The notes under the pieces: generated by a model | What the model was told of the DNA's origin: nothing | The model's database searches: none | Seen by the model: the letters and a program-made list of their open reading frames with translations, nothing else | DNA from: Nitrospira sp. | GTDB lineage: Bacteria; Nitrospirota; Nitrospiria; Nitrospirales; Nitrospiraceae | DNA length: 64,000 bases | NCBI GenBank assembly: GCA_030692565.1 | Contig: JAUYAO010000041.1 | Location: 1 to 64,000 of the forward strand | Direction: 5' to 3' | In this document: piece after piece, positions 1 to 64,000 of the stretch | How positions within the stretch are numbered: the stretch's first letter is position 1 | Layout: each line of letters begins with the position of its first letter | Translations under genes and position numbers: made by a program

Positions 1-1
1 T

Positions 2-451
2 GGGGAGCAGCAGTTACTGCGACTCTTGCAAGCCATTGCCGAAGGCACGCGCGGCTTGCCGGTGGTGTTCCCGGTCCATCCCAGGACGGCCAAGAACCTG
101 CGCGACCTCGACAGCAAGACCCCGCAACTCAACTACGTCGACCCGCTGGGCTACCTGGAATTCAACTATCTGGTGAAACACGCCAAAGGCGTGATTACCG
201 ATTCAGGCGGCATTACTGAGGAGACAACGGTGCTCGGCATCCCATGCCTAACTCTGCGCGACAACACCGAACGCCCGGAGACCATCACCATCGGAACAAA
301 CGAACTCATCGGGACCGATCCGAGCAAACTGCCTCCGGCCTTAGCGCGATTAATGGCAGGGCAGTGGAAGAAAGGCGCGATCCCATCGAAATGGGACGGC
401 AAGGCGGCAGCGCGGATCGTGGAGACTCTTGAACGAGTACTGGCGAGATAG
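2..451 (+). CDS. wecB: UDP-N-acetylglucosamine 2-epimerase, non-hydrolysing (3' part only)
   Basis: The window opens inside this gene; the reading frame is open from base 2 to the stop at 449-451, giving the last 149 residues. Family knowledge: the enzyme interconverts UDP-GlcNAc and UDP-ManNAc in the cytoplasm, feeding surface polysaccharide synthesis. Seen in the sequence: the C-terminal signature with SGGITEE, then LTLRDNTERPET and a GTNELIG stretch, which in this family contacts UDP and the sugar. Base composition is GC-rich like the backbone, unlike the AT-richer genes that start 320 bases downstream. It is followed by a non-coding gap, so it probably ends its own transcription unit. The product family is clear; the exact sugar pathway is inferred. 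Confidence 0.9.
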   Translation, partial: GEQQLLRLLQAIAEGTRGLPVVFPVHPRTAKNLRDLDSKTPQLNYVDPLGYLEFNYLVKHAKGVITDSGGITEETTVLGIPCLTLRDNTERPETITIGTNELIGTDPSKLPPALARLMAGQWKKGAIPSKWDGKAAARIVETLERVLAR

Positions 452-573
452 TAAAAGACCTTTCAATACCGAAGACCTAAATTGCCATCGGTAATACGCC
501 AGGTCGGTCGAAGAAGAAGGGGGAAATGTGCGATTGCAAGACCTTCCCAATGTTTGTGGATTCGGATTATAGA

Positions 574-602
574 TTGACTCGGATCGCGGGTTTGGCTAAT
601 GA
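574..602 (+). promoter_or_regulatory. Possible sigma70 promoter ahead of the capsule gene block
   Basis: TTGACT (574-579) and TAATGA (597-602) are separated by 17 bases in the otherwise gene-free stretch 452-772. It points at the HAD phosphatase gene at 773, leaving a long leader of about 160 bases. Nothing else recognisable was seen in 452-772. The assignment rests on consensus match only. Confidence 0.4.
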
Positions 603-772
603 AGCATGATGGCCAATGCGGATCACAAGATCTACTACTCATTTATAGAGTCGCTGATCGAAATCCAAACCTTGAAATCAGACATAGGGCGATGCAGTTA
701 ATCATATGTGCCATGTACCCATTCGCCGTTGTCCGGCGTCAACAGAATTTGAACTAGCTCATAGGAGTTTTT

Positions 773-1168
773 ATGCGCATCTGTATCGACCTTGACGGTG
801 TCATTACGCAGCTTCGAGAACCGGGTCAGAGCTATGGTGAATTAAAACCGGTACCTGGGGCTATCGAGAAGCTGAAGCAACTAAAAGCAAGTGGCCATTA
901 CATTATTATCTTCACCGCGAGACATATGAAGACGTGTAACGGAAACGTAGGTGCGGTCCTAGCGAGACAGGGGAAAGCAACTCTCGACTGGTTACATCGC
1001 TATGAAATCCCGTATGACGAAATCACATTTGGGAAGCCATGGGCTGATGTATATCTTGATGATAATGCTCACCGCTTTACAGGTTGGGAAGCGATTAATG
1101 GAGACGGGTCAACATTCGGGCTATCGGCAGAGAATCGTAAAATGCAAAGTGGAAAGCACTCATGCTAA
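773..1168 (+). CDS. HAD-family phosphatase of capsule/polysaccharide biosynthesis
   Basis: 131 residues; ATG start with AGGAG five bases upstream. HAD motifs are visible: motif I DLDGV at residues 6-10 (nucleophile D6, D8), motif II in IIIFTARHM, and motifs III/IV in GKPWADVYLDDNAH. The size and the FTAR sequence resemble the small capsule-locus HAD phosphatases. The family removes a phosphate from a phosphorylated metabolite; the substrate here is unknown. The stop overlaps the next gene by seven bases, so translation is probably coupled to the nucleotidyltransferase. Its place next to two nucleotidyltransferases and a kinase suggests a step in making an activated sugar or alcohol. AT-richer than the backbone. 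Confidence 0.75.
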   Translation: MRICIDLDGVITQLREPGQSYGELKPVPGAIEKLKQLKASGHYIIIFTARHMKTCNGNVGAVLARQGKATLDWLHRYEIPYDEITFGKPWADVYLDDNAHRFTGWEAINGDGSTFGLSAENRKMQSGKHSC

Positions 1169-1887
1169 AGATCGTGATACCAATGGCTGGTGCCGGCTCA
1201 CGATTTACAAACGCTGGCCATCAACGACCGAAATACCTAATTGAGGTATCCGGGAAGAGCCTTCTCGAGCATAGTCTTTCAGGCTTACCGCTAGATCTTG
1301 CAGATGAAATTTATTTTGTAGCCCTTCGTGACCATGTAGTCCAATACGATCTCTCCACCGTAATATCGAAAGCACTCGGAGATCGGAAATTTGAGCTGCT
1401 CACTGTCCCTGCAGTAACCAGAGGCCAGGCTGAGACTGTTCTAGTGTGTCGACGCTATATCGATACATCCGATGACTTAGTCATTTTCAACATAGATACA
1501 TACTACAAATCACACAGACAGCGCGACCTGTTAAGTGGAAAGATACCTAGGTATGACGGCTTCCTTGGCTCTGCGTATGCTCTTGGAGTGAAGTGGAGCT
1601 TTGCAGAAACTAACGAGACTGGTTTCGTAACGCGAACGACCGAGAAAGTCCGAATTTCCGATAATGCGCTTACAGGATTTTATCACTTCACCAAAGGCAG
1701 CGACTTCGTCACAGTGGCGAGTGAGGCTATAGACCGAGGCATCACAACAGGTTCTGAGTTCTATATTGCGCCAATGTACAATGCCCTAATTCAATCTGGC
1801 AGGAAATTCGTGCTTGACCCTGTTGACGAATTCATTCCACTAGGAACGCCGGAGGATATAGAAACTGCAAAGGGCTGGCTAAAATGA
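1162..1887 (+). CDS. Sugar-phosphate nucleotidyltransferase-like protein
   Basis: 241 residues. The N-terminus has the nucleotide-binding loop of the GT-A-fold nucleotidyltransferases (MAGAGSRF at residues 8-15, followed by RPKYLIEV with the conserved lysine), and an acidic NIDTYY segment near residue 112 fits the metal-binding aspartate. Such enzymes transfer a nucleoside monophosphate to a sugar- or alcohol-phosphate. The gene overlaps both neighbours (7 bases upstream, an ATGA overlap downstream), so it belongs to one translationally coupled unit with the HAD phosphatase and the nucleotidyltransferase-kinase fusion. The substrate cannot be read from the sequence; hexose, heptose or choline-like pathways are all possible. 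Confidence 0.7.
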   Translation: MLKIVIPMAGAGSRFTNAGHQRPKYLIEVSGKSLLEHSLSGLPLDLADEIYFVALRDHVVQYDLSTVISKALGDRKFELLTVPAVTRGQAETVLVCRRYIDTSDDLVIFNIDTYYKSHRQRDLLSGKIPRYDGFLGSAYALGVKWSFAETNETGFVTRTTEKVRISDNALTGFYHFTKGSDFVTVASEAIDRGITTGSEFYIAPMYNALIQSGRKFVLDPVDEFIPLGTPEDIETAKGWLK

Positions 1888-3503
1888 ACGGCGTAATTCT
1901 GACTGCAGGCAGAGTCGACTCGAGCTTGGTCCCACTGTTCGGCGAAATACCGACTGGACTTGTGCCAATAAACGGGAAACCTATACTCTTTTTCATAATC
2001 GAGCACTTTCTCGAAAATCACATCACCGATATATTTATTGGTGTCGGCCTACAGGCCGATTATCTTGAGCGCATCACGAGAACATACTTCAGTCGGAAAG
2101 CGAGCCTGCATTTTGTGAAGGCCGACGCAAATAAGGGACCAGGAGATACCCTTCTCACTGTCTTCAAAGAAATTGGTAAAGGGGCAGCTGTCGTTAACTT
2201 AGCTGACTCTTACGTAAAATTCACCGCAACAGACTTCTGTGACGTCGACACCGTCTTGGTGTCACAGGACATCGAAAGTTCAGAGCGATGGTGCACTGCC
2301 GAGATAGATCCAGAAACAAGAACGATCAGTAGATTTTACGATAAAGAACCTCATCAAGCCCCCAAGAATGTCCTCGTCGGAATTTACTACTTTTCTGACG
2401 TCAGCAGCTTTGAGGGACTGCGACCACAGACAAAGCGCACGCAGATTTCTGACCTTCTCACCTTCAGAACTCAATCAGCCAGGGTTACTGCACAAGAAAC
2501 CAGCACTTGGCTTGATTTTGGGCACATAGATAAATACCAGTCTGCAAAGAAAGAAATGCTTGCTGCTCGCTTCTTTAATTCACTGGAATTTGACAATTTG
2601 CTCGGGACGGTCACTAAGCGAAGTCAGGACATAGCAAAGTTTGTTGAGGAAATTCGCTGGCAGCTTGAACTCCCACCCAAGCTTAAAATTCTGTTCCCCC
2701 GCATAGTAAATTATGAGATTTACTCCAAACATCCATTCATCACCATGGAGTACTATAGCTACCAGTCAGTAGCTGAGATTTGGTTGTTCTCCTCTCTTGA
2801 AGTAAGAAGTCTCATTTCACTGCTCAACCGGCTCTTGCGCATCCTGAAATTATTTCGAGAAGTCCCAGCATTCGTTAAGCCAGAAGCGTACGTTGGAATG
2901 TACCAGAGAAAAACAGACGAACGCATTCGCCTTTTAATCTCTACTAACCCAACATTTGCACAAATCCTTGAAGAGGATGAAGTCACCATCAACGGCAGAA
3001 CTTACAAGAATTGGCGAAAGATTCGGAGCGAGGTAATGTCCCATCTTAGCAGCCTGTACTCGGAAGAATATAATTGCCTAATCCACGGTGACTTCTGCTT
3101 TTCGAACATTCTGTATGACGTGAACGGGGGTATTATCAGACTGCTGGACCCGCGCGGAAGCTGGGGGAACGGGCCTGGTGGAGATATCCGTTATGACCTA
3201 GCGAAACTCAGACACTCTGTCTGTGGGCTCTATGACTTCATCGTAAATGACCTTTTTGTTGTTCAGAACGATGGATCATCTATTACGTACGAGATTTTCA
3301 GCCAACCGCACCACAAAACCGTCGGAAATGAATTTGACCAGGCGATTGCAGCGCAAGATTATAGCTTGAGGCAAATCAAACTGATTGAGGGCGTCCTTTT
3401 CTTGAGTATGCTTCCTCTGCATGCCGACAGCCAAAGCAGACAGCTAGTGATGTATTGCCGAGGCATTGAGTTGCTGAACGAGAGTTTGGACATTGATATC
3501 TAA
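1884..3503 (+). CDS. Two-domain nucleotidyltransferase-kinase fusion (LicC-like/APH-like)
   Basis: 539 residues with two recognisable parts. Residues 1 to about 230 look like a nucleotidyltransferase: NGVILTAG start, PTGLVPINGKPIL, then a VNLADSYV acidic segment; the first loop is degenerate compared with GxGxR. Residues about 290-520 carry an aminoglycoside-phosphotransferase/choline-kinase-like fold: HGDFCFSNIL near residue 400 (catalytic loop HxDxxxxN) and LLDPRG about 15 residues later (metal-binding aspartate). Family knowledge: such kinases phosphorylate small alcohols or sugars, and nucleotidyltransferases activate the product. Having both in one chain beside a HAD phosphatase suggests production of one activated building block. 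The substrate is unknown. It overlaps both neighbours. Confidence 0.7.
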   Translation: MNGVILTAGRVDSSLVPLFGEIPTGLVPINGKPILFFIIEHFLENHITDIFIGVGLQADYLERITRTYFSRKASLHFVKADANKGPGDTLLTVFKEIGKGAAVVNLADSYVKFTATDFCDVDTVLVSQDIESSERWCTAEIDPETRTISRFYDKEPHQAPKNVLVGIYYFSDVSSFEGLRPQTKRTQISDLLTFRTQSARVTAQETSTWLDFGHIDKYQSAKKEMLAARFFNSLEFDNLLGTVTKRSQDIAKFVEEIRWQLELPPKLKILFPRIVNYEIYSKHPFITMEYYSYQSVAEIWLFSSLEVRSLISLLNRLLRILKLFREVPAFVKPEAYVGMYQRKTDERIRLLISTNPTFAQILEEDEVTINGRTYKNWRKIRSEVMSHLSSLYSEEYNCLIHGDFCFSNILYDVNGGIIRLLDPRGSWGNGPGGDIRYDLAKLRHSVCGLYDFIVNDLFVVQNDGSSITYEIFSQPHHKTVGNEFDQAIAAQDYSLRQIKLIEGVLFLSMLPLHADSQSRQLVMYCRGIELLNESLDIDI

Positions 3504-4767
3504 GCGTTACGCATTACTTCGATACGCAACCATATCTTTAGGAGTAATATCTGGGTTTGTACAAATCTATTGGTTTGTTCGGTACCTTACCCCGGAGAAC
3601 CTTGCCTTTGTCGTTTTGATTTCTGGTTATGGGGTCTTCCTTAATCTTGTAGATGCTGGCCTGAGTAAGCCCGCCTATGCTGATCTCAGGGCAGGATTTA
3701 TTCAAAGGCTCGATCAAACTCACAAACTCCGGGGCATTCTGACTTCATACCTTCTTCTTACTGTCGTTGTCATTGCCTTATTCAGTATTGCGACATTGAT
3801 CCTGTCCCTGGCTATCCCCAATAAGCTATCCCTATCAGTAGTGACACTATTTAGTTTGTCCCTCGCCACAGGTACTAGCACAAACTTCTTCAGGGATGTT
3901 CTGAGGGCAGTTGATCAGTACGAATACTTCGAGAAGACAGAACTGCTAAGGCGAGGAGCAAACATTGCTGCCACCTCTTTAGTAATCATAGATTCCTCGC
4001 TTTTCATGACAGTTACAACACAGGCACTAATATTTGTGATGATTTATGCTCATGTGGTGTGGCGGACTCTGCGAGCGAGTAACGGTGAGCTAAGAGATCT
4101 GGTTGGGCTAAGTGTATCGCATGCATCAGAAACATTTCGTCGGTATTGGCCTGATACCAAGAACTACCTAGCATTCATGGTTAATGAGACATTGCTTTAC
4201 AACGGCGGCTATTTAATAGTTCCGGCATACTTGGATTATCAAGGCGTGATCATTTTTGGAGTTTGGATGCGCATATACTCCGGGATGACTCTTATCACGC
4301 GCGCTGTGAGTGACATCACCATACATGCGATTACTCAATATTTTTTCAATGGAAACGTTTCTATGGCACAAAGACTACTAATCAAGTCTGCATGGCTAAG
4401 CGTAGGTTTTGCCGCAGGCCTAACCCTTACGTTTGTGGTATTACATGATTCCTTCATGACCTTCTGGGTCTCTGGAAAATATTCCTTTGATACTCTGATG
4501 TTTGTAGGACTTGGCACATTCCTATGCGCAAATGCGCTACAACACGTTATGGGTACATTCTTGGTCTCGATAGGCGAACATTTTCGCATTCTACGAAACA
4601 TTAGTACTGTAGCTACAGTAGGAGTATTAGGCTCATTCCTGGGCACGCTGCACATAACCCGCCAGCTGGGAATGTCTCTTGTAGCAACATCCTGCGCATA
4701 TGCGTGTAGCGCCGGGTTTCATGCATTTGTTGTCAATAAAACCCTGGGGAGAGCACGGAATGCCTAA
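3493..4767 (+). CDS. Polysaccharide flippase-like membrane protein (Wzx/MATE-like)
   Basis: 424 residues with a TTG start overlapping the previous gene by 11 bases; no better start is visible. The protein is almost entirely hydrophobic segments, about 12 in number, beginning RYATISLGVISGFVQIYW and continuing with repeated helix pairs, the layout of Wzx-type lipid-linked oligosaccharide flippases. The pattern and the neighbourhood (glycosyltransferases, a Wzy-like polymerase) support a role in moving an undecaprenyl-linked repeat unit across the inner membrane. No diagnostic motif exists for this family, so the call rests on topology and context. Strongly AT-rich: 26 of the 60 bases in 3541-3600 are G or C. 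Confidence 0.65.
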   Translation: MISKRYALLRYATISLGVISGFVQIYWFVRYLTPENLAFVVLISGYGVFLNLVDAGLSKPAYADLRAGFIQRLDQTHKLRGILTSYLLLTVVVIALFSIATLILSLAIPNKLSLSVVTLFSLSLATGTSTNFFRDVLRAVDQYEYFEKTELLRRGANIAATSLVIIDSSLFMTVTTQALIFVMIYAHVVWRTLRASNGELRDLVGLSVSHASETFRRYWPDTKNYLAFMVNETLLYNGGYLIVPAYLDYQGVIIFGVWMRIYSGMTLITRAVSDITIHAITQYFFNGNVSMAQRLLIKSAWLSVGFAAGLTLTFVVLHDSFMTFWVSGKYSFDTLMFVGLGTFLCANALQHVMGTFLVSIGEHFRILRNISTVATVGVLGSFLGTLHITRQLGMSLVATSCAYACSAGFHAFVVNKTLGRARNA

Positions 4768-5881
4768 TCTGGTCATTTCATCAATCAAAGACCTATATTC
4801 CGCAAGACTCGACCATGGATACTATGATGAAGTCTACCTGCGTTTAGGCGAGTTGAAGGAGGTTGGACTCCTAAGGCACGCCATTAAGTATGGATTTTTT
4901 CTGATCAAAGAACACGGGCTACTTAGAATGCACTGCCCACCAATATCTGGATACGGGTTCTCGACTCGGAGGGTTGCGTTTTGGCAAGTTCGAAACGAAG
5001 TTATGAAGGTTCTGCGCGATGACGTGGATACAGTGGAGATTAGCGACAAGGAAGGAGCAATTGTACTTCGCAAACGAAAACAGCTAGCTCCCACCAGTCG
5101 AATCACGTTTGGCATCGTTTTCTCAGGAAACCTGAGCGAAGAGCCTCTTCTTTTCAGAGCACTAGACAGCATTGTAAGCATTGAAGGAGCCACCTCTGAA
5201 AATTCCGAAGTAATTATTATAGGTAGCTCAGCCTACGAGCAAGCTCGGCTATTTTCGCGGTATCCAAACCTGACATTACGCTATGAGATTTTAGACGATG
5301 TGGAAGATCACGGGCGATTTATGGTTTGTAGAAAGAAGGATCTAGCCTATCGCCTGGCACACCAAGATATTGTCGCTATCTCACACACCAGGATTGTCTA
5401 TCCTAAAGACCTCCTTTCGTGGTTAGACCGCCGACAATTTGAAGTAGCCGCACCAAGAGTTGTTTACGTGCATGAAGGGGAAAAACGGCCATACCTAGAC
5501 TTCGGGTTAATGGGGTCATATGACACTGCGAGGCCCAATCCCGCATTGGCGATCGGGTCACAAGATTTTGGGACGGAGTACTTATATTTCTTTCGTAGAC
5601 GCGTGCCCTACGCCGACGGAGGTATTACCTTTTTTGACAAGCGGAGGATAAAGGAAAGCCCCTACAATAAATATATTGCCTGGGGCGAAGGCGAAGATCT
5701 CGAGATGTGTGGACGGCTCTATTTTGAAGGGTTTCTCATCGACTATTTATTCGAGATCGAGTGTCAATCGCAGACCTCCAAACTGGTGATGAACACATCC
5801 TACTTAAAACACCCCGGAGTTATGCCGAGGAAACTCGCAACCGCAATCGAGAAGCGATTAGTTTCTCGGAGATTTGAATAG
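4760..5881 (+). CDS. Putative GT-A-type glycosyltransferase
   Basis: I choose the ATG at 4760 (GGAG about nine bases upstream, eight-base overlap with the flippase stop), giving 373 residues. The N-terminal about 110 residues are not recognised. The rest resembles a GT-A glycosyltransferase: a hydrophobic ITFGIVFSG strand, a glycine-poor middle with SHTRIVYPK where the DxD region would be, and near the C-terminus WGEGEDLEMCGRL, matching the ED(x)ExxxRL acceptor/catalytic signature of family-2-like enzymes. It probably adds one sugar of the repeat unit at the inner face of the membrane. No canonical DxD was identified. Membership is likely; sugar specificity is unknown. Confidence 0.55.
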   Translation: MPNLVISSIKDLYSARLDHGYYDEVYLRLGELKEVGLLRHAIKYGFFLIKEHGLLRMHCPPISGYGFSTRRVAFWQVRNEVMKVLRDDVDTVEISDKEGAIVLRKRKQLAPTSRITFGIVFSGNLSEEPLLFRALDSIVSIEGATSENSEVIIIGSSAYEQARLFSRYPNLTLRYEILDDVEDHGRFMVCRKKDLAYRLAHQDIVAISHTRIVYPKDLLSWLDRRQFEVAAPRVVYVHEGEKRPYLDFGLMGSYDTARPNPALAIGSQDFGTEYLYFFRRRVPYADGGITFFDKRRIKESPYNKYIAWGEGEDLEMCGRLYFEGFLIDYLFEIECQSQTSKLVMNTSYLKHPGVMPRKLATAIEKRLVSRRFE

Positions 5882-7112
5882 GCTCACCCTCTCCATGGCA
5901 CAAACGACTCCATCAAATTCATTGCCCAGGAAAACAATCATTGAAGAAGTCCTTTATTTCACATTCCTGGCCCCCATTGTACTGTTTTTCATCCTCAACC
6001 CATTTACATCCGATATTGTTAGCCACAAGATTGACGTGCGCGGCTTCTTCCTCATTTATGTAAGCTTAGCGTCAGCAGTAATTCTCACAAGCTATCATCT
6101 TTGGGGGGGCCGAAGGATACGATGGGATTGGGGGATGACACTGCTGTGTATGCTGACATGTATTTTTCTCTTATCGACTGTTGTATTTCAAACCATTCCC
6201 GAGCAAGTTGACCTGCGTCGAATACTTAAGCTCCTCGCGATCCTCGGAGCATCAATTTCCTCTTACCTGATTGGCACGCAGTTTTTCTCTCAAGGCTCCA
6301 GAGTTACCGCTGTCATATCGTTGCTAATCAGCCTTGGGATGGTATGGGGACTCGCACAAGTCTTGCAGCATCAGTACCTGTTTCAAGCCCGCGGATATGG
6401 CTGGTCAAATATAATGCTCCCCTTTTTCCTATATTGGCTGGCGAAAGTCGATAACCAGCTACGGTGGTGGATGCGCGCGACGGTTGCGATTCCTGTCCTA
6501 GTAACTAGCGTAATGTCCGGCACTCGAACGGTATTGGGCTGGATACTGTTTTGGACTGCCATGGGATCTCCAACCCAAGTAGTTAAACGGATGGCCCTAT
6601 TCGGTGCACTCGCAGCGATGATTGCCTACTTATATTTCAATACAAATGCTCTCACCGGAAGCGAAGGGCTCTTGAATCGTTACGAACATTCCTTAGACAC
6701 CGGTCGATCGACGATATGGAAGGCTGCGGTAAGTAGGATAGAGAAGCAGGACTTATTATTAGGGGGGGGATTCTTTGACTACCCTCTCGTCAGGACTGAA
6801 ACAGGGACGATCACCACTGCACACAATAGTTACCTTCACCTGGTGTTGAGCGGTGGCATTATTGGCCTGCTGTGTGGCGTTGTGTTGATGGCATATTTTA
6901 TTTTCAAACATATACGTACGGCTCCAGGGATTGTTTTGTTTCTACCAATCTTAGCAATCGTGGCAGAAATACCCCTGTTCCCATGGTCGTTCAGTCGGGT
7001 GTTCGAAAATATGACGTTCTACTTTGTCATGGGATTGCTAGGGAACGAGTCAAAACCGCAAAGCCAAATTAGCAGCATTCATTTACCAGAGGCGGTAGTC
7101 TCTTGGAAATAA
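5874..7112 (+). CDS. O-antigen polymerase/ligase-like membrane protein (Wzy/WaaL)
   Basis: 412 residues if the overlapping TTG at 5874 is used; an ATG at 5895 is the alternative, and neither has a well-spaced ribosome site. About ten or more membrane helices are visible. A large periplasmic loop near residues 270-320 carries GGGFFDYPL and TTAHNSYLH; the H-N-S-Y-L-H pattern is typical of Wzy/WaaL (Wzy_C family) proteins. Family knowledge: these enzymes polymerise or ligate undecaprenyl-linked oligosaccharides on the periplasmic side. The neighbouring flippase and glycosyltransferases favour a Wzy role. Polymerase versus ligase cannot be decided from sequence. Confidence 0.75.
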   Translation: MNRLTLSMAQTTPSNSLPRKTIIEEVLYFTFLAPIVLFFILNPFTSDIVSHKIDVRGFFLIYVSLASAVILTSYHLWGGRRIRWDWGMTLLCMLTCIFLLSTVVFQTIPEQVDLRRILKLLAILGASISSYLIGTQFFSQGSRVTAVISLLISLGMVWGLAQVLQHQYLFQARGYGWSNIMLPFFLYWLAKVDNQLRWWMRATVAIPVLVTSVMSGTRTVLGWILFWTAMGSPTQVVKRMALFGALAAMIAYLYFNTNALTGSEGLLNRYEHSLDTGRSTIWKAAVSRIEKQDLLLGGGFFDYPLVRTETGTITTAHNSYLHLVLSGGIIGLLCGVVLMAYFIFKHIRTAPGIVLFLPILAIVAEIPLFPWSFSRVFENMTFYFVMGLLGNESKPQSQISSIHLPEAVVSWK

Positions 7113-8296
7113 GGAAACAAGAAGGGGTGGCTCGAACTAGTGCCGACGCGAGTGCACTCGTGTCAAGAAAACGGATTTTATTGGTCCTGAGCGGTACGTT
7201 TGATGTGAATGGAGGCATGGCAGAGTATGCGAGAGCGTGGGTGGCCCTATTACTACGCCGCCAATGGGAGGTAGGTATCTGCGCAACCAACGAACTTACA
7301 GCGACACTTCCTCAAGAGGTGCATCGCTTTCTGATAAATGGCACAAGGACTACCGGAGCGCGCTTATATCGCGCCTTAAGCATTGCCAGCCTGCTCAACT
7401 TACCACCCGCGAGTAGCCTGGTGAGAAAGATATCTGCCCACATCAGCGCATTTAACCCCGCAGCAGTTCACTTCGTAGACCGATCAGCATTCACAGCATA
7501 TTTGCTTGATGCACTCTCAACCAAATTCCACGGTATCTCATTCATACATACGCTACATGACCCACAGTGGCATGAAGAGCGCATTTCCAAAATCGGGGGG
7601 TGGCTAAAACATCGCGATTATCTATGGTCTGCAAGCTTAGACCAACGTCCCAATGTCTTCATGCACGTGCATGACAGACGGTTACTCCGTGAAACGATTT
7701 TTCAGCGGATCGAGAATGTCCTTGAGATGCCTCATCCATTGCCGTCTAGGGTAGCAAGCCGCATGCGCCGCGAGATCGCTACAACTGATGTGACTTATCC
7801 TATTCGTCTGGGATTTCTGGGACGTATAGAGCCTTACAAAGGTCTGGATGTATTCTGCGACGCAGTTACTCAAAGCCTCTATTCCGGCCGTATCAAGCCT
7901 ACCCAGATTGAGATCGTTATTGCCGGTCGAGGGCATATTGATGAAATAAGATGGAACAAGTTGGGGTGCGTTGTCGAATTCCACAATGACTTCATACTGG
8001 ACGAGCAGTTCCATCAACTTATGGCCGATCTTGACGTCCTAGTTCTTCCTTATATATCGGCTACGCAGTCCGGTGTCGGAATGATGGGCGCTGCCTATGG
8101 TATCCCGATTGTGGCATCAAGGGTTGGAGCACTCGATCAGCTGGTGGCTGACGGCACTACAGGGATTCTTGTTACTCCGGGCGATGCAGAGGATCTCGGA
8201 TACGCCTTGGCAAAACTCATAGAATCGCCTCACAACCTCCAGAGGTTGTGGCAACACACTCGAGCAAGAGTGTTTGCAACCCTCCAAGAAAGATAA
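7103..8296 (+). CDS. Glycosyltransferase family 4 (GT-B fold)
   Basis: 397 residues; TTG start overlapping the polymerase stop by ten bases, with GAGG upstream. The N-terminal half begins RILLVLSGTFDVNGGMAEYA (acceptor Rossmann fold), and the C-terminal half has LGFLGRIEPYKGLDVF followed by VLPYISATQSGVGMMGAAYG and PIVASRVGALDQLV, the standard GT4 nucleotide-sugar site with the small-residue/acid region. It should transfer a sugar from an activated donor to the lipid-linked intermediate in the cytoplasm. The C-terminus ends right after the last helix and is followed by a stretch that looks like a decayed gene, so loss of a few terminal residues cannot be excluded. Confidence 0.8.
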   Translation: MEIRKQEGVARTSADASALVSRKRILLVLSGTFDVNGGMAEYARAWVALLLRRQWEVGICATNELTATLPQEVHRFLINGTRTTGARLYRALSIASLLNLPPASSLVRKISAHISAFNPAAVHFVDRSAFTAYLLDALSTKFHGISFIHTLHDPQWHEERISKIGGWLKHRDYLWSASLDQRPNVFMHVHDRRLLRETIFQRIENVLEMPHPLPSRVASRMRREIATTDVTYPIRLGFLGRIEPYKGLDVFCDAVTQSLYSGRIKPTQIEIVIAGRGHIDEIRWNKLGCVVEFHNDFILDEQFHQLMADLDVLVLPYISATQSGVGMMGAAYGIPIVASRVGALDQLVADGTTGILVTPGDAEDLGYALAKLIESPHNLQRLWQHTRARVFATLQER

Positions 8297-8303
8297 GCGA
8301 TGA

Positions 8304-8634
8304 AAAGAGGACATACTGGTCACCAATACCTTTGCATTGCGAATTACAAGAGAAGCATATCGCACTCTTGATCTCGTCGATACGGAAGGGTGGCCAGCCC
8401 TGCCTTGGCAACAAGACCATGAGGATGTGCTAGCCTGGTGCTTACGGTCTGCACCCTGTGCCAATCGACAGACGTGAATCGGCGGAACTGATTGAGCATG
8501 AATGCAATCTACCCAATCGGCACAATCCCTATATGACGACGGGAGATGCTGCCTCTAGCTATCTCCTTGAGGCAGAGGCTTACACATTTGCTTTTCCCAG
8601 GCGATTGGTTTCAGCGGAGGTTTTAGCATGTTAA
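8304..8634 (+). pseudogene. Probable decayed gene between glycosyltransferase and acetyltransferase
   Basis: The 331-base gap 8297-8627 holds no intact gene but does hold two long open stretches in consecutive frames. One runs 8304-8477 and includes TNTFALRITREAYRTLDL; the other runs 8434-8634 and includes RRESAELIEHECNLPNRHN. They overlap at 8434-8477, as a single frameshift would produce. Both have ordinary protein-like composition, and the second ends in a TAA overlapping the ATG of the next gene, as a translationally coupled gene would. I do not recognise the family. Chance open frames remain possible. Confidence 0.3.
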
Positions 8635-9104
8635 GCGCCGTGACCTTCCACCGAGCCGCCTCATATTTTTCTCGGCGGCACGTGCCTTTGTTGCCACAAT
8701 TAATAGACTACATGATTCGATTTATATTCGCGTGCTGGCTACCTCATACCTCCACATTGGGTCAACGCGTCGTGATCGGCTATGGCGGGTTAGGCGGTGT
8801 AATTCACGGAGATGCGGTCATTGGTAATGATGTTCATATTGACCAATGTGTCTCAATAGGCGGTAATGTTACTGAGCTTGGTGTGCCAACCATCGGCAAT
8901 GGCGTGTATATCGGTGCAGGAGCCAAAATTCTCGGTCCAGTTGTCATTGGAAGCCATACAGTTATTGGAGCAAATGCCGTTGTGATTACAGACCTTCCTT
9001 CGAACTCCGTCGCAGTGGGAGTTCCCGCCCGAGTAATCCGTCACGACATCGACCCCACATCTTTCCTGTATCACCTTTCATCATCGAGCAAACAGACAAC
9101 ATGA
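8628..9104 (+). CDS. Serine O-acetyltransferase-like hexapeptide-repeat acetyltransferase
   Basis: 158 residues; ATG with GGAGG seven bases upstream. The C-terminal two thirds are left-handed beta-helix hexapeptide repeats ([16 protein letters not shown]-like and [16 protein letters not shown]) ending in the typical [11 protein letters not shown]. The order resembles CysE-type serine acetyltransferases, but the protein is shorter than CysE and lacks its N-terminal helical domain. Genes of this type in polysaccharide loci usually acetylate a sugar hydroxyl with acetyl-CoA, so sugar O-acetylation is more likely than cysteine synthesis. A short hydrophobic stretch at residues 25-40 may associate with the membrane. 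Confidence 0.8.
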
Positions 9105-9156
9105 ACTCTCTCTTCATGGAACTACTACCCTTACCAGAAACGAGAGGAATACTCGA

Positions 9157-10203
9157 ATGATTGGTAAGACACTTTGCGAAACTCGTGGTCGCCGTGACCG
9201 CCCATCCATTGTGCTAGCAGGGCCAAGACAGGATAGATCGGGGATGGGGGGAGTGGTCGTTCTGTTTGAAGACCTGTGCCGAGAGATGCCGAACGTAGCA
9301 ACCATAGACACGAATGCTAAGAACTACTCCCACCAAGTGGCAATGACACTGCGCTTCGTACTGAGTTGCATAAAAGCTGCATTGAGGGGGAAAACTGTCG
9401 CCCTTCATGGGACAGCCAGAGATTTTCAGTATCTTGGGTTAATTCTTCTGGCATTCAGTCTACTTTTTGGACTGCGGTATCATACAAGAAAGTTTGCTGG
9501 AGATTTCGACAAGTTTTATGAAGCCTTGCCAAAATTCTGGCGTTGGACGACTCGCCACTACCTTCGAAGAAGTGATGTCAACTTCTTTGAGACTCAGCAC
9601 CTTACACAATATTTCTCGGAGTTCAACCCACGAACAGAGTGGTTTCCAAACTATCGCCCAGATTCCTCTTATCTCACACCAAACACTTTTACAGGGCGCT
9701 TCGTTTACCTCGGCCAGGTCAGAAAAGAAAAGGGGATTGAGGAAGTGCTTTCCCTAGACGGGCATTTGCCGGAAGGCTGGACAATCGATGTATATGGCCC
9801 TCTAATGGGTTACTCACAAAACTCTTTTCCTGGCGTCCAGATTCATTACAAGGGAACGGTTGAACCATCTTGCGTACCCCGTATCTTGTCTCAATACAAC
9901 GGCCTACTGCTGTTCTCAACCAGAGAAGGGTATCCAGGAGTCTTGATCGAAGCTTTCAGTGTCGGATTACCAGTGATTGTGACCAACCTACCAACAATTC
10001 GAGAAATGGTCGCCCCTTCATGCGGTGAGCTACTAGAGTTTCCTGATAGAGAGGCCGTTCTTAAGGCAATGCAGAAAGTAGAAGTCCAATATTCAGATAA
10101 AAGAACGGCCGCAAAGTATCACTTTTCCACTTTCAGAAAGGACGTTGTACTCTCTCGTTATTTTTCCAGGATCGGTTTAGATGTCCAAGGAGCGGAGGAA
10201 TAG
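9157..10203 (+). CDS. Glycosyltransferase family 4
   Basis: 348 residues; ATG preceded by AGAGGA eight bases upstream. After a short N-terminal tail the acceptor domain starts SIVLAGPRQDRSGMGGVV; the donor domain shows GRFVYLGQVRKEKGIEEVL near residue 178 and LLLFSTREGYPGVLIEAFS near residue 250, the E-x7-E region of GT4 enzymes. The stop is followed immediately by the ATG of the next gene, so the two are coupled. It is predicted to add one sugar of the repeat unit in the cytoplasm; donor and acceptor cannot be inferred. AT-richer than the backbone. Confidence 0.8.
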   Translation: MIGKTLCETRGRRDRPSIVLAGPRQDRSGMGGVVVLFEDLCREMPNVATIDTNAKNYSHQVAMTLRFVLSCIKAALRGKTVALHGTARDFQYLGLILLAFSLLFGLRYHTRKFAGDFDKFYEALPKFWRWTTRHYLRRSDVNFFETQHLTQYFSEFNPRTEWFPNYRPDSSYLTPNTFTGRFVYLGQVRKEKGIEEVLSLDGHLPEGWTIDVYGPLMGYSQNSFPGVQIHYKGTVEPSCVPRILSQYNGLLLFSTREGYPGVLIEAFSVGLPVIVTNLPTIREMVAPSCGELLEFPDREAVLKAMQKVEVQYSDKRTAAKYHFSTFRKDVVLSRYFSRIGLDVQGAEE

Positions 10204-11571
10204 ATGCTCTTCCTGAAGATCTTAAAGGACGCTTACACCCATTCGCCTTCATGGGCTAAAGTTCTCCTTGCCAGTGTTCCACCAAGCCTCATTTTAGGAA
10301 GACAATATCGTAGCCATCTGAAGTTTCTTGAAAGCTCGGATTCGTGGCCTACTGAACGCCTGCTGGAGTACCAACGACAACGTTTGTTTGAGATTGCGGA
10401 GTTCGCAGCTAATACCGTCCCGTATTACAGGGAACTGTTCAGGGAACTGCGTTTGCCCGCAAGGTTATCATCAATGGAACAATTTCTCTCAATACCGCCA
10501 ATTGACAAGGAAACTATTCGACGCCAAGGAGAGAAAATGCTTTCTGAGGCGGTTCCAGCCAGATCTCGTTACAAGGTAACTACCGGAGGTACAACCGGTG
10601 TCCCCTTGGGGTTTTGGATGTCTTCGGATGCCTATGCGCGGGAGTGGGCTTTTGTGCATAACCTTCTGGCCCGCTATGGGATCGTGCCGAGCGATCGCAA
10701 GATTGGATTGCGAGGGGTGAGCTTCAATCAATCGAAACGAGGAAGGTTCACACAGATCAACCCGATTTACAGGGAGCTTCAGGTGTCACCTTTTCACCTT
10801 ACCGAATCGATTGTCACTCAGATCCTGCCAGAAATTGAATACTTTAAGCCAGGCTACATTCACGGCTATCCATCATCAATTACTCTGTTTGCCAAAGTCG
10901 CACTGCAGGGTGGCTGGGGCATGAGGCTCAAATTAAAGGGAGTTCTAGCAATATCCGAGACACTTTATCCACATCAACATGAGTTAATTGAAAAAGCCTT
11001 CGGATGTCCTGTTTTTACATTTTATGGACACAGCGAGCGCTTAATTTTTGCCGGAACAGCCCCTCACGCAGAAGGCTTGCTAGTCGATCCTCGGTACGGC
11101 CTAGCCGAAACAATTGACGGGGAATTGATTGGAACAGGTTTTCTTAATCGGGCGCAGCCACTTCTTCGGTACCGGACTGGTGACCACGCACGGCTTAGCA
11201 AAGGCCCCGCCGAATCTCATGGCGTGCTGGCCTTCCCCCGCCTAACAGAGGTACAGGGGAGATGGCGGCAGGAAATGCTGATCGGTAAAAATGGGGCATT
11301 GATCTCAGTTACTGCACTCAATATGCACTCAGAAATCTTCACAAATGTTGAAAGATTTCAGTTTTACCAAGACGCCCCAGGCCGAGCAGAGTTACGAATA
11401 GTCGTCTCTGGAAACTTTCAGAAAGAGAATGATGAGAGAAGAATATACCAGGCATTCAGCAACAAAGTAGGGGAAGAACTCGACATTGCAATCCGAACGG
11501 TTGATCAGATTGAACTTACGCCAAGAGGAAAGCAGATGTTCCTTATTCAGAAACTCAAAACCAGTATTTGA
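10204..11571 (+). CDS. CapK/PaaK-like adenylate-forming enzyme
   Basis: 455 residues; ATG directly after the previous stop with GGAGGAAT upstream. The adenylation loop TTGGTTGVPLGF begins near residue 126, and YGHSERL near residue 273 matches the YG-x-(S/T)E motif of phenylacetate-CoA-ligase-like proteins; LLRYRTGDHARL follows with the arginine-aspartate motif. Members within capsule loci (often called CapK) are thought to activate an acyl or amino-acid group that decorates the polysaccharide, but their reactions are mostly not established. Location between glycosyltransferases supports a decoration role here. Phenylacetate catabolism is unlikely, because no paa genes are near. Confidence 0.75.
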   Translation: MLFLKILKDAYTHSPSWAKVLLASVPPSLILGRQYRSHLKFLESSDSWPTERLLEYQRQRLFEIAEFAANTVPYYRELFRELRLPARLSSMEQFLSIPPIDKETIRRQGEKMLSEAVPARSRYKVTTGGTTGVPLGFWMSSDAYAREWAFVHNLLARYGIVPSDRKIGLRGVSFNQSKRGRFTQINPIYRELQVSPFHLTESIVTQILPEIEYFKPGYIHGYPSSITLFAKVALQGGWGMRLKLKGVLAISETLYPHQHELIEKAFGCPVFTFYGHSERLIFAGTAPHAEGLLVDPRYGLAETIDGELIGTGFLNRAQPLLRYRTGDHARLSKGPAESHGVLAFPRLTEVQGRWRQEMLIGKNGALISVTALNMHSEIFTNVERFQFYQDAPGRAELRIVVSGNFQKENDERRIYQAFSNKVGEELDIAIRTVDQIELTPRGKQMFLIQKLKTSI

Positions 11572-11600
11572 CGTTTCACTCCAGAAGGCTGTCCTATTCT

Positions 11601-13988
11601 ATGAAACAGCAGCTTCCAAGAAGAAATGTTGGGCTACCCTCGCGGATCCTTAATAGGATGTCATGGCTGGCCAATACGAGTTGGCGAGAAGGAGCCCTGC
11701 TACTCGCATTGACGAGCACGCTCGCAGCCTTCTCCTCTAATGTGGAATCAGCCAATCTGGCACTCCACGCAACCTATTCGTTTACCCCGGCCGCCACGTA
11801 TCAGTACACACGAGACCCACGAGATACGAGCAAACTAACAGACGGAGCATTTGCTGATGGGTTTTTTTGGACCTCCAGGAAAGCCACCATGGGGTGGGTG
11901 CTTTCTGGACCGATCTCGGTAGAAATTGATCTCGGCGCCACCTCCGCGATAAACCGTGTCTGTGTCAATACAGCCCGCAGCAGCAAGGCGGACGTCTCCT
12001 TCCCAGAGCGGATCGATGTCTTCTTGAGCAACGACCAACAAACGTACACGTACGTCGGCGATATTCTGAATAACCAGGATCACTCGGACGGTGATTATTT
12101 CGTCAAGAGATTTTGCGGCCAAGCAAATGACGCCGGAAGATACGCGTTAATTGTACTTACACCACGAGGACGCTACGCATTTACTGATGAGATTGAAGTC
12201 ATCGGGAAACGAGATCGCTCTTTAGAGGCCAATACCCTCGTATACCCAATCGCTCGAAGCAACCTTCGTGAGTTTCAATCCAACTTATTTAAGCAAGGAG
12301 TAAGAACTAGAAGTCAAAAATGGATGGCTAGACAACTGCTCGATACAACCACGCAAGCAGGAATTAGGGATTCAGAGATCGAGAAACTTCGCGGCCAATT
12401 AAGAGAATTCATCAGCACGACCCCATCTAAGTTGGATACTCTATCGCCGGCGGCAAATGAGAGAATGCTCTTCAACTTGCATCAGAAGATTATCTCCAGG
12501 CAATTTCCTGACTCATTTCTCTTATGGCATAAAGACCCTTGGACTATTCAGACGCCACTTGATACCCCGACTTCATATATTGCATCTAACACTAGTGCGC
12601 GCATTGATTTGGCGAGAAATGGCTCAGGATCAGAAGCCTATGTGTTAACAAATAGCACCAAAGAGCCAGTTACGCTAGAGGTAAGTACCCGGATAAACGC
12701 TCTGCAAAATCCCGCCATAAGATTCCTGATAAGGGAAGTTCTTCCCATTCTTCTAGCTGACAACACACTTCGAGGGGACCCGCTTATTGAGCTCAGCCAC
12801 GACAAGATCACGGTTCTACCTGGAGAGTCGAAACAACTTTGGATTACAATCTTTGCCGATAATGCAGATCCTGGCCAGTACTCAGGTGAAATACACCTAA
12901 GTCCCATAACTAAACAGAATTCTTCTCAATCCATAACTCTTGACATTCGAGTATGGCCCTTTAGCCTTCCAACAAAACCGAATGTTCATACCGTAACTTG
13001 GTCATACTTGAATTGGCGGCCGATTGCAGACATGCCTGCGGAAGCAGTTCGGGACCTGACCGAGCACCACACCAACACGTTCGTACTTCATCCTTCTGAA
13101 GTTCCCTGGCCTAAGTTCACAACCCTAGGTGGCACTTCGTTTACAGTAAACTTCGACAAATTCGACCGTTTTGTTCAGTATCATAAGGACGTGCATAAAT
13201 CACTCCTGTTCTTTATGCACTTTAATGATGATAGGATTAGATCGTTTGATGGCAATGTAATTTTCATGAGCCTAGAGTGGAAAGCTGTTTTTCTGAAATG
13301 GCTGAATATGTGGGTGTCTCATGCCACTGCTCTTGGGCTTACCCTCGATCAGTTTGCTCTCTATCCTATCGACGAGCCAAGAACGGTGGCCGAGGCATCA
13401 ATCCTGATCGACACAGCTACCCTGATCAAAACAGTAGACCCGAGGCTTCAGGTCTACACCACCATTGGGACTCTCTCGAGTGGCGACCTACTTCGTGCAG
13501 TGAAATTTGTCGATATATTTCAAGTGCTGACATCCGACCTTCCCAATCCTAGCGTAGATATTTTGCGAGGCCTAGGCAAATCAGTTTGGACCTATACTGC
13601 CGAAGGGGGAGGGAAAGCAGCTAGCCCCATAAGCTTCTATCGCATGCAAGCATGGAAGGCGTTTCAAAGGGGATTAGACGGAATCGGGTTCTGGGCTTAC
13701 GCCGACACCGGTCGCTCAGGCAGCGGGTGGGATGATTTAGATGATCTAAGACCAGACTTCGCTGTGATCTATGAGAGCAAGCATATGATCGTATCAAGCA
13801 AAAGATGGGAAGCTTGGCGTGAGGGGGTTGAGGACTTCGAATTATTGATTAAAGCAAAAGCGAGCATCCGGAGCCAAGCAGAGAAATCAATGCTCACGGA
13901 GATAGTTGACGCAACGATTGCAAATCCGGATGATCATCCAAGATTTCAATCCAATCGACGATGGCTTCTTCAGATTGCATCGAGATGA
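11601..13988 (+). CDS. Secreted DUF4091 glycoside-hydrolase-like protein with F5/8-C-like N-domain
   Basis: About 795 residues from the ATG at 11601 (AGAAGG 12 bases upstream). A TTG at 11568 overlapping the previous stop, or an ATG at 11658 next to the hydrophobic signal segment (ALLLALTSTLAAFSS), are alternatives. After the export signal, residues about 50-180 look like a discoidin/F5-8-type carbohydrate-binding domain. The C-terminal half (about 450-780) matches the DUF4091 barrel, with ALYPIDEP near residue 586 supplying conserved acidic residues and GFWAYADTG later. Inferred role: an exported enzyme or binding protein acting on the locus polysaccharide. Confidence 0.65.
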   Translation: MKQQLPRRNVGLPSRILNRMSWLANTSWREGALLLALTSTLAAFSSNVESANLALHATYSFTPAATYQYTRDPRDTSKLTDGAFADGFFWTSRKATMGWVLSGPISVEIDLGATSAINRVCVNTARSSKADVSFPERIDVFLSNDQQTYTYVGDILNNQDHSDGDYFVKRFCGQANDAGRYALIVLTPRGRYAFTDEIEVIGKRDRSLEANTLVYPIARSNLREFQSNLFKQGVRTRSQKWMARQLLDTTTQAGIRDSEIEKLRGQLREFISTTPSKLDTLSPAANERMLFNLHQKIISRQFPDSFLLWHKDPWTIQTPLDTPTSYIASNTSARIDLARNGSGSEAYVLTNSTKEPVTLEVSTRINALQNPAIRFLIREVLPILLADNTLRGDPLIELSHDKITVLPGESKQLWITIFADNADPGQYSGEIHLSPITKQNSSQSITLDIRVWPFSLPTKPNVHTVTWSYLNWRPIADMPAEAVRDLTEHHTNTFVLHPSEVPWPKFTTLGGTSFTVNFDKFDRFVQYHKDVHKSLLFFMHFNDDRIRSFDGNVIFMSLEWKAVFLKWLNMWVSHATALGLTLDQFALYPIDEPRTVAEASILIDTATLIKTVDPRLQVYTTIGTLSSGDLLRAVKFVDIFQVLTSDLPNPSVDILRGLGKSVWTYTAEGGGKAASPISFYRMQAWKAFQRGLDGIGFWAYADTGRSGSGWDDLDDLRPDFAVIYESKHMIVSSKRWEAWREGVEDFELLIKAKASIRSQAEKSMLTEIVDATIANPDDHPRFQSNRRWLLQIASR

Positions 13989-14167
13989 AACACCCGTTTC
14001 CATAAGACGAGCTCGGTTAGCATCCCGCGATGTAAGACACGAACTGTTTGCCACTCACCCTTGTCTCCACCATTTGCTAGGAAATCCAGCCCATCTCAAT
14101 TCGAACGCAAGAGATCTTGCGACTGACAAATGTCAAGATAATGGATCCACTGAACCAGGCTTCATCC

Positions 14168-15904
14168 ATGAAACGATTGCTCCTTTATGCGAGAACGCTG
14201 ATGCATCTGCGGCCAAACCAAGCTCTCGCACAGATCTTCAGGCGTATTTTGGCGTTTTCCACTCAGCCTTCTGCTATACGAGGATTCAGAATTAGCCCTG
14301 GAGCAGGAATCAGCCAATGGTTTCCACATGCTCGCCTAGAAAGTAGAAATCACTCTTTTCAGTTCCTAAATCAAGAAAGAGCGTTTCTCAATGGTGCCAT
14401 TGATTGGGCCAGCAAGGGTATGTCAAAGCTTTGGCGATATAACCTGCACTATTTTGACTACCTCCAGCACCCTCAGCGCTCATTCACAAATAAGTCTCAC
14501 ATGATCTCTGACTGGATCGAGCACAATCCTCAAGGAACAGTAGATGCCTGGGAGCCCTACACCGCCTCTCTCAGGATCGTGAATTGGGTGAAATTCTTTC
14601 TCTCGCTGTCGGCGGCTTCACTGAAGAACAACACAGGAGACGCGGGAGGCACAAATGGGGAGCTTCATGCAGGGCTGAAACCCGAATGGCTCAAGAGTCT
14701 TTACTTGCAAGCGCTGTGGCTCGAACAGAATATCGAGTATCACATTCTGGCCAATCACTATCTCAAGAATGGCGTGGCGCTATTCTTTGCCGGGGCGTAT
14801 TTCCAGGGAGTGGATGCGGACAGGTGGTTCAAAAAAGGTATGGAGATCCTGCGAGAGGAATTGGACGAGCAGTTCCTCGCAGACGGAGGCCACTATGAGC
14901 GAAGCCCCATGTACCACTCGATTTGCGTGACGGATTATCTCGACGTGTTGAATCTCGCCCGGCACTCACAGGGGGTGCTGTCCCCGGAGGATCAGGCCAC
15001 ATTCGCGCAGAAGATCACGAGAAGCCTTAATTTTCTTAACGACGTGTGTTTGCCCGACAATGAGATTCCTCTTTTCAACGATTCCGCTTTCGGAATCGCC
15101 CCCACTCCCAAGCACATCTTCGACTACGCAGAGAAGGTGATCGGGTATGAGCCCCCCGTGAAACCATCGAGCCTGGCGACTCACAGCCACGCAGCAAGCG
15201 GCTACTTTGTCTGCCGCAACGGTGATGATGCCATCATTATCGACTGCGGATCCATTGGCCCAGATTATCAACCGGGGCACGCGCACTGCGATACCCTCAG
15301 CTTTGAATTGGCGATTGACGGACGGCGAGTCATCGTCGACAGCGGTGTGCACGACTACGAACCGAGCCAGGAACGCGCCTATGCGCGAAGCACCAAAGCC
15401 CACAATACGGTAGCAGTGGATGGAGAAGAGCAATCGGAAATCTGGGGAGTCTTTCGCGTGGCACGGAGGGCCAGACCGCTTGAAGCCCGGATCGAGCAGC
15501 GGCCTGATGGATCAGTTTGGTTCACCGGCGCCCATAATGGATACTCAAGGCTCCAGGGGAGGCCGATCCACAAGCGGACCATTACGTATGATGGTGAAGA
15601 AACCTGGATTATTGAAGACCGGCTTGAAGGAAACGGAGCTCACCGGATGGAAAGCTACTTGCATATCCACCCGGACTACCATGTCGTGAAGAACGGAACC
15701 TCCTTTCGCATCACTGAAGCAAACGGGAAGAGCATCGCGATGATCGAGGCTGTTGAGGCTACCGAGGTGCGGATGGAAAGGGGATCGTATTTCCCGGAAT
15801 TCGGCCGGCAATATGAAAACGATGTGATGGTCTTCATCTGCTCCGGGACCATTCCTCTGACTCTGAGCTATCGAATCAGAAAACGACCGACTCAGAGTTG
15901 CTAA
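14168..15904 (+). CDS. Heparinase II/III-family polysaccharide lyase-like protein
   Basis: 578 residues from the ATG at 14168, which gives the usual MKRLLLYARTLMHLRP beginning; TTG at 14117 is an in-frame extension. The N-terminal alpha/alpha toroid includes KLWRYNLHYFDYL near residue 90 and PYTASLRIVNWV. The C-terminal heparinase II/III beta domain includes GHAHCDTLSFEL near residue 364 and STKAHNTVAVDG, carrying the conserved histidines. Such proteins in capsule and alginate loci degrade or trim uronic-acid polymers. No Sec signal is obvious. Composition shifts within the gene: the first about 450 bases are AT-richer, the rest GC-rich like the backbone. The 180 bases between this gene and the DUF4091 stop show nothing recognisable. 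Confidence 0.75.
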   Translation: MKRLLLYARTLMHLRPNQALAQIFRRILAFSTQPSAIRGFRISPGAGISQWFPHARLESRNHSFQFLNQERAFLNGAIDWASKGMSKLWRYNLHYFDYLQHPQRSFTNKSHMISDWIEHNPQGTVDAWEPYTASLRIVNWVKFFLSLSAASLKNNTGDAGGTNGELHAGLKPEWLKSLYLQALWLEQNIEYHILANHYLKNGVALFFAGAYFQGVDADRWFKKGMEILREELDEQFLADGGHYERSPMYHSICVTDYLDVLNLARHSQGVLSPEDQATFAQKITRSLNFLNDVCLPDNEIPLFNDSAFGIAPTPKHIFDYAEKVIGYEPPVKPSSLATHSHAASGYFVCRNGDDAIIIDCGSIGPDYQPGHAHCDTLSFELAIDGRRVIVDSGVHDYEPSQERAYARSTKAHNTVAVDGEEQSEIWGVFRVARRARPLEARIEQRPDGSVWFTGAHNGYSRLQGRPIHKRTITYDGEETWIIEDRLEGNGAHRMESYLHIHPDYHVVKNGTSFRITEANGKSIAMIEAVEATEVRMERGSYFPEFGRQYENDVMVFICSGTIPLTLSYRIRKRPTQSC

Positions 15905-15919
15905 ACCAGTAAGGACACC

Positions 15920-17179
15920 ATGCGTATTCTCTTTCTCTCCCATTACTTTCCCCCTGAAGTGAACGCGCCGGCCTCCCGCACCTACGAACACTGCAAACAG
16001 TGGATCAAAGACGGGCACGAAGTCACGGTCGTGACCTGCGCGCCGAACCATCCGCGCGGAACGGTCTATGAAGGCTATCGTAACAAATTCTTCCAGCGGG
16101 AAAACCGTGACGGCATTCAGGTCGTGCGGGTCTGGACCTACGTCACCGCCAATGAAGGATTTCTAAAGCGGACGCTGAATTATCTTTCGTATATGGCAGC
16201 CGCGATATTCGTGGCGCCGTTTCTCTCACAGTGTGACGTCGTGCTCTCCACATCTCCCCAGTTTTTTAACGGACTGGCCGGCTATCTCGTCAGCCGCATG
16301 AAGCGAGCCCCCTGGATCCTGGAGATTCGCGACCTTTGGCCTGAATCGATCGTCGCCGTAGGCGCCATCACCAATCGCCCGATCATCCGCATCCTTGAGG
16401 GCCTTGAACTCTTTGCCTATCGCAAAGCGGATCACCTGGTCGTCGTCACCGACGCCTTTAAGACCCACATGCTGACCAGAGGAATCCCGGAGCAGAAGGT
16501 GACGGTAGTCAAGAATGGCGTGGACTTTTCCCTCTACAAAAAGCCGTTGGCAGATTCCTCAGAACTGTCCCGGCAATTGAAGCTTGAGGGAAAGTTCGTC
16601 GCCTCATACGTCGGCACTCATGGCATGGCGCATCATCTGGAAACGGTCTTGGAGGCCGCCCGGATATTGGCCGAATGGAAGGACATCGTATTTCTGCTCG
16701 TCGGAGACGGCGCCGAACGAAGCCGCCTTCTTGCCATGCGGGATGAGATGAAGCTTCAGAATGTGGTCATGCTCGATCAGCAGCCGAAAGACCGCATGCC
16801 GGACTTGTGGTCTCTGTCGAGTGTGAGCCTTGTCCTCCTCAAGAGATCGGACCTCTTCAAAACGGTCATTCCCTCCAAGATCTTCGAAAGCATGGCGATG
16901 GAGAAGCCCATCATCCTGGGAGTGGAAGGGGAGAGCGCCGAACTCGTGATGTCGTCAGGCGGGGGAGTCTGTATCGAGCCGGAGAATGGGAAAGACCTCG
17001 CGGACCAGGTATTGAAATTGTCTCAAGATCCCACTCGATGTCGCGCCCTCGGCACGAGCGGCAGGCACTATGTGCTGGCGCACTTCGATCGCCAGGTCCT
17101 GGCAAGGAAGCTGACCGATGTCATGCAGCAAGTCGTGAGTGCAACCGGGAAGGTGCCCAGTCAGCAGCCGAACGCCTGA
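15920..17179 (+). CDS. Glycosyltransferase family 4, WcaI/WbuB-like (intact copy)
   Basis: 419 residues; ATG with AAGGA six bases upstream. Starts RILFLSHYFPPEVNAPASR, typical of WcaI/WbuB-type GT4 proteins; WILEIRDLWPESI is the family marker in the acceptor domain; the donor domain contains PSKIFESMAMEKPIIL near residue 318. A hydrophobic pair at residues 90-130 may contact the membrane. It is expected to transfer a sugar to the lipid-linked precursor. The last 567 bases (16583-17149) are repeated at 17808-18374, and the last part again at 20566. The final about ten codons differ from both other copies, so the C-terminus may have been replaced at the rearrangement point. Confidence 0.85.
   Translation: MRILFLSHYFPPEVNAPASRTYEHCKQWIKDGHEVTVVTCAPNHPRGTVYEGYRNKFFQRENRDGIQVVRVWTYVTANEGFLKRTLNYLSYMAAAIFVAPFLSQCDVVLSTSPQFFNGLAGYLVSRMKRAPWILEIRDLWPESIVAVGAITNRPIIRILEGLELFAYRKADHLVVVTDAFKTHMLTRGIPEQKVTVVKNGVDFSLYKKPLADSSELSRQLKLEGKFVASYVGTHGMAHHLETVLEAARILAEWKDIVFLLVGDGAERSRLLAMRDEMKLQNVVMLDQQPKDRMPDLWSLSSVSLVLLKRSDLFKTVIPSKIFESMAMEKPIILGVEGESAELVMSSGGGVCIEPENGKDLADQVLKLSQDPTRCRALGTSGRHYVLAHFDRQVLARKLTDVMQQVVSATGKVPSQQPNA
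16583..17149 (+). repeat. Copy 1 of the triplicated glycosyltransferase 3' segment
   Basis: This 567-base stretch lies inside the intact glycosyltransferase gene and aligns without gaps to 17808-18374 (constant offset 1225). Homology stops after GCAACCGGG; copies 2 and 3 continue with GGCTGAGCGG whereas this copy turns into unrelated sequence. Confidence 0.9.
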
Positions 17180-17200
17180 CAGCGAAGATGAGGCAAGAGG

Positions 17201-17677
17201 TCACACTGAAAGTCCGAGGCGCTGCTCAATAAGCTGAACCCGTCGTTCCAGAATCTCAACGCGTTGCTGGATTTGCTCATACGAGAGTTGGAGCAGGGCT
17301 CTTGTTTCGCGAGCCTGCATTTCGACTTCCCTGCGAATATCTGCAAGACGTTCACTGTGGAGCTGCCCCGCTTCGGCCACAAGCTGCACATCGTGCCGGA
17401 GCCCTTCGGCAAGAACACCCATGTGGCGCTTGGTCTCTTCAAGACGGTCACCAAGGCGGAATTCGATCTGGCCCATTTCCAGGCGCAGGCCACCGGCGAT
17501 CCCGATCATCTCCTGGCGCAGCCCGTCAGTGTTCTCCGCCATCTCCTGGCGCAGCCCGTCGGCGATCCCGGCCATTTCCAGGCGCAGGCCACCGGTGTTC
17601 TTCGCCATTTCCAGGCGCAGGCCATCCGTGGCCGCTGTGACGATGCGTTCAATCTGCGAGAGCGATTCAGCATCCAT
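17201..17677 (-). CDS. Coiled-coil protein with five 11-residue repeats, unknown function
   Basis: 158 residues on the minus strand from the ATG at 17677, which has GGAG nine bases upstream; an ATG at 17692 is a longer option. Residues 19-73 are five hendecads of the type GLR(L/Q)EM followed by alternating AKNTG/AGIAD-like endings, so the DNA repeats in units of 33 and 66 bases. Hendecads form gently right-handed coiled coils. The rest is charged helix (QIEFRLGDRLEETKRH, EILERRVQLIEQRL) without membrane segments. I do not recognise the family. It lies in the 658 bases that separate glycosyltransferase copy 1 from copy 2, in the opposite orientation, with its own promoter-like sequence. Confidence 0.65.
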   Translation of the reverse strand: MDAESLSQIERIVTAATDGLRLEMAKNTGGLRLEMAGIADGLRQEMAENTDGLRQEMIGIAGGLRLEMGQIEFRLGDRLEETKRHMGVLAEGLRHDVQLVAEAGQLHSERLADIRREVEMQARETRALLQLSYEQIQQRVEILERRVQLIEQRLGLSV

Positions 17678-17708
17678 TTCGCCGTACTCCATATGCCGAA
17701 GGTGAGCG

Positions 17709-17737
17709 ATTCTAAGTTCGTTCGGGACCGAAGTCAA
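17709..17737 (-). promoter_or_regulatory. Sigma70-type promoter for the coiled-coil gene
   Basis: On the minus strand TTGACT (17737-17732) and TAGAAT (17714-17709) are spaced by exactly 17 bases, about 30 bases ahead of the start codon at 17677. This is one of the best consensus matches in the window. Confidence 0.6.
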
Positions 17738-17771
17738 TGCGATCTCGGAGAGGTCGGAGGCGGGAGAACAG

Positions 17772-17795
17772 AAAAGGGGTCGGGAGTCTTTTCTC
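17772..17795 (+). repeat. GGGGTCGGGAGTC motif beside truncated copy 2
   Basis: AAAAGGGGTCGGGAGTCTTT followed by TCTC ends 12 bases before glycosyltransferase copy 2 begins. A near-identical string is at 19393-19415, and an inverted GACTCCCGAC is at about 20540, just before copy 3. Confidence 0.7.
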
Positions 17796-17807
17796 TTTCT
17801 TCTGGGG

Positions 17808-18404
17808 CTGGAGGGGAAGTTTGTGGCCTCCTGCGTCGGCACCCATGGCATGGCGCACCATCTGGAAACGGTACTGGAAGCGGCTCGGGAACTGGCCGAA
17901 TGGAAGCACATCGTATTTCTGCTCGTTGGAGACGGCGCCGAACGAAACCGCCTTCTTGCCATGCGGGATGAGATGAAGCTTCAGAATGTGGTCATGCTTG
18001 ATCAGCAGCCGAAAGAGCGCATGCCGGACTTGTGGTCTCTGTCGAGTGTGAGCCTTGTCCTCCTCAAGAGATCGGACCTCTTCAAAACTGTCATTCCCTC
18101 CAAGATCTTCGAGAGCATGGCGATGGAGAAGCCCATTATCCTGGGAGTGGAAGGGGAGAGCGCCGAACTCGTGATGTCGTCAGGCGGGGGAGTCTGTATC
18201 GAGCCGGAGAATGGGAAAGACCTCGCGGACCAGGTATTGAAACTGTCTCAAGATCCCGCGCGATGTCGCGCACTCGGCACGAGCGGCAGACACTATGTGC
18301 TGGCGCATTTCGACCGCCAGGTCCTGGCGAGGAAGCTGACCGATGTCATGCAGCAAGTCGTGAGCGCAACCGGGGCTGAGCGGAAAAGGACGTTGGAGGT
18401 TTGA
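17808..18404 (+). pseudogene. Truncated glycosyltransferase copy 2 (C-terminal half only)
   Basis: The frame encodes the donor-binding half of the glycosyltransferase at 15920-17179 with few substitutions (E-L-A-E-W-K-H for I-L-A-E-W-K-D, for example) and ends GAERKRTLEV at a TGA. There is no N-terminal acceptor domain and no start codon with a ribosome site; the first in-frame start is GTG at 17823. A half enzyme of this fold would not be expected to transfer sugar. The intact reading frame with mainly conservative changes suggests either a recent duplication or retained selection. Bases 18150-18488 are the reference against which copy 3 and its tail can be aligned. Confidence 0.8.
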
Positions 18405-18407
18405 GGT

Positions 18408-18488
18408 TCGACGTCTGAGCATAAGCTCTCCCGGTCCGTTAGCCAATTGTCATTCGCCCATCGAGAAATCACTTCTCAGCTTTCCGCC
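18408..18488 (+). repeat. 81-base tail segment shared with 21687-21767 (copy a)
   Basis: Directly behind copy 2. It aligns without gaps to 21687-21767 (offset 3279), including the identical CGCCCATCGAGAAATCACTT stretch and the following TCTCAGCTTTCCGCC. It marks the ancestral sequence downstream of the duplicated glycosyltransferase end. Confidence 0.85.
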
Positions 18489-18659
18489 ATCGGCCTCCAA
18501 CCACAAGCACTCTGCCCCTCAACCTGGACCTCTCCTCTCAACCTCTGCTCACGTGACTGGCCGCGCTTGACGCATCCCATGGAGTATGGGAATGTTGCGT
18601 GACGGCATTGCAGGAAGGGCGGGGATGTCACATTGTCGTTAGATGATCGCAGGACGGTT

Positions 18660-18920
18660 ATGCCGACAATTCTCCAGATTCTCGGTTGGCGCTTATTTTT
18701 CTACGCAAACGAAGGAAATGAGCCTCCGCATGTGCATGTGCGCAAAGCCGAGAAGGAATGCAAGTATTGGCTGGATCGGGATGGGTATGACCTTGAAGAG
18801 GCGTTTTCTTATCAGATGACTGCACGAGACACGCGTGAGGTGAGAAAGATTGTGTTTGAACATTTCGACTACATTCTCCAACAGTGGGATGAGTTTGAGC
18901 GGAGGAAGAAGAATGGGTAA
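18660..18920 (+). CDS. DUF4160 protein (putative toxin-antitoxin-like partner)
   Basis: 86 residues from the ATG at 18660 (AGGACGG just upstream; TTG at 18633 is less likely). The start MPTILQILGWRLFFYANEGN followed by EPPHVHVRK is the hallmark of DUF4160, with the conserved acidic and histidine positions. Family knowledge: DUF4160 genes are usually paired with DUF2442 genes, and the pair is listed as a putative toxin-antitoxin module; the biochemical activity is not established. The stop overlaps the start of the DUF2442 gene by eight bases, as expected. It is part of the cargo lying between glycosyltransferase copies 2 and 3. Confidence 0.8.
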   Translation: MPTILQILGWRLFFYANEGNEPPHVHVRKAEKECKYWLDRDGYDLEEAFSYQMTARDTREVRKIVFEHFDYILQQWDEFERRKKNG

Positions 18921-19167
18921 CTATCACAATGTGACAGAGGTTGTCGTCGAAGAGGGTCGATTGCGCCTTGAAGTGGACGGGAGACGGCTTTCCTTTCCAC
19001 TCACGGAGTTGTCGGATCGGCTCGCGGCATCGACACCGGAACAGCAGCACGTATTTGAGGTGAGTCCATCGGGATACGGCATTCGTTGGCCGCTCATCGA
19101 CGAGGATCTATCAGTTGACGGGTTGCTGGGTATTCGACACGAACCGAGCAAGAAAGCCTGTGCCTAA
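18913..19167 (+). CDS. DUF2442 protein, partner of DUF4160
   Basis: 84 residues from the ATG at 18913, preceded by GGAGGAAGAA. The sequence VVVEEGRLRLEVDGRRLSFP, then ELSDRLAASTPEQ and GIRWPLIDEDLSVDGLL match DUF2442, including the conserved tryptophan-proline and D-E-D-L-S near the end. The gene overlaps the DUF4160 gene, so the two are made together. The C-terminus ends EPSKKACA. Function is inferred only from the pairing; which partner would be toxic is not known. Confidence 0.8.
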   Translation: MGNYHNVTEVVVEEGRLRLEVDGRRLSFPLTELSDRLAASTPEQQHVFEVSPSGYGIRWPLIDEDLSVDGLLGIRHEPSKKACA

Positions 19168-19609
19168 CGAGGTGCTCCCGCTCACTCGTTTCCGCCTGCC
19201 ACCTTGTCCGATGCCGATGTCGATTGGCTCGCAATGACGCTCGCCACGCGATCCGCTGAAATCTTCGACCACACCGAACTCTCTATGATGTGTGCGGTGC
19301 TGGACAACGCCGCCCGCTCATGATCGCTGAGGCCGAAGGGCTTAGAATTGGTGAGTAGTAAGGGGGCAGGGGGCAGTGGCAAGGGGGCAAGCGAAGGGGT
19401 CGGGATTCTTTTCTCTGACGAATCTATCCGCGCGGTCTTCCCGATGCACGACCAGGTTTCTTCCCGAGCGCGGTGCCCGGGTACCACTTCAATGCCATGG
19501 GCTCGTTCCTGATCTCCGCAGCGATACAATCCGGATCGGCGAGGGTTTCTCTGCCGGAAACCAGCCGCCTGAAATCCCCAAGGCTCACTGGGGGGGGGAA
19601 TCCCGCTCG
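19168..19609. other. 442-base gap between the DUF2442 gene and vapC
   Basis: No gene is convincing here. A GC-rich low-complexity run of GGGGGCA units (19362-19392) leads into the GGGGTCGGGATTC repeat at 19393-19415. On the minus strand a 54-codon open stretch (about 19590 to 19427) contains RNEPMALKWYPGTALGKKP and could be a gene fragment, but it lacks a ribosome site and I do not recognise it. Confidence 0.5.
19393..19415 (+). repeat. Second GGGGTCGGGATTC motif copy
   Basis: GAAGGGGTCGGGATTCTTTT followed by CTC differs from 17773-17795 mainly at one base of the core (T for G). It lies in the cargo region between copies 2 and 3. Confidence 0.7.
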
Positions 19610-20053
19610 TCAGAGGATGTCCGCGTTGGTCCAATCTTGAATGCGCAACTCAAATGGCGTGTGGTTTAGCATGGGGAACGCGAGCCGATGGAATGTCTGA
19701 TCGTTCGTGACCAACGTGGCGCGGAGATGGATGGCATGAGCGGCAATCATCAGATCCAAGGCCGAGAAGACAATCCCTTTCTTGGCGCACCAGGCCCGCA
19801 CCTGCCCGTAGGTGTCGGCCACGTGCGCATCCCACGGTAACACCTCCACGCGGATGAGAAAGCCTCGGATCAGCTCAACCAGCTCGTTGGGCGCATCCTT
19901 TCGATGCAACCCGTAGATTAATTCTCCCTGCGTCACGGCAGAAATACCGATGCCATGTTTCTTGGCCGCTCTCGCAAGGTGAGTCCGGACCTGCGGATAG
20001 TGCCGCTTCATCGCAAAACTCGCCATGTTCGTATCAAGCAGGAACAGACTCAC
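19610..20053 (-). CDS. vapC: PIN-domain toxin VapC (first module)
   Basis: 147 residues. The PIN fold is clear: LLDTNMAS with the first acidic residue near position 7, GELIYGL with the second (E44 region), DLMIAAHAI with the third and VTNDQTFHRL with the fourth; these four acidic residues bind metal for RNA cleavage. VapC toxins act as ribonucleases, often on tRNA or rRNA. The start ATG overlaps the stop of the upstream antitoxin gene by four bases (ATGA). It is the second cargo module between glycosyltransferase copies 2 and 3. All catalytic positions appear present, so it is probably active when unrestrained. Confidence 0.85.
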   Translation of the reverse strand: MSLFLLDTNMASFAMKRHYPQVRTHLARAAKKHGIGISAVTQGELIYGLHRKDAPNELVELIRGFLIRVEVLPWDAHVADTYGQVRAWCAKKGIVFSALDLMIAAHAIHLRATLVTNDQTFHRLAFPMLNHTPFELRIQDWTNADIL

Positions 20054-20319
20054 GAGCGATCCCGTTCTTCTGCCGGCCTGGTGTCACGATCGCTCAGAAA
20101 GTCGTCGGGCAGTTCAGTCCGATCGACCAGAGCGCAAAATTCTTTCCACGAATTTTTGGGCACCCGCGAGAGAATAATATCGCCGGTGCTGTCATCTCTC
20201 CGGATGAACACTTCAGCACTGTCAATACGATATCGCAAGGGCAGTCTGACGGCTTGGCTGCGGCCGGAAAAAAATAGTTTTGCCGTGTCTTTCGTGTCCT
20301 GCTTGACAGTGCGTGCCAT
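20050..20319 (-). CDS. vapB: AbrB/SpoVT-type antitoxin VapB (first module)
   Basis: 89 residues from the ATG at 20319, preceded by GAGAGG; an ATG at 20331 would add four residues. Residues about 12-45 contain AKLFFSGRSQAVRLPLRYR, the swapped-hairpin AbrB DNA-binding fold of VapB antitoxins, and the C-terminal half with KEFCALVDRTELPDDFL would bind and block the toxin. The gene precedes vapC with a four-base overlap, the classical order. Antitoxins of this type repress their own promoter as a complex with the toxin; repeats upstream at 20342-20381 are candidate sites. Confidence 0.85.
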   Translation of the reverse strand: MARTVKQDTKDTAKLFFSGRSQAVRLPLRYRIDSAEVFIRRDDSTGDIILSRVPKNSWKEFCALVDRTELPDDFLSDRDTRPAEERDRS

Positions 20320-20341
20320 ACGCCCTCTCATTCTTCAAATA

Positions 20342-20381
20342 GTATAGCGCTACATACCGAAAGATATGCCAAGAAAGATAT
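20342..20381 (-). promoter_or_regulatory. Candidate vapBC operator region
   Basis: Directly upstream of vapB lie an imperfect palindrome around TAGCGCTA (20345-20352) and two direct GAAAGATAT repeats (20359-20367 and 20373-20381). On the minus strand TATACT overlapping the palindrome could serve as a -10 element. Autoregulation is usual for VapBC, so these are the likely binding sites, but no strong -35 was found. Confidence 0.35.
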
Positions 20382-20558
20382 CAAGATTCACGGAGAATAT
20401 CAAACGAGGTGATGCCGCATCGGGCAGAAGAGGAAAGGGTCTTTTTTCATGATGGTAGGCGAGGGCTCCGGCCGCACGGCTGCAGGCGTCGAGCCATAAC
20501 GGAACTTCTCGTGCGCGCGCCGGGAGCCTGTCGATACTAGACTCCCGACGTTCCCTGC

Positions 20559-20572
20559 CCCCTTCGAAGGGG
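20559..20572. repeat. Perfect palindrome CCCCTTCGAAGGGG at the copy 3 junction
   Basis: This 14-base palindrome spans the point (20566) where homology of copy 3 to copy 2 begins; GAAGGGGAGAG is common to both. A related hairpin with the same CCCTGCCCCCT lead is at 24473-24499. Confidence 0.7.
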
Positions 20573-20820
20573 AGAGCGCCGAACTCGTGATGTCGTCAGG
20601 CGGGGGAGTCTGCATCGAACCGGAGAACGGGAAAGACCTCGCGGACCAGGTATTGAAATTGTCTCAAGATCCCGCTCGATGTCGCGCACTCGGCGCGAGC
20701 GGCAGGCGCTATGTGCTGGCGCACGTCGATCGCCAGGTCCTGGCGAGGAAGCTGACCGATGTCATGCAGCGAGTCGTGAGCGCAACCGGGGCTGAGCGGA
20801 AGAGGACGTTGGAGGTTTGA
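20566..20820 (+). pseudogene. Truncated glycosyltransferase copy 3 (last about 80 codons)
   Basis: Aligns without gaps to 18150-18404 (offset 2416) and encodes the last part of the donor domain (SSGGGVCIEPENGKDLADQV and following) ending GAERKRTLEV. Copies 2 and 3 share this C-terminal end, which copy 1 lacks. It has no start signal and is far too short to be an enzyme. Homology continues two bases past the stop (to 20822), is interrupted for 864 bases by the MntA/HepT segment, and resumes at 21687. Confidence 0.85.
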
Positions 20821-20880
20821 GGGGAGAGGGTGGAGGGATCGTTTCGGGTTTCACGTTTCCGGTTTCATGTTGGAGGCAGT

Positions 20881-20980
20881 GACCTCTGACCTCAAACTTC
20901 TCACGTCTCAGCGTTCAACCTTAACCTCGACCTGAACCTTCCGACCGGCCTCAGGCCTCTCGCCTTGGACCTCAAGCCGC
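20881..20980 (+). repeat. CCTCAACCTC-type text-like repeat
   Basis: A run of short variants on CCTGACCTC, CCTTAACCTC, GACCTGAACC and CCTCAGGCCTC. A second block is at 21046-21102. Together they fill most of the sequence between copy 3 and mntA. The same vocabulary recurs at 18393-18406, 23608-23635, 25524-25615, 26673-26735, 27400-27453, 32231-32303 and 37547-37580. Confidence 0.6.
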
Positions 20981-21115
20981 CAGAGCTTGACCCCACAGGC
21001 GCTTTCAACTAGGCTCCACCCTATGAAGAAGGCTGAATTCTAGTCCGGCCTCAAGCCTCCTCAGGCCTCGAACCACAAACCTCCAGCCTCAAGCCGCCGG
21101 AGGCGAGAAGAGTCG

Positions 21116-21433
21116 ATGAGTATGCAACCCGCAACTAAACAAGACGTACTGGCCATCCTTCGCGATAACCGCGTTCGACTCAGGTCCTTTGGTGTGCGAC
21201 GACTGGGACTCTTCGGTTCGTTCGTGAGGGGAGAACAACGCGAGGACAGCGACATCGATTTTCTCGTCGAATTCGAACCCGGCCAAAAGACATTCGATCA
21301 TTTCATGAACCTCGCTGTCTTGCTGGAGGACCTCTTGCACAGACGGGTTGAGCTCGTGACAACAGACGCGCTCGGTCCCTACATTGGTCCGCATATTATG
21401 GGTGAAGTGGAATATGCCGCTCTCGCCGCTTGA
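21116..21433 (+). CDS. mntA: MntA-like nucleotidyltransferase antitoxin
   Basis: 105 residues; ATG at 21116 with GGAGG and GAGAAGAG upstream (ATG at 21122 is also possible). LGLFGSFVRGEQREDSDID is the minimal-nucleotidyltransferase signature GSF-x10-DxD, and the following FLVEF supplies the third strand. Family knowledge: MntA neutralises the HEPN ribonuclease HepT by attaching AMP to a tyrosine. The gene overlaps the HEPN gene by 20 bases. It sits in the 864-base insertion 20823-21686 that splits copy 3 from its tail. All nucleotidyltransferase motif positions look intact. Confidence 0.85.
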   Translation: MSMQPATKQDVLAILRDNRVRLRSFGVRRLGLFGSFVRGEQREDSDIDFLVEFEPGQKTFDHFMNLAVLLEDLLHRRVELVTTDALGPYIGPHIMGEVEYAALAA

Positions 21434-21896
21434 GCATCTTCGCCATATATTGGATGAGGCGGATTATCTAGCGGCCCACCTCCAGGGGGTTGGTCGGGAA
21501 CAGTTCACACGCGATGAGACGTTGAAGCGGGCCTTCGTGCGCAGCCTCGAAATTATAGGAGAAGCGATTAAGAAGGCGCCGCCTTGGGTCACACAGCGTT
21601 ATCCGGACGTCGATTGGCGATCAGCGGCCGGGATGAGAGATCGCCTGATACACGGCTACTTCGGTATGGATTATGACATCGTAGGGTCGACGTCTGAGCG
21701 TAAACTCCCCCAGTCCGATGGTCGATTGTCATTCGCCCATCGAGAAATCACTTCTCAGCTTTCCGCCTCAACCTCTTCCCCAACCCTTCCTCCTCCCTCC
21801 AGCTTTACAATCTCCTCCAATCCACGCATTTCGCTAAACGAACTTTTTTCTTGCGCAGCTTTCCCTATTAGGCTATGGTGCCTAGGAACGTCGTGA
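21414..21896 (+). CDS. hepT: HepT-like HEPN toxin with truncated, repeat-encoded C-terminus
   Basis: 160 residues from the ATG at 21414. Residues 1 to about 90 are a normal DUF86/HEPN protein: HLRHILDEADYLAAHL, RSLEIIGEAIKKAP and MRDRLIHGYFGMDYDIV, with the R-x4-H-x-Y motif that provides the ribonuclease site and the tyrosine modified by MntA. Immediately after MDYDIVG (base 21687) the DNA becomes the repeat tail also found at 18408-18488, so the usual last helix is missing and about 70 unrelated Ser/Pro-rich residues follow. The catalytic motif remains, but loss of the terminal helix may abolish folding or dimerisation. Confidence 0.75.
   Translation: MPLSPLEHLRHILDEADYLAAHLQGVGREQFTRDETLKRAFVRSLEIIGEAIKKAPPWVTQRYPDVDWRSAAGMRDRLIHGYFGMDYDIVGSTSERKLPQSDGRLSFAHREITSQLSASTSSPTLPPPSSFTISSNPRISLNELFSCAAFPIRLWCLGTS
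21687..21767 (+). repeat. 81-base tail segment shared with 18408-18488 (copy b)
   Basis: Ungapped match to 18408-18488. Here it is read in frame as the artificial end of hepT. Joining 20822 to 21687 would restore the arrangement seen at 18150-18488. Confidence 0.85.
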
Positions 21897-22058
21897 AGTG
21901 AGCTGCTTTATCCCCTACAAGGGTTTCCGGCTTCTTCGTTCGGCAGAGAAAAACTTACATAGCTGGTCTCTCTCCTCAGATACCCCATCAGGGCGTCAGC
22001 GCAGAGGCCGCATTACATAGCAACTGCATTGTTTTTTGTGTAACACCGTAAGGAGAAC

Positions 22059-22715
22059 ATGATGAATTACCCCAAGAGACTGACTATCCTGGCCGTAATC
22101 GCAGCGAGCCTCCTTACGTTTTCATTACCCAGCGCACCGGCCTCGGCCGCGCTTCTACAGTTCTCATTCGAGGGTGCCGTAAACTCTGTCGCTGGTGCAC
22201 TGCAACCGACGCTTGATAATACCCACAAGCTCTCCGGATTCTTTACTATTGAGTCCACGACTTCCGGAACGCCGGCGGGAGCAAACACTACGCAATACAC
22301 CAACATCTTTAAGAACATGACCCTCAGCTTAGGCCCGCTCGGAGGGCCGGCTGTCATGACCGCCGCACTCGGGAGCGCAGATAATTCTTTAACCGTGAAG
22401 ACCACGGGTGGTCCGCTTGTACAGTACACGGCTCTCGGTCCCTTAACCGGATCATCGGTGAATTCCCGCTTCCCCGTGAGCTTTGAATTCGACGGGAATG
22501 CAAACACGTCCTCACCCCCGGGAATCGGATCCTTTGTGTCCAACCACTGGCGCATCGTATTCAGTGGGAACGGAAATCCAAAGGTGATCGGGACATTGAC
22601 CTCCCTCACGGCGGTCCCCTTGCCGGCGGCGGTCGTGCTCTTTGGAGCAGGTTTCGTAGCCTTGGCAGGCCTTGGAGCGGGGAGTCGTCGCCAGCGAACG
22701 AGCCAATCGGTCTAA
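22059..22715 (+). CDS. VPLPA-CTERM sorting-domain secreted protein 1
   Basis: 218 residues; two adjacent ATG codons (22059, 22062) with AAGGAG upstream. An N-terminal signal peptide ends near PASAA (residue about 30). The mature part is a Ser/Thr/Gly-rich beta-type domain of unknown function. The C-terminus has the three-part sorting signal: VPLPAAVVLFGAG, a hydrophobic segment, and a basic tail (GSRRQRTSQSV). Proteins of this class are exported by Sec and processed by an exosortase; the matching enzyme is encoded at 25797. It shares layout and the NHWRIVF-type motif before the signal with the proteins at 22764 and 24763, so they are paralogues. No terminator separates it from the next gene. 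Confidence 0.85.
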   Translation: MMNYPKRLTILAVIAASLLTFSLPSAPASAALLQFSFEGAVNSVAGALQPTLDNTHKLSGFFTIESTTSGTPAGANTTQYTNIFKNMTLSLGPLGGPAVMTAALGSADNSLTVKTTGGPLVQYTALGPLTGSSVNSRFPVSFEFDGNANTSSPPGIGSFVSNHWRIVFSGNGNPKVIGTLTSLTAVPLPAAVVLFGAGFVALAGLGAGSRRQRTSQSV

Positions 22716-22763
22716 AGCATATAACCGCGCAGGATCATCCATAGAGTAACAAGAGGAGGTATC

Positions 22764-23423
22764 ATGAATAACATCCACTCATCGTTCCGTCAGCTTCTTT
22801 CCATCGCCGGCCTGCTGGCCTTGACGGGGATTGCGGCTGCTCCGGCCACGGCCGCGCCCGTCATATTCAATTTCACCGGCGATGTGGATCGCGTAGCACC
22901 CAGATTGGCAGCGCAATTTAATACGGGCCAAACGATGTCCGGCACCATGACCGTCAACCCGTCAGGCCCGATTAGCCACCCCGGCACTGGCATCTATACG
23001 ATCGAAACTTTCAGCCTGAATATCGGCGGGTATACCGCGACAATGGGACCTTCCGGCCAAGTAGAAATCAGAGACAGGTTAAACGGCCTAGACAGACTGA
23101 ACGTGACAGTAAACGCTCCTATTGGTTCAACTGTGAATCAACTGGCCCCAAGCATATTTGAGATTCAACTTCGCGGGCCTGCAAGTGTGTTTGGCAGCAA
23201 TGCACTGCCAACGCCGACGACCTCCCCGAGCATCTCTGCTTTCAGCAACTTCAATCAGTGGCGCCTGGTATTTGGGCCTGGGGGAAGAGTAGTTGCGGGA
23301 ACAGTACTGGCCATGACAGCAGTGCCGTTGCCGGCGGCGGTCGTTTTGTTCGGAGCCGGGCTGGTGGCCTTGGCCGGTCTCGGAGCGGGGAGTTGGCGGC
23401 AACGGAAGAACAGCATCGCCTAA
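22764..23423 (+). CDS. VPLPA-CTERM sorting-domain secreted protein 2
   Basis: 219 residues; ATG with GAGGAGG upstream, 48 bases after the stop of protein 1, so probably one transcript. It has a signal peptide (LLSIAGLLALTGIAAAPATA), a middle with IFNFTGDVDRV and NQWRLVFGPGG, and the C-terminal VPLPAAVVLFGAG segment with a hydrophobic stretch and GSWRQRKNSIA tail. The role is presumably extracellular or surface-attached after exosortase processing; the domain function is unknown. A perfect hairpin terminator follows 25 bases downstream. Confidence 0.85.
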   Translation: MNNIHSSFRQLLSIAGLLALTGIAAAPATAAPVIFNFTGDVDRVAPRLAAQFNTGQTMSGTMTVNPSGPISHPGTGIYTIETFSLNIGGYTATMGPSGQVEIRDRLNGLDRLNVTVNAPIGSTVNQLAPSIFEIQLRGPASVFGSNALPTPTTSPSISAFSNFNQWRLVFGPGGRVVAGTVLAMTAVPLPAAVVLFGAGLVALAGLGAGSWRQRKNSIA

Positions 23424-23447
23424 ACCGCATCAGGGTAGGTTTCATGG

Positions 23448-23482
23448 AACAGCCGGCGCGAAAGCGCCGGCTGTTCTGTTTC
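23448..23482 (+). terminator. Rho-independent terminator after VPLPA-CTERM protein 2
   Basis: Perfect 12-base stem AACAGCCGGCGC/GCGCCGGCTGTT with a GAAA tetraloop (23448-23475), followed by CTGTTTC. It ends the two-gene VPLPA-CTERM unit. Confidence 0.85.
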
Positions 23483-23496
23483 ACGCCCCCTCATCT

Positions 23497-23604
23497 CACC
23501 GCACATGTGCATATCTATTGACGATTTGCGCACATTCCATGCCGGTTGTGGCCTGATTCAGGATTGAACCTTCCTCGTAGGCTTCTGCACACAACGGTTC
23601 CAAG
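23497..23604 (+). repeat. 108-base direct repeat, copy A (upstream of vapBC module 2)
   Basis: Ungapped match to 24540-24647 with roughly ten mismatches. It begins CACCGCACATGTGCATA and ends ACACAACGGTTCCAAG, and contains the perfect 10-base palindrome GCACATGTGC. Copies A and B bracket the second vapBC pair in direct orientation. Confidence 0.85.
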
Positions 23605-23688
23605 TCGTCCGACCTCAGCCTTAGCCTCAAGATTCCCATTTAGGGAAGTGGCGAGTGAGGGGTGGAAGTACGCGCCAACCATCCCGAC

Positions 23689-24102
23689 TCAGGATGTGCG
23701 GAGATACTTGGTCCAATCGAGAGTCTTCAAGGGAAGAGTCGGTTTCATTGCCTCGAAGTCCGTATCGCAGTGAATCAACGTCACCTCGTGTTTCACCGCG
23801 ATGGTCGCGATCAGACAATCTGCTGCTGAAGGAGACACGCCGTGTCTTCTGAGACGCCCGGCCAGGTCCCACGCGGTCTCCCACCACTCCTGGTTGAAAG
23901 GGAGCCGTGGCACCGGCGCAAACCACTGGAGGAGAGTAGCGGGCTGCTGGGACTTGACCAGCCCTGTCATCAGTTCAAGAAGGATCCACTCCGTGACGGC
24001 CGTCTGCCCCTCGACGATCAACGGTTTGAGTCGGGCCTGGATCTCGGCATTCCCCGCCGGACGAAGGGCATGGATCCAGATGGAGCTGTCAACGAGATAC
24101 AT
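23689..24102 (-). CDS. vapC: PIN-domain toxin VapC (second module)
   Basis: 137 residues. PIN features: MYLVDSSIWIHALR with D5, ITEWILLELMTGL-type segment with the conserved glutamate, SAADCLIATIAV with the aspartate, and HCDTDFEAM with the last acidic residues. It is a predicted metal-dependent ribonuclease, different in sequence from the VapC at 19610. The start overlaps the antitoxin gene by 14 bases. The module is oriented against the flanking VPLPA-CTERM genes and lies between 108-base direct repeats, which suggests it entered an existing intergenic region. Confidence 0.85.
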   Translation of the reverse strand: MYLVDSSIWIHALRPAGNAEIQARLKPLIVEGQTAVTEWILLELMTGLVKSQQPATLLQWFAPVPRLPFNQEWWETAWDLAGRLRRHGVSPSAADCLIATIAVKHEVTLIHCDTDFEAMKPTLPLKTLDWTKYLRTS

Positions 24103-24310
24103 GGGGCGTTCGTTTATGCCGCTGGGAGCGGAGTTGGCCCGGCGTCAGGTCGAGCGGAATGGTGCCCAGCGCATTGGCTAACTTCTCCAGCTGGCTGCGC
24201 TGAATGACCGTGCGAAGACTCGCCTCCACCGTGCCTTTGATCGTATCTGTGCCTAGCATCTTCTGTGCTTCACGTAAGAGTTGCTGATCAATCTCAACCG
24301 TGGTCTTCAT
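24089..24310 (-). CDS. vapB: Ribbon-helix-helix-type antitoxin VapB (second module)
   Basis: 73 residues from the ATG at 24310, which has GGAGGGAC a few bases upstream. The start MKTTVEIDQQLLREAQKMLG followed by TDTIKGTVEASLRTVI is the short strand plus two helices of VapB antitoxins that bind DNA as ribbon-helix-helix dimers; the tail IPLDLTPGQLRSQRHKR would wrap the toxin. It precedes and overlaps vapC. A promoter with an inverted repeat over the -35 box lies directly upstream, consistent with autorepression. Confidence 0.8.
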   Translation of the reverse strand: MKTTVEIDQQLLREAQKMLGTDTIKGTVEASLRTVIQRSQLEKLANALGTIPLDLTPGQLRSQRHKRTPHVSR

Positions 24311-24342
24311 ATCGACGTCCCTCCGTTCCCAGGCGATGACTG

Positions 24343-24394
24343 CCCATACATTAACCTGCACCTATATGGGTGTCAATTGAAGAAATACCCATAT
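24343..24394 (-). promoter_or_regulatory. vapBC promoter with overlapping inverted-repeat operator
   Basis: On the minus strand TTGACA (24376-24371) and TAATGT (24353-24348) are 17 bases apart, 38 bases from the vapB start. The arms ATATGGGT (24364-24371) and ACCCATAT (24387-24394) form a perfect 8-base inverted repeat covering the -35 side; a further CCCATAC half site is at 24344-24350 over the -10. This layout fits repression by the VapBC complex. Confidence 0.6.
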
Positions 24395-24478
24395 CAAAGC
24401 GTGATAACTTTCAGAAATAAAGCACGCGACGGCCGCATCCGGATATCGAGCAAGAAGCCAAGCTTCGACCTCCCCTGC

Positions 24479-24499
24479 CCCCTCCTTACGAAGGAGGGG
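24479..24499. repeat. Hairpin CCCCTCCTT-ACG-AAGGAGGGG
   Basis: Perfect 9-base inverted repeat with a 3-base loop in the 452-base gap 24311-24762. It is preceded by CCCCTGCCC, like the palindrome at the copy 3 junction (20553-20572), so it probably belongs to the same repeat family. No uridine tract follows, so it is not a standard terminator. Confidence 0.6.
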
Positions 24500-24539
24500 A
24501 ATCGTTGAGATTCGCAGACAGAGACGCGTGAGAGGATAT

Positions 24540-24647
24540 CACCGCACATGTGCATAGTCATTGTCGATCTGCGTACATTCCGTGCCGGTTGTGGCCTGAT
24601 TCAGAATTGCACCCTCCTCGTAGGCTTCTGCACACAACGGTTCCAAG
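24540..24647 (+). repeat. 108-base direct repeat, copy B (downstream of vapBC module 2)
   Basis: Pairs with 23497-23604. It lies 116 bases before the third VPLPA-CTERM gene and may include its upstream control region; the GCACATGTGC palindrome is conserved in both copies. Confidence 0.85.
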
Positions 24648-24762
24648 CGGCTCATTTTCACCCTCTGCATTTCCAATACGTTAGCTCCTTCCAGCGATGG
24701 CCTGGCTCTTGCTGAACCCCCTGGCTGTGCGCATGTACCACCTCTACAAGGAGTCTGACTTT

Positions 24763-25443
24763 ATGCAGAAGAACAAACAGTCGACGATCAAAGGGCTTTT
24801 CCTGCCGGCGATCGCGCTGTGTTCCCTGGTCCTCTCAGGGAACGTGGCTCAAGCAGCGCTGGTGAGCTATTCCTTCACAGGAGGAGTCAGCAGCATCAGC
24901 GGAGCGCTGCTCTCGCCCACGATGAACCTGACTTCACCCGTGACCGGATCGTTCCAATTCGACAATGCCACGGGCGGGGGAAGCGGCAATTATCCCGGCG
25001 CCGTGAAAGCTATGACTGTCGCCATCGGCGGCTATAGCTCGTCGTTCGCCCCCGGGGCCAATGCTGTCACCATTTCTCAGAGCGGCAATCTGGGCGGCGG
25101 ACTCACCGGAGACCGTTGGAAGCTCGTGACTGCGGCGATGGGCCTGCCGGTGAACGGCTATACCCCGCTCAGCTTCGATCTCCATCTGGATCGGGAAGGC
25201 GGCGGGTTGTTCGGCAATACCACCCTGCAAAATCCGCCGAGTTTGAGCTCCCTCACGGCCACCAGATGGCGCCTCATCTTTGAGAACGCCGACGGGCACA
25301 TCGTGACGGTGCGCGGTGCGATCAACAGCCTGACCGCCGTGCCGTTGCCGGCCGCTGTGTTCCTCTTTGGAGCGGGGCTCATCTCGCTGGTCGGTCTCGG
25401 TGCAGGAGGCTTAAGAAACCTCCGCGGCACTCAGCAGGCCTAG
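24763..25443 (+). CDS. VPLPA-CTERM sorting-domain secreted protein 3
   Basis: 226 residues from the ATG at 24763, which has AAGGAG nine bases upstream; in-frame starts from 24697 lack a ribosome site. Signal peptide through NVAQAA; the mature region begins LVSYSFTGGVSSISGALLSP, close to LLQFSFEGAVNSVAGAL of protein 1, confirming paralogy. ATRWRLIFENADG precedes the C-terminal VPLPAAVFLFGAG signal, hydrophobic helix and short basic tail. It is a predicted exported exosortase substrate; the function of its domain is not known. A hairpin terminator lies 25 bases after the stop. Confidence 0.85.
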   Translation: MQKNKQSTIKGLFLPAIALCSLVLSGNVAQAALVSYSFTGGVSSISGALLSPTMNLTSPVTGSFQFDNATGGGSGNYPGAVKAMTVAIGGYSSSFAPGANAVTISQSGNLGGGLTGDRWKLVTAAMGLPVNGYTPLSFDLHLDREGGGLFGNTTLQNPPSLSSLTATRWRLIFENADGHIVTVRGAINSLTAVPLPAAVFLFGAGLISLVGLGAGGLRNLRGTQQA

Positions 25444-25467
25444 GCTCACAGCCATGAGCACAGATAT

Positions 25468-25508
25468 GGGCTTGGCGCCCCGTCACAGGGATACGCCAAG
25501 CCCTTTGT
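25468..25508 (+). terminator. Terminator after VPLPA-CTERM protein 3
   Basis: A 10-base stem GGGCTTGGCG (25468-25477)/CGCCAAGCCC (25494-25503) with a 16-base loop is followed by TTTGTC. It separates the substrate gene from the exosortase operon. Confidence 0.65.
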
Positions 25509-25698
25509 CTATCCGAAGCAGGCTCGAGGTTGAAGGCGGGGAATGGCTTGAGGCAAAGATGGTCGAGCCGGATTGGGCAAGTCATTCCAACCTTCAGCCT
25601 CAACTCTTCAGCTATGCAGGCGAATGGTTGCATTGAATCACTGCTGATCGTTGCTACAACCCATGACCGTGAGGCTACGTAAATGCCCCATACAATTC

Positions 25699-25741
25699 TA
25701 GTAAGAAGGTTGCCTTACTACGGTCAATCTGGTATCCAGAT
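25699..25741 (+). promoter_or_regulatory. Inverted repeats upstream of the exosortase operon
   Basis: In the 353-base gap 25444-25796, besides the terminator and text-like repeats (25524-25615), two dyads are visible: TAGTAAG (25699-25705)/CTTACTA (25714-25720), and a perfect ATCTGG-TAT-CCAGAT (25727-25741). They lie 55-100 bases before the start of the operon and are candidate regulator sites. No clear -35/-10 pair was identified. Confidence 0.35.
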
Positions 25742-25796
25742 ACATATCCTCTACGCGGTCACTCTGCTGTAGATCCATCACATCGGGCGCATCGTT

Positions 25797-27389
25797 ATGA
25801 GCAGCAAGCTTTTACTAGGCTTCAGCGGAGTTCTTGCCACAGTTTCACTGGGCTACCTCTACTTTGAGAGCCTGGTGTTTCTGTTCAGCCATTGGATCGG
25901 CAGCGACGACTACAGCCACGGCATGTTCGTTCCTTTCATCAGCCTCTTTCTCATCTGGCAATCGCGGCACCGCATCGCTGCCGCGGGCATCGCCGGTTCG
26001 TGGTGGGGCATGGCCATTGTCATCGCGGGGCTCTTCCTCTATCTGGCCGGGGAACTCGCCACGCTCTATGTGCTCCAGCACTTCTCCCTCTGGATTGTGC
26101 TCGTGGGACTCGTGATCGGCGGGATCGGCCTTCAGGCCAGTCGTACGATCGCCTTTCCTCTTGGCTATTTGCTGACCAGTATTCCGCTGCCCACGTTCTT
26201 ATACGCCGGTCTGTCGAGCCAACTGCAGTTGTGGTCATCGGCGCTCGGGGTCGGCTGTCTGCAACTCGTCGGCGTCACGGCTTTCCGTGAAGGGAATGTG
26301 ATCGATCTGGGCCCGGTGCAGCTCCAAGTCGTGGAGGCCTGCAGCGGAATCCGCTACCTGCTCCCCCTGACCTCGCTGGCCTTGCTCTGCGCCTATCTGT
26401 TCAAGGACCGGATGTGGAAACGCGTCATCCTGGTCCTCTCGTCGATCCCGATCTCGATCCTGGTGAACGGGTTTCGCATCGGCATGATCGGCGTCCTCGT
26501 CGAATGGTACGGGCAGGAGGCATCCGAAGGCTTCGCCCATCTCTTCGAGGGCTGGGTCCTGTTCATGGCGAGTCTTGGCCTGCTGATTCTGGAAATGTGG
26601 ATCCTGACCAGAATCGGATCGGATGGTCGATCCGTATCTCTTCAAGACCGATTCACGTGGAGTGCAGACACGGTTGAGGTTAGAGGTATGAGGTCTGAGG
26701 CAACTGCCTCTAACCTTCAGCCTTATACCTCCAACACTGTATTGCTCGGACCCGCCTACCTCTTCAGCGTGGCGCTCTTGATTCCCGCGGCATTCGCCTC
26801 CTCCTTCCTCGGCCAGAGAGTAGAAGTTCCGCCTGACAGAGCGTTGTTCGTCGATTTCCCTATGCACATCGAAGAATGGACCGGCACATCCTTGTCGCTG
26901 GAGCAGCAGTACATCGACGCGCTGCGGTTCGACGACTACGTGTTGGCGGAATATCGCCATGGCGGCAGCCAGCCGGTGACGTTCTACTCGGCCTACTACC
27001 GATCGCAACGAAAAGGGCAATCGGCCCATTCTCCGCAGAGCTGCCTCCCCGGCGGCGGATGGGAAATCTCCTCGATCACAAACTTGGCGTTCGCTCCGGT
27101 GCCCGGCATGGCGCAGCAGCTCCATGCCAACCGCGCCGTCATCGAGAAGGGCAATCAGAAACAAATCGTCCTGTACTGGTTTAAACAGCGGGACCGCATT
27201 CTCACCAGCGAGTACCTGGTGAAATTCTATTTATTCTGGGATGCCCTCCTGCGCGCGCGAACCGACGGAGCGCTGGTGCGTATCGCCTCTCTTGTCGGGC
27301 CGGGCGAAACCGAAGAGCTCGTCGATCAACGGATGCGGCAGTTCGTATCAGCCCTGCAACCCGAGTTGAACCGGTATGTGCCTGACTAA
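25797..27389 (+). CDS. xrtD: Exosortase (VPLPA-CTERM type) fused to an EpsI domain
   Basis: 530 residues. The N-terminal about 280 residues are an eight-helix exosortase; the catalytic triad is visible as C182 (EACSGIRYL), R227 (NGFRIGM) and H248 (GFAHLFEGW). Family knowledge: exosortases are inner-membrane transpeptidase-like proteases that cleave C-terminal sorting signals; the subtype fused to EpsI and found with VPLPA-CTERM proteins is called exosortase D. Residues about 325-520 are EpsI-like (DUF3485), with SCLPGGGWEI. Between the domains, residues 293-313 are encoded by a 63-base palindromic repeat. Three likely substrates are encoded just upstream. This gene heads the operon. The subtype call is by recognition of context and motif. 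Confidence 0.85.
   Translation: MSSKLLLGFSGVLATVSLGYLYFESLVFLFSHWIGSDDYSHGMFVPFISLFLIWQSRHRIAAAGIAGSWWGMAIVIAGLFLYLAGELATLYVLQHFSLWIVLVGLVIGGIGLQASRTIAFPLGYLLTSIPLPTFLYAGLSSQLQLWSSALGVGCLQLVGVTAFREGNVIDLGPVQLQVVEACSGIRYLLPLTSLALLCAYLFKDRMWKRVILVLSSIPISILVNGFRIGMIGVLVEWYGQEASEGFAHLFEGWVLFMASLGLLILEMWILTRIGSDGRSVSLQDRFTWSADTVEVRGMRSEATASNLQPYTSNTVLLGPAYLFSVALLIPAAFASSFLGQRVEVPPDRALFVDFPMHIEEWTGTSLSLEQQYIDALRFDDYVLAEYRHGGSQPVTFYSAYYRSQRKGQSAHSPQSCLPGGGWEISSITNLAFAPVPGMAQQLHANRAVIEKGNQKQIVLYWFKQRDRILTSEYLVKFYLFWDALLRARTDGALVRIASLVGPGETEELVDQRMRQFVSALQPELNRYVPD
26673..26735 (+). repeat. 63-base imperfect palindrome inside the exosortase gene
   Basis: Left arm starts GTTGAGGTTAGAGGTATGAGG; right arm ends CCTTATACCTCCAAC, and the centre is GAGGCAACTGCCTC. 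It is exactly 21 codons long, so the frame is kept, and it lies in the linker between the exosortase and EpsI domains. Related repeats occur outside genes nearby, e.g. 27400-27453. Confidence 0.75.
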
Positions 27390-27399
27390 GGCAGGGCAA

Positions 27400-27453
27400 G
27401 AGGCTAGAGGTGAGAGGCGCGAGGTAGTTGCCTCGGACCTATAACCTCACGCG
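27400..27453 (+). repeat. Palindromic GAGGTT-type repeat behind the exosortase gene
   Basis: Contains GAGGCTAGAGGTGAGAGG and the centre GAGGTAGTTGCCTC followed by ACCTATAACCTCACGCG, a diverged relative of 26673-26735. It lies in the 115-base gap between the exosortase gene and the WecA-like gene. Confidence 0.65.
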
Positions 27454-27504
27454 TGTTAGCTATGACGGTTGACGAATGACCATTGACGATTTACGAGTTC
27501 ACCG

Positions 27505-29139
27505 ATGACGAGCGAACTATTTTTCAGCTTCATGACCTCGCTGCTCATTTGCATGGCGCTGATCCCGCCGTTGCGGATGCTGGCCGAGCGGTTTCATTTC
27601 ATGGATCAACCGGGCGAACGCAAGGTACATCACCATCCGGTCCCCAGAGTGGGGGGCATTGCCTTCGCGCTCGGGGCCTGCGCCAGCATTGCCTGGTGGG
27701 CGCCGAAGGATATCACCACACTGTCGGTGCTCCTGGGCGGATTGATCATCCTGGGATTCGGCGTCTGGGACGACCGGGTGAATCTGGGCTACCGCGTTAA
27801 ACTGGCAGGACAAATCCTCGCCGCCCTCGCGGTCATCCTCATCGGAGGCATCCGTTTCGAGAGCCTGCCGTTCCTGCTCGACGCGGATCTCACGCTGTGG
27901 GTCAGCATCCCCGTCACGATTCTCTTCCTTGCGGCGGTCTCAAACGCCGTCAATCTGACCGACGGCCTCGACGGATTGGCCGGGGGACTGTCTTTCCTCA
28001 CGCTCTGCGGAATCGCGTATCTTGCACATCTCTCGAACGACTCGCTGGTGCTCTTGCTGGCCGTTCCCTTCATGGGAGGGCTTCTGGGCTTCCTGCGATA
28101 CAACACCTATCCGGCCAGAATTTTCATGGGAGACGGCGGCAGCCAACTGCTCGGATTCATGATGGGAGTCCTGGCGATTCTTCTGACCGACTCGGCCAGG
28201 GGCCCATTCAGCGCTTCTCTCTCGCTCTTTCTGCTGGGCTTGCCGTTTCTGGATACTCTGGGGGTCTCGGCGCAACGGTTGTCCGAAGGACGATCGCCGT
28301 TCGTCGGAGACCGCACCCATATTCACCATAAACTCATGGCGATGGGCCTGCGCCACTACGAAGCCGTCACGGCCATTTATGGCATCCAGGGGCTCATGGT
28401 GGCATCGGCCTATTTCCTGCGCTGGCAATCGGATATCTTGATCATCCCCCTGTACCTCGGACTGGCCGGCATCGTCCTGGCTCTGTTTATCGCCGCAGGC
28501 CGGGGCTTCTTTGCCAAACCGGCTCCGGAGGGGGCGCTGGTCCGTTCCGAGCAATGGCTCGAAGAAGTCCTGAATCGTCACTGGCTCCATGATTTGCCCA
28601 TTCGCTTCCTGGCCATCGTAGTCCCTCTGTTTCTGATTGCGACGGTGTTTCTTCCGGCCGAGGTCCCGCACGATATCGGCTACCTGTCGACCGGACTGTT
28701 TCTCCTCGTCCTGCTCGGGCTCGCATTCATTCCCCGGCTGGCGCCCTATTTTGTGCGCGGAGGGCTCTATCTCGGCAGCACCTGCCTGCTGTATGTCAGC
28801 GACGCCTCCTGGTTGAAGGCGGTGTTTCCTATTCCCGCGACCTATCATCTCCTGTTCGGCGCCATGGCGATCATGGTCCTGCTGACCATGCGCTTCGACA
28901 GCCAAAGCCGGTTCCAGACCACTCCTCTGGACTACCTGATGGTCTGCCTCGCCGTCGTTTTCCCGTTCCTTCCGGAACTCCATGCGGACATCTCGTCACT
29001 CGGTCTGTTCGCAGGTAAACTGATCGTGCTGTTTTTTTCCTTTGAGTTGCTCCTCCACGCATTTTCTGATCGAGTCAAGCAACTCGGGCTGGTCTCCCTC
29101 TGGGTACTGTTCGGCTTGGGGATCAAAATGTGGCTGTGA
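27505..29139 (+). CDS. WecA-like undecaprenyl-phosphate sugar-1-phosphate transferase
   Basis: 544 residues. Residues 1 to about 330 match the MraY/WecA family: DQPGERKVHHHPVPRVGG near the start, GFGVWDDRVNLGYRVKLAGQ, NAVNLTDGLDGLAGGL (catalytic aspartates), RIFMGDGGSQLLGF, and GRSPFVGDRTHIHHKL with the histidine loop. The family attaches a GlcNAc- or related sugar-1-phosphate to undecaprenyl phosphate on the cytoplasmic side, the first step of polymer synthesis. The C-terminal about 200 residues add several more membrane helices, making it longer than WecA (about 360 residues). It is second in the operon, so it probably initiates the exopolysaccharide exported by the genes behind it. Confidence 0.85.
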   Translation: MTSELFFSFMTSLLICMALIPPLRMLAERFHFMDQPGERKVHHHPVPRVGGIAFALGACASIAWWAPKDITTLSVLLGGLIILGFGVWDDRVNLGYRVKLAGQILAALAVILIGGIRFESLPFLLDADLTLWVSIPVTILFLAAVSNAVNLTDGLDGLAGGLSFLTLCGIAYLAHLSNDSLVLLLAVPFMGGLLGFLRYNTYPARIFMGDGGSQLLGFMMGVLAILLTDSARGPFSASLSLFLLGLPFLDTLGVSAQRLSEGRSPFVGDRTHIHHKLMAMGLRHYEAVTAIYGIQGLMVASAYFLRWQSDILIIPLYLGLAGIVLALFIAAGRGFFAKPAPEGALVRSEQWLEEVLNRHWLHDLPIRFLAIVVPLFLIATVFLPAEVPHDIGYLSTGLFLLVLLGLAFIPRLAPYFVRGGLYLGSTCLLYVSDASWLKAVFPIPATYHLLFGAMAIMVLLTMRFDSQSRFQTTPLDYLMVCLAVVFPFLPELHADISSLGLFAGKLIVLFFSFELLLHAFSDRVKQLGLVSLWVLFGLGIKMWL

Positions 29140-29192
29140 GCGAAGGCAAACCGTTGGAGGTTAGGGGAAGCGCGCAACACAAAGGTAACACC

Positions 29193-31574
29193 ATGAACTA
29201 CAGAAACATCATCATCGTGATTGTGGCGGTCGGCCTCGTCGCCTGCGGCGGGCCGGAAGAGCGCAAGGCCAAGTACCGGGCCAAGGCTCAAGACTATCTC
29301 ACGGCCGGGAACTATCCGAAGGCGCGGGTGGCCTTGCGCAATGTGCTGAAGATCGACCCGAAAGACGCCGATGCCTACTTCCTCTTTGCGCAAGTCGAGG
29401 AAAAGGAAAAGAACTGGCGCAACGCCGTGGGTCTTTATCAGGAAGTGATCGAACTCGTTCCCACCCACAGCGCCGCGCTGATTACCCTGGCCAAGTATTA
29501 TCTGGAAGCCCGTCTGAGCGACCAGGTGGTCGCGACCGCCGACAAAGTTCTCGCAAACGATCCCCGGAATCCACAAGCCCAGGCACTGAAAATCGCCGTC
29601 CTGGCGCTGGAGGGATCGCTGCCGGAGGCCACCCTCAAAGGGGAAGCCCTCGCCAAGGAGTTTCCCACAGAGCCGGACGTCGCGATCCTGCTGGCGACGC
29701 TCTATGGCCAGCAACGGCGAACTGCGGATGCCGTCGCCGTTCTTCGGCCGGCGTTGGATGCCCATCCGAAGGACATGGATCTCCTCAATAATTTGAATGC
29801 GATTCTGCTCCAGGCCAAGGATCTCGCCGGCGCGGAATCTGTGGCCCGCCGCATGATCGATGCAGAACCGACGGTGTTCGATCACCGGTTGAGACTGGCC
29901 CGGCTCTACGACGGACAGGGTGCCCCCGAGAAGGCGGAGACCGTCTTGCGCGAGGCGATCGCGCTCGACCCACAGAGTGAAGAGCGCCGGCTTCTGCTGG
30001 CCGATTTTCTCCAGACCAGGAAGAACGCTCGCGCTGCGGAGCAGGTGCTCCTGGACGCGGCGAGCCACTTGTCCCATTCGACTAAACTTCGCTTCGGCCT
30101 GGCGGAGTTCTATCTCAAGAACGGACAGGAGCCTCAGGCCCGCGAACAATATCAAGCCCTGATCAAAGAGCATAAGGACAAGGCGGCCGGTTTGGACGCC
30201 ACGGTTAAGCTGGCAGAGCTGGACCTGTATGCAGGAAAACAGGTGGACGCGAGCCGGCAAATCACAGAAGTCTTGAAGATCAATCCTCGATCGACCGAGG
30301 CGTTGGTGCTCTCCGGACGCATGGCCCTGGCAAAACGCAACGGCAAAGACGCCGTGCAGGCCTTCCGAACTGTCTTGCACGACCAGCCTGAATTGGCGAC
30401 CGTCCATTTTCTGCTCGGTCAGTCCTATCAGATCACCGGAGAGATCAACCTGGCGAAGGAAAGTTTCGAACGGGCAGTCGCCCTCTATCCGGGACAGGTG
30501 GATGCCCGCCGCTCTCTGGCCGCGCTCGAAAGTCAGAGCGGCAGACCTCAGCAGGCCCGCGCCAGGCTCGACGACCTCTTGAAGCAACGGCCCGACGACC
30601 TGGCTGCGCTCGACATGCTGATGAACCTCGATCTTGTGACGAAAAATTGGACTGACGCAGAACGCACGCTCGAACGGCTCAAGTCCGTTTCCAAGGACAG
30701 CGTCGTCGCGGCTATGGCAGAAGGCCGGCTGCGGGAGGCGCAGGGACAGCTCGATCAGGCCGGTATGGCCTATGAGCGGGCGACCGCGCTGGTTCCGAAC
30801 GAGCCGGAGCCGCTCCTGTCGCTCATCAAGCTGGATATCGCGCAAGGCCATACCGCCAAGACCAGAGCCCGGCTGGAAACGCTGGTGGCCGCGCAACCGA
30901 ATCATTTGTTCGGCCACGGCCTACTGGGCGAAGTCCTCGCCATGACCGGCCACCCCAACGAAGCCGACAGCCAGTTCAAAGAAGCGACCAGGGTCAACTC
31001 CCAGTGGATCACGCCCTGGCTCGATTGGGGAAGCCTCTGGCTCGCCCAGAAGCAGCCGGATCAGGCGGTCCAGGTCATCCAGGCCGGTCTGACGGCCAAC
31101 CAGGACAGCGAAGAGTTATACATGCTGCTGGCCTTGGCCCATACAGCCCAGGGGCAGATCGATCCGGCCATCGCGGCCTACGATGGAGCATTGCGCTTGA
31201 ATCCTCGCAACGTACTGGCGGCGAACAATCTCGCGGTGATGCTCGTCGATTCCAAAGGGGACCCTCAGAGTTTGCAAAAGGCCTTCGCGTTGAGCCGCGA
31301 CTTCGAAAAAGACGCGCCGCACCCGCTCTTTCTGGATACGCTGGGATGGGTGCGTCTCAAGATGGGACAGCAGGAAGAGGCGTTGCGGATCATGAAGGAT
31401 GCCGTCACGAAAGCCCCGGATGTCCCGACGCTGAACTATCATCTTGGAATGGCCTACTTCCAGACGGGCAAGACATCCGAAGCCAGGACCTACCTCGCCA
31501 AGGCACTGAAGAGCACTGAATCGTTCCAGGGGAGACAGGAAGCGGAACAGATCCTGTCTCAGATGAAAGGGTAG
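29193..31574 (+). CDS. prsT: PrsT-like TPR-repeat lipoprotein of the exosortase/PEP-CTERM system
   Basis: 793 residues from the ATG at 29193 (AAAGG seven bases upstream); starts further upstream would bury the lipoprotein signal. Residues 1-18 are a lipoprotein signal with VGLVAC and Cys18. The rest is TPR repeats over almost the full length (DYLTAGNYPKARVALRNVLK, then many A-x-LR-x-P units to the C-terminus). Proteins of this size and layout accompany exosortase loci and are named PrsT; they are thought to scaffold polymer export, but the exact role is unproven. It would be anchored in a membrane facing the periplasm. Confidence 0.85.
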   Translation: MNYRNIIIVIVAVGLVACGGPEERKAKYRAKAQDYLTAGNYPKARVALRNVLKIDPKDADAYFLFAQVEEKEKNWRNAVGLYQEVIELVPTHSAALITLAKYYLEARLSDQVVATADKVLANDPRNPQAQALKIAVLALEGSLPEATLKGEALAKEFPTEPDVAILLATLYGQQRRTADAVAVLRPALDAHPKDMDLLNNLNAILLQAKDLAGAESVARRMIDAEPTVFDHRLRLARLYDGQGAPEKAETVLREAIALDPQSEERRLLLADFLQTRKNARAAEQVLLDAASHLSHSTKLRFGLAEFYLKNGQEPQAREQYQALIKEHKDKAAGLDATVKLAELDLYAGKQVDASRQITEVLKINPRSTEALVLSGRMALAKRNGKDAVQAFRTVLHDQPELATVHFLLGQSYQITGEINLAKESFERAVALYPGQVDARRSLAALESQSGRPQQARARLDDLLKQRPDDLAALDMLMNLDLVTKNWTDAERTLERLKSVSKDSVVAAMAEGRLREAQGQLDQAGMAYERATALVPNEPEPLLSLIKLDIAQGHTAKTRARLETLVAAQPNHLFGHGLLGEVLAMTGHPNEADSQFKEATRVNSQWITPWLDWGSLWLAQKQPDQAVQVIQAGLTANQDSEELYMLLALAHTAQGQIDPAIAAYDGALRLNPRNVLAANNLAVMLVDSKGDPQSLQKAFALSRDFEKDAPHPLFLDTLGWVRLKMGQQEEALRIMKDAVTKAPDVPTLNYHLGMAYFQTGKTSEARTYLAKALKSTESFQGRQEAEQILSQMKG

Positions 31575-31584
31575 GAGACGACGT

Positions 31585-32193
31585 ATGTTTGACCATCATT
31601 TGCTTTTGCAATACCTGAGGCCACTCGCGATGATCGGCATCGTGATAATCGAATCACTGTTGATTGGATCGCCCGCCATGGCTGCGCCGCCGGTTGTGCC
31701 TCAAGTCGATCCCGGGTATCGCCTCGGAGCGGAAGATGTCATGCTGATTTCGGTCTGGAAGGATGAGCAGCTGACGCGAGAAGTCGTGGTTCGTCCCGAC
31801 GGTATGTTCTCGTTTCCTCTAGTCGGGGATATCCAGGCCGAGGACCGGACGGTAGAGGAGATTCGGACAGATCTAGTCAAACGACTGGTCAAATATATCC
31901 CGAACCCGAATGTGTCCGTCGCAGTCATGAAGGTGCTCAGCTACAAGATCTATGTCGTCGGACGGGTCAACAAGCCGGGAGAATACCTGATCGGCCACTA
32001 TACCGATGTTCTGCAAGCATTGAGTCTGGCTGGAGGGCTGACGCCCTTCGCCGCGGAAAACGACATCAAGGTGATCCGGCGGGTGAGGGGACAGCAGCAG
32101 GTCTTCCCGGTGCGCTACGGCGATCTCCGCAAGGGGCAGGACCTGGAGCAGAATATTCTCCTCCAACGCGGCGACACCGTGATGGTGCCGTAG
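31585..32193 (+). CDS. Wza/EpsE-like polysaccharide export protein
   Basis: 202 residues; ATG with GGAG eight bases upstream, 10 bases after prsT. An N-terminal hydrophobic signal (IGIVIIESLLIGSPAMA) leads to the poly-export domain: GYRLGAEDVMLISVWKDEQL, VVVRPDGMFSFPLVGDI, then an SLBB-like domain with YVVGRVNKPGEYLI and DVLQALSLAGGLTPFA. It is shorter than Wza and has no lipobox cysteine, as is common for the versions in exosortase loci. It is expected to form the periplasmic/outer-membrane export channel together with the following barrel protein. Confidence 0.9.
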   Translation: MFDHHLLLQYLRPLAMIGIVIIESLLIGSPAMAAPPVVPQVDPGYRLGAEDVMLISVWKDEQLTREVVVRPDGMFSFPLVGDIQAEDRTVEEIRTDLVKRLVKYIPNPNVSVAVMKVLSYKIYVVGRVNKPGEYLIGHYTDVLQALSLAGGLTPFAAENDIKVIRRVRGQQQVFPVRYGDLRKGQDLEQNILLQRGDTVMVP

Positions 32194-32230
32194 GACTATG
32201 TTGAAACGGCACACTAGCATTGTCGTGAAG

Positions 32231-32303
32231 GTCTAGGTTGAGGCTCAGGTTGCAAGCTTTGCGCTCCTCTTCACTCAGCCTTAACCTCAGCCTCGGCCTT
32301 CTT
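32231..32303 (+). repeat. GAGGTT-type repeat overlapping the start of the barrel gene
   Basis: Begins GGTCTAGGTTGAGGCTCAGG and ends CCTTAACCTCAGCCTCGGCC, i.e. a repeat unit and its inverted counterpart. The most likely start codon (TTG at 32238) and the first about 22 codons of the next gene lie within it. Confidence 0.65.
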
Positions 32304-33479
32304 GGGAAGCTGCTTCTTGCTGTGTTGTTCTATGCCGTGCTGCCAACAGGGATCTGGGCCGCAGAGTGGTCGATACTTCCGTCCATCGGAGTCAAAGGCG
32401 TGTACAACGACAACCTGCTTCTCACTCCGCTGCCGCACGATGAGACCTATGGGTACTGGATCTCGCCGGCAGCCGAATTTGCCGGAAAAACAGAACGGCT
32501 GGAAGTGAGCGGCAAAGTGGCTGCGGATTTCGTCACATATTATGGAGGCGAGGAGACGACTTTTACGAATATCTTCCTGCCTCTCTCGATGCGCTATAAG
32601 ACGGAAAAGGACCTTCTGGGGTTTACCGGCGGCTTTACCCGTGATAACACATTGATGAGCGAACTTCTGACGACCGGAGTTGTGGTGCGATTTACGCAAC
32701 GGAACCAATGGAATGCCAATCCAACATGGACCAGGAGCTTAACCGAGAAATTATCGTTGCAGTCCTCCTTTCAGTTTTCCGACACCACTTATGAAAGTGG
32801 TCTTCGTCTCGGCTTAGTGAACTATCAGCTCTTGGGTGGGTCCGGCGGCTTGCTGTATCAAGTCACCGAGCAGGATCAGGTGCAATTGGCAGGGATCTAC
32901 ACGAGTTTCAATACGACAAACGCTCCGTTCGGCTTCCGCGCAACATTTCCTGGAGCAATGATGACTGTGACTCACGCCTTCACGGAGTCTCTCACTGGCA
33001 CCGCATTCGGCGGGCCTCGATTTATCGGCTCGACGACTCAGGGACCAGCCGGGGATCTCAAGGCTAAAGAAACGGTATGGGTCTATGGCGCGAGCCTCAC
33101 AAGACAATTCGAGAGCGGCTCTATCCAGCTCAACGTAGCCCGCGATATCATTCCCAGCGGGTTCGGCTTGCTGATCCAAACCGACCGGGTGACACTCTCC
33201 GGTTCCTACAAGGTTTCTGAGACCCTCCTGGCCTCGCTGGATGCCAACGGATATCTTGTCACTGGCGCGACGCAGAGATCATCGGGAGGCTCGTTTCCCG
33301 AACAGCGGTATGCTTCTTTATCTCCAAAACTGGCCTGGAAGTTTCTCGAATGGTGGAGGCTCGAAGCCTCCTATACCTACGGCTGGCGAGATGTGGAAAA
33401 CTTCCTAACCCCGGCGACGTCCAACGCCGCGATGCTGATGTTGACCTATTATCCACCGAAACTCGCGCTTTCAAACTGA
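32238..33479 (+). CDS. Outer-membrane beta-barrel protein of the exosortase/polysaccharide system
   Basis: 413 residues using the TTG at 32238, with GAAGG six bases upstream; no in-frame ATG precedes the hydrophobic signal LLLAVLFYAVLPTGIWA. The mature protein starts EWSILPSIGVKGVYNDNLLL, the typical opening of PEP-CTERM-system outer-membrane proteins, and then alternates short amphipathic strands with turns to a final aromatic-rich strand (AAMLMLTYYPPKLALSN). It probably serves as the outer-membrane pore for the polymer. The oddity is that the start lies in a dispersed repeat, so the first part of the signal peptide is repeat-derived. Confidence 0.75.
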   Translation: MRLRLQALRSSSLSLNLSLGLLGKLLLAVLFYAVLPTGIWAAEWSILPSIGVKGVYNDNLLLTPLPHDETYGYWISPAAEFAGKTERLEVSGKVAADFVTYYGGEETTFTNIFLPLSMRYKTEKDLLGFTGGFTRDNTLMSELLTTGVVVRFTQRNQWNANPTWTRSLTEKLSLQSSFQFSDTTYESGLRLGLVNYQLLGGSGGLLYQVTEQDQVQLAGIYTSFNTTNAPFGFRATFPGAMMTVTHAFTESLTGTAFGGPRFIGSTTQGPAGDLKAKETVWVYGASLTRQFESGSIQLNVARDIIPSGFGLLIQTDRVTLSGSYKVSETLLASLDANGYLVTGATQRSSGGSFPEQRYASLSPKLAWKFLEWWRLEASYTYGWRDVENFLTPATSNAAMLMLTYYPPKLALSN

Positions 33480-33490
33480 GCGAACTGATT

Positions 33491-35263
33491 ATGGGACCTC
33501 AATCTCACATGACCTCAACTGATTCCACACAAAGCCTTCAGGACTATGTTGCGGTCTTTGCCCGGCGCAGGACGCTCATTCTGACAACGGGGGGAATTCT
33601 ATTGCTCCTCAGCCTCGCAGCCGCATTCCTCTGGCCGCCGACCTACAAGTCCATGGCTACGATTCTGATTGAGGAGCAGGAGATTCCGACCGACCTTGTT
33701 CGATCGACCATTACCAGTTATGCCGACCAGCGCATCGAGACCATCAAACAGCAGGTCATGAGCCGCACGACGCTTTGGAAAGTCGTCGAGCAATTCAACC
33801 TCTATCCGGAACAGCGCGAGGCCAGTCCGGCCGAAGAAGTCGTCAAGCGCTTCATCAAGGATATCCAGGTGGAAGTGATCAGCGCCGACGTGGTCGACAA
33901 GCGCACTCAACATGCCACCAAGGCTACCATTGCCTTCACCGTCGCCTACCAGAGCAAGTCTCCAGACCTTGCGCAAAAGGTGGCGAACGAGCTGACGAGT
34001 TTGTTCCTTGGACAGAATCTCAAGAGCCGCGAACGGCAAGCCCAGGAGGCCACGTCGTTTCTCCAACAGGAAGCCGATAATCTCGCCAAACATATCGGTG
34101 AGATCGACGACAAAATCGCGGCATTCAAACAACGGGCGCAAGGCGCTCTGCCGGAGCTGATGCAGCTCAATCAACAGCTCATGAATCAATCCGACCGGGA
34201 ATTGATGGATGTCGACCAGCAGATCCGCACGCTCGAGGAGCGCAAGAATTATCTGGAGGGCGAGCTGGCCACGATCAAGCCGAACAGCCCGATGATTTCT
34301 GCCAGCGGCGAACGCATTTTAGACTCAGCCGATCGCCTCCGGGCCCTCCGTGCGGAATATGCGGGCGCTTCGGGCAATCTGGCCCCAGACCATCCCGATA
34401 TTGTGAAGATGAAACAGGAAATTGAGGCTCTGGAGAAAGAGACCGGCCACCTTCCCGAGGTCGAGGAGGCCTCGAAACAACTCGTCGATGCCCGGGCCTC
34501 GCTCGCAACTATTTCAGAGCGACTGGGCAATGAACATCCGGACGTGGTGCAGGCCAGGCGGCGCATCGCGGCTCTTGAGCAGGAAGTACGGAAGCTCAGG
34601 GCTGTACCGCCGCGCAAGAACCCGATGCAGCGGCCGGAGAACCCTGCCTATATCAACCTCCAGGCACAACTGAACTCCGCCACGTCTTCCCTGGATGCGC
34701 TTCGCAAAACTAAAGCCGATGTGAAGCAACGCCTCCAATCCTATGCGACGCGTTTGGAAAAGACACCGGAACTCGAGCCGGAATATCTCGTCTTGATTCG
34801 GGACCGGGACACCTCAGGTCAGAAGTATCAGGACATTCGCTCCAGGCTATTAGAGGCCAAGGTATCGGAGGGCTTGGAAGTGCAGCGCAAGGGCGAACGA
34901 TTCTCGCTCATCGATCCGCCCAGCCTTCCGGAGAAGCCGGATAAACCCAATCGCCTTGCGATCGTGCTGCTCGGCTTCATCCTGGCCGTCGGCGGGGGAC
35001 TCGGATCGGGCGCTGCGGCGGAATCGCTGGACCATTCTATCCGCACACCGGAACAGCTCGCGCAACTGACTCACATGTTCCCGTTGGCCGTGGTGCCCTT
35101 CATGCCCAACGAGCAGGATCTCTCGAAGGCCGTCAAACGCCGGCGGCTTGTCAGGGGAGCCGGCGTCGGCGCATTGGCGATGATCCTGTTGCTGCTGCAT
35201 GCGTTCGTCGTGCCGCTCGATGTGCTCTGGTTTGCAGCCCTTAGGCGATTTGGCATAGAGTAA
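33491..35263 (+). CDS. Wzc/GNVR-type polysaccharide chain-length determinant
   Basis: 590 residues from the ATG at 33491; an ATG at 33509 is equally possible and neither has a strong ribosome site. Features: a first membrane helix (LTTGGILLLLSLAAAFLW, residues about 30-48), the Wzz domain with PPTYKSMATILIEEQEIP, long coiled-coil helices (residues about 180-440) and a second membrane helix (VLLGFILAVGGGLGSGAA) preceding a short hydrophobic C-terminal segment. There is no kinase domain; the kinase is the next gene. In exosortase loci this protein controls polymer length in the inner membrane. Confidence 0.88.
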   Translation: MGPQSHMTSTDSTQSLQDYVAVFARRRTLILTTGGILLLLSLAAAFLWPPTYKSMATILIEEQEIPTDLVRSTITSYADQRIETIKQQVMSRTTLWKVVEQFNLYPEQREASPAEEVVKRFIKDIQVEVISADVVDKRTQHATKATIAFTVAYQSKSPDLAQKVANELTSLFLGQNLKSRERQAQEATSFLQQEADNLAKHIGEIDDKIAAFKQRAQGALPELMQLNQQLMNQSDRELMDVDQQIRTLEERKNYLEGELATIKPNSPMISASGERILDSADRLRALRAEYAGASGNLAPDHPDIVKMKQEIEALEKETGHLPEVEEASKQLVDARASLATISERLGNEHPDVVQARRRIAALEQEVRKLRAVPPRKNPMQRPENPAYINLQAQLNSATSSLDALRKTKADVKQRLQSYATRLEKTPELEPEYLVLIRDRDTSGQKYQDIRSRLLEAKVSEGLEVQRKGERFSLIDPPSLPEKPDKPNRLAIVLLGFILAVGGGLGSGAAAESLDHSIRTPEQLAQLTHMFPLAVVPFMPNEQDLSKAVKRRRLVRGAGVGALAMILLLLHAFVVPLDVLWFAALRRFGIE

Positions 35264-35289
35264 GTCATTGACGTGTTGTAGGAGATCCC

Positions 35290-36120
35290 ATGGACCGATT
35301 TCGCACTGCGGTACAACTGTATAAGGACCAACAGAGCGGGTCTTCCAATCAGACTCCCGGAGGACGATCCGGCGGCCCTCAAGCGGTGCCGCCTCCGATT
35401 GTCTATACCAGAACCAAATCGCTGGATGTCCCTCTTTCGGTCCTCCGCCAGCGGCGCGTCATGGCGGCCTACGACAAAGGCCCCTTCGTCGACGCGTTCA
35501 AGATCCTCCGCACGCAGGTGATGCACCGGCTCCGTGAAAAGGGCTGGAACGTGCTCGGGATCACGAGTCCCGGCGACGGCGAAGGCAAGACGCTCACAGC
35601 GGTGAATCTGGCTATCAGTCTGGCCATGGAATCCACACAGACCGTCTTGCTGGTCGATGCCAACCTGCGCAATCCCAGCATCCATGACGTCTTCGGATTG
35701 AAGGACTGCGCCGGTCTGGCCGATTATCTTCTCGATGACGTGCCCGTCGAAAATCTACTGGTCCATCCAGGAATCGGCCGGTTCGTGCTGCTCCCAGGAG
35801 GAAGGGCGATTCAGAATTCCACCGAAATCCTGACATCCCCGAAGATGCTGGCGCTGGTCGAGGAATTCAAACACCGCTATCCCTCGCGGATTGTGATCTT
35901 CGACTTGCCTCCGCTGTTGCAGACCGCCGATGTGCTGGCCTTTGCTCCCTATACCGATGCGCTGCTTCTGGTGGTGGAAGAAGGAAAGACCTCCGCAGAA
36001 GATGTTCAACGGGCATTCTCACTGGTGAAGGACTCGCGGCCGGTGCTTGGCACCGTCCTCAATAAGGCCGGACAACTGGCCGCCACACCGGCGACCATGA
36101 GAAAGCTCTTGGGGAACTAA
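35290..36120 (+). CDS. Exosortase-associated tyrosine autokinase (BY-kinase)
   Basis: 276 residues; ATG with AGGAG upstream. The P-loop ATPase part begins DAFKILRTQVMHRL; Walker A is TSPGDGEGKT (about residues 92-101), Walker A' is VLLVDANLRNPS, and Walker B is IVIFDLPPLL. These are the BY-kinase signatures, and in exosortase loci the kinase is separate from the Wzz-like membrane protein, as here. The C-terminus (ATMRKLLGN) lacks a tyrosine cluster, so autophosphorylation on a tyrosine tail is not evident. It should regulate polymer assembly with the protein at 33491. Confidence 0.88.
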   Translation: MDRFRTAVQLYKDQQSGSSNQTPGGRSGGPQAVPPPIVYTRTKSLDVPLSVLRQRRVMAAYDKGPFVDAFKILRTQVMHRLREKGWNVLGITSPGDGEGKTLTAVNLAISLAMESTQTVLLVDANLRNPSIHDVFGLKDCAGLADYLLDDVPVENLLVHPGIGRFVLLPGGRAIQNSTEILTSPKMLALVEEFKHRYPSRIVIFDLPPLLQTADVLAFAPYTDALLLVVEEGKTSAEDVQRAFSLVKDSRPVLGTVLNKAGQLAATPATMRKLLGN

Positions 36121-36126
36121 CGGGTT

Positions 36127-37536
36127 ATGTACGAAACTTTTTACAATCTTCGCGCCAAGCCCTTCGCGCTCCTTCCGGATAGCGACTTTCTCTATGCCGG
36201 GTCGGTGCATCGGGCCGCCTATGGCCTGCTGGAATACGGCATCCTTAGCCAGGCCCCGTTCATGGTCCTCACCGGCGACCCCGGCATGGGCAAAACCTCG
36301 CTGTTGCAAAAACTCATCGCCGAACACGGGCAGAAACATTCGATCGGGCTCATCACCAACGCGCGCTACGACATTGAGCATCTGTTACCCTGGATTCTGC
36401 TCTCCCTCGGGCTGAGCACCAAGCAACTCGATCCGGTCGAGGCCTATCACGTCTTCACGCAATTCCTGGTACAAGAGTCGAAACAACACCGCCGGGTCAT
36501 CCTTATTGTCGATGAAGCGCAAAGTCTCGGCGTCGAGCTGCTCGAAGAACTTCGACTGCTGTCCAATCTCAACGACGGCAAAATCCTAAAGTTGCAGATA
36601 ATTCTGTCCGGCCAGCCTGACCTTCATGCGCTGCTCCAGCGGATCGACATGACGCAGTTCGCCCAGCGTATCGTCGTAGACTATCATCTCGAACCGCTCA
36701 CCGAAACGGAAACGGGGCATTGCATTCGCCACCGGTTGCGGGTCGCCGGCGGATCTCCCTCGCTCTTCACGAACAAGTCCTGCGCTCTCATTCATCGGCT
36801 GACGAAGGGCAATCCTCGCCTCATCAATCAAGTCTGCGAGATCGCCCTGACTTACGGATTTGCCGAACAGGCGAGAGTGATCACGTCCAAGCTGGTTGCG
36901 CAGGCGGCGCTGGACCGGAGCAAAGGCGGTATTCTGCCGCTCGCGGGACGTGAGGAGCTGGCTGTTCTGGCGGCCGCGCCCGAAGATACGACCGAGATCG
37001 ATGCCGCCATCCCCCAACCCAAGGCCGCCCCCCAGGCAGCGGATCTGCCTCGCACCGCCTCCAAAGAGCAGAATTCCGAGGCCCTGTATCAGGACGGGTT
37101 GCGCATGAAAAATGAGAACCGTCTTGAGGAGGCCATGGCCCTCTTCGAAGAGGCGAGCAAGAATCCCGCGTTGTGGCTGAAAGCCCACGCTCAAATCGGC
37201 ATCTGCTGCAGAACCATGGGGAACTTGCGGGCAGCCATCCAAGCCTTCCGCGTCGCCCTGAACGATTCCTCAGCCTCGCCCAAAGAAATCCTCGATGTGC
37301 AATACATGCTCGCTCGGTCGCTCCAATCCTCCCTCCAGAATAAGGAAGCGCTGACAGTCTATCGCCAACTCGCGCGCACCCAGCCGGATTATCGCGATGT
37401 TGCCGGCCGGATCAAACAGCTGGCCGCTTCCACCGCCGGACGGACGAACGGCGGTCCCAAACCAGGCACCTCCGACTCCTGGGTCAGCCAGGCTTTCGAC
37501 AGCCTCCATCGCTTGATCGGCACGCACCGGCCCTGA
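36127..37536 (+). CDS. AAA ATPase of the exosortase locus (ExeA-like) with C-terminal TPRs
   Basis: 469 residues, six bases after the kinase stop; no strong ribosome site. Starts MYETFYNLRAKPFALLPDSD, the family opening; Walker A GDPGMGKT at residues 50-57, Walker B VILIVDEAQSLG near residue 126, and the sensor region IILSGQPDL. Residues about 310-440 are TPR-like (ALYQDGLRMKNENRLEEAMA). Family members in exosortase loci are annotated as putative secretion ATPases. It is probably a cytoplasmic energy or regulatory component of export; direct evidence of function is lacking for the family. Confidence 0.85.
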   Translation: MYETFYNLRAKPFALLPDSDFLYAGSVHRAAYGLLEYGILSQAPFMVLTGDPGMGKTSLLQKLIAEHGQKHSIGLITNARYDIEHLLPWILLSLGLSTKQLDPVEAYHVFTQFLVQESKQHRRVILIVDEAQSLGVELLEELRLLSNLNDGKILKLQIILSGQPDLHALLQRIDMTQFAQRIVVDYHLEPLTETETGHCIRHRLRVAGGSPSLFTNKSCALIHRLTKGNPRLINQVCEIALTYGFAEQARVITSKLVAQAALDRSKGGILPLAGREELAVLAAAPEDTTEIDAAIPQPKAAPQAADLPRTASKEQNSEALYQDGLRMKNENRLEEAMALFEEASKNPALWLKAHAQIGICCRTMGNLRAAIQAFRVALNDSSASPKEILDVQYMLARSLQSSLQNKEALTVYRQLARTQPDYRDVAGRIKQLAASTAGRTNGGPKPGTSDSWVSQAFDSLHRLIGTHRP

Positions 37537-37641
37537 CCGCCAGGCAGGCCGTTCGAGGTTTGAGGCAACACCCTCCAACAGTTTTCTCCAGCTCAAGATT
37601 TTCTCCGTTCCTGCCGATAGACATAGGACACGAGCACATCT

Positions 37642-38361
37642 ATGAGCCTTGAAGTCATCCAAATCATCGAAGCCGATCAAGACCAGGCCCGGGCTGTCGA
37701 CCAGGTTCTCCGCAAGGCCTCGTTTCGCACCAATATTGCCTTTGACGGACCGACCGGGATTCAGGATATCTGGAAGAACCGGCCCGCCTTAGTCGTGCTG
37801 GATCTCATGGTGCCGGGTATCGGCGGCAAAGACTTGTGCCGGCGGCTGCGCGAGGATCCGCAAACAAAATCGATGGGCATCATTCTCGTCACAGCCGTGA
37901 CCTCGGAAGACTCGCGTGTGGCGGGGCTGGAAAGCGGAGCCGATGATATTCTGACGAAGCCGTACAGCCCTCGCGAGCTGGTTGCTCGGGTGCATGCCGT
38001 GCTGCGGCGCCTCGCCGCCAGCATGCCGGAAAATCTCGACGATCTCGATGATGATCTCGCACTCGACGCCACCCAATACGTCGCCACCTTCCGGGGACGC
38101 CAGCTGGTCCTGACCAAGCCGGAATGGCAAAGCCTGCTGCGTTTGGCCAAGACAACGGGGAAGGTGGTGCCGCGAGAGGAACTCCGCAGTCTGTTGTGGG
38201 GCGACGATACCCTCTCCCACGACCGGGAGCTGGATCAACTCGTCGCTTCGCTCAATCAGAAACTTGCAACCCGAGACGGCGGCGCGGCCCTCATTGTCAA
38301 GGTCGCCGAAACCGGCTACCGGCTTCTCAGAAAAGAGCAGGCCCTACCTCTCAGCGCCTGA
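37642..38361 (+). CDS. OmpR-type response regulator
   Basis: 239 residues; weak ribosome site, 105 bases after the ATPase gene and separated from it by a GAGGTTTGAGG repeat (37553-37563). Receiver domain: acidic pair in IIEADQ, phosphoacceptor D54 (LVVLDLMVPG), threonine in ILVTAV and K106 (LTKPYSP). The C-terminal domain (about 145-232) is a winged helix with LTKPEWQSLLRLAK and VAETGYRLL. It should act as a transcription factor controlled by phosphorylation. No histidine kinase is nearby; a SixA-type phosphohistidine phosphatase follows. It may regulate the operon it closes. Confidence 0.85.
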   Translation: MSLEVIQIIEADQDQARAVDQVLRKASFRTNIAFDGPTGIQDIWKNRPALVVLDLMVPGIGGKDLCRRLREDPQTKSMGIILVTAVTSEDSRVAGLESGADDILTKPYSPRELVARVHAVLRRLAASMPENLDDLDDDLALDATQYVATFRGRQLVLTKPEWQSLLRLAKTTGKVVPREELRSLLWGDDTLSHDRELDQLVASLNQKLATRDGGAALIVKVAETGYRLLRKEQALPLSA

Positions 38362-38444
38362 TCGGCCACACAACACCCGCGCTCATTCGTTCACACTACT
38401 CCACAATTATGCTAGCGTACTTCCTGCACCAAGGAGGTTCGTGC

Positions 38445-38969
38445 ATGGATTGTCTGTTGATGCGGCATGGCATCGCTGTCGAAACGGCGGAATGGTCCGA
38501 CCTTGACGAGACCCGTCCCTTGACCGATGAAGGCAAGAAGAAAGTCCGCCAGGCGGCCAAAGGCCTCGCCGCAATGGGACTCGCGCCCACGCACCTCTTC
38601 ACCAGCCCCCTCACCAGGGCCAGGGAAACCGCCGCGATCGTCAATGCCATTCTCTGTCCTTCCCTCACGATATCCTTGTGCAAGGCCTTGGAACCGGGAT
38701 CCACGCCTCAATTCCTGACGACCTTCCTTCGGACGCTTCCGGATCGCGCCGTCGTCCTCTGTGTCGGACACGAACCGCTGCTGGGGGCAATGGGCGGTTA
38801 TCTGCTCAGCGGGGAGGCGTCACGGAATTATCCGATGAAGAAGGCCGGGGCTGGAATGATTCATCTGCCCGGGCCGGCGCGAGCAGGGGAGGGGCTGCTC
38901 CATTGGTGGTGCACCCCGACACAGCTCCGCGCGCTGGGACACTTCAAGAAGGAGAAGGATAAAGAATGA
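38445..38969 (+). CDS. sixA: SixA-like phosphohistidine phosphatase
   Basis: 174 residues from the ATG at 38445, which has a perfect AAGGAGG seven bases upstream; longer in-frame readings overlap the response regulator and are not credible. The histidine-phosphatase motif LLMRHGIAVE is at residues 4-13 (catalytic histidine in RHG), LFTSPLTRARETA follows with the second arginine, and CVGHEPLLG carries the second histidine. SixA removes phosphate from phosphohistidine in phosphorelay proteins; other small-molecule substrates are possible for this fold. The neighbouring response regulator makes a phosphorelay role attractive but unproven. Confidence 0.85.
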   Translation: MDCLLMRHGIAVETAEWSDLDETRPLTDEGKKKVRQAAKGLAAMGLAPTHLFTSPLTRARETAAIVNAILCPSLTISLCKALEPGSTPQFLTTFLRTLPDRAVVLCVGHEPLLGAMGGYLLSGEASRNYPMKKAGAGMIHLPGPARAGEGLLHWWCTPTQLRALGHFKKEKDKE

Positions 38970-39033
38970 TCCGGACAGCGCGGTCAGGCCGGCTGCGTTC
39001 TCGAAGACCCTTGGCGAGAGGAAAAGGCTCCCG

Positions 39034-40590
39034 TCATGACTTCTCTGCTTCCTGCGGCACTTCGCTAAACTGCACGCGCCGTCGAAAAACCTGCTCAAGC
39101 AAATCCGTCCGCTGCGAGGCCGACCAGATCTCCATCGCCGCATCGCCGCTGACCGTGGCCACGATCGTCAACAAGGTCGGGGCGATCTTCACATCCACCG
39201 TCTGCACGGCAGAGAAATGCGTCCGGTCCAACGCATCGGCCACCCGCAGAAGGGCCGACAGGATCCGGACCGTCCGTTTGAGCTTCACGGACAAATCGGC
39301 ATAGCCCTCGTGCTTGGCTGCCGGCATGGACCGGCGGTGATAGCGCGCAATGTTGGCCACGACTTCGATTTCTTCCGCCGTCAATCCGCCGATGTCGCTG
39401 TTCTTGATCAGATAGTAGGCATGTTTATGATGCTGCCTCGGATTGATCAGATAGCCGATATCATGCAACACCGCGGCATACTCCAGCCAGCTGCGCTCCA
39501 CGTCACCCAGCTGGTGCAAGCGCTTCGTTTGATCGAACAGCTTCAGCGCCAGACCGGCCACGTGCAGGGAATGCACCTCGGGGACTTGGCAACGTCGCGC
39601 CAATCCGATCACATTGCGTCGCCGGACATCCGGAATCTCGCGCTCCGCCTTCAGCCCGTCGCGATGCCGGTCGATGAAATCGTAGATCACCCCTTCACGA
39701 ATGGCCTTATCGCAGATCGTCATCTCGTCGGCGCCGGATAATTCCAACAGACGACGCAAGACCACCACCGCGGGAAACAGCGTATCCACCCGTTTCGGAT
39801 CGAGCCCGGGAATGCCCAATCGCGCTTTGACGGACGACTTGCTGAGTTCGGCCTCGACCAGTCGCAGATCTTTCAGCCGCACCTTCGCCAAGTTAAGCTG
39901 CGGCAACGGCCGGCCGGTCTGTCGCATATGGACAATCTCCGCCACATTGCCGGCCATGCCGGACGTGGCGACCACGGCCTCGAACTTTTTCGCCTTGAAT
40001 GTATCGAGAGCACCCTTCAAGGCCATCGAGACGGCCTCGTTCAACTGCTTGACCATGGCTTCGGTGGGCGGGGTTTTCGTCACATATTGATCGGACATGC
40101 GAATCGCGCCGAGCCTCAGGCTCTTGGCATGTTGTAACCCGTCGCGCGTCCCGACGATGAGCTCAACCGATCCCCCGCCCACATCCACCACCAGCGTCGG
40201 CTTTTGAGATAACGCCATGCTGTGACGGACGCCGAGAAAAATCAGCCGGGCTTCTTCAATCCCACTGATCACGCGAATCTTGATGCCGGTCTGTTCCTCG
40301 ACCAGATCGACGAAATCGCCTCCGTTCTTCACCTCACGCACGGCGCTGGTCGCCACGGCGGTAATCCGCTCAAACCCCTTGTTCTTCGCCAATGTCACCA
40401 GCGTCTTCAACACACCGACCCCGCGGCCGATGGCTTCATCGGAGAGTCGCTTCGCGGCGAAGGCCCCATTGCCCAACCGGGTCATGTCTTTGAATCGGTC
40501 CAGAATCTTGTAACTGGCGTCGGGCAGTATTTCAGCCAGCACCATATGAATGGAGTTGGTTCCGATATCAATGACGGCAAGTTTGGCCAT
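39034..40590 (-). CDS. ppx: Ppx/GppA exopolyphosphatase/pppGpp phosphatase
   Basis: 518 residues from the ATG at 40590 (GAGGGG upstream). The N-terminal ASKHA fold has AVIDIGTNSIHM and, near residue 130, VVDVGGGSVELI, the two phosphate-binding loops; the middle holds VATSGMAGNVAE. The C-terminal HD-type domain (about 310-480) includes HDIGYLINPRQHHKHAYYL. The enzyme removes phosphate from polyphosphate or pppGpp; the two cannot be separated by motif. It converges with sixA (65 bases between the stops), and no terminator hairpin is obvious there. Confidence 0.9.
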   Translation of the reverse strand: MAKLAVIDIGTNSIHMVLAEILPDASYKILDRFKDMTRLGNGAFAAKRLSDEAIGRGVGVLKTLVTLAKNKGFERITAVATSAVREVKNGGDFVDLVEEQTGIKIRVISGIEEARLIFLGVRHSMALSQKPTLVVDVGGGSVELIVGTRDGLQHAKSLRLGAIRMSDQYVTKTPPTEAMVKQLNEAVSMALKGALDTFKAKKFEAVVATSGMAGNVAEIVHMRQTGRPLPQLNLAKVRLKDLRLVEAELSKSSVKARLGIPGLDPKRVDTLFPAVVVLRRLLELSGADEMTICDKAIREGVIYDFIDRHRDGLKAEREIPDVRRRNVIGLARRCQVPEVHSLHVAGLALKLFDQTKRLHQLGDVERSWLEYAAVLHDIGYLINPRQHHKHAYYLIKNSDIGGLTAEEIEVVANIARYHRRSMPAAKHEGYADLSVKLKRTVRILSALLRVADALDRTHFSAVQTVDVKIAPTLLTIVATVSGDAAMEIWSASQRTDLLEQVFRRRVQFSEVPQEAEKS

Positions 40591-40715
40591 GGAAGAGCCC
40601 CTCAGGACGCACAAAAGCGTGGCAGGTTCGACGACAGGATTCCCTGCGCCATCACATGACATCAGAGATTGCGGATGGACCAGACGGGATGGCCGAACAA
40701 CGCGCCTGTGCGAAA

Positions 40716-41288
40716 CTACTCTTTCACCACAAAGTGGACACTGCGGTTTTTCTGCCAGCATTCCTGCTGATGCTCAAAACAGAGCGGACGATCTTTCCCG
40801 TAACTGGTCGTGCGCAAGTCGATGTCGAGCCCCAGCTGCTTGAGATAGGAACGCACCGCCTTCGCCCGACGCTCACCCAGGACCAAGTTGTAGGCAGAGG
40901 TCCCCATTTCATCCCCGCGCCCTTCGAGGAGAACCCGCTTGGTCCCCTCGTCCGTCAGTTTTTTCGCATTGGCATCTAAAATCGGCAAGGCATCGAGCCG
41001 GAGCGTGGCTCGATCAAAGTCAAATAAAACATCCGGGAGGATGCTACGTTCGGCGCCGGTCGCATTTCTGGCGGATAGCTCGGCGCGCATGCCGGGACTC
41101 GTGCGCGTGACCGGAGTGCCCGGCTCGCGCGGAGTGCGCTCGCGGATGGCCGGTTCGGGAATCCGCTCTTCACTGGCAATCAATTCATCGCCTGTCCCGT
41201 AGACAGACTTGGTGGCGCACCCCGATGCGCCAATGGTCAGCAACAGTGCAAGGCAGCCCGGTATGAGTCGATGTAATGGCGTGTACAT
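40716..41288 (-). CDS. pal: Pal/OmpA-family peptidoglycan-binding lipoprotein
   Basis: 190 residues from the ATG at 41288, with GGAGG eight bases upstream. A lipoprotein signal ends GASGC (Cys24). Residues 25-85 are a linker rich in Arg/Glu/Pro. The OmpA-C domain follows: DVLFDFDRATLRLDALPIL, then EGRGDEMGTSAYNLVLGERR with the conserved aspartate and arginine that bind diaminopimelate. It anchors the outer membrane to peptidoglycan. Variation: EGRGDEMGT replaces the common EGHTDERGT-like segment. It lies upstream of ppx on the same strand and may be co-transcribed. Confidence 0.88.
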   Translation of the reverse strand: MYTPLHRLIPGCLALLLTIGASGCATKSVYGTGDELIASEERIPEPAIRERTPREPGTPVTRTSPGMRAELSARNATGAERSILPDVLFDFDRATLRLDALPILDANAKKLTDEGTKRVLLEGRGDEMGTSAYNLVLGERRAKAVRSYLKQLGLDIDLRTTSYGKDRPLCFEHQQECWQKNRSVHFVVKE

Positions 41289-41319
41289 AAGATCGCCTCC
41301 TTCCATTCGTATTCTTCCG

Positions 41320-41422
41320 CACGCTGTTCAGAAAACCCGTCCGGCAAGGCCGCCGCAAGCGCAGAGACGAGGCGCTTCGGCGAAGGCAGGGAACGCCGGT
41401 GATGGACTTTCTCAACAGCCTG
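41320..41422. repeat. Short element with terminal inverted repeats (copy 1, 103 bases)
   Basis: Left end ACGCTGTTCAGAAAA; right end GGACTTTCTCAACAGCCTG, whose complement reads CAGGCTGTTGAGAAAGTCC. The ends and the internal AAGGCCGC-AGC and CGAGGCGCTTCG-like pieces resemble 51349-51586. It lies between the pal start and the end of the DUF255 fusion gene. Confidence 0.6.
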
Positions 41423-41430
41423 TAGGGAGA

Positions 41431-45123
<3,693 letters not shown>

Positions 45124-45174
45124 GATTGCACCGTAGCATCGCCGCTTGAGGAGGGTCAACGTCGCGGGAAAGAA

Positions 45175-45209
45175 AAAAGGCCTACGACCATGAAGATCGT
45201 AGGCCTTTT
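45175..45209 (-). terminator. Rho-independent terminator of the small secreted-protein gene
   Basis: Perfect 13-base stem AAAAGGCCTACGA (45175-45187)/TCGTAGGCCTTTT (45197-45209) with a 9-base loop; on the minus strand it runs into TTTTTTCTTT. It terminates transcription from the small gene at 45372 before the DUF255 fusion gene. Confidence 0.85.
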
Positions 45210-45261
45210 GACATATTCAGTCGGAGGCACACATGGACGACACCTCAATGGTGTCTGTCGA

Positions 45262-45372
45262 TCAGTGACCGCCCTTCTTCTCTTCCTTCTTCTTCTCTTC
45301 GCCGGCGAAGGAAGGCGCGCTGAACGTCACTGCAATTGCGACTGCCATGACTGCCATCAACATGCTCTTCAT
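45262..45372 (-). CDS. Small secreted Lys/Glu-tailed peptide, unknown function
   Basis: 36 residues only, but well supported: ATG at 45372 with GGGGGAGAA upstream, a clear signal peptide (SMLMAVMAVAIAVTFSAPSFA) and a mature tail of about 14 residues made of GEEKKKEEKKGGH. A strong terminator follows 50 bases downstream, and a promoter-like pair precedes it. The mature peptide would be very short, charged and end in histidine. I do not recognise a family. An in-frame ATG at 45444 would add 24 residues but would destroy the signal peptide. Confidence 0.7.
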   Translation of the reverse strand: MKSMLMAVMAVAIAVTFSAPSFAGEEKKKEEKKGGH

Positions 45373-45442
45373 AACTGTTCTCCCCCTGAAAGGTTTTGAA
45401 AGTTTGGAATGAGTGCCTGTCACGATCAGGCAAATTTCGTGC

Positions 45443-45472
45443 ACGGTATTCCAAAGATATGGAGAAAGTCAA
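45443..45472 (-). promoter_or_regulatory. Possible promoter of the small secreted-protein gene
   Basis: On the minus strand TTGACT (45472-45467) and TACCGT (45448-45443) are 18 bases apart. The roughly 65-base leader contains the small hairpin GCCTG-ATCGTGA-CAGGC. The -10 match is modest. Confidence 0.4.
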
Positions 45473-45595
45473 CTCCTTCGGTCAAAAAAATGAGCGCGTC
45501 ACCCCCGGTCCACTGCCGGCCGAATGAGCCTTACCCTCCGAGGTCCAACAATAGATGTGATAGGCTATCCAATGAGACTTCACGGAGGTGCCTCG

Positions 45596-47038
45596 ATGGC
45601 TGAAATCGGCCCCTATTCCAACTATCGGCTCACCGTCAGACTGGAACTGGCCAATACACCCGGAATTTTCGCCCGCGTGGCCGCCTTGCTGGCCGATGAG
45701 GGGGCCAATCTCGGCGCCGTCGATATTGTCTCAGCGACCAAAATCCAAATGGTTCGGGATGTTACTTTCGATGTGCACAATGAAGCCCATGGCGAGAAGG
45801 TGTTGGCCCGGCTGAGCGCCCTGCCTGACGTGACCGTGCTGTCGGCCTCCGACCGGATATTTCTCCTCCACCTCGGCGGCAAGATTCGCGTCGAAGGCAA
45901 AATCCCGATCAACACCAGAAACGTCCTCTCGATGGTCTACACCCCGGGGGTCGGGCGAGTCTCCCAGGCCATTGCACGGGATAAGTCCAAGGTCTATGCG
46001 TTCACGAGCAAGAGTAATAGCGTCGCGGTCGTGACGGATGGGTCCGCCGTGTTGGGACTCGGGAACCTCGGCCCCGAAGCGGCCTTGCCGGTGATGGAAG
46101 GCAAAGTGATGCTGTTCAAGGAACTGGCCGGGATCGACGCCTGGCCGCTGTGCCTGAATACGCAGGATCCGGACGAGATCGTCCGCATTGTCCAAGGCAT
46201 TGCGCCGGGATTCGGCGCGATCAATCTGGAAGACATCGGTGCGCCCCGCTGCTTTGACATCGAGCGCCGCTTGAAGGCGTCGCTCGAAATCCCGGTGATG
46301 CACGACGATCAGCACGGCACGGCGGTCGTGATTCTCGCCGCCCTGACCAACGCGCTGCTCGTCACAGGAAAACGGATCGAAGAGATCCGCGTCGTCGTCA
46401 ACGGCCTGGGCGCCGCCGGCACGGCCTGCTGCCGGATGTTATTGGCGGCCGGCGTCTCGCATCTGCTGGGGTGCGACAAAGAAGGCATTATCCTGTCCGG
46501 CAACCCGGAAGAACTCCGTGCCTGTCGGACCGACCTGGCGACCTGCCTGACCCGTGAAGCACCGACGGGAACGTTGCGCGATGCGCTGAGAGGCGCCGAC
46601 GTCTTTATCGGGCTCTCGGTCGGCAATATTCTGACCGCCGAAGACCTTGAGCTGATGGCTCCCGATCGTATCGTCTTTGCCATGGCGAACCCGGATCCGG
46701 AAGTATCGCCGGAACTCGCCGCCTCCCATTGTCGAATCTTTGCCACCGGGCGATCCGATTTCCCCAATCAGATCAATAACGCGCTGGCCTTCCCCGGCCT
46801 CTTCCGCGGGGCACTCGACGTTCAAGCCAGCCAGATCAATGAGGCCATGAAACTGGCCGCCGCCAAGGCGATTGCCGACGTGATTCCTAAAAGCGCGCTC
46901 AGCGAGGACTACATCATTCCCAGCCTCTTCGATAAAACCGTCGTCCCCCAGGTCGCCCGGGCTGTGGCAGCCGCCGCACGCGACAGCGGCGTGGCGCGCA
47001 GACGAGCCCAGGGAACGACTGACTCCTTCACCAAATAG
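45596..47038 (+). CDS. ACT-domain NAD(P)-dependent malic enzyme
   Basis: 480 residues from the ATG at 45596 (GGAGG upstream). Residues 10-85 form an ACT domain (RLTVRLELANTPGIFARVAA), usually a ligand-binding regulatory module. The malic enzyme follows: VYTPGVGRVS, FTSKSNSVAVVTDGSAVLGLG, INLEDIGAPRCFDIE with metal-binding acids, MHDDQHGTAVV, and the nucleotide-binding loop VNGLGAAGTACC. The reaction is oxidative decarboxylation of malate to pyruvate. The end FALANPDPE/NQINNALAFPGLFRGALD-type segment is complete. In an autotroph with a reductive carbon cycle it could work in either direction. Cofactor preference is not evident. Confidence 0.9.
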   Translation: MAEIGPYSNYRLTVRLELANTPGIFARVAALLADEGANLGAVDIVSATKIQMVRDVTFDVHNEAHGEKVLARLSALPDVTVLSASDRIFLLHLGGKIRVEGKIPINTRNVLSMVYTPGVGRVSQAIARDKSKVYAFTSKSNSVAVVTDGSAVLGLGNLGPEAALPVMEGKVMLFKELAGIDAWPLCLNTQDPDEIVRIVQGIAPGFGAINLEDIGAPRCFDIERRLKASLEIPVMHDDQHGTAVVILAALTNALLVTGKRIEEIRVVVNGLGAAGTACCRMLLAAGVSHLLGCDKEGIILSGNPEELRACRTDLATCLTREAPTGTLRDALRGADVFIGLSVGNILTAEDLELMAPDRIVFAMANPDPEVSPELAASHCRIFATGRSDFPNQINNALAFPGLFRGALDVQASQINEAMKLAAAKAIADVIPKSALSEDYIIPSLFDKTVVPQVARAVAAAARDSGVARRRAQGTTDSFTK

Positions 47039-47124
47039 GCCGTACTCTCGCTTCTTCCTCTTCAGCGCACAGAGACCCGGTCGCGAGCCGGAAGGACCCT
47101 CTACTGGCCGGGAATCACACTGTG

Positions 47125-47152
47125 CTACAATGCCGCGGCCGGTAGACCGGCC
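47125..47152 (+). promoter_or_regulatory. Extended -10 and GGCCGG palindrome before the J-domain gene
   Basis: TGCTACAAT (47122-47130) is an extended -10 box; 47137-47152 reads GGCCGG-TAGA-CCGGCC, a perfect 6-base dyad at the expected start of the transcript. This is why I place the start codon at 47157 rather than at the ATG overlapping the -10. Confidence 0.4.
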
Positions 47153-47156
47153 GACC

Positions 47157-47786
47157 ATGCCCTTTACACAAAGCAAATTCATCAAGTTTCAGCAGGGAAT
47201 GCGCCAGCGGATCGATTCGCTGCGTCTCAAGACCGAAACCAGCCTCGAACTCGCCGTCGATACCATGATGGAATCGCGCGTCGATAGTTTCTTCCGGGTC
47301 GAACAAGGGCTGGAAGAAGTCATTCGGTCGCTGATTGAGATCGACGATGAGCTCGGCGTCGTCCGCGATCTCTCCGGCGCCATGCGCCTTGAATCTCGTC
47401 TCGAATTTGTCGAAGACCGCTGGGATGAGTTCGACAGTGAGATTCGAGAACGGCCGCGGCGGCGGCGCAAGAAGGTCAGCCTCGCCGACATGCTGAAAGC
47501 CGCCAGCGGGAGCGGGGATCTTTCCCAAGGCGGCACCGGCGTCAACAACGCGATGGACGCTTATGCGATCATGGGCGTCGAGTTCGGCAGTTCCCTCGCG
47601 GATGTCACCGCCGCATTCAGACAGAAAGCGAAGCAGCTCCATCCCGATTCGAACCACGGCGATCGAAGTTCCGAGCCGGCATTACGCCGAATGCTGGAGG
47701 CCTATCAGTTCCTGAAGGAATATCTGAGCTTGAGCAACGTCGAACCGATGCCCCAAGCCGATCACCCCTATCGTCCGACCGAGTAG
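47157..47786 (+). CDS. J-domain (DnaJ-like) protein with helical N-terminus
   Basis: 209 residues from the ATG at 47157; an ATG at 47130 overlaps a -10-like box. Residues 1 to about 130 are helical and charged with an RPRRRRKKV segment and no known domain. Residues about 135-195 form a J domain: AYAIMGVEFGSSLADVTAAF, the HPD motif in KAKQLHPDSNHGD, and MLEAYQFLKEYLS. The HPD tripeptide stimulates Hsp70 ATPase, so the protein is a likely DnaK co-chaperone with its own client or localisation domain. It is followed by rnd 14 bases later, probably co-transcribed. Confidence 0.8.
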   Translation: MPFTQSKFIKFQQGMRQRIDSLRLKTETSLELAVDTMMESRVDSFFRVEQGLEEVIRSLIEIDDELGVVRDLSGAMRLESRLEFVEDRWDEFDSEIRERPRRRRKKVSLADMLKAASGSGDLSQGGTGVNNAMDAYAIMGVEFGSSLADVTAAFRQKAKQLHPDSNHGDRSSEPALRRMLEAYQFLKEYLSLSNVEPMPQADHPYRPTE

Positions 47787-47800
47787 GAGAGGACATCTAC

Positions 47801-48979
47801 GTGGACTCACAACAATATATTACGACCGCAGACGGGCTTGAACGTTTGTGCGATCACCTGGCCACCGCCTCGCGCCTGGCCCTCGACACGGAATTCGTGG
47901 GAGAGGAAAGTTTTGTCCCGCGCCTTGAACTGATTCAGGTGGCCACCGAAAGCCAATCCGCCATCATCGACTTTCCGGCGATCCAGCAGTCTTCGGCACT
48001 TCAACCGTTCTGGGACATCGTTCGCAATCCGGACGTGGAGAAAATCGTCCATGCCGGCCGGCAGGACCTCGATCTCTTTGCCACCCACGCAGGCACGATT
48101 CCCAAGCCGTTTTTCGACACTCAAATCGCCGCCGCCATGGTGGGGTACGGCGCGCAAGTCGCCTATGCCAACCTGGTCTTGCGCGTCCACGGGAGAAAGC
48201 TCGCGAAGGCCCACACCTTCACCAATTGGAGCGCGCGGCCGCTGTCGCCCGATCAACTGGCCTATGCCCTGGAGGATGTGGAATTCCTGCTGGCCATTCA
48301 CGACCATCTGCGCACGCGCCTCGACAAACTCGGGCGAAGCGAATGGGCGAACGAAGAATTTTCCAGACTGGAAACGGTCGTCGGCGATACACGCCGCGAG
48401 CCGCAAGAGCGTTACCAGCGTATCCGCGGTTGGGATAGCTTGAAACCGAAGTCTGCCGCCGTCTTGCGAGAACTGGCCGCCTGGCGCGAGAGCGAAGCCA
48501 AACGCCGCAATGTGCCCCGCGGCCGCGTCATGCGAGACGAAGTCCTCCTGCAGCTCGCCCGTCATCCGCCACGATCGGTCGATGAATTGCGCGCCGTACG
48601 CGGGCTCCATGGGTCGGAAGCAGACCGGCACGGCGAGACGATCCTGAAAACGATTCACGCCGCCAACGCGCTTCCCGCTTCCGCCTGGCCGGAGGTCCCC
48701 AAGGACCGCAAGCCTGAACCGGAATCGACCGGATTGGTGGAGTTACTTCAAGCCGTGATGAAGGCCCAATCCGCCGATCAGGAAATCGCCCCCACCTTGC
48801 TCGCGACGACTGCCGATATTCAGGCGCTGGTCGACGCGCGGGCTCAGGGCACCACGCCTGATCTTCCTCTGTTGCGAGGCTGGCGGAGAACCCTGCTGGG
48901 AAATCTGTTGCTCCAAGTGTTGAATGGGGAGGTCGCCGTAAAAATCGACTCGACCTCGGGAAGGCTCACCTGGTCTTAG
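47801..48979 (+). CDS. rnd: Ribonuclease D
   Basis: 392 residues; GTG start with AGGAGAGGA upstream. DEDDy exonuclease motifs: LALDTEFVGE (D29, E31), HAGRQDLDLF with the next aspartate, and YALEDVEFLL with the tyrosine and the last aspartate. An HRDC domain follows (LAAWRESEAKRRNVPRGRVM), and a second helical HRDC-like part reaches the C-terminus. RNase D trims tRNA 3' ends. The length matches bacterial RNase D (about 375). GC-rich and typical of the backbone. Confidence 0.9.
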   Translation: MDSQQYITTADGLERLCDHLATASRLALDTEFVGEESFVPRLELIQVATESQSAIIDFPAIQQSSALQPFWDIVRNPDVEKIVHAGRQDLDLFATHAGTIPKPFFDTQIAAAMVGYGAQVAYANLVLRVHGRKLAKAHTFTNWSARPLSPDQLAYALEDVEFLLAIHDHLRTRLDKLGRSEWANEEFSRLETVVGDTRREPQERYQRIRGWDSLKPKSAAVLRELAAWRESEAKRRNVPRGRVMRDEVLLQLARHPPRSVDELRAVRGLHGSEADRHGETILKTIHAANALPASAWPEVPKDRKPEPESTGLVELLQAVMKAQSADQEIAPTLLATTADIQALVDARAQGTTPDLPLLRGWRRTLLGNLLLQVLNGEVAVKIDSTSGRLTWS

Positions 48980-49191
48980 GCTGAACGCCTCAGACCTGCC
49001 GCGGCGTCCAATTCAGAACAGCCTGATGGCTGTCACCAGCTGAGAAAGAGGATGACGGCGTCCCGCCAATTCTCGTACTCCTAAAACCTCAGAAGTACGG
49101 ACGTTTTTCAGGGGACCTCACCCATACATCGGCCTCCGCTGGTACGATTCTCGCTCACTCCTGTTCGGGTTCATGCTGTGAGAACACCCGA

Positions 49192-50508
49192 ATGGCCACC
49201 TCAACGTTCAAACGGTCCTGGCAATGGCTCGCTCCCGGAGGACTCGTTCTGCTCTTAGCCATCGGCTTTCTTCGGCCGCACGGCCTCCCGGCATGGGCCC
49301 AGGGACCGATCTCTGCATTTCCCGTCATCGTGCTGGGATTCGGCATCGTCTTCGGCTGGTATCTCTCCAGCAGCCGCCTGATCCTGTCCCTCTTGGTCCT
49401 CGTCTGCCTCGACCGTGGAATCTTCTGGTTTCCGCCAACCGATGCGAGCCCCGGAGTGCCGGGCCCGGTCCTATTTGCCGTCGCCACATTCCTGACACCG
49501 GTGAACTTGCTCGCGCTCTCGCTGGTTAAAGAAGGCAGTGTCTCGAGCTGGAGAGGACTCGTGAGCCTGCTCCTCATTTTGTGTCAGCCCCTGCTTGTCT
49601 TGTGGCTCTGTCTGTCCGGGGAAACGAATCTGACCAGCCTGCTGACCACTCCGTTCCAACTTCCGCTCCTACCTCTCTCGACCTCCGAATGGACACCGCT
49701 GTCACAACCGGCCGTGCTGGCATTCGCCAGTGCCCTGTTGTTATTGACCGTCAAGTTCCTGCTCTATCACGACCCGCTCGACGGCGGAGCGGGCTGGGCG
49801 ATCTTGACGACATTCCTCGCCGCTCACGGCATCCAGTATGGGTGGAACCCCACAAATTTCTTCGCTGCCGCCGGCCTGACGCTCTTCCTCTCCCTCGTGC
49901 ATGCGTCCCACCAACGGACCTATCGCGATGACCTGACCGGCGCCCTTGGCCGCCTGGCCTACGACGAAACGGTAGCGAGACTGGGAGGGAAATACGTGGT
50001 GGCCATCGTCGGGGTGGATCAACTCACACAGTATCGGAACCAGTACGGGAAGACCGTCTCGGAACAAGTGCTGCGCCTGGTGGCCCCGAAGATCATGGCA
50101 GCGGCAGGGAGAGGAAAAGTCTTTCGGCTTACCGGCGACGAGTTTACCGTGGTGTTCTATTCCAGGACGGCGATGGACACCCTCGCCGCGCTTGAACAGA
50201 TTCGCAAAGCCGTTGCACAGACGACGCTGCGGCTTCGCAAACAGACGCGCGTCTGGGAAGGCAGCCGCTCGTCCAGATCCGGATCGGCGGACATCGAGCT
50301 TCCCGTCACGCTCAGTATTGGCGTCGCAGAACCGACAGCCCCGCACCTCTCACTCACCGTGGTGACAAAAGCCGCCTATCGCGCGCTCTACGAGGCGAAA
50401 GGGGAGGGGGGCAACATGCTCAGACGCGGGACCATTCAGATGAATTCGGCTCACACCGCTCCAAACCAGACCGGCCGCATCGTCGCCTATAGTGAATTCG
50501 AGCCCTGA
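49192..50508 (+). CDS. Membrane protein with a degenerate GGDEF domain
   Basis: 438 residues. About seven hydrophobic helices (residues 10-235) precede a GGDEF-type domain: RDDLTGALGRLAYDE (family D-x-LTGL-x-NR), VVAIVGVDQLTQYRNQYG, FRLTGDEFTVVF near residue 313 and LSIGVAEPT. The signature is TGDEF instead of GGDEF, ALGR replaces GLxNR, and the family's second metal aspartate region is GVDQL. The first glycine of the signature normally lies against GTP, so catalysis may be lost or weakened. It could be an active diguanylate cyclase, a GTP/c-di-GMP sensor or a degenerate regulator. The 212 bases upstream show nothing clear. Confidence 0.75.
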   Translation: MATSTFKRSWQWLAPGGLVLLLAIGFLRPHGLPAWAQGPISAFPVIVLGFGIVFGWYLSSSRLILSLLVLVCLDRGIFWFPPTDASPGVPGPVLFAVATFLTPVNLLALSLVKEGSVSSWRGLVSLLLILCQPLLVLWLCLSGETNLTSLLTTPFQLPLLPLSTSEWTPLSQPAVLAFASALLLLTVKFLLYHDPLDGGAGWAILTTFLAAHGIQYGWNPTNFFAAAGLTLFLSLVHASHQRTYRDDLTGALGRLAYDETVARLGGKYVVAIVGVDQLTQYRNQYGKTVSEQVLRLVAPKIMAAAGRGKVFRLTGDEFTVVFYSRTAMDTLAALEQIRKAVAQTTLRLRKQTRVWEGSRSSRSGSADIELPVTLSIGVAEPTAPHLSLTVVTKAAYRALYEAKGEGGNMLRRGTIQMNSAHTAPNQTGRIVAYSEFEP

Positions 50509-50511
50509 CCC

Positions 50512-50862
50512 TCACAGAAGGGTTTTCACCGTCTCCGCCGGTCTGGCCAGAACCGCCCGGTCATCTTTGACCACAAGAGGACGCTGGATCAGGTCCGGAT
50601 GCTTGACCATCAAATCCAGCAGCGCCTCCTCTGACAGTTCCTTCTTAGCCAGGCCCAGTTCCTTGTAGATATCCTCTTTCGTCCTGAGCACGTCCTTCGG
50701 AGAAAGCCCGGCCTGTTTCAAAATCTTCTTCAACTGATCTTTCGTAAACGTCTGCTCATAGTAATTCACCGCCGTAAACGGCGTCCCGCTGTCCTTCAAC
50801 AGCAGGACTGCTTGTCGGCACGTGGTACATGTCGGCTTATGATAAATCGTGATGTGGGCCAT
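50512..50862 (-). CDS. ArsC/Spx-family thioredoxin-fold protein
   Basis: 116 residues; convergent with the GGDEF gene with only three bases between the stops. Starts MAHITIYHKPTCTTCRQAV with a C12-x-x-C15 redox motif, then NYYEQTFTKDQLKKILKQAG and a final QRPLVVKDDRAVLARP, the ArsC-family pattern including the conserved RP-(L/I)-V arginine. Family members are arsenate reductases (which need only the first cysteine plus glutaredoxin) or Spx-type regulators. A CxxC pair is typical of the uncharacterised YffB/Spx branch, so arsenate reduction is not certain. Confidence 0.8.
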   Translation of the reverse strand: MAHITIYHKPTCTTCRQAVLLLKDSGTPFTAVNYYEQTFTKDQLKKILKQAGLSPKDVLRTKEDIYKELGLAKKELSEEALLDLMVKHPDLIQRPLVVKDDRAVLARPAETVKTLL

Positions 50863-50957
50863 TTTTGCTCCTTATGAAGAAACCTGCCTTGACGCCATTT
50901 TTTCTGCTATGGTAGACCATTCCGAGTTGTTACACGTTCACTGCACCACACCATACT

Positions 50958-51326
50958 ATGCCACTCGTCGGAACAAGTTCTTCTGGTCAATTCTCCTGCA
51001 CCGCGAGCACTGTGCACACACTTCGTGAGCTCCGCACCAAGCGCAAGGGCCAGCCGGTTTTCGTCTTAGGCCACCTGCTGGACAGAAAAGGCCAGGAAGC
51101 CACCTTCGAGGTCTTCAATGACCGGATCGCTCTGGTCAAATTCCCGGATGGCGCCGTCATCGGCTACGATCCGCTGGAACTTCTCCTGCCGACGGAAATC
51201 GACGACAAGGGTGTGGCCTACTTTGAAATTCGCCCCTGTGTCCAATGCGGCATTCTCTTTCCGCTGACGATTGCCGAGCGAGACGCTGAAACCGAACCCA
51301 CCGACTGCCTGGGCTGCCGGACCTAA
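50958..51326 (+). CDS. Small protein with a C-terminal zinc-ribbon-like CxxC pair
   Basis: 122 residues. No known family recognised. Residues 20-90 are beta-rich (GQPVFVLGHLLDRKGQEATF, VKFPDGAVIGYDPLEL), and the C-terminus has CVQC and CLGC separated by about 21 residues, a plausible zinc ribbon. The start ATG at 50958 is the first available; no strong ribosome site was seen. Ordinary GC-rich composition and an intact frame support a real gene. Right after the stop lies the inverted-repeat-bounded element at 51349. Confidence 0.6.
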   Translation: MPLVGTSSSGQFSCTASTVHTLRELRTKRKGQPVFVLGHLLDRKGQEATFEVFNDRIALVKFPDGAVIGYDPLELLLPTEIDDKGVAYFEIRPCVQCGILFPLTIAERDAETEPTDCLGCRT

Positions 51327-51348
51327 GTCAGACTCACAGTTGCCCCCG

Positions 51349-51586
51349 CAGGCTGTTCAGAAAGGCCGCTCTTCTCACCCACCCAACCCCAGCGCGCCAA
51401 GACGCGCTATTCCGCAAGCAAGGCCGCAGCAAGCGATAAGGCGAGGAGGTACATACCAAGCTTCGCTTGACCCGCTCGCTTCGATCACATGCGAGCGGAT
51501 AGGCCCTTCGCCTCAAGTCGACTCTTGTATACGTTGAGCCCTTGAGTGAAGCGAGAACGCCGCTGGTGGACTTTATCAACAGCCTG
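51349..51586. mobile_element. MITE-like element with 19-base terminal inverted repeats (copy 2, 238 bases)
   Basis: Left end CAGGCTGTTCAGAAAGGCC; the right end, read on the other strand, is CAGGCTGTTGATAAAGTCC, three differences in 19. Inside are GCAAGGCCGCAGCAAGCG and GAACGCCGCTGGTGGACTTT, also found at 41345-41411. There is no open frame for a transposase, so mobilisation would need an enzyme elsewhere. It fills the space between two convergent genes. No clear target duplication was found. Confidence 0.6.
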
Positions 51587-51976
51587 CTAATCGACCAATG
51601 GCGCGATCTCCAACGCCTTTTTGAGCAAGCAGTCGCCGGCAAACCCCTGCAGGACCATCGGCAACATACTCCCGTCGACCACCCGAACCGAGGTCACTCG
51701 AAAGCCTTCGCCGGACCGCTGACCTTCAAGTCGCATCGCATGACAGATTTCAAGCTTCTTCCAAATCAGATTGCCGACGATGGCCTCTGAGGCCAGCAGT
51801 TTGGTATCGGTGACGGTCCCATCGATCGCAATCTTTGCCGAGATTCTCGACTTGTCTCTGGGCGCTTCGCTCACCACCGCGTAGGCCAGCTGATCCTCCT
51901 GAGCCTGCACGCTCCCGACGCCCGTCACGATCACTCCCATGAGCACCACCGCCGCGATGACCACAGTCTGTGTCAT
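51587..51976 (-). CDS. Secreted hypothetical protein (129 residues)
   Basis: ATG at 51976 with AGGAGG upstream. Signal peptide TVVIAAVVLMGVIVTGVGSV, cleavage likely near VQA-QED. The mature domain of about 105 residues has two cysteines (LEICHAM and AGDCLLKK) that could form a disulphide, with alternating strands (RISAKIAIDGTVTDTKLL, GFRVTSVRVVDG). Not recognised. Its stop lies directly against the right end of the inverted-repeat element. Eleven bases upstream ends another small exported-type gene on the same strand, so the two are probably co-expressed. Confidence 0.65.
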   Translation of the reverse strand: MTQTVVIAAVVLMGVIVTGVGSVQAQEDQLAYAVVSEAPRDKSRISAKIAIDGTVTDTKLLASEAIVGNLIWKKLEICHAMRLEGQRSGEGFRVTSVRVVDGSMLPMVLQGFAGDCLLKKALEIAPLVD

Positions 51977-51986
51977 GCAAGGCCTC

Positions 51987-52235
51987 CTATTCCGACCGGT
52001 TGGGCGATAGATCCACCCCTTTCCCCGGACGGGGATCGATAGGATGCAGAATGCTGGCGCCGATCACCTCATTTTCTTGACGGGGATCGCCATGATTCAG
52101 AGTACTGGTGCCGATCACCTTCTGCGGAACCGACGGCGGTGGGGGAGCCGCAACCGCACGATCCCGCATGCGCCAAAACACAATCGCCGCAGGCACCAGG
52201 ACCAACAAACCCAAAATCAACATCACGCGAAACAC
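51987..52235 (-). CDS. Single-helix membrane protein with a 17-residue tandem repeat
   Basis: 82 residues from the GTG at 52235 (GAGGTG a few bases upstream; ATG at 52223 is the alternative). One N-terminal helix (MLILGLLVLVPAAIVFW) is followed by RMRDR and a proline run (APPPPSVP). Residues 40-56 and 57-73 are a tandem repeat, VIG(T/A)S(T/I)L followed by six residues and DPR; the DNA (52017-52118) is correspondingly repeated in units of 51 bases. Not recognised. Orientation and spacing couple it to the secreted protein downstream. Confidence 0.55.
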   Translation of the reverse strand: MFRVMLILGLLVLVPAAIVFWRMRDRAVAAPPPPSVPQKVIGTSTLNHGDPRQENEVIGASILHPIDPRPGKGVDLSPNRSE

Positions 52236-52383
52236 AAACGCACCTCATTCCTCCTGCGCGACACACAACTCAACGACAGTATGCCAATCGGCATTTCCCA
52301 ATTCAAGAATGGCCACCCTCGGATAGTCCGGTCATGATACGATGATTTGAAGTGAGGGATCGGATTCAACAGGGAGATCGACT

Positions 52384-53517
52384 ATGCCGCACGATTTCAT
52401 GCCCGGCCTGGACGGCGTACCGGCTGCTACCTCTTCCGTCAGCGACGTAGACGGCCAACGGGGAATACTCGAATACCGCGGCATCAGAATCGAAACACTC
52501 TGTTCCCAGTCATCTTTCCTCGAAACTTCGTATCTGCTTCTCTTCGGCCGCCTGCCGACGCAAACAGAACTCGCTCGCTGGACCAGCGACATCACCCATC
52601 ACCGCCGCATCAAGTTTCGCATCAACGACCTCTTGAAGTGCCTGCCTGAAACCGGACATCCGATGGATGCGCTGCAAGCCGCGGTCGCCGCACTCGGCAT
52701 GTTCTATCCAGGCCGTCAGGTCAAAGACGCGGAAAACAACTATTGGTCGGCAGTACGGCTCATCGCCAAACTTCCGACGATCGTTGCAGCCTGGGCCAGA
52801 CTTCGGCACGGCAACGACCCGATCCCCCCACAAGACGCACTCGAGTTCTCCGAGAACTTTCTGTACATGCTGACGGACCGCGCGCCGCATCCGCTCTGGA
52901 AAGACATCTTTGATGACTGTCTCATCCTCCACGCCGAACATACGATGAACGCGTCGACCTTTACAGGGCTCGTCACGGCTTCGACGCTCGCCGATCCTTA
53001 TACCGTCGTTGCCTCCTCGATCGGCGCCCTGAAGGGCCCGCTCCATGGCGGAGCGAACGAAGAAGTGATCCACATGCTTCGCGAGATCGGCAGCCCCGAA
53101 GGCGCGCAGGCCTACGTGAAGCAGAAGCTGGCGGGCAAGCAAAAGCTCATGGGATTCGGCCATCGTGTCTATAAAGTAAAAGATCCTCGCGCCACGATTC
53201 TTCAAGGACTCTGCGAACGGCTCTTTAAAGAAGGCGGGCCGTCGCCCCTCTATGCCGTGGCACAGGAGGTCGAACGAACGGCGGGAGAGGTCCTGCAGGG
53301 GAAAGGCATTTACCCCAATGTCGATTTCTATTCCGGCATCCTCTACGACCAGATGAGCATCGACACGGATCTGTTCACGCCGCTCTTTGCCATGGCCCGC
53401 GTGTCAGGGTGGCTGGCCCACTGGCTGGAACAGCTGCGGGAGAACAAGCTCTTCCGCCCGGACCAGATTTACTCGGGGGAACACAATCGCCCCTATACCC
53501 CCGTGACCCAACGCTAA
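52384..53517 (+). CDS. gltA: Citrate synthase
   Basis: 377 residues; ATG with AGGGAG upstream. Catalytic residues are visible: histidine in GPLHGGANEEV, histidine in GFGHRVYK and aspartate in NVDFYSGIL. The N-terminus has DGQRGILEYRGIRIE. The length fits the short type of citrate synthase rather than the about 430-residue proteobacterial enzyme. It condenses acetyl-CoA and oxaloacetate; a 2-methylcitrate synthase is the usual alternative, but no prp genes are near. Fumarase is encoded 750 bases downstream, so cycle enzymes are loosely grouped here. Confidence 0.9.
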   Translation: MPHDFMPGLDGVPAATSSVSDVDGQRGILEYRGIRIETLCSQSSFLETSYLLLFGRLPTQTELARWTSDITHHRRIKFRINDLLKCLPETGHPMDALQAAVAALGMFYPGRQVKDAENNYWSAVRLIAKLPTIVAAWARLRHGNDPIPPQDALEFSENFLYMLTDRAPHPLWKDIFDDCLILHAEHTMNASTFTGLVTASTLADPYTVVASSIGALKGPLHGGANEEVIHMLREIGSPEGAQAYVKQKLAGKQKLMGFGHRVYKVKDPRATILQGLCERLFKEGGPSPLYAVAQEVERTAGEVLQGKGIYPNVDFYSGILYDQMSIDTDLFTPLFAMARVSGWLAHWLEQLRENKLFRPDQIYSGEHNRPYTPVTQR

Positions 53518-53541
53518 TCGAGCCTCTTCGCGCGTCCCCCC

Positions 53542-53569
53542 TTGACTCCCTGCACATCGCGATTATCTG
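53542..53569 (+). promoter_or_regulatory. Possible promoter of the Hsp20 gene
   Basis: TTGACT (53542-53547) and TATCTG (53564-53569) are 16 bases apart, about 90 bases before the start codon. No CIRCE inverted repeat was seen. Confidence 0.35.
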
Positions 53570-53659
53570 TGTGGTTGTAAGCAGAACAGGCGCGGCGCCG
53601 GCGTCAGGCACGACGAACACAACACATAATCCGTATGGAGGTATGCCATAACCGCACTG

Positions 53660-54097
53660 ATGCGTTGGGATCCGTTTCGCGAACTCGAAGAGATGTCAGA
53701 TCGACTGAATCGGATGGTGGCCCGTCCTGCAACCAAAGCCAACGGGAAGGAAGCGTTGACCGTGGCGGACTGGATGCCGACCGTCGATATCAGCGAAACC
53801 GCCGGGGAATACGTGATCCAGGCAGAGTTGCCTGAGGTGAAGAAAGACGACGTGAAAGTCACGCTGGAAGAAGGCGTCCTGACTATTCAAGGGCAACGCC
53901 GTCAGGAAAAGGATGAGAAGACCACGAAGTATCACCGGATCGAACGGTCCTATGGGACATTCGTCCGGAGCTTCTCACTGCCGGACCAAGTGAACGAGAG
54001 CGGGGTGAAAGCCGAATTCAAAGACGGGGTGTTGAATCTGCATATCCCGAAATCGGAAAAGGCTAAGCCGCGGGCCATCGAAGTAAAAGTCGCATAA
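53660..54097 (+). CDS. Small heat-shock protein, Hsp20/alpha-crystallin family
   Basis: 145 residues from the ATG at 53660. N-terminus RWDPFRELEEMSDRLNRM, alpha-crystallin domain about residues 40-130 (WMPTVDISETAGEYVIQAEL, GVLTIQGQRR, FKDGVLNLHIPK) and a short tail with the I-x-V-like IEVKVA end. It is an ATP-independent holdase chaperone. Oddity: the good ribosome site GGAGGT lies before ATG-CCA-TAA at 53643, a two-codon mini-frame, and the true start is 17 bases further. Homologues usually begin MALMRWDP, which in this frame would need an ATA start. Confidence 0.88.
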   Translation: MRWDPFRELEEMSDRLNRMVARPATKANGKEALTVADWMPTVDISETAGEYVIQAELPEVKKDDVKVTLEEGVLTIQGQRRQEKDEKTTKYHRIERSYGTFVRSFSLPDQVNESGVKAEFKDGVLNLHIPKSEKAKPRAIEVKVA

Positions 54098-54122
54098 CCC
54101 TTCCTGGTATCCGTACCGAGAT

Positions 54123-54154
54123 GAAAGGCCCGCCCAGGCGGGCCTTTCTTTTTC
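54123..54154 (+). terminator. Rho-independent terminator after the Hsp20 gene
   Basis: Stem GAAAGGCCCGCC (54123-54134)/GGCGGGCCTTTC (54137-54148), perfect except that the two innermost pairs must open to form the loop, followed by TTTTTCC. Confidence 0.85.
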
Positions 54155-54263
54155 CACCAGCCGGCATCATTCTCTTCCCCTCATACTCTTGAGCTTCTTA
54201 GCCGCAACCGTTTAAGATGCGCGCTCCCTTACCCACACGATTGCCTAGCGAGGAGATACACGC

Positions 54264-55700
54264 ATGAAGAAGTCATCAGGAACACAGCCCGCAAACACCC
54301 GCATTGAACGCGACACGATGGGCGAATTGGCCGTCCCCTCGGATGCCTACTACGGCGTGCAAACCGCGCGCGCCATCGAGAATTTCCCGATCAGCTCCCT
54401 CCGCATGCCGCGGTCGGTGATCCGGGCCATGGGGCTGATCAAGCGCGCCGCTGCCAGTGTCAATCAATCGCTGGGTCTCCTGGACAAGAAACCCGCGGAC
54501 GCGATCAAGGCGGCGGCCACCGAAGTGGTCGAGGGGAAACTCGACGCCGAATTTCCGGTCGACATTTTCCAAACCGGATCCGGCACCTCCACCAACATGA
54601 ATACCAACGAAGTGATTTCGAACCGGGCCACCGAGCTTCTCGGCGGCGCACGCGGGAGCAAATTGGTCCACCCGAACGATCACGTCAATTTGGGGCAATC
54701 CAGCAACGACGTGATTCCCACGGCGATTCACATCGCCGCAGGGGAGTTGATGCAGCAACAGCTCATTCCGGCCCTGACCCGTTTGCAGAAAGCCCTCGAC
54801 CGCAAGGCCAAGGAGTTCGACAAGATCGTCAAGATCGGCCGTACCCATTTGCAAGATGCCACACCGGTGCGACTGGGCCAGGAGTTCGGCGGCTATGCGC
54901 GCCAGATTGAGCTTGGTATTCAGCGCGTGAAGCGCGCACAAGATGCCCTCAGCGAAGTCGCCCTCGGCGGCACCGCGGTGGGTACCGGACTGAACTGTCA
55001 TCCAAAATTTTCCTCGAAAGTCATGGCCATCATTTCCAAAGAAACCGGCTGCGCCTTCACAGAAGCCAAGAATCATTTCGAGGCCCAGTCGGCTCAGGAT
55101 TCGTTGGTTGAAGCCAGCGGGGAGTTGCGGACAGTGACCGTGAGCCTGATGAAGATCGCCAATGATGTGCGCTGGCTCGGCTCAGGCCCGCGCTGCGGGT
55201 TGGGAGAAATCAATCTGCCGGAAACGCAGCCAGGCTCGTCGATTATGCCGGGGAAAGTGAACCCCGTGATTGCCGAATCCGTGACGATGGTCTGCGCCCA
55301 GGTCATCGGCAACGATGTCACCGTCACGATCGGCGGACAGGCGGCCAACTTCGAATTGATCGTCATGCTGCCGGTCATGGCCTACAATCTCCTGCAATCG
55401 ATCGAGCTGCTCGCCTCCGTCTCCAATAACTTTGCCGTTAAATGTATCGACGGCATCAAAGCCAATGAAGAGCGCTGCAAGAGTCTGATCGAGGAAAGCC
55501 TGGCGATGTGTACGGCGCTCGCGCCGGAAATCGGTTACGAGGCGGCCGCCAAGCTGGCCAAAGATGCCTATAAGTCCGGCAAGACCGTACGCGAAGTCGC
55601 GAAGGAGCAGAAAGTGCTCTCCGACAAACGCCTCACCGAATTGCTCGATCCCTGGCGCATGACCATGCCTGGCGGCCCGGTAGGGAGTGCGGGGGGATAA
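54264..55700 (+). CDS. fumC: Class II fumarate hydratase
   Basis: 478 residues; ATG with GAGGAG upstream. Family signatures: AYYGVQTARAIENFPI, TGSGTSTNMNTNEVISNR, VNLGQSSNDVIPTA, GRTHLQDATPVRLGQE, the GSSIMPGKVNPV loop and the C-terminal LLDPWRMTMPGG. These fit oxygen-stable FumC; aspartate ammonia-lyase is the nearest relative, but the LDPWRMTMPG ending favours fumarase. The reaction is reversible hydration of fumarate to malate in the carbon cycle. The length agrees with FumC (about 465). Confidence 0.92.
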   Translation: MKKSSGTQPANTRIERDTMGELAVPSDAYYGVQTARAIENFPISSLRMPRSVIRAMGLIKRAAASVNQSLGLLDKKPADAIKAAATEVVEGKLDAEFPVDIFQTGSGTSTNMNTNEVISNRATELLGGARGSKLVHPNDHVNLGQSSNDVIPTAIHIAAGELMQQQLIPALTRLQKALDRKAKEFDKIVKIGRTHLQDATPVRLGQEFGGYARQIELGIQRVKRAQDALSEVALGGTAVGTGLNCHPKFSSKVMAIISKETGCAFTEAKNHFEAQSAQDSLVEASGELRTVTVSLMKIANDVRWLGSGPRCGLGEINLPETQPGSSIMPGKVNPVIAESVTMVCAQVIGNDVTVTIGGQAANFELIVMLPVMAYNLLQSIELLASVSNNFAVKCIDGIKANEERCKSLIEESLAMCTALAPEIGYEAAAKLAKDAYKSGKTVREVAKEQKVLSDKRLTELLDPWRMTMPGGPVGSAGG

Positions 55701-55798
55701 GGGCGGACGGTCAACCATCCTGTCGGTGCAGCGGCATCCACGCGAGAATCGCCAGCTGAGAATCGGGGAACGATTGTGACGACGCAACGGAGCATGAC

Positions 55799-58054
55799 TT
55801 GGCCATAGTCTGGTCGGCGACGATCTTCCTGAGCGCCTTCTTACTGTTTCTCGTCCAGCCCATGATGGCAAAGATGATCCTCCCGATGTTGGGGGGGACC
55901 CCGGCGGTCTGGAATGCCTGCATGTTGTTCTTTCAGACCTCGCTCTTGGCGGGGTACGGGTATGTCCATCTCCTGAATTCATGGGTCGCGCCTCGTCGCC
56001 AGGTATTCGTCCATCTGCTCTTGCTGGCTGTTCCGCTGTTCCTCCTGCCCATCGGCATCCCAGCCGCATGGACGTCTCCCGACCAGACCAACCCTGTGCT
56101 CTGGGTGCTCCTTCTCTTGACCGTGTCGATCGGCCTTCCCTTCTTCATGCTCTCCACGACGGCCCCGCTCTTACAGAAGTGGTTTTCTTGGACCCCTCAT
56201 CCGTCTGCTCGAGATCCCTATTTCTTGTATGCCGCAAGTAATGCGGGCAGCATGGTGGCATTACTGGGCTATCCGTTCGCGATCGAACCCTGGGTTCCCC
56301 TCAGAGGCACACAAGGATTGTCGCAGACGATGCTCTGGAGCATCGGGTATGGAGTCCTTGTCGCCCTTCTTGGAACATGCGCGTGGCTCCTCAGGCGCGA
56401 ACACGCGCACGGAGCGGCGACAACGCCCCCCAGGTCGACGGCTCAGACAACTGCGCCGCTCTCGCCGCTTCCCATGCTCATTCGCCTGCGCTGGATCCTC
56501 CTGGCCTTCATTCCCTCGAGCCTGTTACTGGGGGCCACGACCCACCTCACGCTCAATGTCGCAGCCATTCCATTGCTGTGGGTCGTCCCTCTCGCGCTGT
56601 ATCTGCTGAGTTTTATTCTCGTGTTCGCGAAATGGTCTCCGGCCAATCACCGAGCCATGGTCATCACCTTACCGGTCGTACTGCTGCTCCTGATATTCAA
56701 CGCCATCCCCTTTGCCCCATCACTTACATATCTCGTTCAATTCCTGCTCCCTCTCGTGGGGTTGAGTCTGGTGGCGATGGTCTGTCATGGCGAACTAGCC
56801 AGAACGAGGCCCGCGACAGACCGGCTGACGATCTTCTATTTACTCATGTCCATTGGCGGGGCGCTCGGAGGCCTCTTCAATGCCCTGATTGCGCCGGTTG
56901 TGTTCAGCGACATCTATGAATACGACATCATGCTCGTGCTCGCCGCCTGTGTGCTGCCACGTCTAGAAGGCGCCGATCCGCTGTGGCTGTCGCACTGGAT
57001 CTCTTCCCGGTGGGGCGCACGCGTGCGGAACGCGGGAGATCTGCCGTGGATGGCAGGAGCGGGACTGACCACCGCGCTCTGTACGGCCCTCAGCTATTCG
57101 TTGGATGAACCGCCGCTCATCCTGGACGCCGCCCTCGCCGGTATTCCGTTGCTGCTGTGTTATGCCTGTATCCGGAAACCGCTTCACTTTGGATTGGCGC
57201 TCGGCGCGGTGCTCATTACCGCCAACGTCATCAGTAACGCGTTCGATGATCCAGTCCTGTACCGGACACGCTCATTCTTCGGCGTGCTCACGGTCAAAGC
57301 GGATGGAGATGTGCATCGGCTGAAGCACGGCACTATCAACCACGGCATGCAGCGTATGCAGCCGGAGATGCGACGAGAATCGGTGAGCTACTTTCATCCC
57401 GCCGGACCCTACGGACAAGTGTTTGCCGCGTTCAGCGGGACCAAATCCAAGAAGCGTATTGCCGTCACGGGCCTCGGCATCGCGGCATTGGCCAATTATG
57501 CCGAGCAGGGGCAGTCGCTGACATTTTACGAAATCGATCCGGCGGTGGTAGAGATTGCGCAAACTCCCAGGTTGTTTACGTATTACGACGACGCCGTCCG
57601 CCGCGGGGTCGATCTGCGGGTCGTTGTGGGTGATGCCCGGCTGAAAATGCTGGAAGCTCCGGACGGCGCCTACGACATGGTCATCCTGGACGCGTTTACC
57701 TCAGATGCGATCCCGGTTCATCTTCTCACCCGCGAAGCGATGGAGATGTATCTGCGGAAATTGGCTCCCAACGGTTTATTGGTCATTCACATCTCCAATC
57801 GGTATCTGGCGCTCGAGCCGGTATTGGGGAACCTCGAACACGTCCTTCATTTATTTGGGTTGAAACAGTTCGGCACGTCGGATGACACGATCCTGCAATA
57901 TGCGGCGGACATCGTGGTCATGGCAAAAGAGAAAGAAGCCTTCGGCGCCCTGGGCAAGGATCCACGGTGGACACCACTGCAACAATCCTCATCGGTCGGC
58001 CTCTGGTCCGATGATTTCTCGAACGTCGTACGCGCCATTCGATGGAGCAAATAG
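55799..58054 (+). CDS. Membrane protein with C-terminal spermidine-synthase-like domain
   Basis: 751 residues with a TTG start at 55799; no ATG precedes the first helix, so the start is uncertain. About twelve hydrophobic helices occupy residues 1-500 (IFLSAFLLFLVQPMMAKMIL opens a known fused family). Residues about 550-740 resemble a spermidine synthase methyltransferase fold: IAVTGLGIAALANYAEQG, TFYEIDPAVVEIA, VVVGDARLKML and MVILDAFTSDAIP. Such membrane-fused proteins are common, but true polyamine synthesis has not been shown for them in general. It begins 98 bases after fumC. Confidence 0.75.
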   Translation: MAIVWSATIFLSAFLLFLVQPMMAKMILPMLGGTPAVWNACMLFFQTSLLAGYGYVHLLNSWVAPRRQVFVHLLLLAVPLFLLPIGIPAAWTSPDQTNPVLWVLLLLTVSIGLPFFMLSTTAPLLQKWFSWTPHPSARDPYFLYAASNAGSMVALLGYPFAIEPWVPLRGTQGLSQTMLWSIGYGVLVALLGTCAWLLRREHAHGAATTPPRSTAQTTAPLSPLPMLIRLRWILLAFIPSSLLLGATTHLTLNVAAIPLLWVVPLALYLLSFILVFAKWSPANHRAMVITLPVVLLLLIFNAIPFAPSLTYLVQFLLPLVGLSLVAMVCHGELARTRPATDRLTIFYLLMSIGGALGGLFNALIAPVVFSDIYEYDIMLVLAACVLPRLEGADPLWLSHWISSRWGARVRNAGDLPWMAGAGLTTALCTALSYSLDEPPLILDAALAGIPLLLCYACIRKPLHFGLALGAVLITANVISNAFDDPVLYRTRSFFGVLTVKADGDVHRLKHGTINHGMQRMQPEMRRESVSYFHPAGPYGQVFAAFSGTKSKKRIAVTGLGIAALANYAEQGQSLTFYEIDPAVVEIAQTPRLFTYYDDAVRRGVDLRVVVGDARLKMLEAPDGAYDMVILDAFTSDAIPVHLLTREAMEMYLRKLAPNGLLVIHISNRYLALEPVLGNLEHVLHLFGLKQFGTSDDTILQYAADIVVMAKEKEAFGALGKDPRWTPLQQSSSVGLWSDDFSNVVRAIRWSK

Positions 58055-58115
58055 CGCATATCTCCTGGAGTGGCTATCCCGCGAGACGGCCCGGAAGGTG
58101 AAATGCTCCAAAACT

Positions 58116-58145
58116 TTGACACCCCAAAAGTCTCTATGCTAATGT
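58116..58145 (+). promoter_or_regulatory. Promoter of the ferredoxin-NADP reductase-like gene
   Basis: TTGACA (58116-58121) and TAATGT (58140-58145) with an 18-base spacer and a TGC extension before the -10; start codon 57 bases downstream. Confidence 0.5.
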
Positions 58146-58201
58146 CCGCGAAACTGTTGGGGTTCTAGTCACTTTCTATTCACTTCTTTAGGGAATACCG
58201 C

Positions 58202-59560
58202 ATGAGCGCACAGGGTAAGCATGTGATCATTGTGGCCGGAGCCGGACCAGCCGGAATGGCCGCTTCAAATATGCTGGCGAAGGCCGGCCATGACGTCATC
58301 ATACTGAACCGCGACATCAAGTTCGGCGGGCTGGCAGAATACGGAATATTTCCGGCCAAGCTGAAATTGCGCGGCGGCCTGAAAAAGCAATATTGGGAAA
58401 TGCTGGAGCAGCCGAACGTGCACTACTTCGGCAACGTGTCCATCGGGAAGGGGAAAGACCTGACCGTGGAGGACGTTCGCGCTCTCGGCGCCAGCGCAGT
58501 TGTCTTTGCGATCGGCGCACAAGGCACCAAGGCCATCGGCGTAGAGGGGGATTCGGCAGAGGGGGTATTCCATGCCAAGGATGTGGTCTACCACTTCAAC
58601 CGCTTGCCGGGATTCGGCGATCGGCCGTTTGAAGTCGGAAAGCATGTGGCTGTGATCGGAGCCGGCGACGTCATGGTCGATATCGCCCATTGGCTGATTC
58701 GCTATAAGAAGGTGGAACGCGTCACGGCCATCGTGCGACGCGGCCCCCTGGAACGAAAATACAACCCGAAAGAAATCCGGTCAGTCTGCGCGAATATGGA
58801 TGTCGAGGGGATCACCGCAGAAGTGGCGCGCATCAAGGACCGTCTCGCCGCCGTCGGCCAGAATGCCGACGAAGTCCTGAAAGGTCTGACGGACGAATTC
58901 ACTAAGTGCGAACCGGCCGTCAGCCCCACGAAAATGGGGTTCAAGTTCTTGGCATCGCCGAAACGCATTTTGGTCGATGGCAACAATCGGGTGCGCGGCT
59001 TGGAGATGGAAGACAATAAGCTGGAGCCTAAAGGCACCGACACGGCCGCCGTCGGACTCAAGCAGTATTACGAGTTCCCCTGCGACGCCGTCGTCTTTGC
59101 GGTCGGCGACAAGGTGGACGAGACCGTAGGGCTCCCCTATAAGAACGGACTGTTTGTCACCAATCCCAACAAGACCAACAACGATCCAGACGATGCGCTT
59201 TTCCAGGCCTATGACGAGGCGACCGGGAAAGCCGTGGATGGGGTCTTCCTCACAGGATGGGCGCGTAAGGCCAGCGAAGGGCTCGTTGGTGTCGCCAAGC
59301 GAGACGGGGAGTGGTGCGCGGAAGTGGTGACTCGCTATCTGGACACAAAGAATCAAGGCCAGCCGGTCTCAGCAAAAGCCGTCACAGACAAACTCACTGG
59401 TTTGTTGAAGGAACGAAAAAGCCGACCGGTGAACCTTGCAGGACTTAAAGCGCTCGATGCCGCGGAGAAAGCCCATAGCGGCGCGACGGACTGTATCGGG
59501 GAATTCAAATACGCCACCAACCAAGAAATGCTCAACTTGATCGAGCGGCACTCGCACTAG
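58202..59560 (+). CDS. FAD-dependent ferredoxin-NADP reductase/glutamate-synthase-small-subunit-like protein
   Basis: 452 residues; ATG with AGGGA upstream. FAD-binding loop VAGAGPAGMAASNML at residues 11-25, a second Rossmann loop VAVIGAGDVMVDIAHWL near residue 151 for NAD(P), and the C-terminal FAD motif VFLTGWARKASEG near residue 350. This order matches adrenodoxin-reductase/FprA-type and GltD-type flavoproteins. No iron-sulphur cysteine clusters are seen at the N-terminus, unlike GltD. It probably moves electrons between NAD(P)H and ferredoxin, which would suit an organism with a ferredoxin-dependent carbon cycle; the partner is not known. Confidence 0.75.
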   Translation: MSAQGKHVIIVAGAGPAGMAASNMLAKAGHDVIILNRDIKFGGLAEYGIFPAKLKLRGGLKKQYWEMLEQPNVHYFGNVSIGKGKDLTVEDVRALGASAVVFAIGAQGTKAIGVEGDSAEGVFHAKDVVYHFNRLPGFGDRPFEVGKHVAVIGAGDVMVDIAHWLIRYKKVERVTAIVRRGPLERKYNPKEIRSVCANMDVEGITAEVARIKDRLAAVGQNADEVLKGLTDEFTKCEPAVSPTKMGFKFLASPKRILVDGNNRVRGLEMEDNKLEPKGTDTAAVGLKQYYEFPCDAVVFAVGDKVDETVGLPYKNGLFVTNPNKTNNDPDDALFQAYDEATGKAVDGVFLTGWARKASEGLVGVAKRDGEWCAEVVTRYLDTKNQGQPVSAKAVTDKLTGLLKERKSRPVNLAGLKALDAAEKAHSGATDCIGEFKYATNQEMLNLIERHSH

Positions 59561-59568
59561 CCGAACCA

Positions 59569-59593
59569 GGGGGGACGGTTCAGCCGTCTCCCC
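59569..59593. terminator. Hairpin between convergent genes
   Basis: GGGGGGACGG (59569-59578)/CCGTCTCCCC (59584-59593) forms a 10-pair stem with one G-U wobble, a 5-base loop and no uridine tract. It overlaps the nadK stop and may limit read-through from both sides. Confidence 0.4.
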
Positions 59594-60440
59594 ATTTCAG
59601 CTTCTCCCGCAACACTTCATAATATCGCGTCTCTGGAAACCGGATCAGCCTCGTGCGATGTTCCGAGACTTTGATCTCAATCGTATCGCCTTGCGAAATA
59701 GCCACACCCACCTGGCCATCCATGGTGGCCATCGCTCCGTCATCCTTACTGGTCAGCGTCACTTCGATTTCCGCTCCAGCCGGGACAATCAACGGACGAT
59801 GGGTGAGCGTGTGGGGACAGATCGGGGTCAACACCAACGACTGCACTGCCGGAGCTAGGATCGGACCGCCGGCCGAAAGAGAGTAGGCGGTCGATCCTGT
59901 CGGGGTGCTGACGATCAATCCGTCGCCGCGCAAATTCGTCACGAACTCGCCCTGAATGGCAATTTTCAGCTCAATCATTCTCGCCAAGGTGCCCTTGCTG
60001 ATCACGACATCATTGAGGACAGCCCCTTGCGTCACCGTTTCCCCATGCCGGTGCACATGGGTCTTGAGCATCAGACGCTCATCCAACACAAAGTCGTTGG
60101 CAAAGACTCGCTCAAGCGAGGGATAGAGATTCTCCAGACGGACTTCGGTAAGAAACCCCAGCCCGCCCATGTTGACCCCGAGAATGGGAATGCCCCGTTC
60201 GCCGGCGAGCCGCGCCGCATTCAACATCGTCCCGTCACCACCTAATACCAACAACACATCGGCCTGATTGGCCAGCTGCGTTTTCTGAATTCCCCCGGTC
60301 TCGCCAAGCAATGCAGCGGACGTCGTATCTAATAGCGCAACGATATTCTTCGCCCGCAACCAGGAGACAACGCTCTGCAGCGTTTCCTTGACCTCTGGAA
60401 ATTTCGGCTTCGTGAGAATGCCAATGCTCTTACGTTGCAT
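59580..60440 (-). CDS. nadK: NAD kinase
   Basis: 286 residues; ATG at 60440. The family motif LGGDGTMLNAARL is near residue 66, followed by GVNMGGLGFLTEV, the LNDVVISKG segment, and DGLIVSTPTGSTAYSLSAGG, which together form the ATP/NAD site. The enzyme makes NADP from NAD and is usually essential. The length is normal. It converges with the flavoprotein gene. A clear promoter lies about 50 bases upstream. Confidence 0.93.
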   Translation of the reverse strand: MQRKSIGILTKPKFPEVKETLQSVVSWLRAKNIVALLDTTSAALLGETGGIQKTQLANQADVLLVLGGDGTMLNAARLAGERGIPILGVNMGGLGFLTEVRLENLYPSLERVFANDFVLDERLMLKTHVHRHGETVTQGAVLNDVVISKGTLARMIELKIAIQGEFVTNLRGDGLIVSTPTGSTAYSLSAGGPILAPAVQSLVLTPICPHTLTHRPLIVPAGAEIEVTLTSKDDGAMATMDGQVGVAISQGDTIEIKVSEHRTRLIRFPETRYYEVLREKLKWGDG

Positions 60441-60486
60441 ATCGATACCGGCGTGCCTTCAATTGTGGAGTGGCGAAAGGTGCGGG

Positions 60487-60516
60487 ATTGTATCGGGACG
60501 GTTCTCAGACTGTCAA
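60487..60516 (-). promoter_or_regulatory. Sigma70 promoter of nadK
   Basis: Minus strand TTGACA (60516-60511) and TACAAT (60492-60487) with an 18-base spacer; the start codon at 60440 gives a leader of about 40 bases. Confidence 0.6.
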
Positions 60517-60615
60517 CGAAACGATCCCACGCACATGATGAGCCAAAGTCGAGCACCTGACACATAACCATTTATGTATGATTGACTTTCATCATTGTAG
60601 GATTTGCGTGCAACC

Positions 60616-60644
60616 TTGACACTCGAAAAGCCGGTAGTTAGAAT
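60616..60644 (+). promoter_or_regulatory. Sigma70 promoter of clpC
   Basis: TTGACA (60616-60621) and TAGAAT (60639-60644), 17-base spacer; start codon at 60717, about 65 bases after the predicted transcription start. The sequence between the nadK and clpC promoters shows nothing further. Confidence 0.65.
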
Positions 60645-60716
60645 TAGGCCAAGATTTTCCATAGGTTCGCGCGACCGGAACCACTACGAGTCTATACCAG
60701 ACCAGAAGGAGGCAGG

Positions 60717-63143
60717 ATGTTCGAACGATTCACGGACAAGGGTCGGAAGATCATCATCCTGGCACGGGAAGAGGCCGAGCGGCACCAGAACGATTATCTC
60801 GGGACGGAGCACTTGGTTCTCGCGATTCTCCGTGAATCCGACGGTATCGCCCTGATGATCCTGAAAAAAATGGGCCTCTCGACCGAACAGATCCGGCTCG
60901 AAATTGAGCGGAACTTGCCCGGCGGTGGGACCACGATGACGTTTGGGGAAATTCCCTTTAGCCCGCGCGTCAAGAAAGTCATTGAATACGGTGTGGAAGA
61001 GGCCAGACTGTTGGGCCATAACCATATCGGCAGTGAGCATCTCCTGCTCGGCCTATTGCGGGAGGAAGAAGGGATCGGCGGAAAGATTCTCCGTAGCCTC
61101 GGAGCCAATCTCCTGACGGCCAGACAGTTGACCGTCACCTTCCTGAGAAAGTCCGCTCCGCGGGAGCGAGACCGGAAGAGCAACACGCCGGCGCTCGATG
61201 AATTCGGACGGGATCTGACCCAGATGGCCCAAGAAGGTCTGTTAGATCCGGTCATCGGTCGCGCCGATGAAATCGAACGCGTCCTTCAGATTCTCAGCCG
61301 TCGGACCAAAAATAATCCGGTCCTCATCGGAGAGTCGGGTGTCGGCAAGACCGCCATCGTCGAAGGCTTGGCCCAACGAATCATACAGTCAGAAGTTCCG
61401 GATAATCTCTTGTCGCGCCGGGTCATCGCACTCGACCTTGGTTCGCTGGTTGCCGGAACAAAATACCGCGGCCAGTTTGAAGAGCGGCTCAAGGTCGTGA
61501 TGAAGGAAATTGTGCAGGCCGGCAATATCATCATCTTCATCGATGAATTGCACACGCTCGTCGGAGCCGGAGCGGCCGAGGGATCGATCGATGCCTCTAA
61601 CATGCTGAAGCCCGCGCTGTCCCGTGGCGAGATCCAATGCATCGGCGCCACCACGCTGGACGAATACCGCAAGCACATCGAAAAAGACGGCGCCCTCAAG
61701 CGACGGTTCCAGCCGATTCATGTGCAGCCCCCGAGCATGGATGAGGCCGTGCTGATCATCCAGGGTCTCAGAGACCGATACGAAGAGCACCATGGCGTCG
61801 AGATCTCTGAGGATGCCATCATCGAGGCGGTGAAACTGTCCGACCGGTACATCACCGATCGATTCCTCCCGGACAAAGCGATCGATTTGATCGACGAAAC
61901 CGGCTCGCGCGCCAAACTCCAGACCTATGCCTTGCCGTCTGAGCTGAAGGCGATGGAGCAGGAACTCAAGAAAGTCTCGCGGGATAAAGAACTCGCGATC
62001 TCCATGCAGAACTTCGAAGAAGCCGTGCGCCACCGTGAAGAAGAAGAGCGGTTGCGCAAACTGCTGGATGAATCGAAGCGCGAATGGAAAAAGAGCCAGG
62101 AAAAGAACAAGCCGACCATCGGAAAAGAAGATGTGGCCTACGTCGTCTCGAAGATGACGGGCATCCCGCTCTTTAAACTGGAAGAAGAAGAGTCGAACAA
62201 GTTGCTGCACATGGAGGATTTCCTCCACAAACGCGTCATCGGCCAGAACGAAGCGATTTCGGCCGTATCGCGCGCCATCCGCCGCTCACGGGCGGGTTTG
62301 AAAGATGCGAAGAAGCCGATCGGCTCGTTTATTTTCATGGGTCCCACCGGCGTCGGCAAAACCGAGTTGGCCAGGACCGTCGCAGAATTCTTATTCAACA
62401 GCGAAGATGCCTTGATTCGCGTCGACATGTCCGAATACCAAGAGAAGTTCACCAGCTCGCGACTCTTTGGAGCGCCTCCGGGCTATGTCGGCTACGAAGA
62501 GGGCGGACAGCTGACCGAGAAGGTCCGTCGCCGTCCGTATTCTGTCGTGCTCTTCGATGAAATCGAGAAGGCCCATCCGGACGTCTTCAATGTGCTGCTT
62601 CAAGTCTTAGACGACGGTGTGCTGACCGACAGCCTGGGTCGTAAGATAGATTTCAAGAACACCGTGATCATCATGACGTCGAATATCGGCACCAAGATGA
62701 TCCAAAAAGGTGTGTCGCTCGGCTTCCAGAGTACGGAAGGGGAGCAGGCGAGGAGAAAGAAGGAAGAAGTGATGGGCGAATTGCGCCGCTCCTTCAGCCC
62801 TGAGTTCCTGAACCGGATCGACGAAGTCGTAATCTTCCATCAACTGGAGAAGGAACAGCTCTACACCATCCTTGATATCCTGGTTCGTGAGCTGAACGCA
62901 CGGCTTGTGGAAAAGGGTGTCGAGATCGAGCTGGATGACGAAGTCAAACAATGGCTGATCAAAGAAGGATATGAGCCGTTGTATGGGGCCCGCCCGATGC
63001 GCCGGACCATTCAACGCGCCATCGGCGATCCGCTCTCCGATGACCTCATCAGAGGACGGTTCAAGGACAGCCGCAAGATCAAGGTCGTGCTTCGCGACGG
63101 AGCCCCAACCTTCATCGAGCAGGAGACGATGGCCAGCGTCTAA
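60717..63143 (+). CDS. clpC: ATP-dependent Clp protease ATP-binding subunit ClpC
   Basis: 808 residues; ATG with GGAGG upstream. Two Clp-N repeats at residues 1-145 ([37 protein letters not shown]); first AAA module with Walker A GESGVGKT near residue 203 and Walker [15 protein letters not shown]; a central UVR-type coiled segment ([20 protein letters not shown]); second AAA module with GPTGVGKTE near residue 541 and [14 protein letters not shown]. It unfolds proteins for ClpP. Size, the UVR segment and the short middle region point to ClpC, not ClpA or ClpB. No McsB/CtsR genes are adjacent. Confidence 0.93.
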
Positions 63144-63190
63144 CCCGTCCATCGGGATACGCTCGTACGACAGAGTGAGATTGATTCATC

Positions 63191-63232
63191 TGCACCCCCT
63201 GCGGTCATTGACCGCAGGGGGTGCATGCTTTT
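63191..63232 (+). terminator. Rho-independent terminator after clpC
   Basis: Perfect 15-base stem TGCACCCCCTGCGGT/ACCGCAGGGGGTGCA with a 5-base loop (63191-63225), followed by TGCTTTTC. Confidence 0.85.
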
Positions 63233-63263
63233 CAGCGACAGAGTGTGATAACTCTACAGAGTC

Positions 63264-64000
63264 ATGACGACGAGTCCATCCGCTGCAACTGAACACACCA
63301 CTTCCTGGACCCCATGCCCGATACTGGGGATTGAATCCTCCTGCGATGAAACATCGGCTGCAATCCTGAATCACGATGGAACGGTCCTCTCGAACATCGT
63401 GTCCTCACAAGACTCAGTTCATCGCCAGTTCGGCGGCGTGGTGCCTGAGCTGGCCGCACGCGCCCATCTGAGTACCATTGACCGGGTTGTCCAGTCCGCG
63501 CTGGTTGAAGCACGTCTTTCCAGGCATGACCTTGGGGCCATCGCCGTCACACAAGGACCCGGCCTCGCCGGTGCGCTTCTGGTCGGACTCAATTACGCCA
63601 AAGGATTGGCCTATGGGCTCTCGCTCCCGCTTGTTGGCGTCAATCATCTAGAAGGACATATCGCCTCTGCCTGGCTGGCGGATCCCGCATTCCCGTTCCC
63701 CTGCATTGTTCTTGTCGTATCCGGTGGGCATACCCATTTATTCAGGAGGGAAGCCGATGGTCGAACCATACTATTGGGCTGCACCAGGGACGATGCCGCC
63801 GGTGAAGCGTTTGATAAGGGCGCGCAGATGCTCGGCCTTGATTATCCTGGTGGCCCCGCGATCGATCGCCTGGCGCGCCAAGGGAACCCCAAAGCCATTC
63901 GCTTCCCCTTGTCTCGCTTACAAAAGAGCAGCTTGGAGTTCAGCTTCAGCGGGCTGAAGACATCGTTGCTCTATCGGCTTCGAGGAATGGACGCAGCGGC
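63264..64000 (+). CDS. tsaD: tRNA N6-adenosine threonylcarbamoyltransferase TsaD (5' part)
   Basis: The frame is open from the ATG at 63264 to the end of the window (245 codons); the gene continues beyond. GIESSCDETSAAI at residues 22-34 is the family start, after a longer than usual 20-residue leader; an alternative start inside that leader is not available as ATG. HLEGHIASAWL carries the metal-binding histidines, LVVSGGHTHLF the nucleotide loop, and DDAAGEAFDKGAQMLGLDYPGG follows. With TsaB, TsaC and TsaE it makes t6A37 in tRNAs reading ANN codons. Normally essential. Confidence 0.93.
   Translation, partial: MTTSPSAATEHTTSWTPCPILGIESSCDETSAAILNHDGTVLSNIVSSQDSVHRQFGGVVPELAARAHLSTIDRVVQSALVEARLSRHDLGAIAVTQGPGLAGALLVGLNYAKGLAYGLSLPLVGVNHLEGHIASAWLADPAFPFPCIVLVVSGGHTHLFRREADGRTILLGCTRDDAAGEAFDKGAQMLGLDYPGGPAIDRLARQGNPKAIRFPLSRLQKSSLEFSFSGLKTSLLYRLRGMDAA

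Follow-up and report, generated by a model that had tools for sequence, protein, structure and literature searches.

To our knowledge, palindromic repeats lying in frame within genes are known mainly from Rickettsia. REP/REPIN sequences (TnpA-REP), which going by the features summarised for them are likewise short dispersed palindromes, are marked by a high copy number, a fixed consensus and a terminal tetranucleotide tag, and are rarely found in coding DNA. A row of REP numbers is given for Nitrospira moscoviensis in one part of PMC12306157. As described in a passage of a review (PMC10969869), the Rickettsia palindromic elements (RPE; Ogata 2000, 2002) measure about 150 bp and form ten sequence families, each with an open reading frame for a conserved peptide; they occur both between genes and in frame within genes, at positions tolerated by the protein.

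Repeats with a 7-nt period have also been described. In Geobacter metallireducens, four to five tandem heptads were interpreted as regulatory sites with a consensus; one family lies within as well as between genes and the class MTYCTGA is drawn looping onto the other strand, whereas in-frame turnover in protein linkers is absent from the features described in the part of the paper dealing with these repeats (PMC2700814). The TAACTGA heptamers of marine Beggiatoaceae are 7-nt tandem repeats, mostly intergenic with few in ORFs, but they consist, in the features given, of one exact heptamer in direct repeats with a single inverted case, mostly just upstream of start codons (PMC4679880). The Xanthomonas/Nostoc heptamers GGGAATC and GGGGA(C/T)T are also dispersed and mostly intergenic, some being intragenic; they differ, according to the sections concerned, in having one G-rich theme per organism and in being studied as G-quadruplexes (PMC4692102). 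Inverted repeats within translated genes are reported for the mitochondria of Nematomorpha, where they are perfect, reach 284 bp and have arms that encode conserved protein regions, no variable linker being among the traits described (PMC6649704). The tandem repeats of Borgs give rise to disordered regions in proteins while preserving the frame, but the in-ORF unit lengths reported are divisible by three (PMC9879509), as opposed to the 7 nt seen in Nitrospira.

The window, i.e. the whole 64,000-nt stretch of Nitrospira sp. DNA analysed here, carries elements that may be described as two arrays of 7-nt units, inverted around a short loop and lying mostly between genes. In contrast to RPE, these heptad palindromes combine a 7-nt period with inverted arms, occur in many themes, differ in length within a single gene and hit the same linker again. 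The arrays are not classed as RPE, since they fail the sequence definition given in the published features: instead of a conserved family of elements, about 150 bp long and encoding a conserved peptide, varying themes and linker lengths were found. By analogy, they may nevertheless work as RPE do, as repeat DNA that is neutral in intergenic positions and tolerated where it lies in frame within a gene; RPE are the closest precedent. No title on such heptad arrays in Nitrospira was found among the literature matches listed, and a search for Nitrospira, exosortase and repeat yielded nothing on arrays in xrtD, going by the openings of the abstracts. The reading that we consider probable is that the stretch within xrtD is an in-frame copy of dispersed heptad palindromes, tolerated in a linker, locally copied and contracted. 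Nitrospira would thus arrive at an RPE-like result by way of another kind of repeat, and offers many related genomes in which to follow it.

Host gene and in-frame array

The array and its host gene comprise the following features.

25797-27389, + strand: exosortase D (XrtD)-EpsI fusion gene (xrtD), host of the array; 530 aa; TIGR04152, PF09721, PF11984
26673-26735, + strand: in-frame heptad palindrome, codons 293-313; from sequence, fold, inverted repeat and open frame
26676-26703, + strand: 5' arm, four GAGGNNN heptads; from sequence and lag-7 score
26707-26734, + strand: 3' arm, four CCTCNNN/CCTTNNN heptads; from sequence and the inverted repeat of 26677-26686 with 26707-26716

The profile search assigned the product to TIGR04152 with 542.8 bits (cut-off 400), and C182, R227 and H248, which we take to be the Cys, Arg and His residues with the roles familiar in this family, are invariant in all 21 rows compared, as expected of an XrtD. 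As PF09721 covers residues 17-270 and PF11984 residues 325-527, codons 293-313 fall between the two domains and the array sits in the linker. Internal stops are absent from xrtD in all the matches listed in the search of Nitrospira genomes. Confidence in the AlphaFold model is low (mean pLDDT 56.6, residues 270-342 below 50), so that disorder of the linker is suggested at most; no helix or strand is assigned in it between residues 287 and 318, which would fit a passenger peptide. Just upstream of xrtD, three genes (22059-22715, 22764-23423 and 24697-25443) share a C-terminal repeat and end in what we take to be a VPLPA-type tail, a name that also stands in the TIGR04152 title; they are presumably sorting substrates of XrtD.

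A palindrome of 63 bases and exactly 21 codons between the exosortase and EpsI domains had been proposed in the first-pass annotation; its coordinates and frame are correct, the 63 bases beginning on a codon boundary of the ORF (876 = 3 x 292 after the start), and the palindrome is imperfect, arm pieces of 15 and 10 nt being 87% and 100% complementary. The sequence is VEVRGMRSEATASNLQPYTSN. Its 5' arm reads GAGGTTA, GAGGTAT, GAGGTCT and GAGGCAA, followed by a short apex, and its 3' arm CCTCTAA, CCTTCAG, CCTTATA and CCTCCAA. Periodicity was measured by a lag-7 score, the number of matches at lag 7 within 21 nt, which is blind to theme; the window linker scores 16 of 21, as compared to 11 or less at lags 4, 5, 8, 10, 11 and 13.

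When the RNA of 26663-26745 was folded, an energy of −37.8 kcal/mol was obtained against a mean of −20.5 for shuffled sequences (z −5.96; none of 200 shuffles as good), with the GAGG/CCTC blocks paired and two-base internal loops between them. Such a stable fold would suit a functional mRNA or DNA element (a pause, an attenuator or a protein-binding site) between the exosortase and EpsI parts, with the peptide as a by-product, and heptamer sites have been proposed as regulatory in the accounts of the Geobacter and Beggiatoaceae repeats cited above. Rfam, however, gave no match for 25400-27600, and with the comparative data given below we regard this explanation as very unlikely.

Reading frame and stop triplets

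Across the window linker the only open forward frame is the one in use, and the same holds for 12 of the 13 xrtD linkers with a lag-7 score of at least 13. A 7-nt unit shifts the frame at each repeat, and a stop triplet contained in it therefore comes into frame every third unit. In the arrays of xrtD and of a second, herA-like gene (see below), 72 of the 86 out-of-frame units retain the stop triplet, as compared to 0 of 29 in-frame units, which carry TCA, TTA, CGA, AGA and similar triplets at the expected position; the array at locus L219 was entered under two stop triplets, and the 29 in-frame units come from related rows and are not 29 independent events. In the window insert, this position reads TGA, AGA (in frame), TGA and TGA in successive units. 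With an open frame, in-frame stops are necessarily absent; the informative point is that the array continues through a unit that differs exactly at the in-frame stop position. Successive 7-nt units pass through every frame in turn, and heptad arrays therefore allow selection on the reading frame to be followed from one unit to the next. The stretch is presumably translated, and the resulting peptide may well have no function of its own.

xrtD linkers of relatives

Matches to xrtD were found in 58 of 79 Nitrospira genomes searched, to which 22 loci from a separate named collection were added (21 Nitrospira/Nitrospirae/Nitrospiraceae records and one deltaproteobacterial; 15 of the 22 are duplicate contigs of the genome search). 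A tree was built without the linker from 53 of the 72 aligned rows; the 19 omitted were 16 exact duplicates of retained rows, two that were partial or aligned badly (L051, with a CCTC-rich linker, and L081) and the distant deltaproteobacterial one (L063). The rows are related, and the counts that follow are not numbers of independent events.

One clade shows a linker of exactly 45 residues, free of arrays, in 34 of 35 rows; in the 35th (G025) the linker has 74 residues and an array. In the remaining 18 rows, the distant L082 included, the linker ranges from 36 to 109 residues, and 10 of these rows show GAGG/CCTC heptad doublets. Doublets are thus present in 11 of 53 non-redundant linkers, which span 44-109 codons, and require at least seven changes on the linker-free tree; their absence from the other 42 rows speaks against a functional hairpin. 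A lag-7 score of at least 15 was recorded for 11 of 53 linkers and for none of 461 control segments from the same genes; at a threshold of 13, the numbers are 13 of 53 and 9 of 461. Linkers of paralogous XrtD copies (35-43 residues) had no GAGG/CCTC doublet at the 20 loci read, and a hot spot in the linker is thus not common to all copies of the family.

In 71 aligned loci, all 21 residues of the window array occur in the window's own record alone and both its ends are shared by the sister genome G068 alone. The residues are thus absent or different in relatives, as the first-pass annotation had predicted, and the conservation in distant homologues that would have spoken against it was not found among these loci.

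Growth of a low-complexity Ser/Pro/Thr-rich segment by 7-nt (or 21-nt) units through plain tandem slippage within the linker, unrelated to any intergenic copies, would fit some of these rows: the linkers of L014 and L048 are Ser-rich and also have 6-nt CCTC spacings, and that of G040, one of the 11 scoring at least 15, has another theme, a GCCATCG heptad repeat with all three frames open. Slippage would yield neither inverted arms nor the inverted stretches shared with the intergenic flanks of G014 (see below), and a coding-driven origin is unlikely since the 7-nt length of the unit is not divisible by three. We consider slippage of this kind distinctly improbable as compared to the copying of dispersed palindromes.

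History of the window copy

As compared to the window genome (G000), the sister genome G068 has the same array ends and 129 nt more, placed exactly at the apex between the innermost GAGGC and CCTC. The window linker counts 51 codons, against 40 (G023), 44 (G002 and G039) and 45 (the array-free clade) in the same columns, so that it has gained 6 to 11 codons net over these relatives. On these two grounds, a single clean 63-bp insertion was rejected. In alignments judged against 200 heptad-shuffles, the G068 linker scored 40.5 with that of G009 (shuffles up to 24) and 44 with that of G025 (up to 23), and the long form is therefore probably older. The 21-codon form of the window is more likely an in-frame contraction of an older, longer coding array than one 63-bp insertion, a polarity based on alignments and not on a dated ancestor. 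The earlier view of a repeat that became coding without breaking the gene is thus borne out as regards the open frame, and fails as regards a 63-base insert of 21 codons acquired in a single event. Two other linker comparisons were no better than heptad-shuffles, namely G015 with G009 (18; shuffles up to 20) and the window with G014 (15; up to 19). No target-site duplication or clean empty site was seen at the array on inspection by eye.

Arrays around xrtD

Related copies in nearby intergenic DNA had also been noted in the first pass and were located at the first three of the following places; the fourth is an array of another theme (no strand is assigned to any).

27400-27447: heptad palindrome directly after the xrtD stop codon; fold z −3.45
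25526-25601: imperfect GAGG/CCTC hairpin upstream of xrtD, weaker; fold z −3.18
20812-21093: intergenic GAGG/CCTC heptad cluster, of which one stretch, 20848-20907, aligns with the insert when inverted
27463-27499: heptad array of the TGACGNT theme between xrtD and the next gene; from the lag-7 scan

A search of the 4.17-Mb genome for three GAGG spaced 7 nt apart gave 11 partly overlapping hits, as compared to one for the reversed-pattern control, and six of the 11 fall inside the 64-kb window. The core of the 27400-27447 element, GAGGTAGTTGCCTCGGACCT, is identical downstream of xrtD in G014; this 20-nt core is shared with the linker insert as well, in inverted orientation and with two differences. 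Aligned as a whole, the insert and the 27400-27447 element scored 20 (shuffles up to 23), or 21 when inverted (up to 26). In G014, a third species, intergenic elements on both sides of xrtD align in inverted orientation with linker copies: the one just after xrtD with the window insert (score 41, against 29.5 for the best of 500 heptad-shuffles) and the one before xrtD with 78 nt of the G068 linker (64.5 against 34 for the best of 500 shuffles); low-complexity heptads inflate these scores, for which the heptad-shuffle controls correct in part. Flanking GAGG/CCTC doublets accompany 7 of 13 linkers with a score of at least 13 and 2 of 39 others (Fisher p 0.0004, uncorrected for relatedness). In G002 and G039, no GAGG/CCTC heptad doublet was seen upstream of xrtD, within its linker or downstream, and when the similarity of linker arrays to their own and to other flanks was compared by 9-mers, the difference was not significant (permutation p 0.11).

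These alignments suggest that arrays before, inside and after xrtD may exchange sequence in inverted orientation. Copying would be local, since the upstream, linker and downstream arrays share inverted sequence across species, and could proceed between the inverted arrays by replication template switching or gene conversion; we infer both the mechanism and the direction of such copying. In-frame expansion and contraction at the hairpin apex would then follow, of which the 63-nt form of the window is most likely a contraction. Arrays may be tolerated because the linker would need little beyond length and solubility, only stop-free versions in the right frame surviving. Should local copying between the inverted repeats hold true, the xrtD locus would be a natural test case of replication template switching.

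Other repeats were observed in this part of the window. The gene ending at 17179 has parts that recur two and three times (16582-17181, 17807-18406 and 20566-20822; 89-95% identical), with GAGG heptads at the ends of two of these repeats. A 112-nt direct repeat (23493-23604 and 24536-24647, 90% identical) flanks a small gene pair at 23689-24361 on the − strand, which by eye looks like a PIN toxin with its antitoxin, and 33-nt tandem repeats at 17464-17630 form four overlapping register copies within two overlapping ORFs.

Lag-7 arrays as a class

A scan of 484 kb of the window genome recorded 30 imperfect tandem arrays at lag 7 and 0-9 at each of 14 other lags; the sample is not random, its contigs having been picked for known GAGG hits, and the GAGG theme may therefore be raised, other themes not. 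By an ORF heuristic, 24 of the 30 lie outside ORFs, where just 10.8% of the sample is found; the other six are one in the xrtD linker, two arms in the herA-like gene, one overlapping the start of the herA-like ORF, and two others. A complementary arm within 130 nt accompanies 20 of 30 arrays as compared to 0.3% of random places. A weaker excess was observed in G064 (12 at lag 7 in 400 kb, 0-10 at other lags, lag 14 being highest), sampled at even steps save for the last stretch, which was picked for its xrtD. Other genera of the family likewise showed a weaker excess, with 9 lag-7 arrays in 185 kb and 0-8 at other lags. Lag-7 arrays are scarce in G001 and G040, with two and one, respectively, in 200 kb of each, and none was found in 157 kb from ten genomes of other families. 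Themes in the window genome and G064 are diverse (GAGGNNN, TGACGNT, GTGACNN, ACTGAGG and others). The exact triplet (GTGAAAC)x3 is present in 26 of 295 genomes of the phylum, 25 of the 26 belonging to the window's family according to the kinship column. At L232 (17626-17706), in another genus of the family, an AT-rich heptad palindrome (TTTTGAG ... CTCAAAA) has the same geometry.

The palindromic form and the dispersed intergenic copies would also be expected of a mobile REP- or MITE-like element, brought in from elsewhere by an enzyme such as a trans-acting Y1 transposase (RAYT/TnpA-REP), and Y1_Tnp genes occur in 9 of 10 genomes tested, with five matches in the window genome. Against this, the array-bearing G014 (90% complete) gave no Y1_Tnp match, the many themes are unrelated and have the 7-nt period as their sole common trait, and the exact apex core is not dispersed: it occurs at two places in the window genome and three in 79 genomes, confined to the xrtD locus of two genomes, unlike the one high-copy consensus per genome of REP/REPIN. 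Insertion of a mobile element is thus unlikely. A high-copy REP family was rejected, as the core with up to two mismatches occurs at 13 places in 10 of 79 genomes as compared to 15 for the reversed control.

Beyond the local copying favoured at xrtD, the heptad palindromes could tentatively be seen as a class defined by geometry (7-nt period and inverted arms) and not by sequence, which a dedicated process of the Nitrospiraceae makes and recopies, shifts in theme over time, and uses repeatedly to seed and replace protein linkers; we hold this possible and somewhat doubtful. If true, it would provide a natural series of de novo coding sequence, with stops removed only in the frame that is read.

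A second host gene

An in-frame array was also found in a second gene of the window genome.

G000:C22:90104-92635: HerA-like ATPase gene with an in-frame TGACG-type heptad palindrome; Pfam matches barely above cut-off

This array lies between two conserved parts of the protein, in a hinge, and one genome thus holds heptad arrays both between genes and in frame in two unrelated genes, as RPE do. Among 30 loci sampled, the window genome's included, out of 68 genomes with a match, the hinge has a lag-7 score of at least 13 in 25 and of 11 or less in the other five; control segments of equal length from the same ORFs gave row means of 7.6 to 9.0, and individual segments in three rows reached 13, 15 and 21. 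Of the 25 array-bearing hinges, 21 have no open forward frame other than the one in use.

The theme changes by species (GTCAAGC, GAGG, GTGAAAC, ACTGAGG). At least 15 changes of theme and at least four of presence were counted on a quickly built 30-row tree with many weak forks and theme labels set by hand. So free a change of theme argues further against a functional hairpin, as do hinge copies whose arms differ in theme and could hardly pair. In the sister genome G068, the hinge is array-free though the rest of the protein is 97% identical.

The arrays may thus arrive repeatedly in the flexible XrtD-EpsI linker and the HerA-like ATPase hinge, and repeat DNA seems to keep supplying new, tolerated protein sequence in Nitrospira. 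Similarity of the hinge arrays to their own flanks is modest (p 0.016) and driven mainly by three rows. At L118, TGACG-type heptad arrays (12621-12650 and 13226-13258) adjoin the herA-like gene that itself has such an array in its hinge.
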